Source: a virus. From it: a DNA stretch of 44,402 bases. The position numbers were made by a program, and so were the translations under genes. The stretch is from positions 1 through 44,402 of the IMG/VR virus record IMGVR_UViG_3300003691_000017. One strand, 5' to 3'. This document shows, piece by piece, positions 1 through 44,402 of this stretch (position 1 is the first letter of the stretch; every line of letters begins with the position of its first letter). The notes below the pieces were generated by a model. That model did no database searches, was not told the origin of the DNA, and was given only the letters and a program-made list of their open reading frames with translations.

Positions 1-160
1 TATGCAGAACCAGCAGCAACCTATGCAGAACCAGCAGCAACCTATGCAGAACCAGCAGCAACCTATGCAGAACGCCCCTGCACATGATTTTGTGAACAAT
101 GCTGGTAACGGTCCTGGTCAAGTTCAACCTGGAATGAACCCGCCCGCCCCAAACCAATAA
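1..160 (+). CDS. C-terminal end of an unidentified protein with MQNQQQP repeats (partial)
   Basis: The frame open from position 2 runs to TAA at 158-160, giving the last 52 residues of a gene that starts outside the window. Three full 21-bp units (2-22, 23-43, 44-64) and a partial fourth (65-73) encode the heptad MQNQQQP. The rest is rich in Pro, Gly and Asn and ends in APNQ. This looks like a flexible low-complexity tail. Such tails occur on many phage DNA-binding and virion proteins, so no function can be assigned. It lies just upstream of the tRNA and DNA polymerase on the same strand. Confidence 0.7.
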   Translation, partial: MQNQQQPMQNQQQPMQNQQQPMQNAPAHDFVNNAGNGPGQVQPGMNPPAPNQ

Positions 161-174
161 GGGTATGCACTGGA

Positions 175-210
175 TGCGGCGCGACACAGGGTCAACCATG
201 TCGCGCCGCA
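175..210 (+). terminator. Stem-loop after the first gene, probable terminator
   Basis: A perfect 12-bp inverted repeat (175-186 and 199-210, GC-rich, arms TGCGGCGCGACA and its complement) encloses a 12-nt loop. It lies 14 nt after the stop codon of the preceding gene. The following bases are pyrimidine-rich (CTCCTTCCTT) rather than a clean T run, so termination is likely but not certain. An RNA-processing role upstream of the tRNA is the alternative. Confidence 0.6.
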
Positions 211-283
211 CTCCTTCCTTATATTGTAAATGTTCTTTATGATCATAAGGGTGGTGTAGTTGATTGCATACCTTTTTAGAATT

Positions 284-368
284 GCGCGTGTGGTGAAATT
301 GGTAAACGCACCAGACTTAAAATCTGACGCCTTCGGGCTTGCGGGTTCGACCCCCGCCACGCGTACCA
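284..368 (+). tRNA. tRNA-Leu, anticodon UAA
   Basis: The acceptor stem GCGCGTG (284-290) pairs with CACGCGT, with G-U as the first pair. The discriminator is A and the CCA end is encoded (366-368). The anticodon loop CTTAAAA places TAA at 318-320. A variable arm with GCC-TTC-GGGC and the T arm GCGGG-TTCGACC-CCCGC give the class II shape expected for leucine. The length is 85 nt. It reads UUA and UUG codons, which are common in this AT-rich genome, so it may supplement a GC-richer host. The DNA polymerase start codon follows 13 nt later. Confidence 0.93.
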
Positions 369-381
369 TTGGAAATTTAAA

Positions 382-2445
382 ATGAACCTTGATCAAGCTG
401 TTGTTTACGATATTGAAACATTCCCTAATGTGTTTACGCTTCATGCTGAAATGCTACATTCGGACATTTCAAGCACTTGGGAAATTTCAACGTTTCGCGA
501 TGATCGACAATATTTAATTCAATGGTTCAATCACCTAAATCTGACACAAACTCCGATGATTGGTTTTTATAGTGAGCATTTTGACTATATTGTAATTCAT
601 TTCATTATGATGAACCCAACCGCAACCGTTCAACAGATTTATGAATTTGCGATGATGGTTATCAATGAACAGAATAAATTCAAACATTCTGTTTGGCAGA
701 ACAAGCGATTTGCACCGCAAATTGATTTATTTAAAATTCATCATTTCGACAATCGCGCAAAAACTACAAGCTTGAAAGCCCTTGAAATTAACATGCGTTC
801 AAATGATGTTGTTGATGTAATTGGTACTGAAATTGCACTTGGTTCTAATCTCACCCGTCCGCAAATTGGTAACGTCCTAATTCCTTACAATAAACACGAT
901 GTGAAAGAAACTAAAAAATTCGCTTGGTATTCAATGCCAGCAATTGAATTCAGAATTAAAATGATTGGTAAAATACCTGGTGATGTTCTGAATTTCAACG
1001 ATACGAAAATCGGTGCTAAAATTCTTGAACAACGCTTGGGTGATAATGTTTGTTATTTGCCTTCATCCAATGGGTACGGACGGGGTAAACCTCGCCAAAC
1101 CGTCCGACACACCATTTCATTGAACGAAATAATCTTTCCTTATATTTATTTTGAAAATCCAGAATTCAAACGTGTTCTGGATTGGATGAAAACACAAACA
1201 TTAACGTCAGATGATATTCTTGATCCTGAAGCAACGATTAAAACCAAAGGTGTTTTCAGCAAGGTCAAAGCAAACGTTGGCGGCATGGAATTTCATTTTG
1301 GTACAGGTGGTATTCATGGTTCCGTTGCTGCACAACGTGTTTATGCAACAGATAATGTTTTGATTGAAGATATTGATGTTGCTAGTCTTTATCCTTCTAT
1401 TGCAATTGTAAACAAGTTAACGCCTGAGCATTTAGGTGAAGCGTTTTCTGTTGAATACGAAAAGCTATTGATTGAACGGCGCAAGCACAAGAAAGGAACT
1501 GTTGAAAACGCAAGTTTGAAGCTTGCCGCGAACGGTACATACGGCAATAGCAATAATAAATTTAGCGTATTTTATGACCCTAAATTTACCATGACCATTA
1601 CGATTAACGGTCAACTAATGCTTTGCATGTTAGCAGAATGGTTGTTGAAAGTTCCAACACTTCAATTTATTCAAATTAATACTGATGGTATAACTTACAA
1701 AATTCATAAAGAATACACCGGATTAGCTAAGGAAATTCAAGAACGATGGGAAAAGTACACACTGTTAAATCTTGAAAGTGCGCATTATTCGAGAATGTTC
1801 ATTCGTGATGTGAATAATTACATTGCTGAAAGCGTTGTTAAAATTGGCGATAATAAACCACCTAGCGTTAAACAAAAGGGCGCCTATTGGCATCCTGACC
1901 CGTCCGATTACGCAAAGAGCATTAGCACCGCTGGTCCGCCCGCATGGCATAAGGATTTTAACCCCGTTGTAGTAACCAAAGCGGCGGTTGCCGCGATGAT
2001 GAAAGGCATTGATCCTGAAATTTTCATACGCTTACAACATGATCCTTTTGATTTCATGTGTAGAGTAAAAGTTGACAGATCATCAAAGTTAATGTTCGGA
2101 CAAAAGCAAATTCAAAGCACGACAAGATATTATATTGCGAATAACGGTGATCATCTGAAGAAAATCAGCCCGCCCGCAAAAGGTGCAGTAGTTGGTACCT
2201 TCAAACGCAAGAGCAGGATCACCGATGTGTTTTATAAATCGGTTTTAGCTGAATGTGCTGGAACTGCAAACCCTGTTTGGGATGAACGAATTCATACAAA
2301 GAATAAATCAACTTATCAAATTCGTGAAATGGCTGTTAACGCCGGTTTCAAAGTTGCGATATGTAATCGCGCAAGTGATTTTGATTTTAGCAATATCAAC
2401 TACGATTGGTATGTAAATGAAGCGCGAAAACTGATTATAAATTAA
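382..2445 (+). CDS. DNA polymerase, family B type, with 3'-5' exonuclease
   Basis: This 687-residue replicative polymerase copies the phage genome. Seen in the sequence: exonuclease motif I as YDIET (D10, E12), exonuclease motif III as YNKHD (Y169, D173), polymerase motif A as DVASLYPS (332-339), motif B with K380, N384 and YG387-388, and motif C as INTDGI with D435. Motif C has Asn at position 433 where most family B enzymes have the first Asp of DTD, but the metal-binding second Asp is kept. It is shorter than cellular family B enzymes and similar in size to compact phage members. The start is ATG 382 with GGA upstream. It lies directly after the tRNA. Its stop codon abuts the stop of the convergent lysis gene at 2446, leaving no room for a terminator. 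Confidence 0.93.
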   Translation: MNLDQAVVYDIETFPNVFTLHAEMLHSDISSTWEISTFRDDRQYLIQWFNHLNLTQTPMIGFYSEHFDYIVIHFIMMNPTATVQQIYEFAMMVINEQNKFKHSVWQNKRFAPQIDLFKIHHFDNRAKTTSLKALEINMRSNDVVDVIGTEIALGSNLTRPQIGNVLIPYNKHDVKETKKFAWYSMPAIEFRIKMIGKIPGDVLNFNDTKIGAKILEQRLGDNVCYLPSSNGYGRGKPRQTVRHTISLNEIIFPYIYFENPEFKRVLDWMKTQTLTSDDILDPEATIKTKGVFSKVKANVGGMEFHFGTGGIHGSVAAQRVYATDNVLIEDIDVASLYPSIAIVNKLTPEHLGEAFSVEYEKLLIERRKHKKGTVENASLKLAANGTYGNSNNKFSVFYDPKFTMTITINGQLMLCMLAEWLLKVPTLQFIQINTDGITYKIHKEYTGLAKEIQERWEKYTLLNLESAHYSRMFIRDVNNYIAESVVKIGDNKPPSVKQKGAYWHPDPSDYAKSISTAGPPAWHKDFNPVVVTKAAVAAMMKGIDPEIFIRLQHDPFDFMCRVKVDRSSKLMFGQKQIQSTTRYYIANNGDHLKKISPPAKGAVVGTFKRKSRITDVFYKSVLAECAGTANPVWDERIHTKNKSTYQIREMAVNAGFKVAICNRASDFDFSNINYDWYVNEARKLIIN

Positions 2446-2718
2446 TTATCTATCACGCAATAAAGCTATAACTTGTTTATGATTTTCACGTTGTTCATCG
2501 CGTAGTTCTTTCATGCGTGTATCAACATGCTCAAGATGACCGTTCAAGTCGTCACGTCTAACATAGTTCTCTTTAACATCGTCAATCTTTTCATGCATTT
2601 TTTCAGTATTTTTCGAAATTTTATTTGATAAATTTCGAAATGTTCCGATAATTGCACCGGTAAAAGCAAGGAAAAAAGTTACAGCTAAACCGGCAATCCA
2701 TTTTAAATCACCATCCAT
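2446..2718 (-). CDS. Small membrane protein with one helix and a coiled coil, lysis cassette
   Basis: This 90-residue protein has one hydrophobic segment (about residues 7-26) followed by a long charged helical stretch rich in Lys, Glu, Asp and Asn that should form a coiled coil. It is the last gene of the minus-strand late operon. Its ATG overlaps the stop of the holin upstream (TAATG), so the two are translationally coupled. The layout of an N-terminal anchor and a coiled coil fits an inner-membrane spanin or an XhlA-like holin partner. No outer spanin was seen, so the role is inferred from context only. Confidence 0.75.
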   Translation of the reverse strand: MDGDLKWIAGLAVTFFLAFTGAIIGTFRNLSNKISKNTEKMHEKIDDVKENYVRRDDLNGHLEHVDTRMKELRDEQRENHKQVIALLRDR

Positions 2719-3140
2719 TATTTCCGCCGCCCAATAACTGCACCAATTGTACTAACACCGATTTTCACCGCTGACAAACCAAACAAGCTAAGAATGATTG
2801 AACCTTGCCATTCATCCATAGGTGCGGGCAACGCTTGCACGGTCCAGTTCAAGTTAGGAAACACGCTAACAATGCTCACCGCTGCAAAATGTGCAGAAGG
2901 AAAGAAACCGGCAACAAACACCATTAGCCGCATTTCCCAATACCCACCCGATGCTTTGCGGATTGAAGCGGCGGTTTCTAAAGCCTGTTGACGGGCTTTT
3001 AACTCGCCAATGGTAACATCAGCCACAATTTTAGCTTCATCGGTTTGTGCGGTCAATTTATCAGCATATGCGCCGCGCAATTCGGACGCTATACCGTTCA
3101 GCCCGCCGCCGAATATCCATTTTAAAGGATTTAAAGACAT
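2718..3140 (-). CDS. Holin of the three-transmembrane GTA type
   Basis: This 140-residue protein starts MSLNPLKWIFGGG and has a long amphipathic N-terminal helix. The motif WEMRLMVFVAGFFPSAHFAA begins about residue 68, and two further hydrophobic segments follow. This matches the holin family described for alphaproteobacterial gene-transfer agents. It would permeabilise the inner membrane so that the endolysin reaches the cell wall. It sits between two small membrane-protein genes and close to the endolysin, with TAATG-type stop-start overlaps on both sides. Confidence 0.82.
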   Translation of the reverse strand: MSLNPLKWIFGGGLNGIASELRGAYADKLTAQTDEAKIVADVTIGELKARQQALETAASIRKASGGYWEMRLMVFVAGFFPSAHFAAVSIVSVFPNLNWTVQALPAPMDEWQGSIILSLFGLSAVKIGVSTIGAVIGRRK

Positions 3141-3355
3141 TAGCCCCTTGCTCCACGAAAACCAATACCAGTTAAGCCCGCTAGTATCATAATTTTTGGA
3201 TCAATATCGGTTGTGTTTCGTATGGTTTCAACAATTGCTTGCCAATTATGCAACGGTTCAGATGCAAGAATAACACCACAAAGCAGAGTGAAAAATGAAC
3301 CCAACCAAGCTACTGAACCAGGTTTGAAATATTTCTTTATTTTTTTACGAACCAT
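3140..3355 (-). CDS. Small holin-like membrane protein
   Basis: This 71-residue protein has a basic N-terminus (MVRKKIKKY), a hydrophobic segment at about 16-32 and a second hydrophobic stretch at about 54-64. It overlaps the end of the endolysin gene by 19 nt and its own stop overlaps the holin start (TAATG). Position and topology suggest a second holin, an antiholin or another lysis regulator. No catalytic motif is present and I do not recognise the family. Confidence 0.75.
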   Translation of the reverse strand: MVRKKIKKYFKPGSVAWLGSFFTLLCGVILASEPLHNWQAIVETIRNTTDIDPKIMILAGLTGIGFRGARG

Positions 3356-4287
3356 GATAAAATCACCTTAATGATTGCAATTAAACCGGTTGTCGGTTCT
3401 TTATCAAATACAGGAAATTCAGGTGACTTGTCAACGGTTTGTTCGGAAAGTGCGGTTTTGATTGCAGCTAAGGTTTTCGGACCGGCAAAACCGTCATTGT
3501 CCAGATTGTATTGACGCTGAAAAGTTGCAACATAAAATTTCGTACCGTCACCAAACCGCCCATCAATTTCAAGCGGATAACCAAGAGTAACAAGATCAGA
3601 TTGCAATGTGCGCACCGCTTCACCTTTGGAACCTATTTTCAAAACAGAACTTACCGTTAATTTAACATGTGTTACAGTTGTACCACTTGAATGTTTAATA
3701 TAAGCGTTTGCAAGTCTAATATGATAGCCGTGTTTTGCGTAACCGCCGCCATTCCATTTTTTAGCAGCAGGTCGCCAACTTTCAGAATTTGTAAAATCGC
3801 GGTTTGTTAAAATATCAACCATGTTCCAAGATTTTAACAATGTGACCATTTGAATTAGCTGTTCAAATTCACCCTGCATTGCGGTTTTAACGAAATCTTC
3901 AACATTAGAATGACCTGCATCAATATGGTTGAACCCCATGATTTGACTAAGACCAAACGAACCAGACATTAAAGCCGATGAACCTGCAAGACTATAAGCG
4001 GCGTTCATTCGTGTGTAACTTTCATGCGGATAATTACCAGATTTCCATTTTTTATAAGCTAAGCCCATAGCAACCGCATTTTGTTGTTTTAACGGTTTGC
4101 CTTTCAATTGCCTGTAAAAAATATGCGGCTCAAACAACATTTTCGGACGATTGGAGTTATCGAAACCACGTCCAGCAGCTTCAACTTCAAGAAACGACAA
4201 AAGAACAGCCGTTTCAATGCCGATTTCACGCGCAGCTTTGCCAATGTCACCTTGTTGAAGTCGCTTACCTGTTCCAATAAAGTCCAT
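3337..4287 (-). CDS. Endolysin: N-acetylmuramidase with C-terminal peptidoglycan-binding domain
   Basis: This 316-residue enzyme degrades the host cell wall at the end of infection. Residues 1-190 resemble the N-acetylmuramidase domain (DUF3380 type), with candidate catalytic Glu in SFLEVEAAGRGF (E34, E36), FEPHIFYR, and GSFGLSQIMGFNH in the core. Residues about 213-285 are a PG_binding_1 domain (LKIGSKGEAVRTLQ, then GRFGDGT and GFAGPKT). The C-terminus (about 301-316, GLIAIIKVILSWFVKK) is hydrophobic and then basic, so it may touch the membrane. There is no N-terminal signal peptide, so release should depend on the holins. The start overlaps the tail-fibre stop (TAATG). Confidence 0.9.
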   Translation of the reverse strand: MDFIGTGKRLQQGDIGKAAREIGIETAVLLSFLEVEAAGRGFDNSNRPKMLFEPHIFYRQLKGKPLKQQNAVAMGLAYKKWKSGNYPHESYTRMNAAYSLAGSSALMSGSFGLSQIMGFNHIDAGHSNVEDFVKTAMQGEFEQLIQMVTLLKSWNMVDILTNRDFTNSESWRPAAKKWNGGGYAKHGYHIRLANAYIKHSSGTTVTHVKLTVSSVLKIGSKGEAVRTLQSDLVTLGYPLEIDGRFGDGTKFYVATFQRQYNLDNDGFAGPKTLAAIKTALSEQTVDKSPEFPVFDKEPTTGLIAIIKVILSWFVKK

Positions 4288-5816
4288 TATAGAACGTCCT
4301 TTTTACGATATGTGAATGAAATATTACTATTTAAACCTTTTTGACCGCTTGCTGTCCAAGCTGCACCAATTGTAGCACTTGGATGAAGATAAATAACATT
4401 ATCATTTTTCTTAATTTCAACTAATCCAAACGCATCTGCGCCATTATCTTCAATCGAGATAACTTGTGTAAAAGGTTCAAGATTTGCAAGACCACTTTCA
4501 ATTTTACAAATATCGGGCATACCTGTAATTGTAAAAGATGTAATATTGCTGTTGCCAAACGATCCTTGAATTTCCATTGTTACCATTTGTGAGCGTATAA
4601 AATAACGACAAATTGTAGTAGCCGATCCAGAATAACCAACCATATTACCAACAAAATAACCAGCAATCAAAGGTTCTTCATTTGCACGTTGTGAAGAATG
4701 TAAACGCCAATCACCAGCAGCATATTTTTCAAATATAAAAAGATCACCAGCAGCAGTTGTTATATTTACACCATTTGGTAAAACTAAATCGGTTGCGTGA
4801 TGTGTAATAACAACAACATCATCGAACTGAAGTGTTACAATTGCGCCGATTGGCTGAGCATCAGCAGTATGTTCAATTGATGTAATATCGGTTGTTCCGG
4901 TAACATTTACTGATGTATCGTTTTCACCAATTAACAATTCAGCGGCACTTGCAACATCTGCACCTTTATAAAATGTCACAACATCAACGAATTCTAGTGC
5001 GTCACCCGCTTCATTTACAGCAACTTGCAGCCCCGCGCCCGCTGCAAGGTCTAAACCGCTCAAATTACCCGCCACAGCCGCCGCAAGCGATGCATCAGCG
5101 CTTACCGCCGCGTTCGTTTCAGATACCAGTGCCGCCGCCGCGCTTACCGCCGTGTTCGTTTCAGATACCAGTGCCGCCGCCGCGCTAATAACCGCAGCCG
5201 CAGCCGCAGCCGCCGCCGTTGCTGCATTTGCTGCACTATCAACATCTGTAATCAATGTGAAATTACCAGAATTAATAAAACCAGAAACAAACATTCCATC
5301 TAACAAATTGTCTGCAATAAGCGGATTGCTCGCAATTGATAAAATAGGCAATACAGGCCCACCATTAAAAGCAACGGTTGCTGGTCCAGTATTATCAGCA
5401 ATAATCGGCAACATGATCAATGTGCGACCATCTTGAACCGGAATAGGTAAATCAGTTGTTGCTTGAATTGCGTTAGCAGTACCCGCACCAACATTGACAC
5501 CAGAAATTACAAATTGAGGAATATCAAGGCGGCGCGTCCAAGCTGGTGCAACATCTGTACCGGTATTTTCATAAATACCATTGTTCGCTTGTGTCGCGTC
5601 ATTTGTTACCCAGGCCATTACAGAAGCTTCAGAAACGGACGTGAGGGCGGTCAATGCGGCTAGGCTATCTTTTACCAGCGCACCAGCTTGTGCGCCTTCT
5701 AGCTGAACTTGCATTTCTGAAAATGCTTTCACAGTGCCTTGTCGCGATGGTTTTTTTGAAGCGTCATATGGAACGCCTAAAATAGCGCCTTTGATCGTGT
5801 CTAGTGGCGTTGTCAT
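4287..5816 (-). CDS. Tail fibre-like protein with alanine-rich repeats
   Basis: This 509-residue protein is probably the host-contacting fibre, placed after the tail-tip protein and before the lysis genes. Residues 1-180 form an N-terminal module of the kind that attaches to the tail. Residues about 195-255 are Ala/Ser/Thr-rich with repeated SAAAALVSETN units, expected to form a trimeric helical or fibrous shaft. The C-terminal part is beta-rich and contains GTTDITSIEHT and LPNGVNITTAAGD. Such C-termini usually carry receptor binding. The shaft repeats are near-identical at DNA level, so repeat number could vary by recombination. The host receptor cannot be read from sequence. Confidence 0.75.
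   Translation of the reverse strand: MTTPLDTIKGAILGVPYDASKKPSRQGTVKAFSEMQVQLEGAQAGALVKDSLAALTALTSVSEASVMAWVTNDATQANNGIYENTGTDVAPAWTRRLDIPQFVISGVNVGAGTANAIQATTDLPIPVQDGRTLIMLPIIADNTGPATVAFNGGPVLPILSIASNPLIADNLLDGMFVSGFINSGNFTLITDVDSAANAATAAAAAAAAVISAAAALVSETNTAVSAAAALVSETNAAVSADASLAAAVAGNLSGLDLAAGAGLQVAVNEAGDALEFVDVVTFYKGADVASAAELLIGENDTSVNVTGTTDITSIEHTADAQPIGAIVTLQFDDVVVITHHATDLVLPNGVNITTAAGDLFIFEKYAAGDWRLHSSQRANEEPLIAGYFVGNMVGYSGSATTICRYFIRSQMVTMEIQGSFGNSNITSFTITGMPDICKIESGLANLEPFTQVISIEDNGADAFGLVEIKKNDNVIYLHPSATIGAAWTASGQKGLNSNISFTYRKKDVL
5098..5181 (-). repeat. Two tandem 42-bp repeats in the tail-fibre shaft
   Basis: Units 5098-5139 and 5140-5181 differ at one visible position (CCGCG versus CCGTG) and encode 14 residues of the Ala-Ser-Glu-Thr-Asn shaft. 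The flanks contain shorter GCC-rich relatives. Near identity suggests recent duplication or gene conversion. Confidence 0.9.
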
Positions 5817-5826
5817 TTTCGTTTTC

Positions 5827-7941
5827 CTAACTTATCACGATTTCAAAATCAGGGAACGTTTTAAAATTCCCAATGTTATCATCTATCCTAATTGAAATTG
5901 CCGAATATGTACCTACTGTTGTAGGCGTTCCCGATACCGCACCCGTTGCGGTATCGACAATTAAACCAGGTGGCAATCTATTATATGTATCAGTGAATAT
6001 ATACGGGGTTTGCCCGCCTGTCACGCCAATTGTAAAACCAGCATAAGCAATACCAGTTGTTCCAACTAAAACAGGCGTTCCGGTCAGCGTCAAAGTTGAA
6101 GAATTAACAATTGGAACGGGCGAAATCCAATCTGAAACAGAACCACCGGTTGACTTTGTGCGCCAGCGAACAAAATAATCCGAGTTTGAAACTACAACAC
6201 CACTAATGGCATATGCATCAGTTTTTAAAACTGTCATAGGTAACCAAGCATTATCATCAGGTGTACCACCTGTTTTTAATTGATATTGAAATTCATAGAA
6301 CCAATCGGAACGTTGTATATTATTAAAACTAATTTTAATTTTATTTTCAAAAATTGTTACTGCAATTCCAGTTGGCAAATCAGGTGCGTAGTAAGCTTGA
6401 CTGTCACCAATACTCACTTTCGCCCATTCTTCACCCGCTAACAAAGTCCATCTGTCCGCATCAACAGGAACGACACCAAACCCACAAAATGCACCAGAAA
6501 TATCAACTTCAACCGGTGTAACAATTTCATAATCACCTGAAAAATCGTTATCGTAAAGCAAACTTACAATGCGCTCTTGTCTCGCTCGCAAACCACGTAA
6601 ACCGGTAGTTGGTAAAAGTTTGTGTTCAGGTTGCGACCTGTACCCGATTGATTTAGCTAACCGCATTGCCTGATTGTGGTTTTGGACGCTCAAAGCGTCA
6701 ACAACAATATACTTAGGTGTTTCACCTTCAACATAATACAATGGATTTCGCCAAGGTGCAGACGGTTGAACCGTGTAGTTTGCTTCAGGATCAGTATAGC
6801 GAACAATTACACCTTGGGTTAGACTTTCACCGTTTTGTGCTTCAACACTTTCCATTGCAACAATATCACGATTTCTAACAAGTTTAACGGTTGGTGAATA
6901 ATAATAACCAACACGAGGCCAACATTTACCATCATCATCAAACACTAATTGAGCGTCACAAGACATTAATATTTCTTGTTCACCATTGGTACGTTCTGTA
7001 CTTTCTGGAACTGAAAGACCACATTCATAACGCGCGGCGCTGTTCAATTCAATATCAACAACCGTTTGATCACAAATAGACGCTTGTTCAGCTACTCTAT
7101 CCCAATTAATACTACCATCAGTTTTATTGCGCCCGTATCGGTGCGTTCTGTACCACGCCCATAATAGAACGGGATTTTTTGAAAATTCGTATGTTGTAGG
7201 ATCACCTAATGTGTGACCAACTTCACGCGGATCATAAACAAATGACCAATCACCGACAATTGAAAAAGATGGTTCACCTAACCCAATAGGTCCGCGCCAG
7301 CGGAATATTTTATAACGATCTTCAACATCAACTGCGTTAACTTTAATGACACTATAGGTTGTTCCGACTAATTTATGATTACTTGTCCAAACACCTGAAA
7401 ATGCTGCTTCAAGTGATGATATTGCAGGTGGTGTGGGGTCACTTTCAGAATATGTTGTTGTTTGAACATTAAAATAAGTCACTTGCGTTCCTGAACCATC
7501 CCAAGGATCGCCATCAGAAGTTAATGAAAATTCATTGTTTGTAACGTTACCACTTCCATCAACAGTAAGAACAATATCATCAAAATACAAAGCGTTAGTA
7601 TTTGTTAAAACACTATCACTATGAACAATGATATACCAAAAATTACCACTTTCATCAAATTCAGCAAATATAACCCCGCCACCCTGTCGGTTGCGTCCAA
7701 TAGATAACCAACGTTCGGGTTCGCTAAGTCGGACGGTGACTTTTGAAGCTTCGGTTGATGGTGCTTGTTTTTTTCTGAATAACCCGCTGACAAGTGCCAA
7801 ACCTATGCCCAACACTAATTGACCAATTGGCGATACTAAAAATGCCACAATACTAGCGAACGTAACAGCCAATGCGGTTGCCGTTGTTGAGGCAATAACA
7901 CCCGCAGCCCATGCGGCAATCGCCGGTGCTAATTGTGGCAT
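5827..7941 (-). CDS. Tail-tip / central fibre protein (J-like) with fibronectin-type and putative Ig domains
   Basis: This 704-residue protein is the likely tail-tip hub that contacts the host. The N-terminus has two hydrophobic segments (about 6-30 and 37-52) typical of J-like proteins of this gene order. A beta-rich tip core follows, with motifs such as RWRGPIGLG and VLLWAWYRTHRYGRN. Near residues 500-600 there is a fibronectin III-like stretch (FVRWRTKS). The C-terminus has a putative Ig domain of the He_PIG type (LPPGLIVDTATGAVSGTP). I chose ATG 7941 (MPQLAPAIAAW) because GGAAGG lies 7 nt upstream. An upstream in-frame ATG at 7959 lacks a ribosome site. It overlaps the NlpC/P60-like gene by 13 nt. 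Confidence 0.85.
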   Translation of the reverse strand: MPQLAPAIAAWAAGVIASTTATALAVTFASIVAFLVSPIGQLVLGIGLALVSGLFRKKQAPSTEASKVTVRLSEPERWLSIGRNRQGGGVIFAEFDESGNFWYIIVHSDSVLTNTNALYFDDIVLTVDGSGNVTNNEFSLTSDGDPWDGSGTQVTYFNVQTTTYSESDPTPPAISSLEAAFSGVWTSNHKLVGTTYSVIKVNAVDVEDRYKIFRWRGPIGLGEPSFSIVGDWSFVYDPREVGHTLGDPTTYEFSKNPVLLWAWYRTHRYGRNKTDGSINWDRVAEQASICDQTVVDIELNSAARYECGLSVPESTERTNGEQEILMSCDAQLVFDDDGKCWPRVGYYYSPTVKLVRNRDIVAMESVEAQNGESLTQGVIVRYTDPEANYTVQPSAPWRNPLYYVEGETPKYIVVDALSVQNHNQAMRLAKSIGYRSQPEHKLLPTTGLRGLRARQERIVSLLYDNDFSGDYEIVTPVEVDISGAFCGFGVVPVDADRWTLLAGEEWAKVSIGDSQAYYAPDLPTGIAVTIFENKIKISFNNIQRSDWFYEFQYQLKTGGTPDDNAWLPMTVLKTDAYAISGVVVSNSDYFVRWRTKSTGGSVSDWISPVPIVNSSTLTLTGTPVLVGTTGIAYAGFTIGVTGGQTPYIFTDTYNRLPPGLIVDTATGAVSGTPTTVGTYSAISIRIDDNIGNFKTFPDFEIVIS

Positions 7942-8327
7942 TTTGTAACCTTCCAACATTTTTTTACATTCAGCCGTTTCAAATCCAATTCTGAAACGGT
8001 TCGGGCGTTTCGAAAAACCACACCTTCACCTGTACATATACCCGCTAAAGATTGCCCAAAGCAAACTAAAACAATATCACCGCGTTCAGGTGTTTCAGTT
8101 TCAGGTAAACCGGTTGATTTAATTAATTCGGAATAACCAAGACCAATTTTGTATAATGTTTTAGCAGCTTGTTGTTCGGTATGATATTGACCACGATATT
8201 CACTTGCAAAATCATCATAACCTAATTCAACTAGATAATCAGCAAGCGAAATCAAACAATCACTTTCGCCCCAAACAAAAGAACTTTGCCGCCATTTTTT
8301 AACGGCATTCGATAGAATATCATTCAT
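7929..8327 (-). CDS. NlpC/P60-like tail peptidase (DUF6950-like)
   Basis: This 132-residue protein has the motif FVWGESDCLISLADYL near residues 18-33, with the Cys at the usual NlpC/P60 catalytic position. The later segment RGDIVLVCFGQSLAGICTGEGVVF is also typical of the small phage members of this group. These proteins sit at the tail tip and probably help open peptidoglycan during DNA entry or tail-tip assembly. A clear catalytic His is harder to place, so activity is uncertain. It overlaps the gene upstream (8324) by 4 nt. Confidence 0.8.
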   Translation of the reverse strand: MNDILSNAVKKWRQSSFVWGESDCLISLADYLVELGYDDFASEYRGQYHTEQQAAKTLYKIGLGYSELIKSTGLPETETPERGDIVLVCFGQSLAGICTGEGVVFRNARTVSELDLKRLNVKKCWKVTKCHN

Positions 8328-8980
8328 GGTACTTGATACGTTCTATTTGATAACGCTGCAACAAATTCACAACCTAGATCAGTATCAACACCTAATTGCC
8401 TTGCTCGTTCCTGTTGCACTGCATTAGCATACGTTCCGCTCGGACGTTCTGAACGTCCGAAATTACCATCTTTGCAAACAACTGAAGTTTCGTAACGCTT
8501 GACCATTACACCGCCGTTCATTTCAATTTTTTCTGAAAACTTTGAATTCATCATCGTAAATTCTTTAAAAAATACAATCGGCGTTTCAGGGCGTAAACCT
8601 TCACCAGTTTGGAACATTGCAAGATAGCATGTTACCTTTTGACCAAACACCCGCCATTGATCTTTTTTTATGCTTTCATATAATTCTTTAGCGGCTAAAT
8701 CTGGTGTATCAATGATTTTCAAACCCATTGTATATGTGCCGCTAGAACCATCGCGCCCATCGGATACAGCCGGTGTTTTATGATGATCATTGTCACCAGC
8801 ATCAATCGTACCTAACCATTCGTTACCATCTGATGTAAAAAGCTTGCCTTTACCTTGCCACACTCGCAAAGGAAAACCTTTGAAATCATAAAACCAACAC
8901 CGCCGCACGATTGCACGAATATCGGTCATATCATCTTCTTCGCCAATGTACTGTTCTAAAAGATCATAAAATTCAGACAT
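8324..8980 (-). CDS. Minor tail protein, tail-tip assembly
   Basis: This 218-residue soluble protein lies between a distal-tail-like gene and the NlpC/P60-like gene, the place of baseplate hub genes in siphoviruses. Visible segments include FYDFKGFPLRVWQGKGKLFT near the N-terminus and VMVKRYETSVVCKDGNFGRS near the C-terminus, which suggest a beta-rich tip protein. No catalytic motif was recognised. The function rests on position. Start and stop overlap the neighbours by 1-4 nt, so translation is coupled. Confidence 0.75.
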   Translation of the reverse strand: MSEFYDLLEQYIGEEDDMTDIRAIVRRCWFYDFKGFPLRVWQGKGKLFTSDGNEWLGTIDAGDNDHHKTPAVSDGRDGSSGTYTMGLKIIDTPDLAAKELYESIKKDQWRVFGQKVTCYLAMFQTGEGLRPETPIVFFKEFTMMNSKFSEKIEMNGGVMVKRYETSVVCKDGNFGRSERPSGTYANAVQQERARQLGVDTDLGCEFVAALSNRTYQVP

Positions 8981-9654
8981 TATAAAATCACTTCATTGAA
9001 AATTATACGGTTTGTTTGAATGCCGCCAACTTTTGAAGCTTCATAAGTTGCTCGCATTTCTGCACCGTTCGCAATTGTTCCTAAAAAATACGGGCGCGTA
9101 TAAATCATATCACCAAGGCTTACGTTTTTTCGCAACGGCGGATTTAACGTAATCGTTGCAACCGTTCCAGCATATTCGATTTCATCAATTATATAACAAT
9201 TATCACCGTGACCTAAAACATGACCGTGTTTCAGAATTTCACCATACGCCAGTAAATCAACAGAAATTGAAGTCGAACCTTCTAGCGCGGCGGCGGTTGT
9301 TTCCAAATAAAAACCGTCACTATTCCATTCTTTATCGTTATCCCAAGGCGAACCATCAACCCAAGGAATTGAGCCAACGCTTTCTTTATATGAAAGTTGA
9401 GGTGTGTTGATCAACTGAACACGAAAAATATTACCAGCAGTTTTTGACATTAGCCAAGATACAAAAGGTGCATCCCACTCGCCGATTTGGTAAGCAATTT
9501 TCATTTCCAAAACAGAACGTCCACCAGGCTCAGGTGATGCAATGCGCGCACCGCCACTTGTCATACCACCGTCAAAAACAGAACCAGGAACGTGAAACAA
9601 CTGACTTTCAATTTTGAAATCAGGAAATTCCCAAATCTTATAATCTATGGTCAT
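8980..9654 (-). CDS. Minor tail protein, distal-tail-like
   Basis: This 224-residue protein directly follows the tape measure gene, where distal tail proteins normally lie. It is beta-rich, for example FRVQLINTP, SISVDLLAYG, IDEIEYAGTVATITLNPPLR and IYTRPYFLGT, in keeping with a ring-forming distal tail or DUF2460-like fold. The ATG at 9654 overlaps the TMP stop. The assignment to a distal tail role is by gene order plus general character. Confidence 0.75.
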   Translation of the reverse strand: MTIDYKIWEFPDFKIESQLFHVPGSVFDGGMTSGGARIASPEPGGRSVLEMKIAYQIGEWDAPFVSWLMSKTAGNIFRVQLINTPQLSYKESVGSIPWVDGSPWDNDKEWNSDGFYLETTAAALEGSTSISVDLLAYGEILKHGHVLGHGDNCYIIDEIEYAGTVATITLNPPLRKNVSLGDMIYTRPYFLGTIANGAEMRATYEASKVGGIQTNRIIFNEVIL

Positions 9655-12644
9655 TACATTGTTCCGTTCTGTTCATATTCTTGCAACCAGCCAACAAGAG
9701 ATTGCTTGGTTTCCAAAGCGGTTTGCTCTGCACTGGCTTTAATGTTAGCGTTAATCTGTTCTTCACTTATGGCACCTGAAATTTGATAAACATTATTAAC
9801 TTCAACACTATTATTAACATTTGCACCACCGCCTGTGCCGCCGTACATTTGGACGCCAAGGGAACCATCGCCACCGCGTTTTAGCGGTATAATCGCTTCA
9901 GGTCCAGCTTCGCCCATTTCACCAAGTGCAGTACCTTTTGCAAAGCTGAAAGGCGTAGATTTGTTAACGATAGAATTTGTAAAATCACCACCTTTTGCAA
10001 AAGGTACAACGTTTGAACCACTAAATGCATTTCCGTTTGCACTTTTTAATGATGCTACACCTGTTCCGGTTTTACCACCAAACGTACCACCATTTTCAAA
10101 ACCAAGGAAAGCAAGCAATGGTTTAACAATGGCCGCTTGCCAAGCCATTTTAATCAAATCTTTAATAACTGACCTTGCTAAATCACCAAAATTCGCTTTA
10201 CCGGCGATAGCGAGATCAATAAATTCATCACCTAAACTTTGCAATGTGCCTTCAGCTAAACTTTCAAGCTTGTCAGCAACCAAATCAGTTTGACCACTTA
10301 CAACTTTTCCCCATGTTTCAGCAGAACCACCGGTTGCCATAAATGCGGCTTGAATTCTCGCTAAACTTAATGTGAATTCGTCATTGGTAATTATACCATT
10401 TGTAAACGATGTTTCAGCAGCTTGAAATGCAGCGGTTGCTTGATCAAATGGTTCTGATAACGCGCCGAAACCTTCAGCAATTCGCTCAAGTTCAGATACA
10501 GCAGTTGCCGCGCCGCCCGCGCCACTGGTTAACGATGATAGCATTTCGTCACGTTGACCGCGCAACCGTTCGTTCATTTCGAATTGCGAAACCTGCGCAT
10601 CAATAATCTGACTTGTTGCAACAGCCTGTTCCATACTTAACGCACCGGCCAAACCATATTGTTGTTCTAATTCTTCGCGGTATCCAGCAGCATTAGCCGC
10701 CGCCTGGCCGTGACCAGCCGCCAAAGCTACTATTTGTGCCTTTAACACCGCGCCTTGCTGTTCTAAGCCTTGTAGTGCCGCTGGTGCTTGCATCAGGGCG
10801 CTGACGATCCTAGACGCTTGCAGGGCTATACCTGCAAAATTATTTTCCAACCGCCCACTTGATTCAATTGGTTGTGTCAAAGCAGCGCCAAACGTAACCA
10901 ACCCGTTTTTTGAGTTTGCAATAGCTTTTTCCAATAACTCAATAGCTTTTAAATTTTCACCAAATGCACTTGAATTTTCGTTATTGACACTAAGCATATC
11001 TTGCTGCAACACCAGCAACCGTGCAAGTCGCCCTTCCATTTGGTCAAACCTATCTTGACGCACATCACCGCCGCCAATACCAGCCAACTCTTCACGGGTT
11101 CGGTTGATGCGTTCCATTAAACCAGCATATGCATCAGATGAAAGAACCATTTCGCGGCGCTGTTGAATTAAACCTTGGATTACGACTTGCCGCGCCTTTG
11201 CTATGTTTAATTCAGCTTGCGCACCCGCTAACGTGAGTATACGCCCTTCATCCATTTTTATATTCAAGAGTTGCATTTGTGTAAGCTGATCACCTAAAGC
11301 GATTGTTACATTATCAACCGCTGTTTGAAACTGTGACGTAGGTGAAACAGATTGCGCAATTGCATTACCTACTTGGGTAAACATCCAAATAGTGACTTTA
11401 CCTACACCATAAGCGAATTTAAAAGCAGAACCAATAGCTTGTAAAGTAGCTGCAAAAATTTCCATTGGTGGAACGACTACGTGTAATAAAACACCACCAA
11501 AATCAACAAGTATATTTTTTAATTTGCCAACCGCGCGCCCAAATCGCGCATCTAAACTACCTGCAACTTTTTCAAATGCTTCATCAGATGCACCGGCTTT
11601 GTTTCGCATCTGATCCAAAATATCATTGAACGCATCACCACCAGCACCAGCAAATGCAAGGGCAGCGTTCAATGCTTCAACAGAACCGAACATAATAGAA
11701 AGTTTATCAGCAGCACCGCCCGTTTTGTCCACAACATCAGCAAGAAATCCGGCAAGTCCTTTAGACTGTAAAGCAGTAACGGAAAAATCAATTCCCAATT
11801 GCTTAGCCATTTTAGCGGCTTCACTGGTTGGTTTAGCAATACCGGATAAGATAGCGCGTAAACTTGTAACCGATGTTGCAGTGCTTAAGCCTTGCAATGT
11901 CAATGCAGATGTACCAGCAACAAGTTCATCAAATTCAACACCAAGTGATGCGGCAATTGGAATGACATTGCCCAAACTGGACGCTAATTGCCCAATTGTT
12001 GTTTTACCGGCTTTCATGCCAACAAATAAAGCATCAGATGCATCAGCAGCAGTAAGACCAGATAACGCATATGCGTTTGTTGAAGTTGTTAAAATATCCA
12101 CACCGGTTGTAACATCCGTAATACCACCGATTGCAAGACGATTTGCAGCCGTTACAAGTTCAGTAGCCGCCGCCGCATCAGTAGCACCAGCCGAAACAGC
12201 ACCATAAAATGCCTGAATTTGAAATGATGCATTTGTGCCGAATTCATCAGCCATACCGCGCGCGGCCTGTTGCATTTTACCCAACTGTTCACTTCCAACA
12301 GGTAATAGCGTTGACAGTTCCGCAAGCGATTTTGAAAATTCCCGCGCACCATTGATCATTACTTTGAAAGCAGTAAAACTAATCAATCCAGCAGCAAGAA
12401 CCCCAAGTTGTTTTCCTAATTTTGATACAGCACCTGATGCTAATTTGTGAAGTGAAAAATTAGCAATGTTTGCGCCACTCGCAATACTGAGTAAACGTTT
12501 ATTGGTTGCTGTTAATGTTTTGTTTAGTTTTCCAGTCGATTTATCAACATCTTTTGCGGATGTTGATAGTTTCTTTTGCGCTTTATCGGCTTTAACTAAT
12601 CCGGTTGTATCGGCTTTATATCCAATTTCAGCAATATCAGCCAT
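9654..12644 (-). CDS. Tail tape measure protein
   Basis: This 996-residue protein sets tail length and is ejected with the DNA. The N-terminal half shows the TP901-type tape measure core (LAELSTLLPVGSEQLG, GTNASFQIQAFYGAVSAGAT, LGNVIPIAASLGVEFDELVA). A hydrophobic stretch near 385-420 and long helical segments follow. The C-terminus has the lambda-H-like signature FENGGTFGG and GEMGEAGPEAIIPLKRGG. At the usual 1.5 angstrom per residue the tail would be about 150 nm long. The gene follows the G/G-T chaperone genes, as in most siphoviruses. Large plus-strand ORFs across it are shadows. Confidence 0.95.
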   Translation of the reverse strand: MADIAEIGYKADTTGLVKADKAQKKLSTSAKDVDKSTGKLNKTLTATNKRLLSIASGANIANFSLHKLASGAVSKLGKQLGVLAAGLISFTAFKVMINGAREFSKSLAELSTLLPVGSEQLGKMQQAARGMADEFGTNASFQIQAFYGAVSAGATDAAAATELVTAANRLAIGGITDVTTGVDILTTSTNAYALSGLTAADASDALFVGMKAGKTTIGQLASSLGNVIPIAASLGVEFDELVAGTSALTLQGLSTATSVTSLRAILSGIAKPTSEAAKMAKQLGIDFSVTALQSKGLAGFLADVVDKTGGAADKLSIMFGSVEALNAALAFAGAGGDAFNDILDQMRNKAGASDEAFEKVAGSLDARFGRAVGKLKNILVDFGGVLLHVVVPPMEIFAATLQAIGSAFKFAYGVGKVTIWMFTQVGNAIAQSVSPTSQFQTAVDNVTIALGDQLTQMQLLNIKMDEGRILTLAGAQAELNIAKARQVVIQGLIQQRREMVLSSDAYAGLMERINRTREELAGIGGGDVRQDRFDQMEGRLARLLVLQQDMLSVNNENSSAFGENLKAIELLEKAIANSKNGLVTFGAALTQPIESSGRLENNFAGIALQASRIVSALMQAPAALQGLEQQGAVLKAQIVALAAGHGQAAANAAGYREELEQQYGLAGALSMEQAVATSQIIDAQVSQFEMNERLRGQRDEMLSSLTSGAGGAATAVSELERIAEGFGALSEPFDQATAAFQAAETSFTNGIITNDEFTLSLARIQAAFMATGGSAETWGKVVSGQTDLVADKLESLAEGTLQSLGDEFIDLAIAGKANFGDLARSVIKDLIKMAWQAAIVKPLLAFLGFENGGTFGGKTGTGVASLKSANGNAFSGSNVVPFAKGGDFTNSIVNKSTPFSFAKGTALGEMGEAGPEAIIPLKRGGDGSLGVQMYGGTGGGANVNNSVEVNNVYQISGAISEEQINANIKASAEQTALETKQSLVGWLQEYEQNGTM

Positions 12645-12655
12645 ATCAAAACCCT

Positions 12656-13401
12656 TTATTTACTGGCTTCACGTTCGCGGAAATCTTTCAATTCTGAATT
12701 CATTTCACTACAAAACATATCATCCATTTCGCACAGTATATCATATTCAACAGGTCGCACAAGGTGTTGTGTGATTACAGTCCAAGCTATTAAATTTTCG
12801 TATGAAATTGGCTGACATACACCGTTTTCAGCTCTGCGGTATCTATCCGATATTTCGTAATACCAATCATAAATATATTCACCTTGATCAGGAACATCTA
12901 TCGTTTTGTTTAGATGTTCCTGACTAAAATTTTCATTGCGTTCAGTGCGTGTATCACCATTTTCATCAGGTGTGTAATATCGAACTCGAACGCGAATTGC
13001 TTCAACAAGATCAGATTTTAATTCGAAAAAAAACCTTTTTCGTCATCAAGTTCATCACTGATTTGCTGTTTGAACCAGTTCAGCTTTGTGAAAACACGAA
13101 TAACATTCCTAGGATTGAAATCAGGTATTTCACCTTCAAATGTTACATCTTCACCGTACCATTCCCAACCGGTAATCGCCGCTGCAATCAATTCATTTTC
13201 ATTTTTGTCAATTTCAACAGCTTTCAACGTTTTACCGCGTTTTTGCTTTTGCAGATTGAAATCGGTAATCTTGCGTTTAATTGGTTTCATGCGAGGGTCA
13301 TCGGGTGACATTAACGAAACACGAATGCCAAGTTTTTTATCATCAGAAGGATTGAGAATTTCAAGTGTTTGTTCACTTGGTAGAATGCCGGAAATATCCA
13401 T
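12656..13401 (-). CDS. Tail assembly chaperone, frameshifted long form (gpG-T-like)
   Basis: A -1 shift at the T8 tract joins the 125 codons from 13401 to 13027 with the -1 frame from 13027 to TAA at 12656-12658, giving 248 residues. The extension has no internal stop. It reads FELKSDLVEAIRV at its start and later GEYIYDWYYEISDRYR and ISYENLIAWTVITQHL, then an acidic MDDMF segment. This looks like a real T domain that would recruit the tape measure protein. The tape measure ATG follows 11 nt later. Without the shift, 360 bp of conserved-looking coding sequence would have no start. Confidence 0.85.
13018..13401 (-). CDS. Tail assembly chaperone, short form (gpG-like)
   Basis: This 127-residue protein (MDISGILPSEQTLEIL...) is the unshifted product of the chaperone pair that wraps the tape measure protein before tail tube polymerisation. 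It ends just after a run of eight T residues on the coding strand, at codons GGT TTT TTT TCG AAT TAA. The next minus-strand reading frame stays open to the tape measure gene (see the fusion feature). Position between the major tail protein and the tape measure is diagnostic. The C-terminal acidic DELDDEKG segment precedes the slippery site. Confidence 0.88.
   Translation of the reverse strand: MDISGILPSEQTLEILNPSDDKKLGIRVSLMSPDDPRMKPIKRKITDFNLQKQKRGKTLKAVEIDKNENELIAAAITGWEWYGEDVTFEGEIPDFNPRNVIRVFTKLNWFKQQISDELDDEKGFFSN
13024..13035 (-). promoter_or_regulatory. Slippery site for programmed -1 frameshift
   Basis: The coding strand reads GGTTTTTTTTCG, with eight T. After GGT TTT TTT the ribosome can slip back one base and read TTC GAA. 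Both tRNAs re-pair on TTT. A stop in the zero frame follows two codons later (13018-13020). I did not identify a clear downstream stimulatory hairpin. Confidence 0.8.
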
Positions 13402-13441
13402 AGTTTAGGGTTCTTTTCATTTTGAGGGTTTATGGTTTTAT

Positions 13442-13972
13442 TTATGCAGCATCATCTACAATTTCACGCTGGTTTAGTGCAAGGGTGAAAACTTCAAGAT
13501 CGAAGCTTTCATTGCGCCCGTTCGGACGGGTTGGGCCAGTAACCAAGCCGCGATTATACATGATAGAGGGTGTACCAGCATCGGGCGCATCATTGCGAAC
13601 AATTTTGAAGGCGTAATTGAATTTCGTTTTCGCCGCCGCCCGCAATGCAACTTGACCAGCATCACCAACAATACGCGCAACTTCAATCGTAGGATCACCG
13701 GCGTTAGTCAAGCCTTTTGCTTTCTGAATAACATCGGTATCCCAAGTGTCATAATTCAAAATATTGGTTGAAGAACCTGTTTCACCATGATCACCAACCG
13801 CACCAATCTCAACATATGTCAAAAGCTCAAAAGCAGCCAAAAGCAAATCGTCAGGTTGTTGAGTGGTGCAAATCCAAACAGTACTACCGGCATTAGAATT
13901 GGCAAAAGCGCAAGGGGCAGCAAGCGCGGCGGCGGAAAGCATTGCAGTTGTTGCAAGTAAAATTCGTTTCAT
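13442..13972 (-). CDS. Major tail (tube) protein with an N-terminal Sec-like signal sequence
   Basis: This 176-residue protein lies between tail terminator and chaperone genes, the position of the tail tube subunit. The body (NSNAGSTVWICTTQQPDDLL, then VEIGAVGDHGETGSS, then ALRAAAKTKFNYAFKIVR) fits the tube-protein family of this gene order. Residues 1-24 are unexpected: MKR, then a hydrophobic Ala/Leu-rich core, then AFA before N25, a textbook signal-peptide layout with a signal peptidase I site. The ATG at 13972 has AAGGGAA upstream. The only internal Met (M11) is inside the hydrophobic part, so the sequence cannot be explained by a wrong start. Family members as I recall them begin near the ANSNAG position. 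Confidence 0.88.
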   Translation of the reverse strand: MKRILLATTAMLSAAALAAPCAFANSNAGSTVWICTTQQPDDLLLAAFELLTYVEIGAVGDHGETGSSTNILNYDTWDTDVIQKAKGLTNAGDPTIEVARIVGDAGQVALRAAAKTKFNYAFKIVRNDAPDAGTPSIMYNRGLVTGPTRPNGRNESFDLEVFTLALNQREIVDDAA

Positions 13973-13992
13973 TTTGGTATTCCCTTTTCAGG

Positions 13993-14415
13993 CTATGATT
14001 TAAAACAACGGTAAGGCATTGACACGGGATAAATATCATCTTTATCAGTTTCAATCAAGCCTGTAAAATCTGGGTTCTCATATATATTTATCTTCAAACC
14101 GCCATTTAGTAAAGAGGTTGTTTTATTGAAGTGCGAACCAATGCTTTCGATTGCTTCCATCGGTTCATAAATACCTTCATCTATTTTAGGCCAATGTAGT
14201 AGTAATCTTATCAAACCTTGATAGGTTTTTTCATTACCCCAAGTTTCACCGGTTCGGTTGTTAGGAATATGCACAAATTGAAGATATTTTTGATCGTTCG
14301 GTGGTGTAAAACCAGTTCGCCCTAACATTTCAATAGGTAGTGTTGACACAACTGAAGATACAACCGCAGCAGTAGTTGCGATTTGGAAAGCTTCTATAAT
14401 TAACTTGTCTGACAT
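13993..14415 (-). CDS. Tail terminator-like protein (DUF4128-like)
   Basis: This 140-residue protein begins with a helical MSDKLIIEAFQIATTAAVV segment. Beta segments follow, such as QKYLQFVHIPNNRT and GLIRLLLHWPKIDEGIYEPM, and the end is PVSMPYRCF. The pattern of a short N-terminal helix, then a strand with a central WP motif and an acidic segment, is common in siphovirus tail terminators, which cap the tube and join it to the neck. It lies between the HK97 gp10-like gene and the tube gene, the expected place. Confidence 0.8.
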   Translation of the reverse strand: MSDKLIIEAFQIATTAAVVSSVVSTLPIEMLGRTGFTPPNDQKYLQFVHIPNNRTGETWGNEKTYQGLIRLLLHWPKIDEGIYEPMEAIESIGSHFNKTTSLLNGGLKINIYENPDFTGLIETDKDDIYPVSMPYRCFKS

Positions 14416-14416
14416 G

Positions 14417-14830
14417 TTATTTAATCCGCGTTTTTATTTCGGTTGCAACTTTGTCTACTATATTTTGCCAATTTTGAACAGCAGAACCTAAAAAACCATC
14501 ATACGTTTCACGCACACTAGCATAATTAGCAGTCCAACCAAAGAAAAATACACCGCCTAAATTTAAACCAGCAAGGGTTGTGGTAGTAGTATGCCGATTG
14601 TATTCATAATCTCGTTCATCACCGCGTGTTGGACCGGTTGGTAACCCGTTTAAAGACGCTTGGCCGGACGCTCTTAAAAATCCGGTATCAAGGCGCATTT
14701 TACCACCTTTAGCAACGGGCAATTGCGCCTGATCTATCAACATCTGATTAGATTGTCGCGCAAGGGCAATCAACCGCTTTTCGTTTTTTTTAATTATGTC
14801 ATCGACTTGTGCTGAAAATTTCTTGACCAT
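14417..14830 (-). CDS. Tail completion / neck protein, HK97 gp10-like
   Basis: This 137-residue protein starts with a charged helix (MVKKFSAQVDDIIKKNEKRL) and has TGFLRASGQASLNG and the motif WTANYASVRETYDGF, followed by an amphipathic C-terminal helix. This is the usual pattern of HK97 gp10-type neck or tail completion proteins. The open frame extends further upstream, but I prefer ATG 14830 because GGAA lies 9 nt before it, while longer starts would run into the divergent AAA+ gene. The start codon overlaps the -35 box of that gene's promoter on the other strand. Confidence 0.82.
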   Translation of the reverse strand: MVKKFSAQVDDIIKKNEKRLIALARQSNQMLIDQAQLPVAKGGKMRLDTGFLRASGQASLNGLPTGPTRGDERDYEYNRHTTTTTLAGLNLGGVFFFGWTANYASVRETYDGFLGSAVQNWQNIVDKVATEIKTRIK

Positions 14831-14851
14831 GTTGTTAAATTCCATTAAAGA
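14823..14851 (+). promoter_or_regulatory. Promoter for the AAA+/VWA island, overlapping a minus-strand start codon
   Basis: TTGACC (14823-14828), a 17-bp spacer and TAAAGA (14846-14851) form a sigma70-type promoter 27 nt before ATG 14878. The bases CCAT of the -35 region include the complement of the ATG of the neck gene at 14830. Confidence 0.65.
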
Positions 14852-14877
14852 TGTTTTGAAATCATAAGGTTGTCGAA

Positions 14878-15942
14878 ATGCCCCGTTTAACACTTGCCGA
14901 AATTGAAGAAAAATTAGGCCCACCTGACGAATTGTTGCACACTTCTAACAATGTTACGTTGATAAGACAATGGGCAATATTGAAAGGCGAAGCATCAGTT
15001 CAGGTACACGCAATGAACAATGTTGCGTTGATTAATTTATATCATACAAAGTATTATGAAAACGAACCGACACTGGAACAAACAATTGCCGCTGAAATGT
15101 TAGTTAAATTTTATGAAGATTATAAAATTAGGTCAATTGACCGTGAATTAGTTCAGCGTGTAATTAAAGAAGAAATTGCAAAACTACCATCTAAAAAAAT
15201 AGAAATAATTACACCACAACGTTCAACAATTATTGAAGGAACGTTTCATTACAGAACTGAATTGATTATTAAAATTGTTTCAATTGGTCATCCTGTAATG
15301 ATGGTTGGGCCAGCCGGTTGCGGTAAAACAAGCATTGGTGAACACGTTTCTAAAGCTTTAGAATTGCCGTTTTATGTAACATCAACCATCAACGATACAC
15401 ACGAATTAACCGGCTTTATTGATGGTTACGGTAAATATCACGATACACCATTTCGCCAAGCTTTTCAAAATGGCGGTGTATGGGTTGCAGATGAAATTGA
15501 TGCTTGGGATGCAAGCGCTTTGCTTGCTGCAAATAGTGCGCTTGCAAACGGTTTTACTACATTTCCAGATAGTGCGCTACCGGTGAACAAGCACCCAAAT
15601 TTCAGAATGATTGCAACCGCTAACACATTCGGCAACGGTGCAGATCGTGTTTATGTTGGACGTAATGAATTAGACGCGGCAAGTTTAGACCGATTTGCAA
15701 CCGTTGATGTTGGTTATGACTTAACGCTTGAACGCATGTTTTCAAACGGCAATGACAGTTGGTTAAAGTATGTTTGGCGCATTCGCAAGAAAATAAACGA
15801 AAAGAAAATAAGACACGTTGTTTCTAGTCGATCAATTATAATGGGTGTAGCTGCATTGGTAGCAGGTATAAGCCGCAAAGATGTTGAAGAAATTTACTTG
15901 TTCAAGGGAATGTCAACCAACGACAGAAAGAAAATATCGTGA
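14878..15942 (+). CDS. AAA+ ATPase of MoxR/CobS type
   Basis: This 354-residue ATPase has about 120 N-terminal residues of helical sequence and then a AAA+ core. Walker A is GPAGCGKTS (144-152), Walker B is VWVADEID (201-208), and the segment THELTGFIDGYGKYHDTPFR matches the MoxR/CobS insert region. Sensor 1 is in MIATANTFG and the arginine-rich SLDRFATVDVGYD follows. Members of this class work as chaperone-like motors with a VWA partner, and the next gene supplies one with a 4-nt GTGA overlap. CobS itself inserts cobalt into cobalamin precursors, but in phages a chaperone or remodelling role is as likely. The gene is on the plus strand inside the minus-strand virion genes. Confidence 0.88.
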   Translation: MPRLTLAEIEEKLGPPDELLHTSNNVTLIRQWAILKGEASVQVHAMNNVALINLYHTKYYENEPTLEQTIAAEMLVKFYEDYKIRSIDRELVQRVIKEEIAKLPSKKIEIITPQRSTIIEGTFHYRTELIIKIVSIGHPVMMVGPAGCGKTSIGEHVSKALELPFYVTSTINDTHELTGFIDGYGKYHDTPFRQAFQNGGVWVADEIDAWDASALLAANSALANGFTTFPDSALPVNKHPNFRMIATANTFGNGADRVYVGRNELDAASLDRFATVDVGYDLTLERMFSNGNDSWLKYVWRIRKKINEKKIRHVVSSRSIIMGVAALVAGISRKDVEEIYLFKGMSTNDRKKIS

Positions 15943-16841
15943 CCGCTATTTTCGGAAATGATGAAACATATTTGAATTATTTTAAAGATCAAAATCCACC
16001 GGCGTTTTTCGGGTTTTCTTCATTGAATGATTTCGTTGAATTTATTGAAAACATACCAATGAAAATTCAACGCGATACAACACGCGATAGAAATGCGGGA
16101 TGGTGCGAATCTATGTCGAAATGGCGCGGTACAAAAAACATGCCTGAAGCTTTGGAACTTGCAACACATGGTTGGAATGAAGGTGTTGAAATTTCAAAAG
16201 AAATAACAGATGAATTTACAGTTCAACACACGTCCAACAAACAACGAATTTATGGCTTAACAGGCGGGCGCGTCAATGTTGGTAAAATGCTTTCTGGTAA
16301 CCCTAATCACATGATCAAACGAACCAAACAACCAGGTAAAAAAGTTGTCACGCTCTTCATCGAAACTTTTATGAGTTCAGGAATTGAACCAGAAAATTCA
16401 ATCATTCGTGCAGCAACAGTTGCGGCAATATCGGACCTTTTAGAAATGAATGGTTATTCGTGTGAAATTGTCGCAATTGTAACTACATCAATAAACGCAC
16501 AAACAGGTTCACAAAGCGCAATTACTTTGAAGTCAGCCGGTGAACGTTTGAATTTATTCGATATTGTTTTTGCATTAGGTCACCCGTCATTTTTTAGACG
16601 GATGATTTTTGCAGCCGTTGGCTCAAGCAAAGAGTGTGCGAACATGTGGCGCTCACAAGGTTCACCAACAACCGCTTTCAATGAAGAACATCCAGTTGCA
16701 TCTAATGAATTTTACATTCGACAACTTGCGTTAGGTCAACAAGACCGGCTTGAATGGGGCGATACGTTACTTGAAAAAACTACAATAATGCTTTCTATAA
16801 TAAAACCTGCAAACCTTGACATTGGGCATCTTGACAATTAG
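15939..16841 (+). CDS. VWA-domain protein, CobT-like partner of the AAA+ ATPase
   Basis: This 300-residue protein starts with GTG overlapping the TGA of the ATPase (GTGA), so translation is coupled. Around residues 134-150 the segment VVTLFIETFMSSGIEPENS occupies the place of the VWA first strand and MIDAS loop, but the usual DxSxS is replaced by ETFMSSG, so metal binding may be altered. Further VWA-like features are AATVAAISDLLEMNGYSCEI and the strand VAIVTTSIN. MoxR-VWA and CobS-CobT pairs act together in other systems. The target of this pair is unknown. Confidence 0.75.
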   Translation: MTAIFGNDETYLNYFKDQNPPAFFGFSSLNDFVEFIENIPMKIQRDTTRDRNAGWCESMSKWRGTKNMPEALELATHGWNEGVEISKEITDEFTVQHTSNKQRIYGLTGGRVNVGKMLSGNPNHMIKRTKQPGKKVVTLFIETFMSSGIEPENSIIRAATVAAISDLLEMNGYSCEIVAIVTTSINAQTGSQSAITLKSAGERLNLFDIVFALGHPSFFRRMIFAAVGSSKECANMWRSQGSPTTAFNEEHPVASNEFYIRQLALGQQDRLEWGDTLLEKTTIMLSIIKPANLDIGHLDN

Positions 16842-16879
16842 TTTTAACAGTAAAATTTGACAGGCGAAAAGGTATTAAA

Positions 16880-18220
16880 ATGACACGCGAAGTAAGAGTT
16901 AGCGGGCGAAAAATTCGCAGCATAAGCATTCCAATGTGGGTTCACGATGAAGCGGTTGAAGGTGTTTACCCTACTCGCGTGTTAGATTTCAAGAATGATC
17001 GCTATTTTGATGCCGATGACATTGCTGAAAAAACTTTTTCTGATTTAAATGTTTTCACACGTTCCGGTGTTGCTTGGGATTGGCAAATGATTGGCGGTAA
17101 TCTTGAACTTGTCGAAATTGCAGATGGTGTACGTTCGCAAGCTGTTGATCCTGTGACTGGTTTGAACATTGGTGACACAGTGATGCCAGCGGTTACACGA
17201 TTATCACCATATTATCAAGCTGAAATTTCACATTTCTATGGTGGTGCTGGTTTTCTAAGCATGACAGATAAAACTTTAAATGTTTTAGGTCAGTTTAATT
17301 GTTTAGAAGTTGAAAGCGATGCATCAACTACATATTTGCACGGTAAAGAACCGCAAAGAGTATCTCTGACACTTTCCACACCTCTTTGTGTTTCTTGGAT
17401 TGTCCAAAACATTGACGCAAGTGAAATTGTTGTTGGTATGCGCGATTATAGTGCAAGCAATGAAATATCTAACTTAGTGTACGATACTACCACTAATGTC
17501 CTAACACCTGGTGATGTTTCTTCAGGAAATTTCGCTAATTATGTTGCAAATCAATTAGACGATGGTTCAATTTATATTACTACAATTTTTACACCGAATT
17601 TTACAAGTGATTACTCATGTACATTCGGCGACAGTATCAATAATACGTCAGGGCAGAAATTCTATATTGTAGCAAATTTCCTCTACGATTGCGATGCGGG
17701 AACGCCGTTGCCTATTCTTGGTACAGAAGGTGCAACATTTACAACAAACGGCGGTTCAATAACTGGTTCAAAGAGTGTAACAGGTGTTCGTTCAGTTGTT
17801 CAATATCACCGCCGTTTACTACATGGTGGTGACTTTAATAATAGTTTTGGATGGGGTGAAAGCGGTGGTGCTTTTATGGAGTTTGATACACATACTGATC
17901 AAAAACAAAGAGCATTGGTTAACAACGGTGTTGACGCAACACAACATTGGCGACAATATGTTGCAAATTATGGCGAACGCAAAGCAATGGGGTTGGCTAT
18001 AAATACAAATGACATCAGGCGTTCCGAATACGATAATTCAGATGGATTACATGAAGCCACCAGCATTATAACACATGGTTTATATCTGTTTGACGATTAT
18101 GGTGTTGGTGTCGATCACCAAGGAAACAACCCCATTGGTTCTGTAACTGAAAAAATTACTTTTTGGAATGTTCGCTTGTCAGATGGTCAAATGACAGATT
18201 TAATTCAACGTGGATTTTAA
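16880..18220 (+). CDS. Beta-rich virion- or adhesin-like protein with LamG-like C-terminus
   Basis: This 446-residue protein has an N-terminal charged segment (MTREVRVSGRKIRS), a beta-rich middle and an end reading EKITFWNVRLSDGQMTDLI. That last pattern is typical of concanavalin/LamG-like folds at the ends of phage structural proteins. It could be a fibre or capsid-surface carbohydrate-binding protein. No enzyme motif was seen. The start ATG 16880 has AAAGG nearby. It follows the VWA gene by 38 nt on the same strand, and TTGACA (16816-16821) with TAGTTT 17 bp later could be a weak promoter. Its stop shares TTAA with the convergent minor head gene. Confidence 0.7.
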   Translation: MTREVRVSGRKIRSISIPMWVHDEAVEGVYPTRVLDFKNDRYFDADDIAEKTFSDLNVFTRSGVAWDWQMIGGNLELVEIADGVRSQAVDPVTGLNIGDTVMPAVTRLSPYYQAEISHFYGGAGFLSMTDKTLNVLGQFNCLEVESDASTTYLHGKEPQRVSLTLSTPLCVSWIVQNIDASEIVVGMRDYSASNEISNLVYDTTTNVLTPGDVSSGNFANYVANQLDDGSIYITTIFTPNFTSDYSCTFGDSINNTSGQKFYIVANFLYDCDAGTPLPILGTEGATFTTNGGSITGSKSVTGVRSVVQYHRRLLHGGDFNNSFGWGESGGAFMEFDTHTDQKQRALVNNGVDATQHWRQYVANYGERKAMGLAINTNDIRRSEYDNSDGLHEATSIITHGLYLFDDYGVGVDHQGNNPIGSVTEKITFWNVRLSDGQMTDLIQRGF

Positions 18221-19233
18221 CTTAAATCTTTCAACCAATCAATTTCAGTTCGGGAACGACAACGACAATTAACCACTTGTTCAGCCGGTGCATTTAATGA
18301 TCTATCTTGCGGGTACATTGCTTGCGTACCGTCTGGAAATGTAAACGCTTCATTCATTCCAACAGGTGGCTTAGCGTCCATTGCTAAATGATCATCGCGC
18401 GTTCGCCCATCTGGACCGGCGCTATCCCAATGGCGTTTAACATCTTTCACAGCGCCCATATCTTCAGCTTGCTTAATTGCTTCCCATTCTGAACGGTTCA
18501 AAGCTTCCATTGCACCGTCACGCGCAATTGTTTCACCTCGCAACCGTAGTAAATTATCTTTATAACGTCCTGTTAAACGATTAACATCAGCAACAGAAAC
18601 CTTTCCTTCGTTAAATAATTTCTTAATAGTTCCATCAAAACGTTTATCGCGCAATTTGCGTGTAAAATATCGTGTATCTAAATTTTCAAGATCAAGTCGC
18701 ATGTTCGCAACTGCCCGCTCTTGCTGAACATTCAAACCAATAACACCACCTTCGCGCATTTTAGTAACTGGATTATATCGCCCGATCATATCAAGCGCGG
18801 TGCTACGCGGGTTTCGCCCCGCCGCTAAACCGTCAAACATCACATTTCTAACAGCAACCATTGCATCATTTTCAATCAACGTAATAAATGTGCCGGATAA
18901 TTCTCGTATCCATTTTTCAGCCCTGCTATTGCGTATATCAAATCTAAACACTGTTGCGCCTTGGGGTGTGTACAGACGCTTAGGAAAGGTTTCACCAGTT
19001 CCAATACCACCAGCTTCAAAAGTACGCTCTAATGCCGCCGTTAAGGGGCGCATAGCTGCATCAGAATAGCCAAGGGCGCGAAATGCCGCCAACGGATCAC
19101 CTAGTTCAATCGCGGTGGTTACAGCCTTTAGAATGGCGGTGTTGGTAATGTCTGAAATCGCCAACCGAAACGCCGCTGCAATTTCAGGTGTGAACAGTTC
19201 AATCAATTTATCTAAATAATCTTTTTGAGCCAT
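18217..19233 (-). CDS. Minor head protein, SPP1 gp7 / Mu gpF type
   Basis: This 338-residue protein ends with the classic C-terminal signature of the head morphogenesis family: KRHWDSAGPDGRTRDDHLAM, then FTFPDGTQAMYPQDRS and AEQVVNCRCRSRTEIDW, including the H, D and C residues of the conserved pattern. The N-terminal half is helical. Such proteins are carried in small copy number in the procapsid, bind near the portal and may enter the host with the DNA. In many phages the gene follows the portal. Here it sits further downstream, after the stopper. AGAAGG precedes ATG 19233. Confidence 0.88.
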   Translation of the reverse strand: MAQKDYLDKLIELFTPEIAAAFRLAISDITNTAILKAVTTAIELGDPLAAFRALGYSDAAMRPLTAALERTFEAGGIGTGETFPKRLYTPQGATVFRFDIRNSRAEKWIRELSGTFITLIENDAMVAVRNVMFDGLAAGRNPRSTALDMIGRYNPVTKMREGGVIGLNVQQERAVANMRLDLENLDTRYFTRKLRDKRFDGTIKKLFNEGKVSVADVNRLTGRYKDNLLRLRGETIARDGAMEALNRSEWEAIKQAEDMGAVKDVKRHWDSAGPDGRTRDDHLAMDAKPPVGMNEAFTFPDGTQAMYPQDRSLNAPAEQVVNCRCRSRTEIDWLKDLS

Positions 19234-19237
19234 TTGA

Positions 19238-19594
19238 TTACCTTCTTACAATGAAAACGTTTGCAACAGTTGTACCAGCGGCGGGCTTTGGTAAAATTTG
19301 AACGATCTTATATCGTATATTATCAATTTCAATAAACCCTTTCATATCTGGTATAATATCGAAACGAACAGCGGTAACAACTTGCATGTCGGACGCAATA
19401 GCTAAACCATTCTGAACATATTTGAACTTTACACCATTTGCTGTACCATTGAGTGTATATTCGGTTTCAGTAGATGCACCAGGATCATCAACAGTACCCG
19501 CACCTGGTGTAACTTCTATATATTTAATTACGCCTTGTTTGAATTCTTCTAAGATTTCACTAGCAACATTTTGCATATCATCATAAAAAGGCAT
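19238..19594 (-). CDS. Head-tail stopper / head closure-like protein
   Basis: This 118-residue protein starts with a helix (MPFYDDMQNVASEILEEF) and then is a small beta barrel: IKYIEVTP, FKYVQNGLAIASDMQVV, RFDIIPDMKGFIEIDN and KIVQILPKP. This is the usual form of head closure proteins that seal the portal channel and bind the tail terminator. It lies between the adaptor gene (20215) and the neck genes. The stop is 5 nt before the next start. Confidence 0.75.
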   Translation of the reverse strand: MPFYDDMQNVASEILEEFKQGVIKYIEVTPGAGTVDDPGASTETEYTLNGTANGVKFKYVQNGLAIASDMQVVTAVRFDIIPDMKGFIEIDNIRYKIVQILPKPAAGTTVANVFIVRR

Positions 19595-19625
19595 AACTAT
19601 TTTTCCCTGTTTTTCATTTTGTCTA

Positions 19626-19654
19626 TTGACGCGATTTAATACAGCGTGTATACG
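19626..19654 (+). promoter_or_regulatory. Promoter for the inserted plus-strand gene at 19699
   Basis: TTGACG (19626-19631), a 17-bp spacer and TATACG (19649-19654) lie 44 nt before ATG 19699. The gene behind it is isolated within minus-strand genes and needs its own promoter. Confidence 0.65.
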
Positions 19655-19698
19655 ATTAACACTATTAAATTCATCTTACCTTAATTAAGGAAAACCCA

Positions 19699-20151
19699 AT
19701 GTCTAAAACAACTGCACCAAAGCCCGCCGCTGCACCAAAGCCCGCCGCTGCACCAAAGCCCGCCGCTGCACCAAGTAAGCGCATTGCGCCTGATCTTACA
19801 CCAGTTTCAACTAATGTTGCAATGCCTGTGCGCACAAATAACCGTGGTTCAAAATCGGTTTATCCGTTTACTGATTTGCCTGTTGGCGGTTCGTTCGGCG
19901 TAACCAACAAAAGTGCCGCTGGCATGGCTTCAATCGTTTCCAACCAAAACCGGAAACACATTGAAAATGTAAAAGATGAAAACGGCGAAATCGTTTTTCA
20001 AACACAAGACCTAAAAGGTCAAGATGGTAAAACTACCAAAGTGCCAACCGACAAACCGGAAACCGAACGTACAAAGCATTTCTTTGCCGTTGATTGTGAT
20101 CCTGCGAAAGACCCTGAAAAAGCAACTGTTCGCGTTTTCCGCGATATTTAA
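19699..20151 (+). CDS. Hypothetical phage protein with KPAAAP repeats
   Basis: This 150-residue protein has an N-terminal linker of three KPAAAP repeats (residues about 7-24), then SKRIAPDLTPVST and a compact domain beginning YPFTDLPVGGSFGV, followed by charged and Lys/Asp-rich sequence. I recall the YPFTDLPVGGSF motif from other phages of this type as a conserved small protein of unknown function. AAGGAAAA lies before ATG 19699. It has its own promoter and a strong terminator (20176-20217), so it is an independent transcription unit set between head genes of the opposite strand. Confidence 0.85.
   Translation: MSKTTAPKPAAAPKPAAAPKPAAAPSKRIAPDLTPVSTNVAMPVRTNNRGSKSVYPFTDLPVGGSFGVTNKSAAGMASIVSNQNRKHIENVKDENGEIVFQTQDLKGQDGKTTKVPTDKPETERTKHFFAVDCDPAKDPEKATVRVFRDI
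19714..19767 (+). repeat. Three tandem 18-bp repeats encoding KPAAAP
   Basis: Units 19714-19731, 19732-19749 and 19750-19767 are identical at DNA level (GCACCAAAGCCCGCCGCT). They form the N-terminal linker of the gene at 19699. Confidence 0.95.
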
Positions 20152-20175
20152 AAACATTCAGGTAGTCTAACATTC

Positions 20176-20217
20176 AAAAAAAACACCGTGACGGTTAAAT
20201 GTCACGGTGTTTTTTTA
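20176..20217. terminator. Bidirectional rho-independent terminator
   Basis: AAAAAAACACCGTGAC (20177-20192) pairs with GTCACGGTGTTTTTTT (20201-20216) around an 8-nt loop, with A and T runs on the two sides. It ends the plus-strand gene at 20151 and could stop minus-strand transcripts after the gene that ends at 20215. The last codons of that gene lie within the T run. Confidence 0.93.
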
Positions 20218-20718
20218 TACTCGAACAACATCACCTGAATTTGAAGATAAATTTGCTGAAGATGGTATTAACGCCGCCATGATTTCAGCAACCATTTGAA
20301 ATTGTGTTTGCGTTTCGGACGCTGAATTAAATTGCGTGAATTTAGCAGAAACAGCACCATCAACGGAAACGCTCTGATACTTGCTAGGCGTCCAATCTGT
20401 CGATAATGAACCAGTTGTTGTAAACTCACGCAATGCGGCTTCATACGTGGCGTTTTCAATCTCACGCGGCGTTAAACCGGTTGCGATAGAATAGCCGTAA
20501 TAATCAGTGTGACCGGTGCGCGGCCATTCTCTGATTTGATCACGCCCACCATCTTTGTAACCGTCAAAGCTTGACCGATACGCCGCATCGAGCCATTCAG
20601 ATGCCTTAAGCAAACCCGCTTCAATTTCAGCATCAGTATCAATATCAGCCGGAACAGTGTTACCACGTTCAACATGATAAGCCGTAAAACCTATTGCAGT
20701 ACCATAAAAATCAGCCAT
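20215..20718 (-). CDS. Head-tail adaptor, DnaT-like family
   Basis: This 167-residue protein has the pattern of phage adaptors that databases often label DnaT-like single-stranded-DNA-binding: MADFYGTAIGFTAYHVERGN, ASEWLDAAYRSSFDGYK, REWPRTGH, then ATYEAALREFTT. The position after the coat and head genes and before the stopper says it is the adaptor that binds the portal. The DnaT label should not be taken as a replication function. The stop lies within the terminator hairpin. Confidence 0.8.
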   Translation of the reverse strand: MADFYGTAIGFTAYHVERGNTVPADIDTDAEIEAGLLKASEWLDAAYRSSFDGYKDGGRDQIREWPRTGHTDYYGYSIATGLTPREIENATYEAALREFTTTGSLSTDWTPSKYQSVSVDGAVSAKFTQFNSASETQTQFQMVAEIMAALIPSSANLSSNSGDVVRV

Positions 20719-20728
20719 GAATTAAACC

Positions 20729-21475
20729 TTATCTAATTGACGTTTCGATGAACCAACCATTTACAGTAATGCTATCGCCGGTATTATCACTTGCAGCTAG
20801 AATTCGACCAGGGTTCGCTCGAATAAACTCAGCCCCAATATAAAATTTGTAAAGCCCAACAATTTGATGATCACCAGCAGTTTTAAACTGACCTTGAGCC
20901 ACGGAAAGTAAAAAACTAGAACCATGACCGGAACCAAGTTCAATAAATACTTCAATACCACGGTTAACGCCGGATGCGTGAAACATAATGTCACCGCGTA
21001 CCGTAACTACATCGCCAATTTTAAGACTTGAAAAATCAAACTCATTGGTTGCAGTATCCCATATATCAGCATGACCAGCCGGTTTATGATCTAAATTCGT
21101 GTTAGTACCTGCACCGTCATTGGTCAGTTGATACTGAGTATTAGCAAGTGTTAAATCAATAGGTGTACTGATGGTTGCAACATCGTTGTAGTCAACCCAA
21201 CCCCATGTATCGGCACCAGGAATGGCGCTAGGTCCGCTAATGCCCTCAATATAAGTTACCGCTGTTCCATCGCTTGCAGCCCATCCACTGACCGTTAAAC
21301 CTGGTGAAATAGTGATGACTTCACCAGGTTTCAAAAGATAACCATGTTCAGGACGTGCGCCCGTTGTGTCACCGGTTATAATCCGAACCGCCCCGCCTTC
21401 AGCCATAATCGCAGTTGCAAGAGTTGTTGTTAAAATCACAGTCCAACCGATATTTGAAATTCCAGAATGTGCCAT
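20729..21475 (-). CDS. Virion-associated protein, duplicated N-terminal domain plus jelly-roll-like extension
   Basis: This 248-residue protein has residues 1-78 clearly related to the whole 78-residue protein of the next gene upstream (21478): both share ISNxGWT near the start, EGGxVRIITGDTTG and VSGWA followed by a short strand. The remaining 170 residues are beta-rich (FDFSSLKIGDVVTVRGDIMF, FYIGAEF, ITVNGWFIE) and resemble a jelly-roll. A decoration or head-fibre role is possible from position and fold. I do not recognise the family. Confidence 0.7.
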   Translation of the reverse strand: MAHSGISNIGWTVILTTTLATAIMAEGGAVRIITGDTTGARPEHGYLLKPGEVITISPGLTVSGWAASDGTAVTYIEGISGPSAIPGADTWGWVDYNDVATISTPIDLTLANTQYQLTNDGAGTNTNLDHKPAGHADIWDTATNEFDFSSLKIGDVVTVRGDIMFHASGVNRGIEVFIELGSGHGSSFLLSVAQGQFKTAGDHQIVGLYKFYIGAEFIRANPGRILAASDNTGDSITVNGWFIETSIR

Positions 21476-21477
21476 GA

Positions 21478-21714
21478 TTATACCTCAATATGTGCTACAA
21501 CAACACCTTCACCATCTGCCCAACCACTAACAGATTGACCAGCATTAACAATGAAAGGATTATCAACATCAACGGGCATACCATCTTCTTTAGGTATGCC
21601 CGTTGTATCACCTGTAATAATACGCACAACACCACCTTCAACCGAAACAAGTGTTCTAACACTTGTGGTCGCAATTAATGTCCAACCATCGTTTGAAATA
21701 GGTGTACGCGCCAT
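21478..21714 (-). CDS. Small head-region protein, paralogue of the neighbour's N-terminal domain
   Basis: This 78-residue protein (MARTPISNDGWTLIATT..., EGGVVRIITGDTTG, VSGWADGEGVVV) aligns along its full length with the first 78 residues of the gene at 20729. The genes are 2 nt apart, so a tandem duplication followed by gain or loss of a C-terminal domain is likely. Small beta domains with this location often decorate capsids. That role is inferred. Confidence 0.75.
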   Translation of the reverse strand: MARTPISNDGWTLIATTSVRTLVSVEGGVVRIITGDTTGIPKEDGMPVDVDNPFIVNAGQSVSGWADGEGVVVAHIEV

Positions 21715-21729
21715 AACTTACCCTTTTAA

Positions 21730-22071
21730 TTAAATTGCATTGATTGCAAAGATTGCATCCCAAGCCGCTTTCTCGGTTGCGTAACCTTTGGGGTCAATAC
21801 CATCGGTTTCAATTTTATCACCGTTTTCATTTACAACAAAATGTTTCCGGCCAGTTTTGGCAACCAACATCTGAACCGGTTCAGCCGGTTCAGCAGGTTC
21901 AGCAGGTTCAGCAGGTGCAGCAGGTTCAGCAGGTTCAGCAGGTTCAGCAGGTTCAGCAGGTTCAGCAGGTTCAGCAAACAGCGTATGTTTTGCAGGATCA
22001 TAATCACTTGCATTAATGCGAACCGGACCGTTTTCAGTTTCGATTGTTACAGTTTCAACACTATCATTCAT
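21730..22071 (-). CDS. Repeat-containing head-region protein (AEP repeats)
   Basis: This 113-residue protein has an N-terminal acidic beta segment (VETVTIETENGPVRINASDY), a central rod of eleven three-residue units (ten AEP and one AAP, residues about 33-65) and a C-terminal segment with TGRKHFVVNENGDKIETDG and ATEKAAWDAIFAI. Stiff proline rods separate two small domains here. It is directly downstream of the coat gene, across a hairpin. A capsid-associated or joining role is possible, but the family is unknown to me. Confidence 0.75.
   Translation of the reverse strand: MNDSVETVTIETENGPVRINASDYDPAKHTLFAEPAEPAEPAEPAEPAEPAAPAEPAEPAEPAEPVQMLVAKTGRKHFVVNENGDKIETDGIDPKGYATEKAAWDAIFAINAI
21878..21976 (-). 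repeat. Eleven tandem 9-bp repeats encoding AEP
   Basis: The plus strand shows GGTTCAGCA units in an unbroken array, with one CC variant at the first unit and one GGTGCAGCA unit (21914-21922) giving AAP. Near identity makes length change by slippage likely without breaking the frame. Confidence 0.95.
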
Positions 22072-22100
22072 TGGGTTTACCTCGTTTGATCTATGTGAAA

Positions 22101-22122
22101 ACGGGCGGGGTTAACCGCCCGT
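22101..22122 (-). terminator. Hairpin downstream of the coat gene, possible terminator or attenuator
   Basis: ACGGGCGG (22101-22108) pairs with CCGCCCGT (22115-22122) around a 6-nt loop, in the 79-nt gap between the coat stop and the AEP-repeat gene. There is no strong T run on the minus strand, so partial termination or 3'-end protection of the abundant coat mRNA is more likely than full stop. Confidence 0.55.
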
Positions 22123-22150
22123 CATTTGATTTAAAAATAAGCGTTAGGAA

Positions 22151-23386
22151 TTAACCCAACAGCATTGCGATATGCTCACGCTTATTTGCTTTGTAACCCC
22201 AAGCAATTGCAACTTCAGCTTTCACCATCCGTTGACCAGCCCAAAGGGTAACTTCGAAAACAAGACCCGAACGCGGGTCAGTAATCATCAGGCGGTCAAT
22301 TGCAAGGTCACCTTCGTTCGGCAAGGCCGGTGCGCGAGTTACAAGATGTAGAGCGTTGTTTGAAAAACCAACGTTCGCAGCGTATGTTCCGCCAACAGTA
22401 ATTGCCGTTGCAGAGGTTGGAATTGCTTTGCGCAAACCAGGCGCGGCGATAACAACCGAACCACCATCTGAAACGTCACCGTCACCTGTAACAACCATGT
22501 ATTTATTGCTATCACCAGCGAACGTAATTGCATTACCTGCAAGAATTGTACCAGTGCCAGCGGACGCGAGATTAATAGTTGTTGCACCAACCGCATAACC
22601 AGCCGTATCGGTTGTAGCAAGTGCGCCCGTACCAGCGGTATTTTCAACAGGTTGACCGGTTTCTTTAACGGAAAGACCGTTCAAATCCAACAGTTCACCT
22701 TGACGCAATGTCATAGATGTGCCAGCCTCGTTAACCTTTGTCAATTGTGACAAGGTACGCAACGCCGCGCCCGCAGTTGTATTGATAACCAATGAACGCC
22801 CTGAAGCTGGTGCGCCGTTATCATCAAGAATTTTGCGGATTTGCGCAGTTTCGCCGGTATTGGTTCCAAACGGTGTTGTACCAGGTGTACCCCATGCTCG
22901 CGAGGCATTTGCAGCCGCTTCAACAGCAAGATCAGCTTCAATTTCATTTGTCAAAACGCGCAAGGCTTGCGCAAACAAATCAGCCTGAACAGACAAATGA
23001 CCAGGTCCAGTATTCAGCCCACGCTGTTCTTCACCGGTAAAACCAAAAGATGAACCGCGCGATTTTGAAATATTAATAAAACCAGCCGCAACAGTTTTAT
23101 CGGTTGGGTTACCAACCTGCATTGAAGGTACAATATCATAAGCGGTTGCATCTGGTGCAACATGGTAAACAACATTTTGACCTTTCATCGCCCGTTCAGC
23201 AGATGGTGCGCGGGCGACAGATGGGATAAAACCAACAAGTTCGCGCGAAACAACGTCCAGGCCAGAATATAGATCAGGAATAAGACCATCCAGCGTGTTC
23301 GCATATGCGGAAAGATGACCAATGTTCGGGGCGGCTAGAAGGGTTGCAGCAAGAGTTACTGAACCAAGTGGAAAAACTTTACGCAT
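22151..23386 (-). CDS. Major capsid protein, P22 coat-like, with an N-terminal signal-like extension
   Basis: This 411-residue protein has the P22-type coat pattern: LDGLIPDLYSGLDVVSRELVGF, FIPSVAR, then AAGFINISKSRG and SSFGFTGEEQRGL, an Ala-rich helix, a beta-rich inserted domain about 250-330, and VTLWAGQRMVKAEVAIAWGY near the end. Residues 1-29 are unusual: MRK, a hydrophobic stretch, and SAYA before N30, like a Sec signal with an AxA site. As I recall, related coat proteins start at about the ANTL position. AAGGAA precedes ATG 23386, and no other in-frame Met or good start lies before residue 67. A hairpin follows the gene and a paired-hairpin leader precedes it. Confidence 0.92.
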   Translation of the reverse strand: MRKVFPLGSVTLAATLLAAPNIGHLSAYANTLDGLIPDLYSGLDVVSRELVGFIPSVARAPSAERAMKGQNVVYHVAPDATAYDIVPSMQVGNPTDKTVAAGFINISKSRGSSFGFTGEEQRGLNTGPGHLSVQADLFAQALRVLTNEIEADLAVEAAANASRAWGTPGTTPFGTNTGETAQIRKILDDNGAPASGRSLVINTTAGAALRTLSQLTKVNEAGTSMTLRQGELLDLNGLSVKETGQPVENTAGTGALATTDTAGYAVGATTINLASAGTGTILAGNAITFAGDSNKYMVVTGDGDVSDGGSVVIAAPGLRKAIPTSATAITVGGTYAANVGFSNNALHLVTRAPALPNEGDLAIDRLMITDPRSGLVFEVTLWAGQRMVKAEVAIAWGYKANKREHIAMLLG

Positions 23387-23419
23387 TTGAGCGTTCCTTT
23401 AATGATGTGAAAAATTTTA

Positions 23420-23452
23420 GGTCATCCGACCCGAGCGCTTGCAGTCATCCAA
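23420..23452 (-). promoter_or_regulatory. Paired GGAU-loop hairpins in the coat gene leader
   Basis: On the minus strand, TTGGATGACTGC, 11 bases, then TCGGATGACC. Each half can fold with GGAT in the loop: GTT-GGAT-GAC (one G-U pair) and GGTC-GGAT-GACC. It ends 33 nt before the coat ATG. The same arrangement precedes the scaffold gene with compensating base changes. The GGA-in-loop form resembles CsrA/RsmA target sites. The protein that binds it is not known. Confidence 0.65.
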
Positions 23453-23474
23453 CATTCAGCAATATATGTTGTTA

Positions 23475-23501
23475 ATTATAGCATTTATAAATTAACGTCA
23501 A
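23475..23501 (-). promoter_or_regulatory. Candidate late promoter for the coat gene
   Basis: On the minus strand TTGACG (23501-23496), a 15-bp spacer and TATAAT (23480-23475). The spacer is shorter than ideal. It lies 89 nt before the coat ATG and upstream of the paired hairpins, so the transcript would contain both. Confidence 0.5.
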
Positions 23502-23530
23502 GATTTTTAATTTATTTTCGATTTAGTGCT

Positions 23531-23559
23531 TGACCATCGCGATAACCAACGCTATAACC
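23531..23559 (+). promoter_or_regulatory. Early-type promoter cassette (copy 1)
   Basis: TTGACC (23531-23536), the conserved spacer ATCGCGATAACCAACGC and TATAAC (23554-23559). It drives the small gene at 23593, and the A-rich leader shared with other copies follows. Confidence 0.8.
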
Positions 23560-23592
23560 ATTACAACGAAACGCAACAATAGGAATGAAACA

Positions 23593-23775
23593 ATGAAATT
23601 TGCACTTAGTCAGGAAACAGCAACAACAGCAGGATTGTTAGTTTTATGGAATGAAGATGTAGCACCTAGCAAACGTACAACATACCAAGTTAAACTTGGC
23701 AATGAATTAGTTGCTGAAGGCGATGCTAAAATATGCAATGTATATTTTAACTTAAAACGTATTTTAAGTAAATAA
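23593..23775 (+). CDS. Small hypothetical protein inserted between coat and scaffold genes
   Basis: This 60-residue protein (MKFALSQETATTAGLLVLWNE...) starts at ATG 23593, chosen because AGGAATGAAACA and the promoter cassette lie just before it. The open frame begins further upstream, but that part is promoter and leader. It is a lone plus-strand gene between minus-strand coat and scaffold genes, with its own promoter and a double-hairpin terminator. Function unknown. Such isolated units are typical of genes added to phage genomes. Confidence 0.75.
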   Translation: MKFALSQETATTAGLLVLWNEDVAPSKRTTYQVKLGNELVAEGDAKICNVYFNLKRILSK

Positions 23776-23783
23776 AACGATCA

Positions 23784-23861
23784 CCGCCCGCGCTGGAAAC
23801 CCTCAAAACAGCGCGGGCGGCTATAGCCGGTAGAAAGACCGAAACAACCGGCTATTCTTTT
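23784..23861. terminator. Double hairpin between the small gene and the scaffold gene
   Basis: CCGCCCGCGCTG (23784-23795) pairs with its complement at 23809-23820. TAGCCGGT (23824-23831) pairs with ACCGGCTA (23847-23854), followed by TTCTTTT. The second hairpin ends plus-strand transcripts. Both could also slow or stop minus-strand transcripts leaving the scaffold gene. Confidence 0.8.
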
Positions 23862-24684
23862 AGGTCAGGTTGAGTTCACCTTTACCCATTAGCGCCGCCG
23901 CTTCAGCAGCTTGCGCCGGTTGAAGTTTTTCAAAATCAGCACGGGCCATTGTGCGACCTTGACCACGTCCGCCGCCTTTGCCGCCCGCGCCCGAACCTGT
24001 GCCGTCATCGGCTTTCAAAATTGCATCTTTATGTGCATAACCATCAACAATAATTTCAAGCGCTTCATCGAGATTAGCAACTTCGCCCATCCGCGTTTTT
24101 GAATAAACTTTATTACCATCTGCACCGTATGGAATGATTTTACCATCTTCAACTTTGAAGTTTTGCCCAAATTGTGCACGAAACATTTCAGCAGGAACGC
24201 CAATTTTATCATTGACGAAATCGGACGTTGAAAACGCATTATCCAACATCATTTTGTCAATCGTTGAACCTTGTGAAGCAATGGTTGCATCTTTTTCACC
24301 AAGTTGAACAGTGAAGCCTTTGCTGATTTCATCTTTCACTTTGTCGATTTCACCGGCATCAACCAAAGTTTTTGCGTCAATTTTTGAAATAAGATCAGCA
24401 TCTTTTTTTGCTTTTTCAGGATCAATACCATCGAATTTTTTCAATGACGCTTCAGCAGCTTCAGCGCGTTCACGGTGACTTTTTGCCTCACCGTTCAAAC
24501 GTCCAATTGTACCGCTATCAACGCTTTGTTCTGAACCATCATCTTTAACCCAAATAGGATTGCCGTTCGACAATTCAAGATTACCGTCTTTATCAGTTTT
24601 CCAACCGGCTTTGCCGCTGTCAAATGCAACAATGTGTGCTGCACCAACGGTAAGAATTACGGTTGTTAATTTCAAGTTTTTCAT
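23860..24684 (-). CDS. Capsid scaffold protein
   Basis: This 274-residue protein is hydrophilic and helical, with IGRLNGEAKSHRERAEAAEA near 64-83, VDAGEIDKVKDEISKGF, and a Gly-rich linker (SGAGGKGGGRGQG) before a C-terminal FEKLQPAQAAEAAALMGKGE segment. Scaffolds of P22-coat phages show this pattern, and the gene lies between portal and coat. Residues 1-21 (MKNLKLTTVILTVGAAHIVAF) are basic then hydrophobic, a weaker version of the signal-like N-termini of the coat and tail tube proteins. ATG 24684 follows a GAAAG ribosome site of modest strength. The leader holds paired GGAU-loop hairpins. Confidence 0.85.
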   Translation of the reverse strand: MKNLKLTTVILTVGAAHIVAFDSGKAGWKTDKDGNLELSNGNPIWVKDDGSEQSVDSGTIGRLNGEAKSHRERAEAAEASLKKFDGIDPEKAKKDADLISKIDAKTLVDAGEIDKVKDEISKGFTVQLGEKDATIASQGSTIDKMMLDNAFSTSDFVNDKIGVPAEMFRAQFGQNFKVEDGKIIPYGADGNKVYSKTRMGEVANLDEALEIIVDGYAHKDAILKADDGTGSGAGGKGGGRGQGRTMARADFEKLQPAQAAEAAALMGKGELNLT

Positions 24685-24698
24685 TTTAATTTCTTTCT

Positions 24699-24731
24699 GA
24701 TCATCCGATCAATTGCACCGCAATCATCCGA
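24699..24731 (-). promoter_or_regulatory. Paired GGAU-loop hairpins in the scaffold leader
   Basis: On the minus strand, TCGGATGATTGC, 11 bases, then TCGGATGATC. The halves fold as AATC-GGAT-GATT and TGATC-GGAT-GATCA. The element ends 14 nt before ATG 24684 and so may occlude the ribosome site. Spacing is identical to the element before the coat gene, and stem positions differ by paired changes. Confidence 0.65.
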
Positions 24732-24757
24732 TTAACGGCAATACTAGGGTTTAGGGT

Positions 24758-26254
24758 TTATTCGTCATCATCTTCAAGGTCATCACCTGGTATTTCTTGT
24801 AGTAGTCGCGCGGTTTCTTTCTCATGACTAAATTCAGGTGACAATACACCGCGCCGCTTTGTTTCTTCATGTAATGTTTCCTGCGATAGATCACCATTTT
24901 CACGCAATGAACGCAAGTGTTCAAGACCATCTTCGCCATTTAAGAAACTGTCGAATTCAGTATAGACATTAACTTGCGGCTTCCAATCCTTAATACCCAA
25001 CCACATGTTTGTGATTATAAAAGCATTTTCAAGTGCATCTTTCAACATCAGCGCCCAAGCTTCAACCGCTGATTTCGCCTTGCCAGCCGCAACGGCGGTT
25101 GTAATTACAGTGAGGTTGCCGGATTGCGCGGTTAACGGCAAACGCCCTAATTCGCGCAAATCCTTTTTGATTTCTTTTACATCTTCAGCAAGAAATTTCA
25201 ATGATGTTGCAGAAGGTTCAATAAAAGACCAACTCCCCGATTTACCAGAACCATCAGTAGGTGCGTAAAGAACCTTCATAGGCCCAATCGCAAGCGGAAT
25301 TGGTTTACCTTGTTCATCTTTATCAGGTTTCACACCATTACCGGCAAGCATTGGATAAGCTGCCATAATTTTAGCAAATTTCAACGCGCTTTCTTGCTGG
25401 TATAACTCAATTTGCAAATCAGCAGCATCTTGCATTGCTGGAAAATATTTAAAGGTTGCACCATCACGCCGCCCTGTTGCGAACGGAACAAGCGGGATAA
25501 CACCAATTGAAATCACACCTTCATCAATAACAACCCATTCATTGATGCTTGCGTTATCGCCCGTTTTCTTTTCGTATAAATTCCAAGTAACGTTACCAGC
25601 TTCATCACGAATAAATTCGCGAATGTTATCTGGTGTACCAGGTTCTAAAATACGAACTAATGTTAGAACTTCTTTACCGCCAATAATATCAGATTTAGCA
25701 ACAAGAACATTGCGCCCTAAAACATGTGACCAATAAGGACGTATACCAGCATCTTTTTGATCTTGTTGGGTTTTAATCTTTTCACGGTCAACATTCGGAT
25801 AGTCAACGAAAATCCAATCAATAGCAGAGTTCAGACCATTAAAAAACGTACTTGCTGCAAACATAGTTAAATTATTACCGCGCCCGTCAATGTTTTCAAC
25901 AATGTCAGTTATTTTTTCAGGGGTTGGCGTATCGTCCTCACCGGCGACAATTGAAACTTCCTCTTCAAACGGCTTTGAAGAAAGACTTTCAATTATATCA
26001 CGATAAATGTTTGTAAACTTTGATTGTTGAAGGCGGAATTCATAATCGTCTTTAGCTTCATTATTGAATTTCGGAAGGTACTTTTCTTTTGCCGCTTTTA
26101 TTGTTTTTTTACCACCAACAATATCATCTGTTTGATCCCAATAATCAAGCATTGCAGCACTGTCAGGCGAACGCTTTGAAACATCTGTAACAACGTTTTC
26201 AAAAGCAATAATTTTTTTAACCGGTCTAAGAACCGTATTTACCGCTAATCGCAT
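24758..26254 (-). CDS. Portal protein
   Basis: This 498-residue protein forms the dodecameric DNA gate. It follows terminase large subunit and precedes scaffold and coat. Segments such as EKYLPKFNNEAKDDYEFRLQ, QQSKFTNIYRDIIESLSSKP, MAAYPMLAGNGV and AAGKAKSAVEAWALMLKDAL fit the portal family often called DUF4055. I start it at ATG 26254 (MRLAVNTVL) because GAGGAAA lies 12 nt upstream. The 24-residue longer frame lacks a ribosome site. It overlaps the terminase end by 29 nt. The C-terminus is acidic (DDLEDDDE). Confidence 0.85.
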   Translation of the reverse strand: MRLAVNTVLRPVKKIIAFENVVTDVSKRSPDSAAMLDYWDQTDDIVGGKKTIKAAKEKYLPKFNNEAKDDYEFRLQQSKFTNIYRDIIESLSSKPFEEEVSIVAGEDDTPTPEKITDIVENIDGRGNNLTMFAASTFFNGLNSAIDWIFVDYPNVDREKIKTQQDQKDAGIRPYWSHVLGRNVLVAKSDIIGGKEVLTLVRILEPGTPDNIREFIRDEAGNVTWNLYEKKTGDNASINEWVVIDEGVISIGVIPLVPFATGRRDGATFKYFPAMQDAADLQIELYQQESALKFAKIMAAYPMLAGNGVKPDKDEQGKPIPLAIGPMKVLYAPTDGSGKSGSWSFIEPSATSLKFLAEDVKEIKKDLRELGRLPLTAQSGNLTVITTAVAAGKAKSAVEAWALMLKDALENAFIITNMWLGIKDWKPQVNVYTEFDSFLNGEDGLEHLRSLRENGDLSQETLHEETKRRGVLSPEFSHEKETARLLQEIPGDDLEDDDE

Positions 26255-28001
26255 GGCCTTTATTTTCCTCAATTGGAAAGTACATTTGAATTCCGCAATC
26301 CGCCAAGTTTGGCGATTTTGTACCATCCGGTTTTTTGTTCACCATAGTTCGTAAAGACTTACTCGGCCCCATTGTTGGTTGCGCCAACTCTTTCATTAGT
26401 TGGTGCAATAATTTCATTGAACTGTCAAGGCTTATGAGTTCTTCAACAGGGTAAAATATACCTTCAGTGATGTTTTTGAAAGTCTTATAAAATCTTGATC
26501 TAATGGAAAGCCATGCTTGCGCTTTCATGTTTTCAAAATAATCTTTGTTTAAAATGCTATCTTCATCATCAGGTATTATATGATCAAACGGGTCAACAAC
26601 AGCAGCGCCCGCATTCCAGGGAACAAGTTTAACAATTTTAGGATCAACAAGCTTTTCATCAACTAATCGGTTAAACTCAGCTTTAACCCCTGCACCAACA
26701 CCGATCACGTCATATTGAATTTTAATTGGCGTTTTACCACGTACAGAAGCAAGCATTTTACGCGTTGTAACACCTGTATCACGTTCGCCCCATTCTTCAA
26801 CATCACGCCAAATAATCCATTGTCGCAAACTAGCGGCGTTGCGGTCAATACCACCATCGGCAACGTCAAGCCCAGCGCCCCAAATATTCGGAATGTCTTT
26901 TTCTTCAAAACCTATCCGAATATTACCGGCATCATCTTTCCATTTGATTTTCTTATGTGCATCAACAGCTTTTTCAATCCATTCATAGGGGATGATTGTA
27001 TTCTGAACAGCAGCACTATAATTTCGATCAACCTCTTGTGCAAAAACGTGAAGCAAACCTTCGCGCTCATGTTTTGCTTTTTTAATGTCGTACCATTGTT
27101 GTGTTTTTTCAGGATGATCACGCCAATCAATCACAAAAACTTGAACATAACCTGGTTCAAGTTTTTTATCTGGTTGCCAATTAACACCAGCTTCACGCCG
27201 CCGATGAAAAACATTACCCAAACCGTTAACAGATGAAATATCAATCTGTACTTCAGTATTGTTACCTAAAGCCGCTTCAATGAGTTCTGGGCGTTCATAA
27301 TGCGCACTTTCATCTTTGAAATAAATTGAGGTACGCCCACCACGTCCAATATTATCACCAGCTTCACCCATGATAATTGAACCATTATCAGGGTTAATAA
27401 GCTTCATATAAGTTGCATGTTTGCGCTTGTCGAAACCTTCAGGTTTGAAAACATCAGGCAATCTATCAATCAACAAACGCATCTTTTCGAAAATACTATC
27501 AGGGTTACCAAGTTTATCAACTAAATCGGATTTACGTGAACCCCAACCACCGGCAAAATCATTTATGAATACCCAAGCCCAAACACTAAAGCCACAACTG
27601 CACCAGGTCGCACCGGCATCGCGGCATTTTTCGGCAAGACCACTTTCACCAGTTTGATATAGTTGGTATATGAATTGTATGAACTCGCGTTGTTTCGGAA
27701 AAAATACAAACGGCATCCATTTGTTATTTTTCTTACGTGGGTCATAAGTATCCATCCAATGCATTATAAATTCATCAGGGCGGGTTGAATAATAAGCTTT
27801 TGCCGATTTTAAAAGATCAGGATCAGCCCGCAATTTTTCAAGCTGTTCAATGCGCCAAGCATAAATAGCGCGGTAATTTGGTGGCCAATGTTCAGCATCG
27901 GTTGTTGCGGGTTTAACCGCCTGAAGAATATCAGGTTGTTCACCAATATTTTTAAACCAATCAAACAAAGACGCATTATTTGTAAAATAACTATTGACCA
28001 T
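26226..28001 (-). CDS. Terminase large subunit
   Basis: This 591-residue motor packages DNA. The ATPase domain carries KCRDAGATWCSCGFSVW as the Walker A-like loop (about 125-140) and SIYFKDESAHYERPE as Walker B with the catalytic Glu (about 225-235). The nuclease domain has AGLDVADGGIDRN (about 376) and QYDVIGVGAGVK. I chose ATG 28001 (MVNSYFTNNASLF) with GGTGAG 5 nt upstream. The frame reaches further but those Met lack ribosome sites. The ATG lies within the -35 region of a plus-strand promoter at 27994. The start of the portal gene is inside its end. Confidence 0.93.
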   Translation of the reverse strand: MVNSYFTNNASLFDWFKNIGEQPDILQAVKPATTDAEHWPPNYRAIYAWRIEQLEKLRADPDLLKSAKAYYSTRPDEFIMHWMDTYDPRKKNNKWMPFVFFPKQREFIQFIYQLYQTGESGLAEKCRDAGATWCSCGFSVWAWVFINDFAGGWGSRKSDLVDKLGNPDSIFEKMRLLIDRLPDVFKPEGFDKRKHATYMKLINPDNGSIIMGEAGDNIGRGGRTSIYFKDESAHYERPELIEAALGNNTEVQIDISSVNGLGNVFHRRREAGVNWQPDKKLEPGYVQVFVIDWRDHPEKTQQWYDIKKAKHEREGLLHVFAQEVDRNYSAAVQNTIIPYEWIEKAVDAHKKIKWKDDAGNIRIGFEEKDIPNIWGAGLDVADGGIDRNAASLRQWIIWRDVEEWGERDTGVTTRKMLASVRGKTPIKIQYDVIGVGAGVKAEFNRLVDEKLVDPKIVKLVPWNAGAAVVDPFDHIIPDDEDSILNKDYFENMKAQAWLSIRSRFYKTFKNITEGIFYPVEELISLDSSMKLLHQLMKELAQPTMGPSKSLRTMVNKKPDGTKSPNLADCGIQMYFPIEENKGHAISGKYGS

Positions 28002-28022
28002 AACACTCACCATCGCTATATT
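27994..28022 (+). promoter_or_regulatory. Promoter overlapping the terminase large subunit start codon
   Basis: TTGACC (27994-27999), a 17-bp spacer and TATATT (28017-28022) for the gene at 28057. The CAT at 27999-28001 is the complement of the terL ATG. The spacer differs from the conserved ATCGCGAT type. Confidence 0.7.
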
Positions 28023-28056
28023 GATTGTATTGAAGCACAATAGGAAAGGTTGCAAA

Positions 28057-28353
28057 ATGTTTAATACTGAACCAATGAAGTTTATAGGCGTTGATGAAGA
28101 TGGTTTTGCAACTTACATTGAAACCACAAAGGAACCTGAAAATATGAAATTTCAAACACTGGATGAAATGAGTCACGCCGAGAAACAAGCTGTACGAAAT
28201 GGCATTATTGCAGCAATTGACGGTAAAACAGCAAGCGATTGTCCGTTTAGTTGTCTCAATGAACAATTGCAAAATGCTTGGCTTCAAGGTCATGTAACAT
28301 ACACTGATGAACCGTTGACAGGTAAAATCATTCTCAATTCGCTCGGCGGATAA
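28057..28353 (+). CDS. Rmf/CrpP-like small protein (tentative)
   Basis: This 98-residue protein starts at ATG 28057 with AGGAAAGG upstream. Residues about 48-80 (RNGIIAAIDGKTASDCPF, then LQNAWLQGH) follow the pattern of the ribosome modulation factor / CrpP-like group: a G-A-rich helix, a CP motif and W-x2-G. In bacteria Rmf dimerises ribosomes in stationary phase. Here a phage protein touching ribosomes or nucleic acid is only a possibility. A second in-frame start at 28144 (MKFQTLDEM) has its own AAGGAA site, identical to that of the next gene, so two forms of 98 and 69 residues may be made. Confidence 0.6.
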   Translation: MFNTEPMKFIGVDEDGFATYIETTKEPENMKFQTLDEMSHAEKQAVRNGIIAAIDGKTASDCPFSCLNEQLQNAWLQGHVTYTDEPLTGKIILNSLGG

Positions 28354-28383
28354 ACTCAAACCACAAAGGAACCTGAAAATATG
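28121..28383 (+). repeat. 26-bp direct repeat carrying a ribosome site and start codon
   Basis: The same 26 bases (beginning AAACCACAAAGGAACC and ending with ATG) occur at 28121-28146, inside the Rmf-like gene, and at 28358-28383, as the leader and start of the next gene. In the first place they are read as TTKEPENM. One copy seems to have come from the other by local duplication. Confidence 0.95.
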
Positions 28384-28641
28384 GCAAATACTGAAAATGA
28401 TGTAATTCACCGCGAAATTCTGAAACGCGCAACGGAAACGTTTGATCCACAAGCGACCACTTGGCGCGAATGTTGGAACATTGCAGTTAACGTTATTTAT
28501 TGGAAACTTCTTGACAATATGCAAAACAAAAGCGCCGAACATGCTTTGAAATTTATCGACAAAGAACCGCCCGCGTTCATTCCACCAACACGCTTGACAG
28601 ATGACAACGCTGAACCTGATGATCAAATTCTCAACCATTGA
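28381..28641 (+). CDS. Hypothetical protein
   Basis: This 86-residue, acidic, helical protein (MANTENDVIHREILKRATE..., WRECWNIAVNVIYWKLLDN) ends DDQILNH. AAGGAACC precedes ATG 28381, part of the 26-bp repeat. It probably shares the mRNA of the Rmf-like gene. Its last 11 nt overlap the end of the terminase small subunit on the other strand. No family recognised. Confidence 0.75.
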   Translation: MANTENDVIHREILKRATETFDPQATTWRECWNIAVNVIYWKLLDNMQNKSAEHALKFIDKEPPAFIPPTRLTDDNAEPDDQILNH

Positions 28642-29236
28642 TCATCATAGCGTAACGGTTAGCGGCTTGATCAGTTGTAACATCTGCATCAAGTCGCTTT
28701 GTCGTTGCTTCTTTCAATTTTTCATTTCGATTATGCTCACCATCAAGCAAACCCTGATATTTCATCAGCATTTCTAAAGCTTTCAACTTGTCATGTTGTT
28801 GAAATTCAAATTTATTCTTACCTGGTGTTTGTTCAAGTTTGATGGTTTTGATTGCTGACATTTGTTCAGGTGTACAACCATCAAGACTGAACACCGGCAA
28901 TCCATCAACGCCGATTTTCATATAATTATTAATGTTAGAATATGCAATTGATGTTAATTCTTTAAGCGTTTTACCAATACTAACAACAGCATCTTCACAA
29001 ATTTCACGAACTCTATCAGATATGGCGATGCGGACAATCGAGATTTCTAGCATTGCCACCGAACGTTGATCAAGTTCGTAGGGAAACGGTTGCTGAAGAA
29101 CCAGATAAAGCTTTTCACCAGTTCTATCTGCTACACCCTCCAGGTCATGAACATAACCATCAACAAACGCGCGTTGCGGCGGCGTTAGCTGTTTATAAGC
29201 ATTGGTAAATTCAAAATTTGGTACAATCTGGTTCAT
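28631..29236 (-). CDS. Terminase small subunit
   Basis: This 201-residue protein recognises phage DNA for packaging. The N-terminal part has LTPPQRAFVDGYVHDLEGVA, then SVAMLEISIVRIAISDRVREI as the DNA-binding helical region, followed by LTSIAYSNINNYMKIG and SLDGCTPEQMSAIKTIKL, and FQQHDKLKALEMLMKYQGL, all usual for this family. I start it at ATG 29236 (MNQIVPNFEF). The longer TTG start at 29272 falls inside the promoter. No Shine-Dalgarno sequence is seen before ATG 29236, so a leaderless mRNA is possible. Two plus-strand genes separate it from the large subunit. Confidence 0.88.
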   Translation of the reverse strand: MNQIVPNFEFTNAYKQLTPPQRAFVDGYVHDLEGVADRTGEKLYLVLQQPFPYELDQRSVAMLEISIVRIAISDRVREICEDAVVSIGKTLKELTSIAYSNINNYMKIGVDGLPVFSLDGCTPEQMSAIKTIKLEQTPGKNKFEFQQHDKLKALEMLMKYQGLLDGEHNRNEKLKEATTKRLDADVTTDQAANRYAMMING

Positions 29237-29243
29237 ATGGTTT

Positions 29244-29272
29244 ATATAATACAAAATGATAAAAATGGTCAA
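29244..29272 (-). promoter_or_regulatory. Promoter of the terminase small subunit
   Basis: On the minus strand TTGACC (29272-29267), a 17-bp spacer and TTATAT (29249-29244). With an 18-bp spacer the -10 is TATATA. The expected start of transcription is at or next to ATG 29236, which would give a leaderless message. It is back to back with the plus-strand promoter at 29289. Confidence 0.65.
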
Positions 29273-29288
29273 TATTTAAAATTATCCC

Positions 29289-29317
29289 TTGACCATCGCG
29301 ATTATCAACGCTAAATT
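29289..29317 (+). promoter_or_regulatory. Early-type promoter cassette (copy 2)
   Basis: TTGACC (29289-29294), spacer ATCGCGATTATCAACGC and TAAATT (29312-29317), followed by the shared leader AACGAAACACAATAAGGAAC and ATG 29350. Confidence 0.8.
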
Positions 29318-29349
29318 GATTGTAACGAAACACAATAAGGAACGAAACA

Positions 29350-29586
29350 ATGAAACCGATATTCACCAACAGCAAGAAAGAAGCAAAAAAACTTTTGAAA
29401 ATTAAAGGTTCAAAAGTTGTGGTTGAAATTAACTTTGCAGGTTGTTTTGTTTTCGCTGAAAAATCTGACTTCATCAAAGAAATTATTAATAAATCAGAAA
29501 GCGAAATATTCACCGATTATGACGGTGAAGAACGTGAAATTGAATTTTCCGAAAATGTCATGTATGTTCGAATTGGAACGCATTAA
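29350..29586 (+). CDS. Hypothetical protein
   Basis: This 78-residue protein has a Lys-rich helix (SKKEAKKLLKIKGSK), a central strand VVVEINFAGCFVF and an acidic C-terminus (DYDGEEREIEFSENV). AAGGAAC lies 10 nt before ATG 29350, within the promoter-leader cassette. It is the first gene of the main early block. I do not recognise a family. Confidence 0.75.
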   Translation: MKPIFTNSKKEAKKLLKIKGSKVVVEINFAGCFVFAEKSDFIKEIINKSESEIFTDYDGEEREIEFSENVMYVRIGTH

Positions 29587-29593
29587 TACTTAC

Positions 29594-29645
29594 AGTAATC
29601 AACGCTATAACCACTATAACGAAACGCAACAATGAAAGAAAAGAA
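29594..29645 (+). promoter_or_regulatory. Truncated promoter-leader cassette
   Basis: The part TAATCAACGCTATAACC (29596-29612), with TATAAC at 29606-29611, and the leader AACGAAACGCAACAATG are kept, but the TTGACC and the ATCGCGAT half are lost. The 17-bp upstream position is TTAATA. It may be a weak promoter or only a translation leader for the gene at 29646. Confidence 0.6.
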
Positions 29646-29918
29646 ATGTTAATAACAGCGTTCTATATTTCAACCATTACCGGCAAATCGCGTTATCTGT
29701 TAGCCGGTCCATACCGGACGAGACAGGAAGCGATACGCCGATTGCCTGAATTCGCTGGTGTTGATCTTTCTGAAATACCAGCGGAATTCATAGAGCCGTT
29801 AAATTATAATTATCCATCGCGGTTTGATACTGTTCAGGAAAAAGCAAGTCGCGCTGAACTTCCTGTTTCCTGGCTTGGTTCGAGCATTGAAAATATAGAT
29901 GTAAAAAACCTGTTTTAG
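29646..29918 (+). CDS. Hypothetical protein
   Basis: This 90-residue protein (MLITAFYISTITGKSRYLLA, then GPYRTRQEAIRRLPEFAGV) is predicted to be mainly beta then helical, with WLGSSIENIDV near the end. GAAAGAAAAG precedes ATG 29646. No family is recognised. It lies downstream of a truncated cassette, so it may be read from the promoter at 29289. Confidence 0.75.
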   Translation: MLITAFYISTITGKSRYLLAGPYRTRQEAIRRLPEFAGVDLSEIPAEFIEPLNYNYPSRFDTVQEKASRAELPVSWLGSSIENIDVKNLF

Positions 29919-29921
29919 TGC

Positions 29922-29950
29922 TTGACCATCGTGATTACCAACGCTATAGC
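29922..29950 (+). promoter_or_regulatory. Early-type promoter cassette (copy 3)
   Basis: TTGACC (29922-29927), spacer ATCGTGATTACCAACGC and TATAGC (29945-29950), with the shared leader before ATG 29983. Confidence 0.8.
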
Positions 29951-29982
29951 CATTGCAACGAAACGCAACAAGGAACGAAACA

Positions 29983-30345
29983 ATGAAACGCAATTGGAAA
30001 TTCTTAGGTACTGGATGGGATAGAACAACATATCTAATAGACGAACGAATAGTATTGAAATTTCCAAAAAATGCAATCGGTGAAGAATGCAACATATTTG
30101 AAGCATTGAATTGGTTCAATTCTGAAAATCAATGCATTCAAACAAAATTGATAAAAATAAACGGGTTTCAATGTGCTGTCCAACCGTATCTTAAACCTGT
30201 TGACAATAATGATAAACCAGATTGGGCAGGGTACTATGATGGTCAACAGGGCGGATTAGATAAAGGCGGAAAATTCAAAATTTATGATTTTCCGCCTAAT
30301 TGGATGGGCAATGCTATAAGAGCATATGGATCATATATGGATTAA
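29983..30345 (+). CDS. Small protein with protein-kinase-like N-lobe features
   Basis: This 120-residue protein starts at ATG 29983, with AAGGAAC upstream in the cassette. GTGWDRTTYLIDERIVLKFP near residues 8-27 has the look of a glycine-rich loop and a VLK (ATP-lysine) strand, then EECNIFEALNWF could supply the C-helix Glu. The C-terminal KFKIYDFP could be a DFG-like segment. There is no HRD loop. It resembles the gene at 35922 in layout. A degenerate mini-kinase or anti-kinase is possible but not shown. Confidence 0.6.
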   Translation: MKRNWKFLGTGWDRTTYLIDERIVLKFPKNAIGEECNIFEALNWFNSENQCIQTKLIKINGFQCAVQPYLKPVDNNDKPDWAGYYDGQQGGLDKGGKFKIYDFPPNWMGNAIRAYGSYMD

Positions 30346-30391
30346 TCAACGCTATAACCATTACAACGAAACAAACTGAAGGAACGAAACA
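30344..30391 (+). promoter_or_regulatory. Truncated promoter-leader cassette
   Basis: ATCAACGCTATAACC with TATAAC at 30353-30358 and the leader ending GGAACGAAACA before ATG 30392 are kept. The -35 position falls in the preceding gene and lacks TTGACC. It may act as a leader only. Confidence 0.6.
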
Positions 30392-30742
30392 ATGAACAAT
30401 ATTCACGAACACATGAGCGAGAAAATGCAGCTTGCCGGAATTTATGCACAAGATGGTGCGTTTCTTACCGCCGCTGACCGTTTGCGGTCACTTGCAAATG
30501 ATCTTGAAAAACATCATGTTGATTGCGAAACGCACCCCAGCGGTGCGCCGGTCAATCATGACAAAGTTGCAAAAGCCATTTCATATTGCTTGCACGGTAC
30601 GATGGATGATCTTGAAAATATTTTGAATGATCAAACTTACGAAAGCAGTACGATTAAGAACGGTGCTTTCGTATTAACCGGTGAAAATGGTGTTAGTCTA
30701 AAAATTGTGGTGCAGCAATTGACCGCACCGAACCACTTTTAA
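30392..30742 (+). CDS. Hypothetical protein
   Basis: This 116-residue protein is helical in its first half (EKMQLAGIYAQDGAFLTAAD, LRSLANDLEKH) and has a beta C-terminus (GAFVLTGENGVSLKIVVQQL). GGAACG precedes ATG 30392. Its stop TAA overlaps the stop of the minus-strand thyX-like gene at TTAA 30739-30742. No family recognised. Confidence 0.75.
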   Translation: MNNIHEHMSEKMQLAGIYAQDGAFLTAADRLRSLANDLEKHHVDCETHPSGAPVNHDKVAKAISYCLHGTMDDLENILNDQTYESSTIKNGAFVLTGENGVSLKIVVQQLTAPNHF

Positions 30743-31590
30743 CCCTCGATAAACTCACCATCAATAAACTTGCGGTGTTGCTTCCAGCCTCGCAAGTTAC
30801 CATGTTTTTCCAGATCGTTCCAACTTTCATTGTTTGGTTTTAACCTAAATCTATCAGGTGTAGCCTGGTGTTCGGTTGGCGAAGCGTGAACCAATTCACC
30901 GCCGGTCAACTGTTTGAATAGTTTCTTATCTTCATGAATATTTGCACGAATTCCGAAGTGATTGTTATAGCTAACCCGAGCGCAACGCGCAGATGACATT
31001 TCAAGCAAATCTTCAATATGCCATGCTTCACGATCTACATCAGTAATATACGGTAAGTGCCATTCGCCATGCTTTAGCAACTTAGGCGAACCAACCATAT
31101 AAGCGCCGCGCATTAGTTTAGCCAATTCTTGAAATGTTGGGTCAGCATCTTTATGACAACGCAACGCAAAGAAGTTTTTGAAATCGGTTGCCGTTAGAAC
31201 AACGCTAATGTGTGACCAAGGTTCAAGAATACGGTTGATCACTTGCTTGTGAACACCAACCGCCTGACCCACACGCGCTGCCAGTATCGCGCAACGCTTG
31301 CTGAAGTGCCACGCCCGCCGCACTGCCCATAAACGCCACCCCTGAAGCGGCTCACCGGCTTGCATACCGCGTTTGTTGCTACCCCATTCAATCGGTTCAG
31401 CAGGATCAGCGAGAATTGCCGCTATAATTTTTTGAACCGGAATAGCCCTGGATGATGAAGCGGACCGGCTGAAGCTTTTATGCGTCATCAATTCAGCATG
31501 AATAAAGCGCGGGTATCGCAATTGAAAGCTGGTCAAGCGAACGTCCGCTTCAGAAATACTATCTTCTATAATTTGAACGGAAATAGTCAT
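30739..31590 (-). CDS. thyX: Flavin-dependent thymidylate synthase (ThyX-like)
   Basis: This 283-residue enzyme makes dTMP from dUMP with FAD and methylene-tetrahydrofolate, feeding phage DNA synthesis. The ThyX-type region is LMTHKSFSRSASSSRAIP (about 34-51), compared with the canonical RHRxxSxNExSxRY, so the motif is divergent in the first Arg and the Asn. FFALRCHKDADPTFQ and the conserved His/Arg pattern after it support the family. AAAGGAAACC precedes ATG 31590. It is the only minus-strand gene in this early block. Substrate specificity (dUMP or a modified pyrimidine) cannot be told. Confidence 0.85.
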   Translation of the reverse strand: MTISVQIIEDSISEADVRLTSFQLRYPRFIHAELMTHKSFSRSASSSRAIPVQKIIAAILADPAEPIEWGSNKRGMQAGEPLQGWRLWAVRRAWHFSKRCAILAARVGQAVGVHKQVINRILEPWSHISVVLTATDFKNFFALRCHKDADPTFQELAKLMRGAYMVGSPKLLKHGEWHLPYITDVDREAWHIEDLLEMSSARCARVSYNNHFGIRANIHEDKKLFKQLTGGELVHASPTEHQATPDRFRLKPNNESWNDLEKHGNLRGWKQHRKFIDGEFIEG

Positions 31591-31653
31591 AATTGGGTTT
31601 CCTTTGTTGGTTTAAATATTTCTATAATATTTCGAATTAAATGTAAATAGTGC

Positions 31654-31682
31654 TTGACCATCGCGATAATCAACACTATGAT
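31654..31682 (+). promoter_or_regulatory. Early-type promoter cassette (copy 4)
   Basis: TTGACC (31654-31659), spacer ATCGCGATAATCAACAC and TATGAT (31677-31682). Leader with AAGGAATGAAACA before ATG 31715. It diverges from the thyX-like gene. Confidence 0.8.
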
Positions 31683-31714
31683 CAATGTAAGTTTTAACAA
31701 CAAGGAATGAAACA

Positions 31715-31888
31715 ATGACACTTGGTAAAATTAAAAGCAATTTAAAAATTGCAAACAAAATGATCAGTGATGTTTACCCAAACTGCAAAATATCACATAA
31801 AATTACTAAATCCGGTGAATACATTTTTTTTGCTAAAAACATTACATCAGGGCGGCGAGTTTCTAAATGTTACAAAATAAACCATTAG
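31715..31888 (+). CDS. Small basic protein
   Basis: This 57-residue gene (MTLGKIKSNLKIANKMISDV..., ending CYKINH) starts at ATG 31715 with AAGGAATG upstream in the cassette. It has a Lys-rich helix and a beta hairpin (GEYIFFAKNITSGRR). It overlaps the next gene by 22 nt. Function unknown. The cassette just before it makes it likely to be real. Confidence 0.7.
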   Translation: MTLGKIKSNLKIANKMISDVYPNCKISHKITKSGEYIFFAKNITSGRRVSKCYKINH

Positions 31889-32070
31889 CAGCGGCGGGTT
31901 TAACCTCATATCGCTATCGCGGAAATTATGGTTTTATAATGATTGGCGCAAATTCGGCTTCGGACGCTTTAAAAGAAGCTTCCAGGTCAACCGGTGTAAT
32001 TTCTATAATCTATAATTTGGAAATTTATGTAAAAGATAAATACTATAAATGCATTGTGCAAATGTGTTAG
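31867..32070 (+). CDS. Small conserved-looking phage protein
   Basis: This 67-residue protein contains SYRYRGNYGFIMIGANSASD and ALKEASRSTG, a pattern I recall from small phage proteins of unknown function. GAG lies before ATG 31867 and the start overlaps the previous gene. The long non-coding AT-rich region follows. Confidence 0.7.
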   Translation: MLQNKPLAAAGLTSYRYRGNYGFIMIGANSASDALKEASRSTGVISIIYNLEIYVKDKYYKCIVQMC

Positions 32071-32113
32071 TGTGTTATGGCGATTTGGACAAATATTTGT
32101 TTTCGTATTCTCT

Positions 32114-32195
32114 CAGAATATACTTATGTTTAAGTATTTATATGTATTACTCCCCCTATAATACATATAAATACATCACGTATAAGTATATTCTG
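32114..32195. repeat. Long inverted repeat
   Basis: CAGAATATACTTAT (32114-32127) pairs with 32182-32195, and GTATTTATATGTATTA (32134-32149) pairs with 32159-32174. The loop is 9 nt with a C run (CTCCCCCTA). Internal loops of 6 and 7 nt break the stem. Thirty base pairs in all, nearly all AT. Confidence 0.93.
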
Positions 32196-32263
32196 TAGCT
32201 ATTAGAAATGTTAGAAAATGCCCTAACCACGCCGCCACACATTTATAGAAACTATTATAATTG

Positions 32264-32300
32264 ATCTATAATTTCACGTTATTATCTATAATTTCACGTT
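32264..32300 (+). repeat. Two 17-bp direct repeats, 20-bp period
   Basis: ATCTATAATTTCACGTT occurs at 32264-32280 and again at 32284-32300. A 20-bp period puts both copies on nearly the same face of the helix, as expected for binding sites of one protein. Confidence 0.95.
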
Positions 32301-32333
32301 TGAATAAAAGTTATAAATACATAACAAAAGTTC

Positions 32334-32362
32334 TTGACACTCTGGTCAGGATGAAATAAATC
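32334..32362 (+). promoter_or_regulatory. Promoter with TTGACA
   Basis: TTGACA (32334-32339), a 17-bp spacer and TAAATC (32357-32362), 31 nt before ATG 32393. It does not carry the ATCGCGAT spacer of the other cassettes. Confidence 0.55.
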
Positions 32363-32392
32363 TAAGAAAACCTCAATTGAAGGAATTGAAAG

Positions 32393-32518
32393 ATGTTATC
32401 GAAAATAGTTGAAACGGTGATTGATGCTTGGGAAACACACCCTGAAATTTTCCTTTATATAACCTGGCCGATTATGATCATTTCGATATTTGGTTTAGTA
32501 GTGGTGATAATGTCATGA
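32393..32518 (+). CDS. Small single-span membrane protein
   Basis: This 41-residue gene starts at ATG 32393 with AAGGAATTG upstream. After an acidic amphipathic start (MLSKIVETVIDAWETH) there is a hydrophobic span (FLYITWPIMIISIFGLVVVI) reaching the C-terminus. Its stop overlaps the next start (ATGTCATGA, 4 nt shared). Small membrane proteins like this may act on the host envelope, but no family is evident. Confidence 0.7.
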   Translation: MLSKIVETVIDAWETHPEIFLYITWPIMIISIFGLVVVIMS

Positions 32519-32793
32519 CCAGTAACCGCAAAGACGAATTAGATGATAATCGCCCATGCAGTACCGATTTATTTTTGGCTCACCTGTTCAAGCATGAAAA
32601 AAATCATTATGATTTTTACAGTAGAATAAGTGATTGGCTACATGGTGATTGGGCAAATGCTCTCGATCTTCTTCCATTAATGAGCGCCGCTGATTTGGTT
32701 TATTTGCGTGATCTTGACGGAACCGGTTTAATGCATGCTTGTTCAGATGATGCACCAGGCGCGGTTGAATACGCACCAACAGGGCGAGGGTAA
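32515..32793 (+). CDS. Hypothetical protein starting MTSNRKDE
   Basis: This 92-residue acidic protein begins with the same residues as the gene at 33043 (MTSNRKDEL) and the upstream bases TAATGTCATGAC are shared as well. The rest (DYFYSRISDWLHGDWAN-like helices and VYLRDLDGTGLMHACSDD) is not related. It is translationally coupled to the small membrane protein. No function known. Confidence 0.7.
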   Translation: MTSNRKDELDDNRPCSTDLFLAHLFKHEKNHYDFYSRISDWLHGDWANALDLLPLMSAADLVYLRDLDGTGLMHACSDDAPGAVEYAPTGRG

Positions 32794-32797
32794 AGAA

Positions 32798-33046
32798 ATG
32801 GCTGATTTTGAATTATCACATCAAATGTTCAAAAATGCAGAAAACAATTATTACGATGATATTAAGAAATTCTTCAAACCAGGAACAAAGGTATTTTGGA
32901 ACCGAAACGGTCATGTTCAACATGGAACTGTAATTATGAATTCGTATGATACACGCATTAAAATAACCAATGATAAAACCAGAAAGACTTTCTGGATTGA
33001 AGTTAGCGCGGTTACTGCCCGTCATGGTGGTGGTATAATGTCATGA
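32798..33046 (+). CDS. SH3/KOW-like small protein
   Basis: This 82-residue protein starts at ATG 32798 (MADFELSHQMF), chosen for GAGGGTAAA upstream. The C-terminal half, FKPGTKVFWNRNGHVQHGTV, then NSYDTRIKIT and KTFWIEVSAV, has the strand pattern of a small SH3-like barrel. The N-terminus is helical and acidic. The end overlaps the next gene by 4 nt (ATGTCATGA). The role is unknown. Confidence 0.7.
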   Translation: MADFELSHQMFKNAENNYYDDIKKFFKPGTKVFWNRNGHVQHGTVIMNSYDTRIKITNDKTRKTFWIEVSAVTARHGGGIMS

Positions 33047-33645
33047 CTAGTAACCGTAAAGACGAACTACGCGCGATCATAGCTTCAGGACGCAATGTAA
33101 CATCTGAAGAATATGAAGAAATGACCGCACTATTTCCGCCTGAAGTTTATCAGTTGGTTAAAGACCCTGATATTATCACCGGCGTAATGCATGTTGAAAT
33201 GAACGTTAGTGATATTGCAAAGAAATATGTTGTGTATGTGAACACATTAAACGGGCAAGATTTTTGGATTGGTGTATGTAAATTCGCACAACTGTTTAGT
33301 TTTCCAACTGCAAGTCGCAATAACGTTTGGCGGCAAATTGTAAAAAAGAATGACAACGTTTCAACAACAGTTTTGCAAACGTTCGATAACCGTGCTGAAG
33401 CCGCTATTTATCGTGATGAGATGATGAATAAGAAAACCTACCATGCTAATAAGCACGGCTTATCATTAGATTATAATAAAGTAAATAATTCAACCCCCGT
33501 CCTATGCGTTGATGATGGTAATGAATTTTTGTCGATTGCAGATGCTGCAATGCATTATGATGTTTCAACAACATTGCTATCAAATCATCTGAATGATAAG
33601 CCATATTATAAAACCGTTCGCGGTTTGAAATTCATAAGGATTTAG
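33043..33645 (+). CDS. Degenerate GIY-YIG-like protein with NUMOD1-like DNA-binding domain
   Basis: This 200-residue protein has MTSNRKDEL at the start, a middle domain (about 62-140) with YVVYVNTLNGQDFWIGVCK and LQTFDNRAEAAIYRDEMM that follows the GIY-YIG strand-helix pattern with altered catalytic residues, and a C-terminal HTH segment PVLCVDDGNEFLSIADAAMH, then LSNHLNDKPYYKTVRGLKFI typical of NUMOD1. Such pairs occur in homing endonucleases. The gene at 34802 has the same build. It is likely DNA-binding, but nuclease activity may be lost. Confidence 0.7.
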   Translation: MTSNRKDELRAIIASGRNVTSEEYEEMTALFPPEVYQLVKDPDIITGVMHVEMNVSDIAKKYVVYVNTLNGQDFWIGVCKFAQLFSFPTASRNNVWRQIVKKNDNVSTTVLQTFDNRAEAAIYRDEMMNKKTYHANKHGLSLDYNKVNNSTPVLCVDDGNEFLSIADAAMHYDVSTTLLSNHLNDKPYYKTVRGLKFIRI

Positions 33646-33647
33646 AA

Positions 33648-33893
33648 ATGTTACAGAAAAAACGAAATAAGTTAGCTAAAGATATGTTGAAAGCCTACAG
33701 GGCATGTTGCACCGACACATGCCTAGAAATATCAATGTTAGCCGCTTTAGATGAATGTGAAAATCAAATTAGAAACGATACTATCGAGAATGTAGCTAAA
33801 ATGGTTCGTGATAAATATTCAGATGACTATATTGAACATGACATTCGAGCCATGAAAAGCACTGAAATCGCGATCACAGGACATGTTAAATAG
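33648..33893 (+). CDS. Hypothetical helical protein
   Basis: This 81-residue protein (MLQKKRNKLAKDMLKAYRAC..., DTIENVAKMVRDKYSDDYIE) is helical and has three Cys in its first 40 residues (ACCTDTCLE). It follows the gene at 33043 by 2 nt and shares its mRNA. No family was recognised. Confidence 0.7.
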   Translation: MLQKKRNKLAKDMLKAYRACCTDTCLEISMLAALDECENQIRNDTIENVAKMVRDKYSDDYIEHDIRAMKSTEIAITGHVK

Positions 33894-33915
33894 TCTCAAA
33901 AACCTGTTTTAACGC

Positions 33916-33944
33916 TTGACCATCGCGATAACCAACGCTATGAT
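33916..33944 (+). promoter_or_regulatory. Early-type promoter cassette (copy 5)
   Basis: TTGACC (33916-33921), spacer ATCGCGATAACCAACGC and TATGAT (33939-33944), with leader AACGAAACGCAACAAGGATT before ATG 33976. Confidence 0.8.
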
Positions 33945-33975
33945 CATTATAACGAAACGCAACAAGGATTTAGAA

Positions 33976-34056
33976 ATGATTGAATATGGTGATTTAAGCA
34001 CTGGTGATGAATTAAAAATCATTGGCATGTGGTGCGGCGAGGTTGCAACATGTTAA
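33976..34056 (+). CDS. Very short peptide gene (26 residues)
   Basis: ATG 33976 directly follows a promoter cassette and AAGGATTTAGAA. It encodes MIEYGDLSTGDELKIIGMWC and six more residues. The last 7 nt overlap the start of the next gene (34050), which may be translated by coupling. It may be a functional small protein or a leader peptide. Confidence 0.55.
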   Translation: MIEYGDLSTGDELKIIGMWCGEVATC

Positions 34057-34259
34057 CGAACCTTAAAGCTTGGTTGCATGATCGCAAAGTTGAAAAAGCA
34101 ACGCGAGCGTTACATCGCGCAATTGGAAAGTTTCCATCGCGTCATTCAGCAATGTTTGAAATTCAATCTATAATAACACATCAATCAACCGATGAAGAAT
34201 TAACTGAATTTTTTGAATGGTTGAACAAGTGGCATTTTTGGACAAAGAGGGCGAAATAA
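34050..34259 (+). CDS. Hypothetical helical basic protein
   Basis: This 69-residue protein (MLTNLKAWLHDRKVEKATRA..., EELTEFFEWLNKWHFWTKRA) starts at ATG 34050, with GAGG 9 nt upstream. It is rich in aromatic and basic residues and all helical. Its stop overlaps the next start (TAATG). No family recognised. Confidence 0.7.
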   Translation: MLTNLKAWLHDRKVEKATRALHRAIGKFPSRHSAMFEIQSIITHQSTDEELTEFFEWLNKWHFWTKRAK

Positions 34260-34471
34260 TGATTAAATTTTTTAAATGGGGTTTCACGCATAAATCGGGT
34301 TTAATCATTGCGTTTTTCATAATATTAACTGCAATTTTATTTATATCTTGGCTTGCTGTTATCATAATATTACCGAATGGTTGGTTGTCGGCATTGTGGT
34401 TTTCATTTCCGTTTTTATTTACTGTTATAAAATTGTGGAACATTTACGCGAAGGAAAAGTTAAATGAATAA
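34259..34471 (+). CDS. Two-span membrane protein
   Basis: This 70-residue protein starts at ATG 34259, chosen because GAGGGCGAAA lies upstream and the start overlaps the previous stop. It has hydrophobic spans at about 15-36 (LIIAFFIILTAILFISWLAV) and 40-60 (WLSALWFSFPFLFTVIKLW) with a basic N-terminus and a KEKLNE tail. It may act on the host membrane. The end overlaps the next gene by 8 nt. Confidence 0.75.
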   Translation: MIKFFKWGFTHKSGLIIAFFIILTAILFISWLAVIIILPNGWLSALWFSFPFLFTVIKLWNIYAKEKLNE

Positions 34472-34652
34472 ACCAATATGCGAAAATTGCCGGTACGGCG
34501 GCCCTACTAATACTGATAATCGCGGTAGAAAATGTAATTTGTTTGTGATCTGCACTGTAAAGCGCGACAACAATTTTACCGGAACGCGACAACGTAAAAC
34601 CAACTGGTGTACCTCACACTGGTTTAAAGATAAGGAAAATGACAATGCGTAA
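34464..34652 (+). CDS. Small Cys-rich protein, possible zinc ribbon
   Basis: This 62-residue protein has five Cys (CENC at residues 6-9, then C24, C30 and C49) in an arrangement that could bind one zinc: CENCRYGG, then RKCNLFVICTVKR and WCTSHWF. GGAAAAG precedes ATG 34464. A zinc-ribbon-like role is inferred. Homology not recognised. Confidence 0.7.
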   Translation: MNKPICENCRYGGPTNTDNRGRKCNLFVICTVKRDNNFTGTRQRKTNWCTSHWFKDKENDNA

Positions 34653-34812
34653 AATTGTTGATTATAATATGATATGCGGTCAAGACCCTGCCACGTTGTG
34701 CGACACTGTGACAGATATGATCAACAAAGGTTGGCAACCTTTAGGCGGCGCTGCAATTCGTAATGATGGCTTAATTGTACAAACAATGGTTAGGTATGAG
34801 TATGTTCAATAA
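34645..34812 (+). CDS. DUF1737-like protein
   Basis: This 55-residue gene starts at ATG 34645, overlapping the previous gene by 8 nt, with AAGGAAAATG nearby. Residues about 14-52, with LCDTVTDMINKGWQPLGG and IVQTMVRYEY, match the compact DUF1737 pattern of a helix, GWxPxGG and a final QTMV strand. The family has no known biochemical function. The end overlaps the next gene. Confidence 0.75.
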   Translation: MRKIVDYNMICGQDPATLCDTVTDMINKGWQPLGGAAIRNDGLIVQTMVRYEYVQ

Positions 34813-35293
34813 TACGAAAACCCTGAAAATTGTCGATTTTCCAGTGTCGTTTGATATTTCAAAAATTGACACACTTCATTGCGTTTATACTCATTCAGTT
34901 GAATACGCTGAAGGTGTGAAAATAATGTATGTTGGCAATTGTTTATTGAAATTTGTGATGAACGCAAATGACGCCCGATTAAATCGCGCTTGGCGCGAAC
35001 ATATTGGCAGCCTGGATAATGTGACACTAACCATTATTGCCGTTTGTGAACATTCGTATGAAGCGTTTGCAGAAATGACACGAATTTCAACACTACACCG
35101 CCCATATTGTAATGTTCATGGTGAGCGCGAAAAAACACGCGGTTCAATCCGTTGCGTCCAAGATGATAAAGTATTTTCGAATGCCTCGAAAGCTGCCCGT
35201 TTTTACGGAATAAGTCAGAGCGCACTATCAAACCACCTGAACGGGCGCGTTGGTTATAAGTCAGTTCATAAACTAACATTTGTAAGGGAATAG
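34802..35293 (+). CDS. Second GIY-YIG-like / NUMOD1-like protein
   Basis: This 163-residue protein, from ATG 34802 with TTAGGT upstream, has a middle part (HCVYTHSVEYAEGVKIMYVG, then AVCEHSYEAFAEMTRIS) with the order of a degenerate GIY-YIG domain and a C-terminal NUMOD1-like segment: RGSIRCVQDDKVFSNASKAA, then YGISQSALSNHLNGRVG and YKSVHKLTFVRE. It is a paralogue in build of the gene at 33043. The altered catalytic residues suggest a DNA-binding role or an inactive homing enzyme. Confidence 0.7.
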   Translation: MFNNTKTLKIVDFPVSFDISKIDTLHCVYTHSVEYAEGVKIMYVGNCLLKFVMNANDARLNRAWREHIGSLDNVTLTIIAVCEHSYEAFAEMTRISTLHRPYCNVHGEREKTRGSIRCVQDDKVFSNASKAARFYGISQSALSNHLNGRVGYKSVHKLTFVRE

Positions 35294-35296
35294 TGC

Positions 35297-35325
35297 TTGA
35301 CCATCGCGATTATCAACGCTATAAC
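35297..35325 (+). promoter_or_regulatory. Early-type promoter cassette (copy 6)
   Basis: TTGACC (35297-35302), spacer ATCGCGATTATCAACGC and TATAAC (35320-35325), leader with AACGAAACGCAACAAGGAAT before ATG 35358. Confidence 0.82.
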
Positions 35326-35357
35326 CATTGTAACGAAACGCAACAAGGAATAATAAG

Positions 35358-35570
35358 ATGACTAGCGAAAAGAAAGCATTGATTGAAATTATTGGTTTAA
35401 CGATTATAGGTTTTATTGTGAATATATTGATTTATGTGACCTTCAGCTTTTTAATGTGGGAAAATCTTTTTGAATATCCTAACTTTTGGCACAATGAAAG
35501 AATTTTTACGACCATTGGTTTTATTGTTGGTTGCGTTCGTGGGTGGTTGATCATCAACCATAGAAAGTAA
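35358..35570 (+). CDS. Two-span membrane protein, DUF7220-like
   Basis: This 70-residue protein (MTSEKKALIEIIGLTIIGF..., TTIGFIVGCVRGWLIINHRK) has two hydrophobic spans joined by a polar loop with WENLFEYPNF. The pattern of a charged start, two spans and an RGW end resembles small phage proteins grouped as DUF7220. The match is by memory only. First gene behind promoter copy 6. Confidence 0.65.
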   Translation: MTSEKKALIEIIGLTIIGFIVNILIYVTFSFLMWENLFEYPNFWHNERIFTTIGFIVGCVRGWLIINHRK

Positions 35571-35575
35571 ATCAG

Positions 35576-35929
35576 ATGTATGAACTAACGCAAGATCGCA
35601 AAACTGAAACACACGCTTCGCTTCAAAAAGCGTTGTTTCACACCTATAAAAATGAACCTGCAACTGTTCGTTTACCTGATGGAAGTGTTTTAGAATATGA
35701 TGGTATGGATAATTGGGCCGTCAAGCGTAATGAAATTGCACTAGAATGGAAATACTCACGTATTGAAAAAGGTAACGAATATTGCACCGCTTCAGCATAT
35801 GGGCATGTTTTAGAATTGAACGGGAATATATTTTTAACAAACGGCATGTATCCACAGTTTTACAAAGACCATGAAACCGCAAAACAAGCGGCGAATGATT
35901 GGATGAATGAGGTGATTAAAAATGCATAA
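35576..35929 (+). CDS. Hypothetical protein
   Basis: This 117-residue protein begins MYELTQDRKTETHASLQKAL and contains VRLPDGSVLEYDGMDNWAVK and SAYGHVLELNGNIFLTNG, beta-rich with a C-terminal helix (HETAKQAANDWMNEVIKNA). No clear ribosome site beyond AAATCAG. It overlaps the kinase-like gene by 8 nt. No family recognised. Confidence 0.7.
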   Translation: MYELTQDRKTETHASLQKALFHTYKNEPATVRLPDGSVLEYDGMDNWAVKRNEIALEWKYSRIEKGNEYCTASAYGHVLELNGNIFLTNGMYPQFYKDHETAKQAANDWMNEVIKNA

Positions 35930-36356
35930 CTCATTTTTGGGTGACTTAATCGGTAAAGGTTCAAACCGTCATGTGTACGAATGTGCGTTGCGTAATGATT
36001 TGGTTATAAAATACGAAACTAAAACCGGATTGTTTCATAATGTCATTGAACATGAGGTTTGGAAAATGACGCTGGTCAATGACTTGCCGCTTAAAAAATA
36101 CCTCGCCCCTGTTCATAGTATTTCAGATTGCGGGCGCTGGTTGATTATGCATAAAACCACGCCGGTCAACCATGAAGAATACCCTGATGAATTACCTAGG
36201 TTTTTCTGGGAAATGGGGCATGATAATTTTGGCATGTTTGACAATCGTTTTGTATGTCACGATTACGCACTGAACGCCGGTCATCTTTACGGATTGTCCG
36301 ATAAATTAACCCCCGCACGTTGGGGAATGAAAGATAAAGGACCGTATAATGTTTAG
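35922..36356 (+). CDS. Kinase-like small protein
   Basis: This 144-residue protein has the order of a reduced protein kinase: IGKGSNRHVYECA (loop, residues about 10-22), LVIKYE (candidate ATP Lys), VIEHEVWKM (C-helix Glu), WLIMHKTTPV (hinge region), then MGHDNFGMFDNRFVCHDYAL, where HDN-x-G and HDYA could match the catalytic loop and DFG segment. Length is less than half of a usual kinase and the C-lobe is very short. Activity on host proteins is possible. A degenerate fold is equally possible. Confidence 0.65.
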   Translation: MHNSFLGDLIGKGSNRHVYECALRNDLVIKYETKTGLFHNVIEHEVWKMTLVNDLPLKKYLAPVHSISDCGRWLIMHKTTPVNHEEYPDELPRFFWEMGHDNFGMFDNRFVCHDYALNAGHLYGLSDKLTPARWGMKDKGPYNV

Positions 36357-36591
36357 AATTATAAGAGCCAGCGAATTGAAATGTATGAAAGTTGATGCTA
36401 GTGTTGACGAATACGCGATAAAATCTTTAACTGAACAACGCAATCAAGCTTTAAAACAGCTTGACCTTTGCCAGCAATCACAAGCGGCGCTATTACATAA
36501 ATTGAAACAGGTTCAGAAAACCAGTAAATCACGAATGGCGAAAATCAACCGTTTGAAAAACTATATTGAAAAGTTGAAAGAAACCCATTGA
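36349..36591 (+). CDS. Coiled-coil protein
   Basis: This 80-residue protein overlaps the kinase-like gene by 8 nt. After a short start it is almost wholly helical and heptad-like: LTEQRNQALKQLDLCQQSQA, LLHKLKQVQKTSKSRMAKIN, YIEKLKETH. It would form a coiled coil. No specific function. Its end overlaps promoter copy 7 by 4 nt. Confidence 0.7.
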   Translation: MFRIIRASELKCMKVDASVDEYAIKSLTEQRNQALKQLDLCQQSQAALLHKLKQVQKTSKSRMAKINRLKNYIEKLKETH

Positions 36592-36616
36592 CCATCGCGA
36601 TTATCAACGCTATGTT
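36588..36616 (+). promoter_or_regulatory. Early-type promoter cassette (copy 7)
   Basis: TTGACC (36588-36593), spacer ATCGCGATTATCAACGC and TATGTT (36611-36616). The usual leader is replaced by AAGATAGCGAAATGAAGGAA before the TTG start at 36645. Confidence 0.78.
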
Positions 36617-36644
36617 TAAGATAGCGAAATGAAGGAATTTTAAC

Positions 36645-37310
36645 TTGAACGTTTTAATCGGATATGAAAGTTCAGGTGTAATGCGTCAGGCGTTTAGGTC
36701 GCTAGGTGCAAACGCCTGGTCATGTGATTTGCAACCGGCTGATGATGGTTCTGAATTTCATTATCAATGCGATATATGGGAAGTTGCGGAAAGTGATTTT
36801 TGGGATTTCGGTATATTTCATCCAACTTGCACATATTTAACCAATAGTGCAGCATGGGCATTTAAAAACGGTCCGTATCATCAAAAGGTAAAACCTGAAA
36901 CACTGGTTGGCGAAGCTAGGCGAAACGCGCGTGATGAAGCATTGCAGAATATTCAACGTTTGATGAACTCACTATATCCGCATATTATCGAAAACCCGCG
37001 TGGATATATTGGAACAATGATTAAACCGGCAACGCAAATTATTCAACCTTATCAATTCGGTGATAACGCAAGTAAAGCAACATGTTTGTGGCTATCGGAC
37101 GGGTTAAAACCTATCACACACACACAGCGTTTCAATGGGCGATGGGTTTTACACAATGGTAAATACCGCGAACGTTGGCAAAATCAAACAGATAGCGGTC
37201 AGAACAAATTACCACCTGGAAAAGATCGCTGGAAAGAAAGAAGTAAAACATACCCAGGAATTGCAAAAGCAATCGCAACGCAAATTACAAGGCAGTTAAA
37301 AAATGGCTAA
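36645..37310 (+). CDS. C5 cytosine methyltransferase-like protein
   Basis: This 221-residue protein uses a TTG start at 36645 with AAGGAATTTT upstream. It has the Rossmann motif I (VLIGYESSGVMRQAF), an acidic cofactor strand (WSCDLQP), the cysteine loop HPTCTYLTNSA with C62 where most members read PPC, the ENPRGYIGTM motif, and a C-terminal RSKTYPGIAKAIA segment. C5 methyltransferases of this small phage group are often annotated as DNA methylases. No target-recognition domain of usual length is present, so activity and target are unclear. Confidence 0.75.
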   Translation: MNVLIGYESSGVMRQAFRSLGANAWSCDLQPADDGSEFHYQCDIWEVAESDFWDFGIFHPTCTYLTNSAAWAFKNGPYHQKVKPETLVGEARRNARDEALQNIQRLMNSLYPHIIENPRGYIGTMIKPATQIIQPYQFGDNASKATCLWLSDGLKPITHTQRFNGRWVLHNGKYRERWQNQTDSGQNKLPPGKDRWKERSKTYPGIAKAIATQITRQLKNG

Positions 37311-37602
37311 TCCAACACCTGAAGCAATCGCGCAAATGACACGCGAACAAATTCTTGAAATTGCATCTGCACCGTGGGCTTTCGCAAGCGGTGACATTAC
37401 TGCCGCATTTATACAGCTATTGGATGAAGTGAACGGCATTAAAACTTGGCACGATCTGAAAATAAAACAGTTGAATGAACGCTATAATTTCGTGAAAACT
37501 GCAATTGATGACAACACCGGAAACATGGTAAAAGGTTGTGAAAGTATTGAAATTGAACGCCGCCAAGCATACCGCGAAATTGCAAGAGGAATTTTGAAAT
37601 GA
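37303..37602 (+). CDS. Hypothetical helical protein
   Basis: This 99-residue protein (MANPTPEAIAQMTREQILE..., WHDLKIKQLNERYNFVKTAI, RRQAYREIARGILK) is helical and charged. It overlaps the methyltransferase-like gene and the next gene by 4-8 nt, so the three are one coupled unit. No family recognised. Confidence 0.7.
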   Translation: MANPTPEAIAQMTREQILEIASAPWAFASGDITAAFIQLLDEVNGIKTWHDLKIKQLNERYNFVKTAIDDNTGNMVKGCESIEIERRQAYREIARGILK

Positions 37603-38018
37603 AAAAAGGTGAAACACGTTGGACCGCAACGATAGATGACGAAACCGGTAAAATCGAGTATGACGAATGGATTTTAAAATCCATTCGTCGGCGCAACATA
37701 CATAACCGTTACGTTAACCCGTTTTACGTTAAAAACTTTCATTGGGTTCAGAAAATCAAAGGCATTACATGGGTTAAGCTATCAACCAAACATTTTGATT
37801 GGGGATGGGCTAAAAATATTCCGGCGTGGTTGAAATATTCACATTATGAAGGGTTAAAATGTAGATTGAGCGCAAGCCGCCAAGGTGCATTGCAAGAACT
37901 TGCGAAAACAGAAAAATTCTGGTTCAAACGCAACGGCGATAAATATCTTGAACCAGGTGAATTAACTCACGCTGAAAAATTGAAAAAAATAGCATATGCA
38001 AGGAAACGTTTAAAATGA
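37599..38018 (+). CDS. Hypothetical basic protein
   Basis: This 139-residue, Lys/Arg/Trp-rich protein has ATIDDETGKIEYDEWILK, KNFHWVQKIKGITWVKLS and a C-terminal GELTHAEKLKKIAYARKRL. Its net positive charge suggests nucleic-acid contact, but no fold is recognised. GAGGAATTTTGAA precedes ATG 37599. Confidence 0.7.
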   Translation: MKKGETRWTATIDDETGKIEYDEWILKSIRRRNIHNRYVNPFYVKNFHWVQKIKGITWVKLSTKHFDWGWAKNIPAWLKYSHYEGLKCRLSASRQGALQELAKTEKFWFKRNGDKYLEPGELTHAEKLKKIAYARKRLK

Positions 38019-38491
38019 AATTATTCGCCGCAATGACCGCCGCCGCTTTATTACTGACAACACCAGCAATCGCACAACCAGATTGTTATTTATCAGCTAG
38101 CGCGTTTACAATTCATCCCGAAGATGATGATGGTAGTTTAAATGGTTTCACCCCAGGCATAGGTGTAGGCTGTTCATGGGGTGAAACCGTGCAGTTTAGT
38201 GCTGGTGTTGCCATGCTTTATAATTCATATGAAGATTGGAGTAAAACCGTAAATGTAGCGCTTACATTTCGAGTTGTAAAAACACCTGACATTACAATTC
38301 ATTTCGGCGGCGGTATAGCTTTGATGGAATATGCTAATCTTGCACATAAGTATCCTAGTGTCGGTGATTATATCCCCGTTCCGTTTTGGGAATTGAGCGC
38401 TTCAGGTTTCGGACATTTTGAACCCGTTATTCGATACGTTGACAGGGGTGAAAGTAAAGCTATTAATTTCGGTTTTCGATACAGGTTTTAA
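38015..38491 (+). CDS. Secreted outer-membrane beta-barrel-like protein
   Basis: This 158-residue protein has a clear signal peptide (MKLFAAMTAAALLLTTPAIA, cleavage before Q21), then alternating beta strands (GFTPGIGVGCSW, VQFSAGVAMLYN, NVALTFRVVK, ITIHFGGGIALM, AINFGFRYRF) and a C-terminal Phe, the usual signal for outer-membrane barrel insertion. It is short, so perhaps an eight-stranded barrel. Phage-made outer-membrane proteins can block superinfection or change the surface. That role is inferred. It is the last gene of the coupled group that starts at 36645. Confidence 0.8.
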   Translation: MKLFAAMTAAALLLTTPAIAQPDCYLSASAFTIHPEDDDGSLNGFTPGIGVGCSWGETVQFSAGVAMLYNSYEDWSKTVNVALTFRVVKTPDITIHFGGGIALMEYANLAHKYPSVGDYIPVPFWELSASGFGHFEPVIRYVDRGESKAINFGFRYRF

Positions 38492-38494
38492 CGG

Positions 38495-38524
38495 TTGACT
38501 GAAATGCGTTAATCATGCTATGTA
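38495..38524 (+). promoter_or_regulatory. Promoter of the small-RNA candidate
   Basis: TTGACT (38495-38500), an 18-bp spacer and TATGTA (38519-38524), directly after the outer-membrane protein gene. No plus-strand gene follows. The expected start, near 38531, is the first base of a GC-rich hairpin. Confidence 0.6.
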
Positions 38525-38526
38525 GA

Positions 38527-38583
38527 TCAGACCGGCGATTCTGCGCCGGTGTTTGGAAATTGAAGCAAGCTGAGCAATTTCAT
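38527..38583 (-). CDS. Possible 18-residue peptide with an exceptionally strong ribosome site
   Basis: On the minus strand AGGAGG lies 5 nt before ATG 38583, and the frame MKLLSLLQFPNTGAESPV runs to TGA at 38529-38527. Most genes in this window have only GGA or AAGGAA sites, so a full AGGAGG is notable. The same bases read on the plus strand give the CCUCC motif of the small-RNA candidate, which I find more likely to explain them. Confidence 0.3.
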   Translation of the reverse strand: MKLLSLLQFPNTGAESPV

Positions 38584-38645
38584 TGTGACCTCCTGTTGAT
38601 TAGTTACAAAGCCGGTGCGGGCGATTTTTAACCGCACCGGCTTTT
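38531..38645 (+). ncRNA. Small RNA candidate with exposed CCUCC
   Basis: From the promoter at 38495, the transcript would start at ACCGGCG (38531-38537), which pairs with 38544-38550. A second hairpin, GAAATTG / CAATTTC, spans 38556-38581. A single-stranded stretch (38582-38607) holds GACCTCCTG. A strong terminator hairpin (38608-38644) with TTTT follows. A three-hairpin RNA of about 115 nt with anti-Shine-Dalgarno bases in the open linker fits known sRNA designs. No plus-strand open frame of interest lies inside. Confidence 0.6.
38608..38644. terminator. Bidirectional terminator
   Basis: AAAGCCGGTGCGG (38608-38620) pairs with CCGCACCGGCTTT (38632-38644), followed by T on the plus strand (CTTTTA). 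It separates the plus-strand genes and the RNA candidate from the primase gene, whose stop is at 38647, and may stop transcripts from both sides. Confidence 0.85.
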
Positions 38646-38646
38646 A

Positions 38647-41013
38647 CTATTCGTAACCCTGCCAGCGTCCGAAATCATTGATATTCGCTTGTGCGTTCAT
38701 ATGATATAGTTGCGACCGCGTATTAATATCTTCCTGAATGTACATTCGTGCTGCCCGCCCGATGTTCACCATCCCTAGACTTTCCAGAATTACCGCAATT
38801 GTCTTCGGCGACACTGAACGCGCCCCTGAAGCCTTGATACGGTTTACAACAGCTTGTGCGCTCACATAGCCGCCCCTGAAGCCTGGTAACTGGTCATCTA
38901 TCGCATCAATTACAAGCTGTTCCAGTGGGCCGCGTGATTGGCGCAACGCCTCAACCGTACTTGACGTAACTGGTGCGCGCATTGGAATAGCGCCGCGTTC
39001 AATCTGATAGTTCAAGAAATAGTCGGTAACGATTTCTAAACCGCCGCCTGTTTCAAGCCATGTAAAAAACCAATTGAAATAATCGTCATTCATGCCAGCA
39101 TTTAGGATTTGTTCAGCAGATTGCAAAACGCTATAATTAATGCTAAACCGCCGCCCGTTTTTATTAACAGGAATTGCATCTTTCCAATTGCTAAAAAACA
39201 TCCAATTGCTGTAATTGTCTTCTTTGTCTTGGTCAGAACCTTTACCTTGAATTTCAATTTCTTTTTCTGAAATAAAATCTTTCAGAATTTCAATCATATC
39301 ACGCCGTTCATCTGTTCTAACTTCATCAACCAAAATGAATAATTTCGCCCGCATCCAAGCGTTGAACTTTGAACCACTTTCAGCCATTTCTTTAGCTTTG
39401 GGCCAATACACATAAGGCCCGCCCATTGCATGACGCATAACCGCTTTGAATACACCTTTACCAACACCTTCAGCCGATTGAATTAGTGGTGCCCAGGGGA
39501 TTTTATGCCCTGGGTATTTGATATTATGTGCAAAGAAATCAAGCAATATTTTCTGATCGGATTGGACGGGTAAAATCTTTGCAAGATGATTTAAAAACGG
39601 CGTAGCGTCACCAGCGCGTGAAGTAATCAATGCAGGTTTATAAGTGTTAACGCCTTTGCGACCTAATTCATCGCTATCAATATCAAGATACGGTTTGTGA
39701 GGTAAAAAACGAATGTGATCAGCTTTCGGAACTGTCCACAATGTTGAACGCAATGCCGCTTGCCAAGGTTCATTAACAACTTTTGCCTGTTCATCAATGA
39801 TGAATTTTTTACCACCAAACGCACCATTAAACGCCGTTGCATTCATCATGCGCCCCGATGGGGTGAGTATCTGCCCGAAACGCTCAATAAATACGCAATC
39901 TTTGAACCATTGTTTTTGCTCAATATCTGTTAACAATTCGCCTTTGCAATCCATTTCAGGAACCGGCATAGGCGGCGCGGTTGGCTTTTGCGGTGCATTC
40001 GGTAACTGATTGTTGACTATCGGGTCAGGCGGGGCATTTTGGGGCGAATTCGTGTCGTTCGGGCTAGGCGCTGGTTGCTTTTTTTCGGCCAATAGGATTT
40101 GACCAGCAACAGCCGGAACGCGGTGCATGATTGATTTCCAACCAACTTGCGTTTCTTTGATGCTGTTCCATTGTTTTAGGTTTTCACCAACATCATTAAA
40201 TTCATATTTACCGCACCATTCAGACCAGATTTGAAACAGTGTGTCAGGATCAGCTAAAGACCAACCAGATTGCTTAAATGCCGCGCTAAAGCTAATCCAA
40301 TCACCACGATCTAAATCGTTCGGGTCAATATTTTGAAGTGTGTATTTCAACCATTCTAAAGACGGTGCAGCAAGTTCCGCGTCACCTAGCTCATGTCGCG
40401 AACTAAAACTTTCAATCACATTTACATGCGCTAGGTTTGTTTCAATTGTTGTAGTGTCAGAAACATAACCGAAACCGTTCAGTGACCAACACGTCACAAG
40501 CACCGGTTCGCCTTTTTGGTGGAATGTACCAGGCAAACGCATCACTCGCGTTGCGTCAATGATGCGTTTATCAGCGTCAAAGAATTGATTTAATTTACGT
40601 TGAACAAGAGTGAACCGATCATTATCTTGATATGGTAAAACAGGCCAATAAACATGCGCTTTATTTGGTGAAGATTGAACAGCAAAAGACGGGGCAGGAT
40701 ACCACTCACCGGCACGTTTCAAATTTTCCATCGCAGAAAGATTATCAAGATCAACGAAATGCGCTCGAACGGATTGGACGTTAGCGAGATCACGCCCTTG
40801 CCCGTCCAGTTGGTTGATGACCGCAAAACAACCGTAGCCTTGGCTATTGTAATGTGTGATGCTTTGCCAACATTCATTAAGCGTACCACGAAACGGAATT
40901 GCGGGAATATCTTTACGCTGGTCATGGATCGCGCGGAAATCGAAAATGGTTGTTTCGGCTTGGTTGCCGGTCAACGCATTGCAAAAGGCTAGGGCTTGGT
41001 TGAAATCCTGCAT
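38647..41013 (-). CDS. Primase-helicase (AEP-type primase, PriCT-like domain and SF3-type helicase)
   Basis: This 788-residue replication protein combines a RepB-like archaeo-eukaryotic primase (about 1-190, with VRAHFVDLDNL near 83-93, QSSPNKAHVYWPV and DATRVMRLPGTFHQ), a PriCT-like helical domain (about 205-275, LEWLKYTLQNIDPNDLDRGD), a proline-rich linker (about 310-345), and an SF3/DUF5906 helicase (about 450-680) with QSAEGVGKGVFKAVM as Walker A and KLFILVDEVRT as Walker B. The Walker A has GKG in place of GKT/S. It would make primers and unwind DNA for the phage DNA polymerase. The ATG at 41013 follows the HTH gene by 3 nt. Confidence 0.9.
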   Translation of the reverse strand: MQDFNQALAFCNALTGNQAETTIFDFRAIHDQRKDIPAIPFRGTLNECWQSITHYNSQGYGCFAVINQLDGQGRDLANVQSVRAHFVDLDNLSAMENLKRAGEWYPAPSFAVQSSPNKAHVYWPVLPYQDNDRFTLVQRKLNQFFDADKRIIDATRVMRLPGTFHQKGEPVLVTCWSLNGFGYVSDTTTIETNLAHVNVIESFSSRHELGDAELAAPSLEWLKYTLQNIDPNDLDRGDWISFSAAFKQSGWSLADPDTLFQIWSEWCGKYEFNDVGENLKQWNSIKETQVGWKSIMHRVPAVAGQILLAEKKQPAPSPNDTNSPQNAPPDPIVNNQLPNAPQKPTAPPMPVPEMDCKGELLTDIEQKQWFKDCVFIERFGQILTPSGRMMNATAFNGAFGGKKFIIDEQAKVVNEPWQAALRSTLWTVPKADHIRFLPHKPYLDIDSDELGRKGVNTYKPALITSRAGDATPFLNHLAKILPVQSDQKILLDFFAHNIKYPGHKIPWAPLIQSAEGVGKGVFKAVMRHAMGGPYVYWPKAKEMAESGSKFNAWMRAKLFILVDEVRTDERRDMIEILKDFISEKEIEIQGKGSDQDKEDNYSNWMFFSNWKDAIPVNKNGRRFSINYSVLQSAEQILNAGMNDDYFNWFFTWLETGGGLEIVTDYFLNYQIERGAIPMRAPVTSSTVEALRQSRGPLEQLVIDAIDDQLPGFRGGYVSAQAVVNRIKASGARSVSPKTIAVILESLGMVNIGRAARMYIQEDINTRSQLYHMNAQANINDFGRWQGYE

Positions 41014-41016
41014 GGT

Positions 41017-41193
41017 TTACGCCTTTTCGTCGGACGTAATCCATTTTTCAACATCAGCCGCCGTCCATCGTGGCGTTTTGAACCCTTTTATTTGCTTCAG
41101 CGGAATTCTATCTTCTTTCAACATATTGTGTATTGTTTGGCGTGTTACCCCTAGTCGTTGTGCTAGATCAGTGATATTTATAGTTTTTTTCAT
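41017..41193 (-). CDS. Small HTH protein, excisionase/AlpA-like
   Basis: This 58-residue gene starts at ATG 41193 with GGTGAG upstream and encodes ITDLAQRLGVTRQTIHNMLK, a MerR/excisionase-type HTH, then PRWTAADVEKWI, the typical second half of this fold. It stands between a promoter and the primase gene. A transcription or replication regulator is likely. No integrase is present, so an excisionase role is not indicated. Confidence 0.8.
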   Translation of the reverse strand: MKKTINITDLAQRLGVTRQTIHNMLKEDRIPLKQIKGFKTPRWTAADVEKWITSDEKA

Positions 41194-41218
41194 TGGCTCA
41201 CCCGTATGTTGAGCTTCT

Positions 41219-41247
41219 TTTCTAGTGGTCTAGTTTGGCGGGGTCAA
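41219..41247 (-). promoter_or_regulatory. Promoter for the HTH-primase operon
   Basis: On the minus strand TTGACC (41247-41242), a 17-bp spacer and TAGAAA (41224-41219), 25 nt before ATG 41193. The spacer does not have the ATCGCGAT sequence. Confidence 0.65.
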
Positions 41248-41289
41248 TAACTTTTTTTACATATTTTGACGAATTAGGCTTGCTTTGAT

Positions 41290-41318
41290 TTTCAACATGG
41301 TTTAGCAAGATTGAAACA
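41290..41318 (+). promoter_or_regulatory. Weak plus-strand promoter or relic cassette for the MazG operon
   Basis: A region related in layout to the early cassette precedes ATG 41336: a TTG-containing -35-like stretch, then TTTTCAACATGG, TAGCAA and a leader with GAAACAACAACGGGAACAAC. Both boxes are poor matches and the coordinates are approximate. Confidence 0.3.
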
Positions 41319-41335
41319 ACAACGGGAACAACACA

Positions 41336-41590
41336 ATGTTTGATAAACGTAAAATTAAAGACCTGCAAGACCAGTTGGAAGCTGAAAAAGCTATGGTTAT
41401 GCAATTGCGAACTATAAACGCCACATTGCAAGAAAGCTTTGAAAAATCAACTTGTCTTGTGCAGATTGATCGCAATCACCGTTTGAATATTTTCACATTT
41501 GTTCGCAACGGTGAAACCTTTCAAATTGAAACTTTTTCAGCAATGTCAGATGATGTTGAAAGCTGGAAAAAACGGGCGGGAATTGAATAA
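41336..41590 (+). CDS. Hypothetical coiled-coil protein
   Basis: This 84-residue protein has a helical first half (MFDKRKIKDLQDQLEAEKAM, VMQLRTINATLQESFEKS) and a short beta second half (RLNIFTFVRNGETFQIE). GGGAAC precedes ATG 41336. The end overlaps the next start (TAATG). It opens the plus-strand operon that includes the MazG-like gene. Confidence 0.7.
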   Translation: MFDKRKIKDLQDQLEAEKAMVMQLRTINATLQESFEKSTCLVQIDRNHRLNIFTFVRNGETFQIETFSAMSDDVESWKKRAGIE

Positions 41591-41982
41591 TGGGTATGAT
41601 ATTAAGCAAAGTTCCATCACTTCAAAAAGTGCATTTCAGCAGCCTACCAAAAGGGCGAATTCACAAAGCAAAACGTGTTTTACGCATTGATGACAGAAAT
41701 GTTTTCATTGAATTGGAAAACGGGCAATATGCTGTTGCCGGTGCAACACATGATGCACTTGGTAAATATGCTGTTATGAGTTACGGCTTGAATTTTTTTT
41801 CAAAAACTGTTCTTCACGCAATGGTTCGTTTTGGTTTGATTTCAAAAAAAGATGTTACCGAACATCTGAAAAACATCGCCAAAAATTCAGAAAACCAACA
41901 CAAGCGTACTGCAATAAAGTCATTGAAAGCCGCTTGTAAAACTTTGGGCATTGATGTGCCAGATCATGAAGGGATTGAGTAA
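41590..41982 (+). CDS. Hypothetical protein
   Basis: This 130-residue protein (MGMILSKVPSLQKVHFSSLP, then RVLRIDDRNVFIELENGQYA and AVMSYGLNFFSKTVLHAM) is beta then helical, with a basic C-terminus. Its start overlaps the preceding stop and its own stop overlaps the next ATG, so it is part of one coupled operon. No family recognised. Confidence 0.7.
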   Translation: MGMILSKVPSLQKVHFSSLPKGRIHKAKRVLRIDDRNVFIELENGQYAVAGATHDALGKYAVMSYGLNFFSKTVLHAMVRFGLISKKDVTEHLKNIAKNSENQHKRTAIKSLKAACKTLGIDVPDHEGIE

Positions 41983-42701
41983 TGAAAACTTTAGAATGGA
42001 ATGAAGTTACTGCATGGTCATGGGAAACAGTTGATGGTTTGTTTTTTATTGAATGGTTTGAAAATTCTTATACTTTATATGAGGACGGTGCTTTTAGCCA
42101 TTTCAAGAGTCTTGAAATGGCTAAAAATGCAGCACATTGTATTGTTAATAAACTTTCGCCGTGTAAATCAGATGAATTGCTTGATCCTGTTGAACAGGTT
42201 GCGCGGGCGAAGAAACCACCTATCAATAACATCGTGTGCAACGCCGCTGATGTTTTTAAGAATCATATGGAACCACCAACAGATGTATCTTATGGTAACG
42301 CAATGGATCTTTATCAAGCCTTAGCCATTGGAGCTGCATTTTATCCAGGTCAAGGAACGCCACTAGGTTTGGCTTATATTGCGCTGAAAATGAACGGTGA
42401 AGCCGGTGAATTTGCTGAACACGTTGGTAAAGCAATGCGCGATGATGGTTTGATTCCTGTTGAAAAATGGGAACAAACCAAAGATGTTAGGCGTTATGGT
42501 ACGGCTTTTTTAAATCATGACGCGTTAACCCCCGAACGCCGTGAACTACTGATTAAAGAAATCGGTGATGTTCTTTGGTATCTTTCAGCCGCTTGCAACG
42601 AACTCGGAATTAATCTTTCTGAAGCGGCAATGACCAACATTCAAAAACTTCAAGACCGGCAACAGCGCGGTAAATTGCAGGGGTCAGGCGATGACAGATA
42701 A
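41982..42701 (+). CDS. MazG-like nucleotide pyrophosphohydrolase
   Basis: This 239-residue protein has a novel N-terminal region of about 90 residues and then a MazG-type all-alpha NTPase: YIALKMNGEAGEFAEHVGKA (first helix with E residues) and ERRELLIKEIGDVLWYLSAA (E-x2-D helix), followed by MTNIQKLQDRQQRGKLQGSG. MazG enzymes hydrolyse non-standard or signalling NTPs. Phage forms may shape nucleotide pools or ppGpp. The extension at the N-terminus (WSWETVDGLFFIEWFENS) is not part of the known domain. It overlaps the next gene by 11 nt. Confidence 0.82.
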   Translation: MKTLEWNEVTAWSWETVDGLFFIEWFENSYTLYEDGAFSHFKSLEMAKNAAHCIVNKLSPCKSDELLDPVEQVARAKKPPINNIVCNAADVFKNHMEPPTDVSYGNAMDLYQALAIGAAFYPGQGTPLGLAYIALKMNGEAGEFAEHVGKAMRDDGLIPVEKWEQTKDVRRYGTAFLNHDALTPERRELLIKEIGDVLWYLSAACNELGINLSEAAMTNIQKLQDRQQRGKLQGSGDDR

Positions 42702-43053
42702 ACAGGAATGTGGTCATTGCCCTTTTAAATGCGAAAGCGTTGCGGAAATGATTGAACATGTTGAAAGCGAACATTGTGAAAATTTTAAAAATCATCCCGA
42801 AAGCATAACTGAAGTAACAGGTAAGAAAACTGATAGAGCGTCAAAATGGTTGCCGCGTGATGTTTTAATTGATATTTTGCGAGATATTGATAGTGGTAAA
42901 ATTAATCCCGATACACTTGTTGTTGCATTCCGTGGGGTCCATTCTGAAAATGGTGAAAATTTAGAAACAAGTGTTCATTTCAGACAATCAACATCTGATA
43001 CACATCTTACTGTCGGTATGCTGGTGGACGTTCAAAGGATAATGTTGAAATGA
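42691..43053 (+). CDS. C2H2 zinc-finger-like small protein
   Basis: This 120-residue protein begins MTDKQECGHCPFKCESVAEM, then IEHVESEHC. The pattern C-x2-C-x3-C ... H-x5-H lets a C2H2-type finger form, unusual in phages. The rest (ASKWLPRDVLIDILRDIDSG, VVAFRGVHSE) is helical with a beta end and is not recognised. It overlaps the MazG-like gene, so the two may act together or only share translation. Confidence 0.7.
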   Translation: MTDKQECGHCPFKCESVAEMIEHVESEHCENFKNHPESITEVTGKKTDRASKWLPRDVLIDILRDIDSGKINPDTLVVAFRGVHSENGENLETSVHFRQSTSDTHLTVGMLVDVQRIMLK

Positions 43054-43256
43054 AATTAAGAATGTACAGAAACAGTCAAGAAAAAGATCGGCATATTTTA
43101 GAAGGTAATACTATTAGAGGTTACGTTGATAAAAATGATGATTTGTATGGTTTCAAATCAGATGGTTATGCTTGTTTAATAACAACCAATGTAAACGAAC
43201 ATAACGCGATTTCAAAGCTAAAGCGCTGGTTGAAAAACAACTATGATAAAACCTGA
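43050..43256 (+). CDS. Hypothetical small protein
   Basis: This 68-residue protein (MKLRMYRNSQEKDRHILEGN, then GYVDKNDDLYGFKSDGYACL) is beta-rich with a basic C-terminal helix (AISKLKRWLKNNYDKT). It overlaps the finger protein gene by 4 nt and the next gene by 14 nt. No family recognised. Confidence 0.65.
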   Translation: MKLRMYRNSQEKDRHILEGNTIRGYVDKNDDLYGFKSDGYACLITTNVNEHNAISKLKRWLKNNYDKT

Positions 43257-43437
43257 ACCGCGTTCTTTTCGAATAATTGCTTTCACCGATGTAATGACGT
43301 TGACGGGTTTCATTAAAAATGAAACGTATATTGTTTGGTTCTTAGATACGGTTTACGCTCAAGGTTCACGAAACCACATGATTGAAATTTATAATAGATT
43401 CGTAATACCTCAGAAACAGTTAACCGTTGACCTCTAA
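43243..43437 (+). CDS. Hypothetical small protein
   Basis: This 64-residue protein (MIKPEPRSFRIIAFTDVMTL, then FIKNETYIVWFLDTVYAQ) is mostly beta and is the last plus-strand gene of the operon. The start overlaps the previous gene and the ribosome site is weak. Its end overlaps the end of the minus-strand TetR-like gene by 18 nt. Function unknown. Confidence 0.6.
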   Translation: MIKPEPRSFRIIAFTDVMTLTGFIKNETYIVWFLDTVYAQGSRNHMIEIYNRFVIPQKQLTVDL

Positions 43438-43713
43438 AACGTGTTCACAACGATCAGCGTCAGTAAGATGTTTCACATGATGGTGGTTCATTGCAATTAA
43501 AAAAACAATGATTTTACTATTACCAATAGCAACCGCATGAAATGCAATTGAATTAACAAACGTTTCAGTATTGTCAAAATAATAATGAATTACAGCGTGT
43601 GAAATCCCCATTTGTCTAGCAACACTACGAATTGAAAAATTCATAGGATCATCTTCCCAAGTCTTCATACCTGCCCGTAAAATCGCAAGCCGCTGTTTTT
43701 CCCCGTGTTTCAT
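43420..43713 (-). CDS. TetR-type HTH protein, shortened
   Basis: This 97-residue protein has the TetR DNA-binding domain: RLAILRAGMKTWEDDPMNFS, then IRSVARQMGISHAVIHYYFD, with a following ETFVNSIAFHA helix. A usual TetR protein has about 190 residues, so the ligand domain is almost absent. It may bind DNA without an inducer. The upstream gene ends 4 nt into its start. It could regulate the plus-strand operon that it faces. Confidence 0.75.
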   Translation of the reverse strand: MKHGEKQRLAILRAGMKTWEDDPMNFSIRSVARQMGISHAVIHYYFDNTETFVNSIAFHAVAIGNSKIIVFLIAMNHHHVKHLTDADRCEHVLEVNG

Positions 43714-43895
43714 TTTGCTGTTTCCCCGTGTCGTGCAATTAATTTACAAAGGCTTAACGCTAGCTTCCAAGAACCTGAAAATACATGTTTCCCGTCACTT
43801 TCATCATTAATTGAAGTGACGATGTAACGCTTGTGGCGCGTACCGAATTCAATCAAATCACCGACTTCAGCCGCATCACCGTTTGCATATTTCAT
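43710..43895 (-). CDS. Hypothetical small protein
   Basis: This 61-residue protein (MKYANGDAAEVGDLIEFGTR, HKRYIVTSINDESDGKHV, ending LCKLIARHGETAK) looks like a small SH3/KOW-like barrel with a C-terminal helix. GAGG lies upstream of ATG 43895. It is coupled with the TetR-like gene. No family name assigned. Confidence 0.65.
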   Translation of the reverse strand: MKYANGDAAEVGDLIEFGTRHKRYIVTSINDESDGKHVFSGSWKLALSLCKLIARHGETAK

Positions 43896-43899
43896 TGTT

Positions 43900-44301
43900 T
43901 TAACCTCTTTTTATTATCGAATGAATTTGCGCCGGATCATTTACAAAACCAGCGAACCCGCCGTGATCACGTACAATATCATGAAACTTTAACTGACCTC
44001 TATCACGTTCACGCCGCCCGTCAAACGTCCAATTGGACGGTTTGCATTCTAGTGCAGTGAAAACGCCTAAAATCTGCCCATACATCGCCGGTGTAATTAG
44101 AACCGGCGTTATGCATATCAGGTCGCTAGACTTGATTTCGCGATTAATTTCTTTACTGTCATTACCCAGGCCGTAGCGAACCATGCGTTGATTTCCATAG
44201 TCATCAACAATAAGATCGGCACCGGAATTGTTGCGCCACACCGGTCCGATATATGCGAAATCACGGCGCGTTTGATTTTGAATTGCCGTTTCGCTTGTCA
44301 T
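43900..44301 (-). CDS. VRR-NUC-like nuclease
   Basis: This 133-residue protein has the VRR-NUC/PD-(D/E)xK layout: RYGLGNDSKEINREIKSSDL (candidate catalytic D), then VFTALECKPSNWTFDGRRER (E-x-K) and GQLKFHDIVRDHGGFAGFV, where the Gln and the GGFAGF end are typical. Such small nucleases act as Holliday-junction or replication-fork enzymes. The DNA it cuts is not known. It overlaps the gene upstream at ATGA. Confidence 0.82.
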   Translation of the reverse strand: MTSETAIQNQTRRDFAYIGPVWRNNSGADLIVDDYGNQRMVRYGLGNDSKEINREIKSSDLICITPVLITPAMYGQILGVFTALECKPSNWTFDGRRERDRGQLKFHDIVRDHGGFAGFVNDPAQIHSIIKRG

Positions 44302-44402
44302 TTTTCGAAATCCACAAATTCTTGAACTGTCAATAATTCGCTACCGCAAACAGGGCAAGGCTTACCTACAAGCTCAAGAATAATTTCATCATGAAATTCA
44401 GT
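44298..44402 (-). CDS. C-terminal end of a zinc-binding protein (partial)
   Basis: The minus-strand frame open at the right edge ends at TGA 44300-44298, giving 34 residues: TEFHDEIILELVGKPCPVCG, then SELLTVQEFVDFEK. CPVCG suggests half of a zinc ribbon. The stop overlaps the start of the VRR-NUC-like gene by 4 nt, so the two are translated together. Confidence 0.65.
   Translation of the reverse strand, partial: TEFHDEIILELVGKPCPVCGSELLTVQEFVDFEK

Follow-up and report, generated by a model that had tools for sequence, protein, structure and literature searches.

In the phage genome analysed here, a 44,402-nucleotide stretch (positions 1 to 44,402 of IMG/VR record IMGVR_UViG_3300003691_000017; the window), the major coat protein, the scaffold-like protein, the tail tube protein and the portal each begin with an N-terminal leader (Table 1). 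The leaders are restricted to one clade of rhizobium-type phages and end in a single junction grammar, although the proteins that carry them are unrelated. Their in-frame translation is strongly supported by the ribosome-binding sites and by conservation at the protein level. We tentatively interpret them as a shared N-terminal targeting or pro-peptide module, which would be removed beside an aromatic residue during assembly, and we hold this reading with slightly less than even confidence.

Table 1. Positions in the window of the genes, leaders, ribosome-binding site and RNA hairpins discussed in the text.
Feature	Position	Strand	Details
P22-type major coat protein, 411 aa, with N-terminal leader	22151..23386	-	phrog_283 E 4e-81; Pfam P22_CoatProtein E 3e-7; predicted fold similar to P22 gp5 procapsid 8i1v, E 2e-17
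Coat leader, residues 1-29 MRKVFPLGSVTLAATLLAAPNIGHLSAYA	23300..23386	-	junction A27-Y28-A29-N30; Y28 in the place of Met in MANTL; pLDDT <50
Coat-gene Shine-Dalgarno AAGGA	23395..23399	-	8 nt before ATG 23386
Scaffold-like protein (DUF6651, phrog_784/phrog_206), 274 aa	23860..24684	-	leader MKNLKLTTVILTVGAAHIVA-F21-DS; N-terminus MKNLKLTTVILTVGAAHIVAFDS
Scaffold leader, 20 residues before aromatic F21	24625..24684	-	
Portal (DUF4055, phrog_145), re-started at ATG 26254	24758..26254	-	leader MRLAVNTVLRPVKKIIA-F18-ENV; N-terminus MRLAVNTVLRPVKKIIAFENV
Portal leader, 17 residues before aromatic F18	26204..26254	-	least hydrophobic among the four
Tail tube protein (phrog_158; lambda gpV fold), 176 aa	13442..13972	-	leader MKRILLATTAMLSAAALAAPCA-F23-ANSN; N-terminus MKRILLATTAMLSAAALAAPCAFANSN
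Tail tube leader, 22 residues before aromatic F23	13907..13972	-	mean pLDDT 52-57, residues 1-20
DUF7303/phrog_7597 protein	19699..20151	+	leader absent in the window (Pro/Ala-rich start)
Scaffold 5' UTR hairpin TTGATCGGATGATCAG, loop GGAU	24697..24712	-	loop 24702-24707; second GGAU loop 23 nt further upstream, 24725-24730
Coat 5' UTR hairpin GGGTCGGATGACCT	23419..23432	-	loop 23423-23428; second YGGATG 23 nt further upstream, 23446-23451

The original prediction held that the coat reading frame opens with a segment like a signal peptide and is otherwise a normal P22-type coat, and the start codon, the profile matches and the predicted fold bore this out. The N-terminus reads MRKVFPLGSVTLAATLLAAPNIGHLSAYAN30TLDG (longer form, MRKVFPLGSVTLAATLLAAPNIGHLSAYANTLDGLIPDLY). 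The phrog_283 'major head protein' profile matches residues 29-411 from its own position 2, which leaves the first ~28 residues of the coat outside the family. The match to Pfam PF11651 (P22 coat) is over the cut-off, and both profiles thus identify a P22-type coat. When the predicted coat structure was searched with Foldseek, P22 procapsid and capsid chains were the best matches (TM about 0.6), and the model has the HK97 fold with P22 features. A search of solved structures by sequence returned no match.

The coat starts at ATG 23386, which is preceded by a Shine-Dalgarno sequence, and the frame contains no other ATG, GTG or TTG before the conserved block; the ribosome site and the lack of a Met start near residue 30 had been anticipated. 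A wrongly called start codon, with translation beginning near residue 29 and the leader left untranslated, would agree with the coat relatives that begin at MANTL. It is nevertheless barely conceivable and was rejected: no in-frame start is present near residue 29, nearly all lineages have a Shine-Dalgarno sequence ahead of the leader ATG, and the leader is kept as protein across diverged DNA.

In most relatives the coat starts, as M-A-N-T-L, at the very position of Y28-A29-N30-T31-L32 in the window, as expected from the earlier claim that the junction adjoins the start point of related coats. The nearest relatives have leaders of their own, namely Rhizobium phage P106B (MRKNLILPSLAAPFILSGAYASANTL), Rhizobium phage RHph_X2_24 (MRKNILLGGSVLAAPFIGHLSAYASANTL) and the environmental phage L001 (MRKSFLAASTAILAAPAMVHQSAYANTL), and a coat leader is present in ~40 related lineages, including the two Rhizobium phages. 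In a tree built on the mature part of the coat only, 36 of the 40 members of one side bear the leader, and the leader label requires 6 changes, compared with 31 in shuffles. One apparent loss (L298) has in-frame MRKMMLLAISQSAPIMGFDNTL upstream, so that its leader is present, and losses within the clade are few (L119 is an example). The coat leader is a clade-wide trait with few losses, and it probably had one origin. Bearing leaders is not a trait of all Rhizobium phages, as the related tail tubes of RHph_X3_2, RHph_TM3_3_9 and phage 438212 are without a leader. The observation of a coat leader is confirmed and is larger in extent than first noted: the leader had been treated as a feature of one coat, and homologues with the same residues had been listed as evidence against it, but comparison of the first residues showed that homologues do carry similar ones. 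Four remote P22-type coats (L264, L266, L247 and L013) have hydrophobic N-terminal extensions of 43-66 residues, with uncertain start assignment; as the aromatic-x-Asn junction is missing from them, they were set aside as unrelated.

The leaders diverge faster than the proteins that they precede, with ~45-50% identity compared with 55-75% for the corresponding mature parts. Between close pairs, the changes in the leader comprised 15 silent and 6 replacement changes, in a small and non-independent sample.

Leaders were identified in the fetched lineages for coat (39), scaffold (35), tube (24), portal (17) and DUF7303 (5) proteins. The scaffold leaders of P106B and X2_24 are MKQVINRHLAILLATAFNN and MKAHILALLTATAFNN, the tube leaders are MKSYLAILLASAFANSN and MKLNLALLATAAFANAN, the portal leaders are MFRKLHLLSSTAFANNN and MRKHLLASAAYNN, and the DUF7303 protein, which lacks a leader in the window, has one in both phages (MKTALNLITATAFANG and MSHSRRSIFSATAFANG, respectively). 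Leaderless tubes start MANSNAAS or MANTNAAS; the phenylalanine of FANSNAAS takes the place of the Met, as the tyrosine does in YANTL. For the portal, the longest reading frame (24758-26326) has its start within the terminase gene, at 26326, while the start at 26254 has AGGA/AAAGG upstream and, judged from the sequence, fits a ribosome site and the leader pattern better. The presence of coat and scaffold leaders is correlated across 68 lineages (32 with both, 30 with neither and 6 discordant), with relatedness as a confounder. The copying of one DNA leader from gene to gene was considered and rejected, as the likeness within genomes was barely higher than that between genomes (mean local score of 10.7 vs 9.2), and the best match between the upstream and leader DNA of different genes within a genome was the UTR hairpin, not the leader. 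Many relatives of the tail tube protein have an additional C-terminal domain of ~90 residues (alignment columns 180-290), presumably Ig-like by its appearance, as in lambda gpV, which is missing from the window tube.

Despite their differing sequences, the leaders follow one grammar: a Met, an early K/R, a hydrophobic or small stretch, and small-[F/Y/H]-x-N at the junction. In three genomes read whole, the strict grammar matched 13 of 238 proteins, including 9/9 of the coat, scaffold and tube proteins and 4/229 of the others (hypergeometric 1e-13, a descriptive value, as the grammar was written after the sequences had been viewed and the lineages are not independent). Less open to such post-hoc bias is the test of a fixed column, in which the Met-equivalent position is F/Y/H in 29/39 coats (P about 1e-24 against the leader background; 7.7% at the other positions of these leaders) and in 22/24 tubes (P about 1e-26; 5.2%). 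Across the four families, whose leaders are otherwise unrelated, Ala/Gly/Ser precedes the aromatic in 104/117 leaders and Asn is at +2 in 81/117. The residue directly after the aromatic is D/E/N in 33/35 scaffolds, and it is small in just 58/117 leaders overall. The length before the junction varies from 8 to 46 residues with the junction kept, as expected for a segment that is removed.

As a yardstick for genuine signal peptides, we used 27 substrate-binding proteins from one rhizobial genome (Phyllobacterium), with cleavage sites placed by hand on the AxA rule. A/G/S was present at -1 in 27/27 of these signals (partly by construction), F/Y/H at -2 in 11, and Asn at +1 in none. The n-region of the phage leaders is positively charged, with K/R/H within residues 2-6 in 111/117. 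The median best 9-residue hydrophobic window was 2.2 for tubes and 2.1 for scaffolds, close to the 2.0 of the rhizobial proteins; the coat leaders were also near this yardstick and the portal leaders were clearly lower (1.27). These features, as well as an AxA-compatible junction in 29/39 coats and 18/23 tubes, would be consistent with ordinary Sec/SRP signal peptides cut by the host signal peptidase I, with the virion proteins passing or engaging the translocon; the coat proteins of filamentous phages do bear real signal peptides. The window coat (AYA-N) and tube (AFA-N) satisfy the -3/-1 rule and, taken alone, would pass as signal peptidase substrates.

The full set of leaders argues against this explanation, which we consider distinctly unlikely. 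The -3/-1 rule was satisfied in 57/117 leaders in one register and in 63/117 with a cut placed just before the aromatic, and at the shared junction it was satisfied in 1/35 scaffolds and 4/15 portals. A/G/S was found at -1 in 58/117 phage leaders, compared with 27/27 of the yardstick signals (P 1e-7). Several leaders, with just 8-14 residues ahead of the junction, are short by the standard of Sec signals, the portal leaders are weakly hydrophobic, and export would remove the coat and scaffold from the cytoplasmic DNA-packaging head. As a small residue is present at -1 in only half of the leaders and one scaffold of 35 follows the rule, classical signal-peptidase cleavage at the shared junction does not account for the whole set. 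A bacterial lipoprotein signal was also rejected, since no conserved Cys was found at the junction in any leader family when a lipobox was sought. The n-parts of the leaders and, portals aside, broadly the h-parts then resemble signal peptides, and the junction follows a rule of its own. The part of the original prediction that stands is that a signal-peptide-like segment has been added before a P22-type coat; the part that does not is the signal peptidase I junction, as the conserved residue is an aromatic. Its literal reading, a signal peptide on one coat, is too narrow, and its cleavage rule is probably not right. Elsewhere in the window, a small protein (38015-38491, plus strand) has a textbook signal peptide (MKLFAAMTAAALLLTTPAIA-QPD) and is possibly a phage-encoded surface protein.

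In the AlphaFold model of the coat (38 coat sequences aligned), residues 1-29 had a pLDDT of <50, followed by a confident N-arm helix at residues 32-47. In the tube model, the lambda gpV-like fold began at residue 31, after residues 1-20 with a pLDDT of 52-57. Both leaders are thus predicted to be unordered segments outside the mature folds, which fits a removed or flexible segment; the low pLDDT also fits a flexible arm that is retained, and the leader columns have few homologues to align.

Such a retained arm is the main rival to a removed pro-peptide. The leaders would stay on as N-terminal assembly arms that bind each other, the membrane or a common partner (a chaperone or scaffold network), with the aromatic-x-Asn as a structural cap. 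The coat leader keeps additional protein-specific positions, AP-x-I-x-H..AYAN, in many lineages, which could mean a lasting structural role and would speak against removal. The affected proteins are the multi-copy, self-assembling ones, and the scaffold junction does not fit signal peptidase I. Also in favour of an arm, the search of the shared genes yielded no protease gene that the leader-bearing phages have in common and leaderless ones lack; the genes searched, a part of the full complement, matched no peptidase family, and no phage-encoded maturation protease was identified among them. However, the leaders are predicted to be unordered and outside the coat and tube folds, their lengths differ greatly within the same protein, the tail tube and capsid are separate structures that are not known to share an interface, and leaderless relatives align again from precisely the Met position onwards. 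We regard the assembly arm as unlikely, but as a serious contender.

If the leaders are cleaved, a host protease would be the most likely agent, judging from the gene content. Between the tail and head modules, which lie on the opposite strand, the window has an AAA+ ATPase gene (CobS/MoxR-like, phrog_249) followed by a DUF7192 gene (14878-16841, plus strand). This pair was found solely in leader-bearing relatives, although not in all; its absence from at least 5 leader-bearing contigs of 48-55 kb led us to reject it as a dedicated leader processor.

Of the leader-bearing genes, those of the scaffold, coat and sometimes tube also bear conserved hairpins in their 5' UTRs, a finding separate from the leaders. 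A hairpin with a YGGAUR loop was present in the 5' UTR of 19/35 scaffold, 20/41 coat, 5/26 tube and 0/29 portal genes, and in 7/236 of all genes of three genomes, 4 of the 7 being scaffold or coat genes. The hairpins often occur in two copies, 22-23 nt apart, at the same place in many relatives. Their stem covaries, with 92% of cells paired, double changes in all five pairs, and 83 double-change cells compared with 29 in shuffles; as the copies were picked by their two inner pairs, the outer pairs are the fair part of this test. The signal collapsed when slid. A search of Rfam with the window stretch gave no match to the hairpins. By analogy, they resemble GGA-loop sites of the CsrA/RsmA type, or an operator by which a phage would control the translation of late structural genes. 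In P106B (L077), an annotated 38-aa gene (P106B_08, 4986-5102) overlies the coat 5' UTR and covers the GGAU hairpin at 5002-5017; it is probably not a real gene.

The hairpins raise the question of whether the first codons act at the level of RNA or translation (start accessibility, rate or a link to the GGAU hairpin), with the peptide incidental; the genes concerned are all presumably highly expressed late genes. This is very unlikely. The start regions of leader genes were not less structured than those of other genes (median of -8.7 vs -7.8 kcal/mol, P 0.41), and start-region accessibility was rejected as the role of the leader. Furthermore, conservation is at the amino-acid level, as seen in the junction and in the excess of silent changes, and there are portals with leaders but without a hairpin.

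The leaders share features with several known systems. Like Sec/signal peptidase I peptides, including those of filamentous-phage pVIII and pIII, they have an early K/R, a stretch that in tube and scaffold is about as hydrophobic, and small residues before the junction. Sec signals have an invariant small residue at -1, whereas the phage leaders have an aromatic and Asn at the junction, with D/E/N after the aromatic in scaffolds, are in some cases very short, and belong to proteins of tailed phages, for which assembly is cytoplasmic. N-terminal pro-peptides cut by a phage protease include the HK97 delta domain and those of the T4 gp21 and phiKZ gp175 substrates. These resemble the leaders in being N-terminal, absent from relatives, possibly removed and present on several virion proteins per phage; the leaders differ in being signal-like and hydrophobic, in including the tail tube, and in that no prohead protease gene was found here. 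The T4 capsid-targeting sequence, a short N-terminal tag of internal head proteins, targets cargo into the head. It is likewise common to unrelated virion proteins, but it is not hydrophobic and signal-like, and here the coat, portal, scaffold and tail tube bear the leader. The leaderless P22-type coats (phrog_283; HK639, Salicola CGphi29 and Acinetobacter qsb1) are homologous in the mature part, have a similar gene order and begin MANTL or MSNTL. No description of such leaders was found in the titles and abstracts of the literature searched, and on that basis the phenomenon, broader than one coat, is undescribed as far as we could find.

Under the pro-peptide reading, the coat, scaffold, tube and, less regularly, portal proteins would be synthesised as precursors bearing one type of leader, which may keep the newly made, self-assembling proteins tethered to the inner membrane or a chaperone. 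Removal next to the aromatic would then give N-termini (ANTL..., ANSNAAS...) that resemble those of leaderless relatives. The leader would serve the timing or location of assembly; we infer this purpose, as well as the removal, its exact position and the protease. A more specific form of the idea, possible though doubtful, is an undescribed sorting or maturation code of tailed phages, in which signal-like leaders with a terminal small-[F/Y/H]-x-N on the coat, scaffold, portal and tube would gate head and tail assembly by association with the membrane (or a chaperone), with release through one protease, possibly of the host, other than signal peptidase I.

The coat, scaffold and tail-tube proteins of tailed phages are regarded as cytosolic, with the fold beginning right at the N-terminus. 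Gene callers and tools of the SignalP type may mislabel leader-bearing structural proteins as secreted. If the proposal is true, a leader system common to the head and tail would mean that an N-terminal address sets the place or time of assembly in this lineage, and that a processing step has been overlooked.

Follow-up and report, generated by a model that had tools for sequence, protein, structure and literature searches.

An array of GGAU-loop RNA hairpins ahead of phage scaffold and coat genes, associated with the DUF6651 scaffold protein and proposed as a translational operator

We describe an RNA element, an array of short hairpins with GGAU loops, which lies ahead of the scaffold gene and often of the coat gene in phages of alpha-, beta- and gammaproteobacteria and Planctomycetes. 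On balance, we favour as moderately probable the view that the DUF6651 scaffold protein recognises the element as a translational operator and thereby sets the synthesis of scaffold and coat; the scaffold would be the ligand and the control would be repressive. The DNA analysed here (the window) is a whole virus record of 44,402 nucleotides (44.4 kb) from a siphovirus whose nearest named relatives are the Rhizobium phages P106B and RHph_X2_24. Its head genes are on the minus strand, and the gene order on that strand is large terminase, portal (phrog_145), scaffold, coat, connectors and tail. The scaffold gene (23860..24684, minus strand) encodes a 274 aa DUF6651 protein (PF20356, phrog_784/206), the proposed RNA ligand, and the major coat gene (22151..23386, minus strand) encodes a P22 gp5-like protein (phrog_283, PF11651).

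The initial annotation had reported two elements of identical spacing, in each of which a second GGATGA follows 23 nt after the first, and this is exact: GGATGA-N17-GGATGA occurs twice in the window, at 24701-24729 and 23422-23450, both on the minus strand, against a chance expectation of 0.02. The two copies lie in the scaffold leader (gene start 24684) and the coat leader (gene start 23386), and each leader contains two GGAU-tetraloop hairpins with loops 23 nt apart. In the scaffold leader, unit 1 (24716..24740, minus strand; loop 24729-24726) is a two-tier hairpin. Its lower tier, P0, pairs UGCCG (24740-24736) with CGGUG (24720-24716), corresponding to a UGCC/GGYG consensus with a covarying extension in relatives, and its upper tier, P1, pairs AAUC (24733-24730) with GAUU (24725-24722); both tiers are present together in the predicted MFE fold. 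Unit 2 (24698..24711, minus strand) is UGAUC-GGAU-GAUCA, with its loop at 24706-24703 and the start codon 22 nt on, and is supported by covariation. In the coat leader, unit 1 (23439..23462, minus strand) has a short GUU/GAC stem, a loop at 23450-23447 and a P0-like pairing of UUGC (23462-23459) with GCAA (23442-23439), which was recognised by eye and departs in form from the UGCC/GGYG consensus, whilst unit 2 (23419..23432, minus strand) is GGGUC-GGAU-GACCU, with its loop at 23427-23424, again supported by covariation.

The further claim that each half can fold with GGAT in the loop holds in part. The flanking arms pair at all four GGAT words, and the second hairpins of the two leaders are stable alone (-4.4 and -5.4 kcal/mol); however, the window hairpins are AU-rich, and hairpin 1 is weak alone in the scaffold leader (-1.0 kcal/mol) and, with 3 bp, unfolded alone in the coat leader (0.0 kcal/mol). 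The paired stem changes between the leaders are present as described, with GAUC/GAUC against GGUC/GACC in hairpin 2 and a closing pair that goes from C-G to U-G in hairpin 1. Two sequences alone are insufficient to demonstrate covariation, and the proof of it comes from the relatives. Two other readings of the window sequence were rejected: coat hairpin 2 was listed as an intrinsic terminator by a terminator scan for which 1.6 such sites are expected by chance, and a mini-ORF of 8 codons, which in both window elements runs from the loop-1 AUG to a UGA after loop 2, finds no three-base preference in the 18-26 nt spacing. A candidate promoter for the coat transcript was read by eye at 23475..23501 (minus strand; TTGACG - 15 nt - TATAAT, with TG before the -10). 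The consensus scan, which demands a spacing of 16-18 nt, missed it; a coat mRNA starting from this promoter would have the element close to its 5' end.

The element is a folded RNA, as is evident from about 330 related loci gathered via scaffold and coat. In a loop census for which no motif was preset (stems of at least 5 bp), GGAT was by far the commonest tetraloop, being found in 125 of 182 unique scaffold leaders and 60 of 216 coat leaders. In 125 non-redundant scaffold leaders, 181/260 GGAT words (70%) were enclosed by stems of 4 bp or more, compared to 53/916 (6%) in gene bodies, a count that is not conditioned on pairing because every leader GGAT word entered it. Pairs 1 to 5 were paired in 92, 90, 83, 74 and 50% of cases, against 78, 42, 48, 46 and 36% expected from column composition, and pair 6 was at chance; there were 61 distinct 4-bp stems, and the closing pair was C-G in 142 cases, U-G in 21 and U-A in 16. 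Among 56 aligned hairpin pairs (alignment A4, for which a stem of 3 bp or more was a selection criterion and pairs 1-3 are thus conditioned), 90% of cells were paired and 179 had changed on both sides, compared to 59.5 after shuffling and 13-68 in slid controls. Stem covariation across related genomes is therefore strong, and GGAU pairs are present in homologous leaders, with the hairpins spaced 18-26 nt apart in relatives. G.U pairs outnumber C.A pairs (76 vs 22) and hairpins with the reverse-complement ATCC loop are nearly absent, and therefore the sense RNA is the strand that folds. A DNA operator was rejected, as arm complementarity is kept, arm sequence is not, and G.U exceeds C.A.

In 56 of 106 pairs, UGCC lies 7-8 nt ahead of the first-hairpin loop (background 7-9%), and GGYG lies 6-7 nt after the loop. 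The next base pair of P0 covaries (0.89 vs 0.55 expected in scaffold leaders), and the first two extension positions were paired 69 times in both leader types together, compared to a maximum of 58 in 2000 permutations. The conserved UGCC/GGYG and the covarying next pair therefore make unit 1 a two-tier hairpin; units 2 and 3 each consist of a single 5-bp stem with its loop. The array is often immediately preceded by an intrinsic-terminator-like hairpin followed by UUUUUU(A)UGCC (L290, L132, L267, L329 and HK639, L331:4901-4922), and P0 abuts the U-run because the latter runs straight into UGCC. Such U-runs ahead of many arrays could point to transcription attenuation or to antitermination of the put kind, and the antiterminator RNAs of HK022 and HK639 are likewise tandem phage RNA hairpins. 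We regard this explanation as very unlikely, since the hairpins hug the start codon and not the terminator and, apart from the window coat leader, no U-run follows the hairpins in the leaders read. Furthermore, put sites are located at early promoters, and the put-like RNA annotated in HK639 is distinct from the element and lies at another place.

The element is positioned at translation start sites. Non-redundant scaffold leaders contain two hairpins in 43 cases and three in 34. In the main class, the last loop is mostly 18-26 nt ahead of the AUG, with the Shine-Dalgarno sequence right behind the hairpin. In a second class (24/88 leaders) it is only 8-14 nt ahead of the AUG and is the sole Shine-Dalgarno candidate, and therefore the GGA of the loop must act as one; start codons were set by BLAST match and nearest ATG, and a few are possibly wrong. 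The closing base is U (U-G or U-A) in 15/21 hairpins of this second class versus 7/56 of the other (p=1e-6), and a weaker closing pair is as expected if the ribosome must open the hairpin. A conserved hairpin at the ribosome-binding site is a feature expected of a structural-protein translational operator, and a translational role of the element for scaffold and coat is well supported. The P0 lower tier, the three-hairpin scaffold leaders and the location of the last hairpin at the ribosome-binding site had escaped the initial annotation.

The position of GGA loops at Shine-Dalgarno sites is also what would be seen if no dedicated protein were involved and the hairpins increased the output of structural proteins, either as Shine-Dalgarno-like standby sites for the ribosome or as stabilising elements. 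The genes served are indeed abundant structural ones, namely scaffold, coat and, in two records (L009 and the record of L095), the tail tube, where an extra copy precedes the major tail protein gene. This explanation leaves the restriction to DUF6651 phages unaccounted for. Moreover, the exact U after GGA (scaffold-leader stems carry GGAU 181 times, GGAA 15, GGAC 5 and GGAG 0) is not needed for anti-Shine-Dalgarno pairing, and we consider the explanation improbable.

The initial annotation had proposed binding by CsrA/RsmA proteins, with the host protein attaching to both GGA loops and holding down the translation of scaffold and coat. The element resembles CsrA/RsmA target leaders in having GGA in hairpin loops, paired sites (18-26 nt apart here, about 20 nt in those leaders) and one site overlapping the ribosome-binding site, but the loop is a tetraloop. 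The CsrA core is A(N)GGA, with A at -2 of GGA, presented in an ANGGAN hexaloop, whereas here the loop is closed by a Y-R pair and A at -2 occurs in only 2/181 scaffold-leader and 2/80 coat-leader hairpins. Nor was csrA (PF02599) detected in the window record or in 9 of 16 host genomes (some of them drafts) with DUF6651-scaffold prophages. These nine comprise six alphaproteobacteria (Rhizobium, two Phyllobacterium, Xanthobacter, Afipia and a Rhizobiales MAG) and three betaproteobacteria (Aquitalea, Castellaniella and an Alcaligenaceae MAG); the hosts with csrA are Pseudomonas, Citrobacter, Acinetobacter, Tatumella, Pseudohongiella and two Planctomycetes. The element is also phage-restricted: covariance model R1, run on 11 whole bacterial genomes, gave matches in 10, all of them prophage copies, although weak host copies could be missed because only the best first-look candidates were scored. 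CsrA as the ligand is thus hardly tenable. The broader suggestion, that a phage or host protein sets scaffold and coat output, survives for a phage protein, as the element tracks the DUF6651 scaffold, but not for host CsrA.

The element associates with the DUF6651 scaffold rather than with the coat, the portal or host CsrA. Among 172 non-redundant coats from a single family, a hairpin pair lies within 1.8 kb upstream in 87/103 with DUF6651 compared to 1/69 without (p=4e-31), and the lone exception without an adjacent DUF6651 gene (L175) has its scaffold gene 5 kb from the coat gene and the element before coat only. In 28 whole virus records, all seven with the element encode DUF6651, L175 included, and the 19 without DUF6651 are all free of the element. 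The same trend was seen in genome sets that were not picked for the element: in 149 Enterobacteriaceae genomes the RNA was found in 6 and DUF6651 in 7, with 5 shared, and in 199 Rhizobiaceae genomes each was found in 4, with 3 shared. Of the unshared genomes, G371 has a GGAA-loop pair, and an RNA-only match near purine genes in G190 was taken as chance. That the hairpins occur almost only in phages with a DUF6651 scaffold suggests that this scaffold reads them.

The RNA ligand could instead be the coat protein, as in the RNA phages, given that the protein is abundant and that the element lies ahead of coat genes in many phages. The near absence of the element from members of the same coat family without DUF6651, together with the retention of the hairpins by DUF6651 scaffolds beside unrelated coats, makes this quite unlikely. 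Genes in very tight linkage are indistinguishable by association, and small unknown genes lie near the scaffold in some phages, so that another phage protein, encoded beside the scaffold and always co-inherited with it, might be the ligand. However, the portal does not predict the element, which persists when the portal differs and is found in 0/26 loci (not de-duplicated) of the same portal family without DUF6651. Few other candidates remain, because the scaffold neighbours in HK639 are the portal, HK639_04 and coat, and we give this possibility a low probability. The DUF6651 scaffold remains our preferred ligand.

About 20% of DUF6651 loci have no detected pair; some of these carry GGAA-loop pairs, and some divergent DUF6651 scaffolds have GAGAU-like loops. 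The most divergent scaffolds (L214 and L237) lack GGAU hairpins and have GGC-GAGAU-GCC-like hairpins ahead of the start codon, where loop and protein may have changed together. A Rhizobiaceae genome (G355) contains a full GGAU pair (L351:1490-1545) with a perfect P0, UGCCGCC/GGCGGCG, although P0 is not in the model. This copy is flanked by an integrase gene and an excisionase/AlpA-like gene; the island around it also contains a primase/helicase-like gene and has a phage-satellite-like layout. No DUF6651 was detected in the G355 genome despite the genuine-looking element, and the island gene had no relatives among 297 genomes.

Of 30 phage records, 24 contain one to three copies by the covariance model, located at scaffold and coat leaders where checked; among 5426 complete E. 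coli genomes, about 14 have the element. Neither in the window nor in 20 diverse loci did any Rfam family match the element at the gathering score, a more permissive run on the window region was also empty, and no paper on DUF6651 or on a GGAU tetraloop was found in the part of the literature covered. The element, its loop code and the link to the DUF6651 scaffold appear to be new; the translational operator of structural genes is, as a kind, already known. In the RNA phages MS2, PP7 and Q-beta, an operator hairpin at the start site is bound by the coat protein, which represses translation. Here too a structural protein is proposed to recognise a short start-site hairpin and to repress translation, but the element occurs in tailed DNA phages, as arrays of two or three hairpins, and is linked to the scaffold rather than to the coat.

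The P22 scaffold (gene 8) limits its own synthesis after transcription and is not known to control coat. P22 resembles the phages described here in its recycling, self-limiting scaffold and in the gene order portal-scaffold-coat; it differs in that the gene 8 leader is 13 nt long and has no GGAU hairpin, and no RNA site for the autoregulation was found in the literature searched. The recycling of P22 scaffold is from procapsids (PMC9576892). By analogy with P22, we infer a model in which the scaffold acts as ligand, repressor and feedback signal. Free DUF6651 scaffold, outside procapsids, would bind the short GGAU-loop hairpins, two or three in a row, at the ribosome-binding sites of the scaffold and coat mRNA leaders. 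Once bound, the scaffold would keep 30S subunits off the mRNAs for scaffold and coat, and in some phages off that for the major tail protein as well, and production of scaffold and coat would thereby track the state of assembly. A wider and more speculative extension, which we consider doubtful, is that the DUF6651 scaffold moonlights as an RNA regulator throughout a large family of tailed phages, linking translation of the scaffold, coat and, at times, tail-tube mRNAs to capsid assembly, and that a satellite-like island with a copy of the operator may respond to scaffold made by a helper phage.

The DUF6651 scaffold is an elongated coiled-coil protein and is likely to be oligomeric. The AlphaFold2 model (pLDDT 85.6) comprises a small N-terminal beta domain, a coiled coil, the DUF6651 domain and a C-terminal mini-domain attached via a Gly-rich linker. 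A conserved N-x-E-A-K-x-H-R-E segment ahead of the coiled coil is a first candidate for a surface that would contact the RNA. The model gave no hint of RNA binding, and DUF6651 scaffolds have no recognised RNA-binding domain; Foldseek and VIA-align of the model returned nothing above noise, and no sequence relative was found in the PDB.

It has long been asked how phages fix the proportion of scaffold to coat. The present results provide a specific RNA site, supported by covariation and spread over phages of Proteobacteria and Planctomycetes, and name a candidate ligand in DUF6651, a domain of unknown function; they make assembly-coupled translational control directly testable in the E. coli phage HK639, whose DUF6651 scaffold is gp5. 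If the model is true, DUF6651 gains a function, and RNA tagging would gain a useful tool in a 14-nt GGAU hairpin that has a protein of its own to bind it.

Two further features were observed. In the window clade, scaffold, coat and major tail protein all have a signal-peptide-like N-terminal stretch (window 24684-24625, 23386-23303 and 13972-13900, minus strand), and such starts are also seen in L001, L009, L012, L086, L087 and L095. In coat, for example, MRKVFPLGSVTLAATLLAAPNIGHLSAYA stands ahead of NTLTG, whereas other phages with the same coat begin MANTLTNLIP. These N-termini were rejected as a trait linked to the element, which is more widespread than the extension. A small gene-like ORF (window 23530-23775, plus strand) lies between scaffold and coat on the opposite strand, and P106B and X2_24 likewise have small opposite-strand genes between scaffold and coat.
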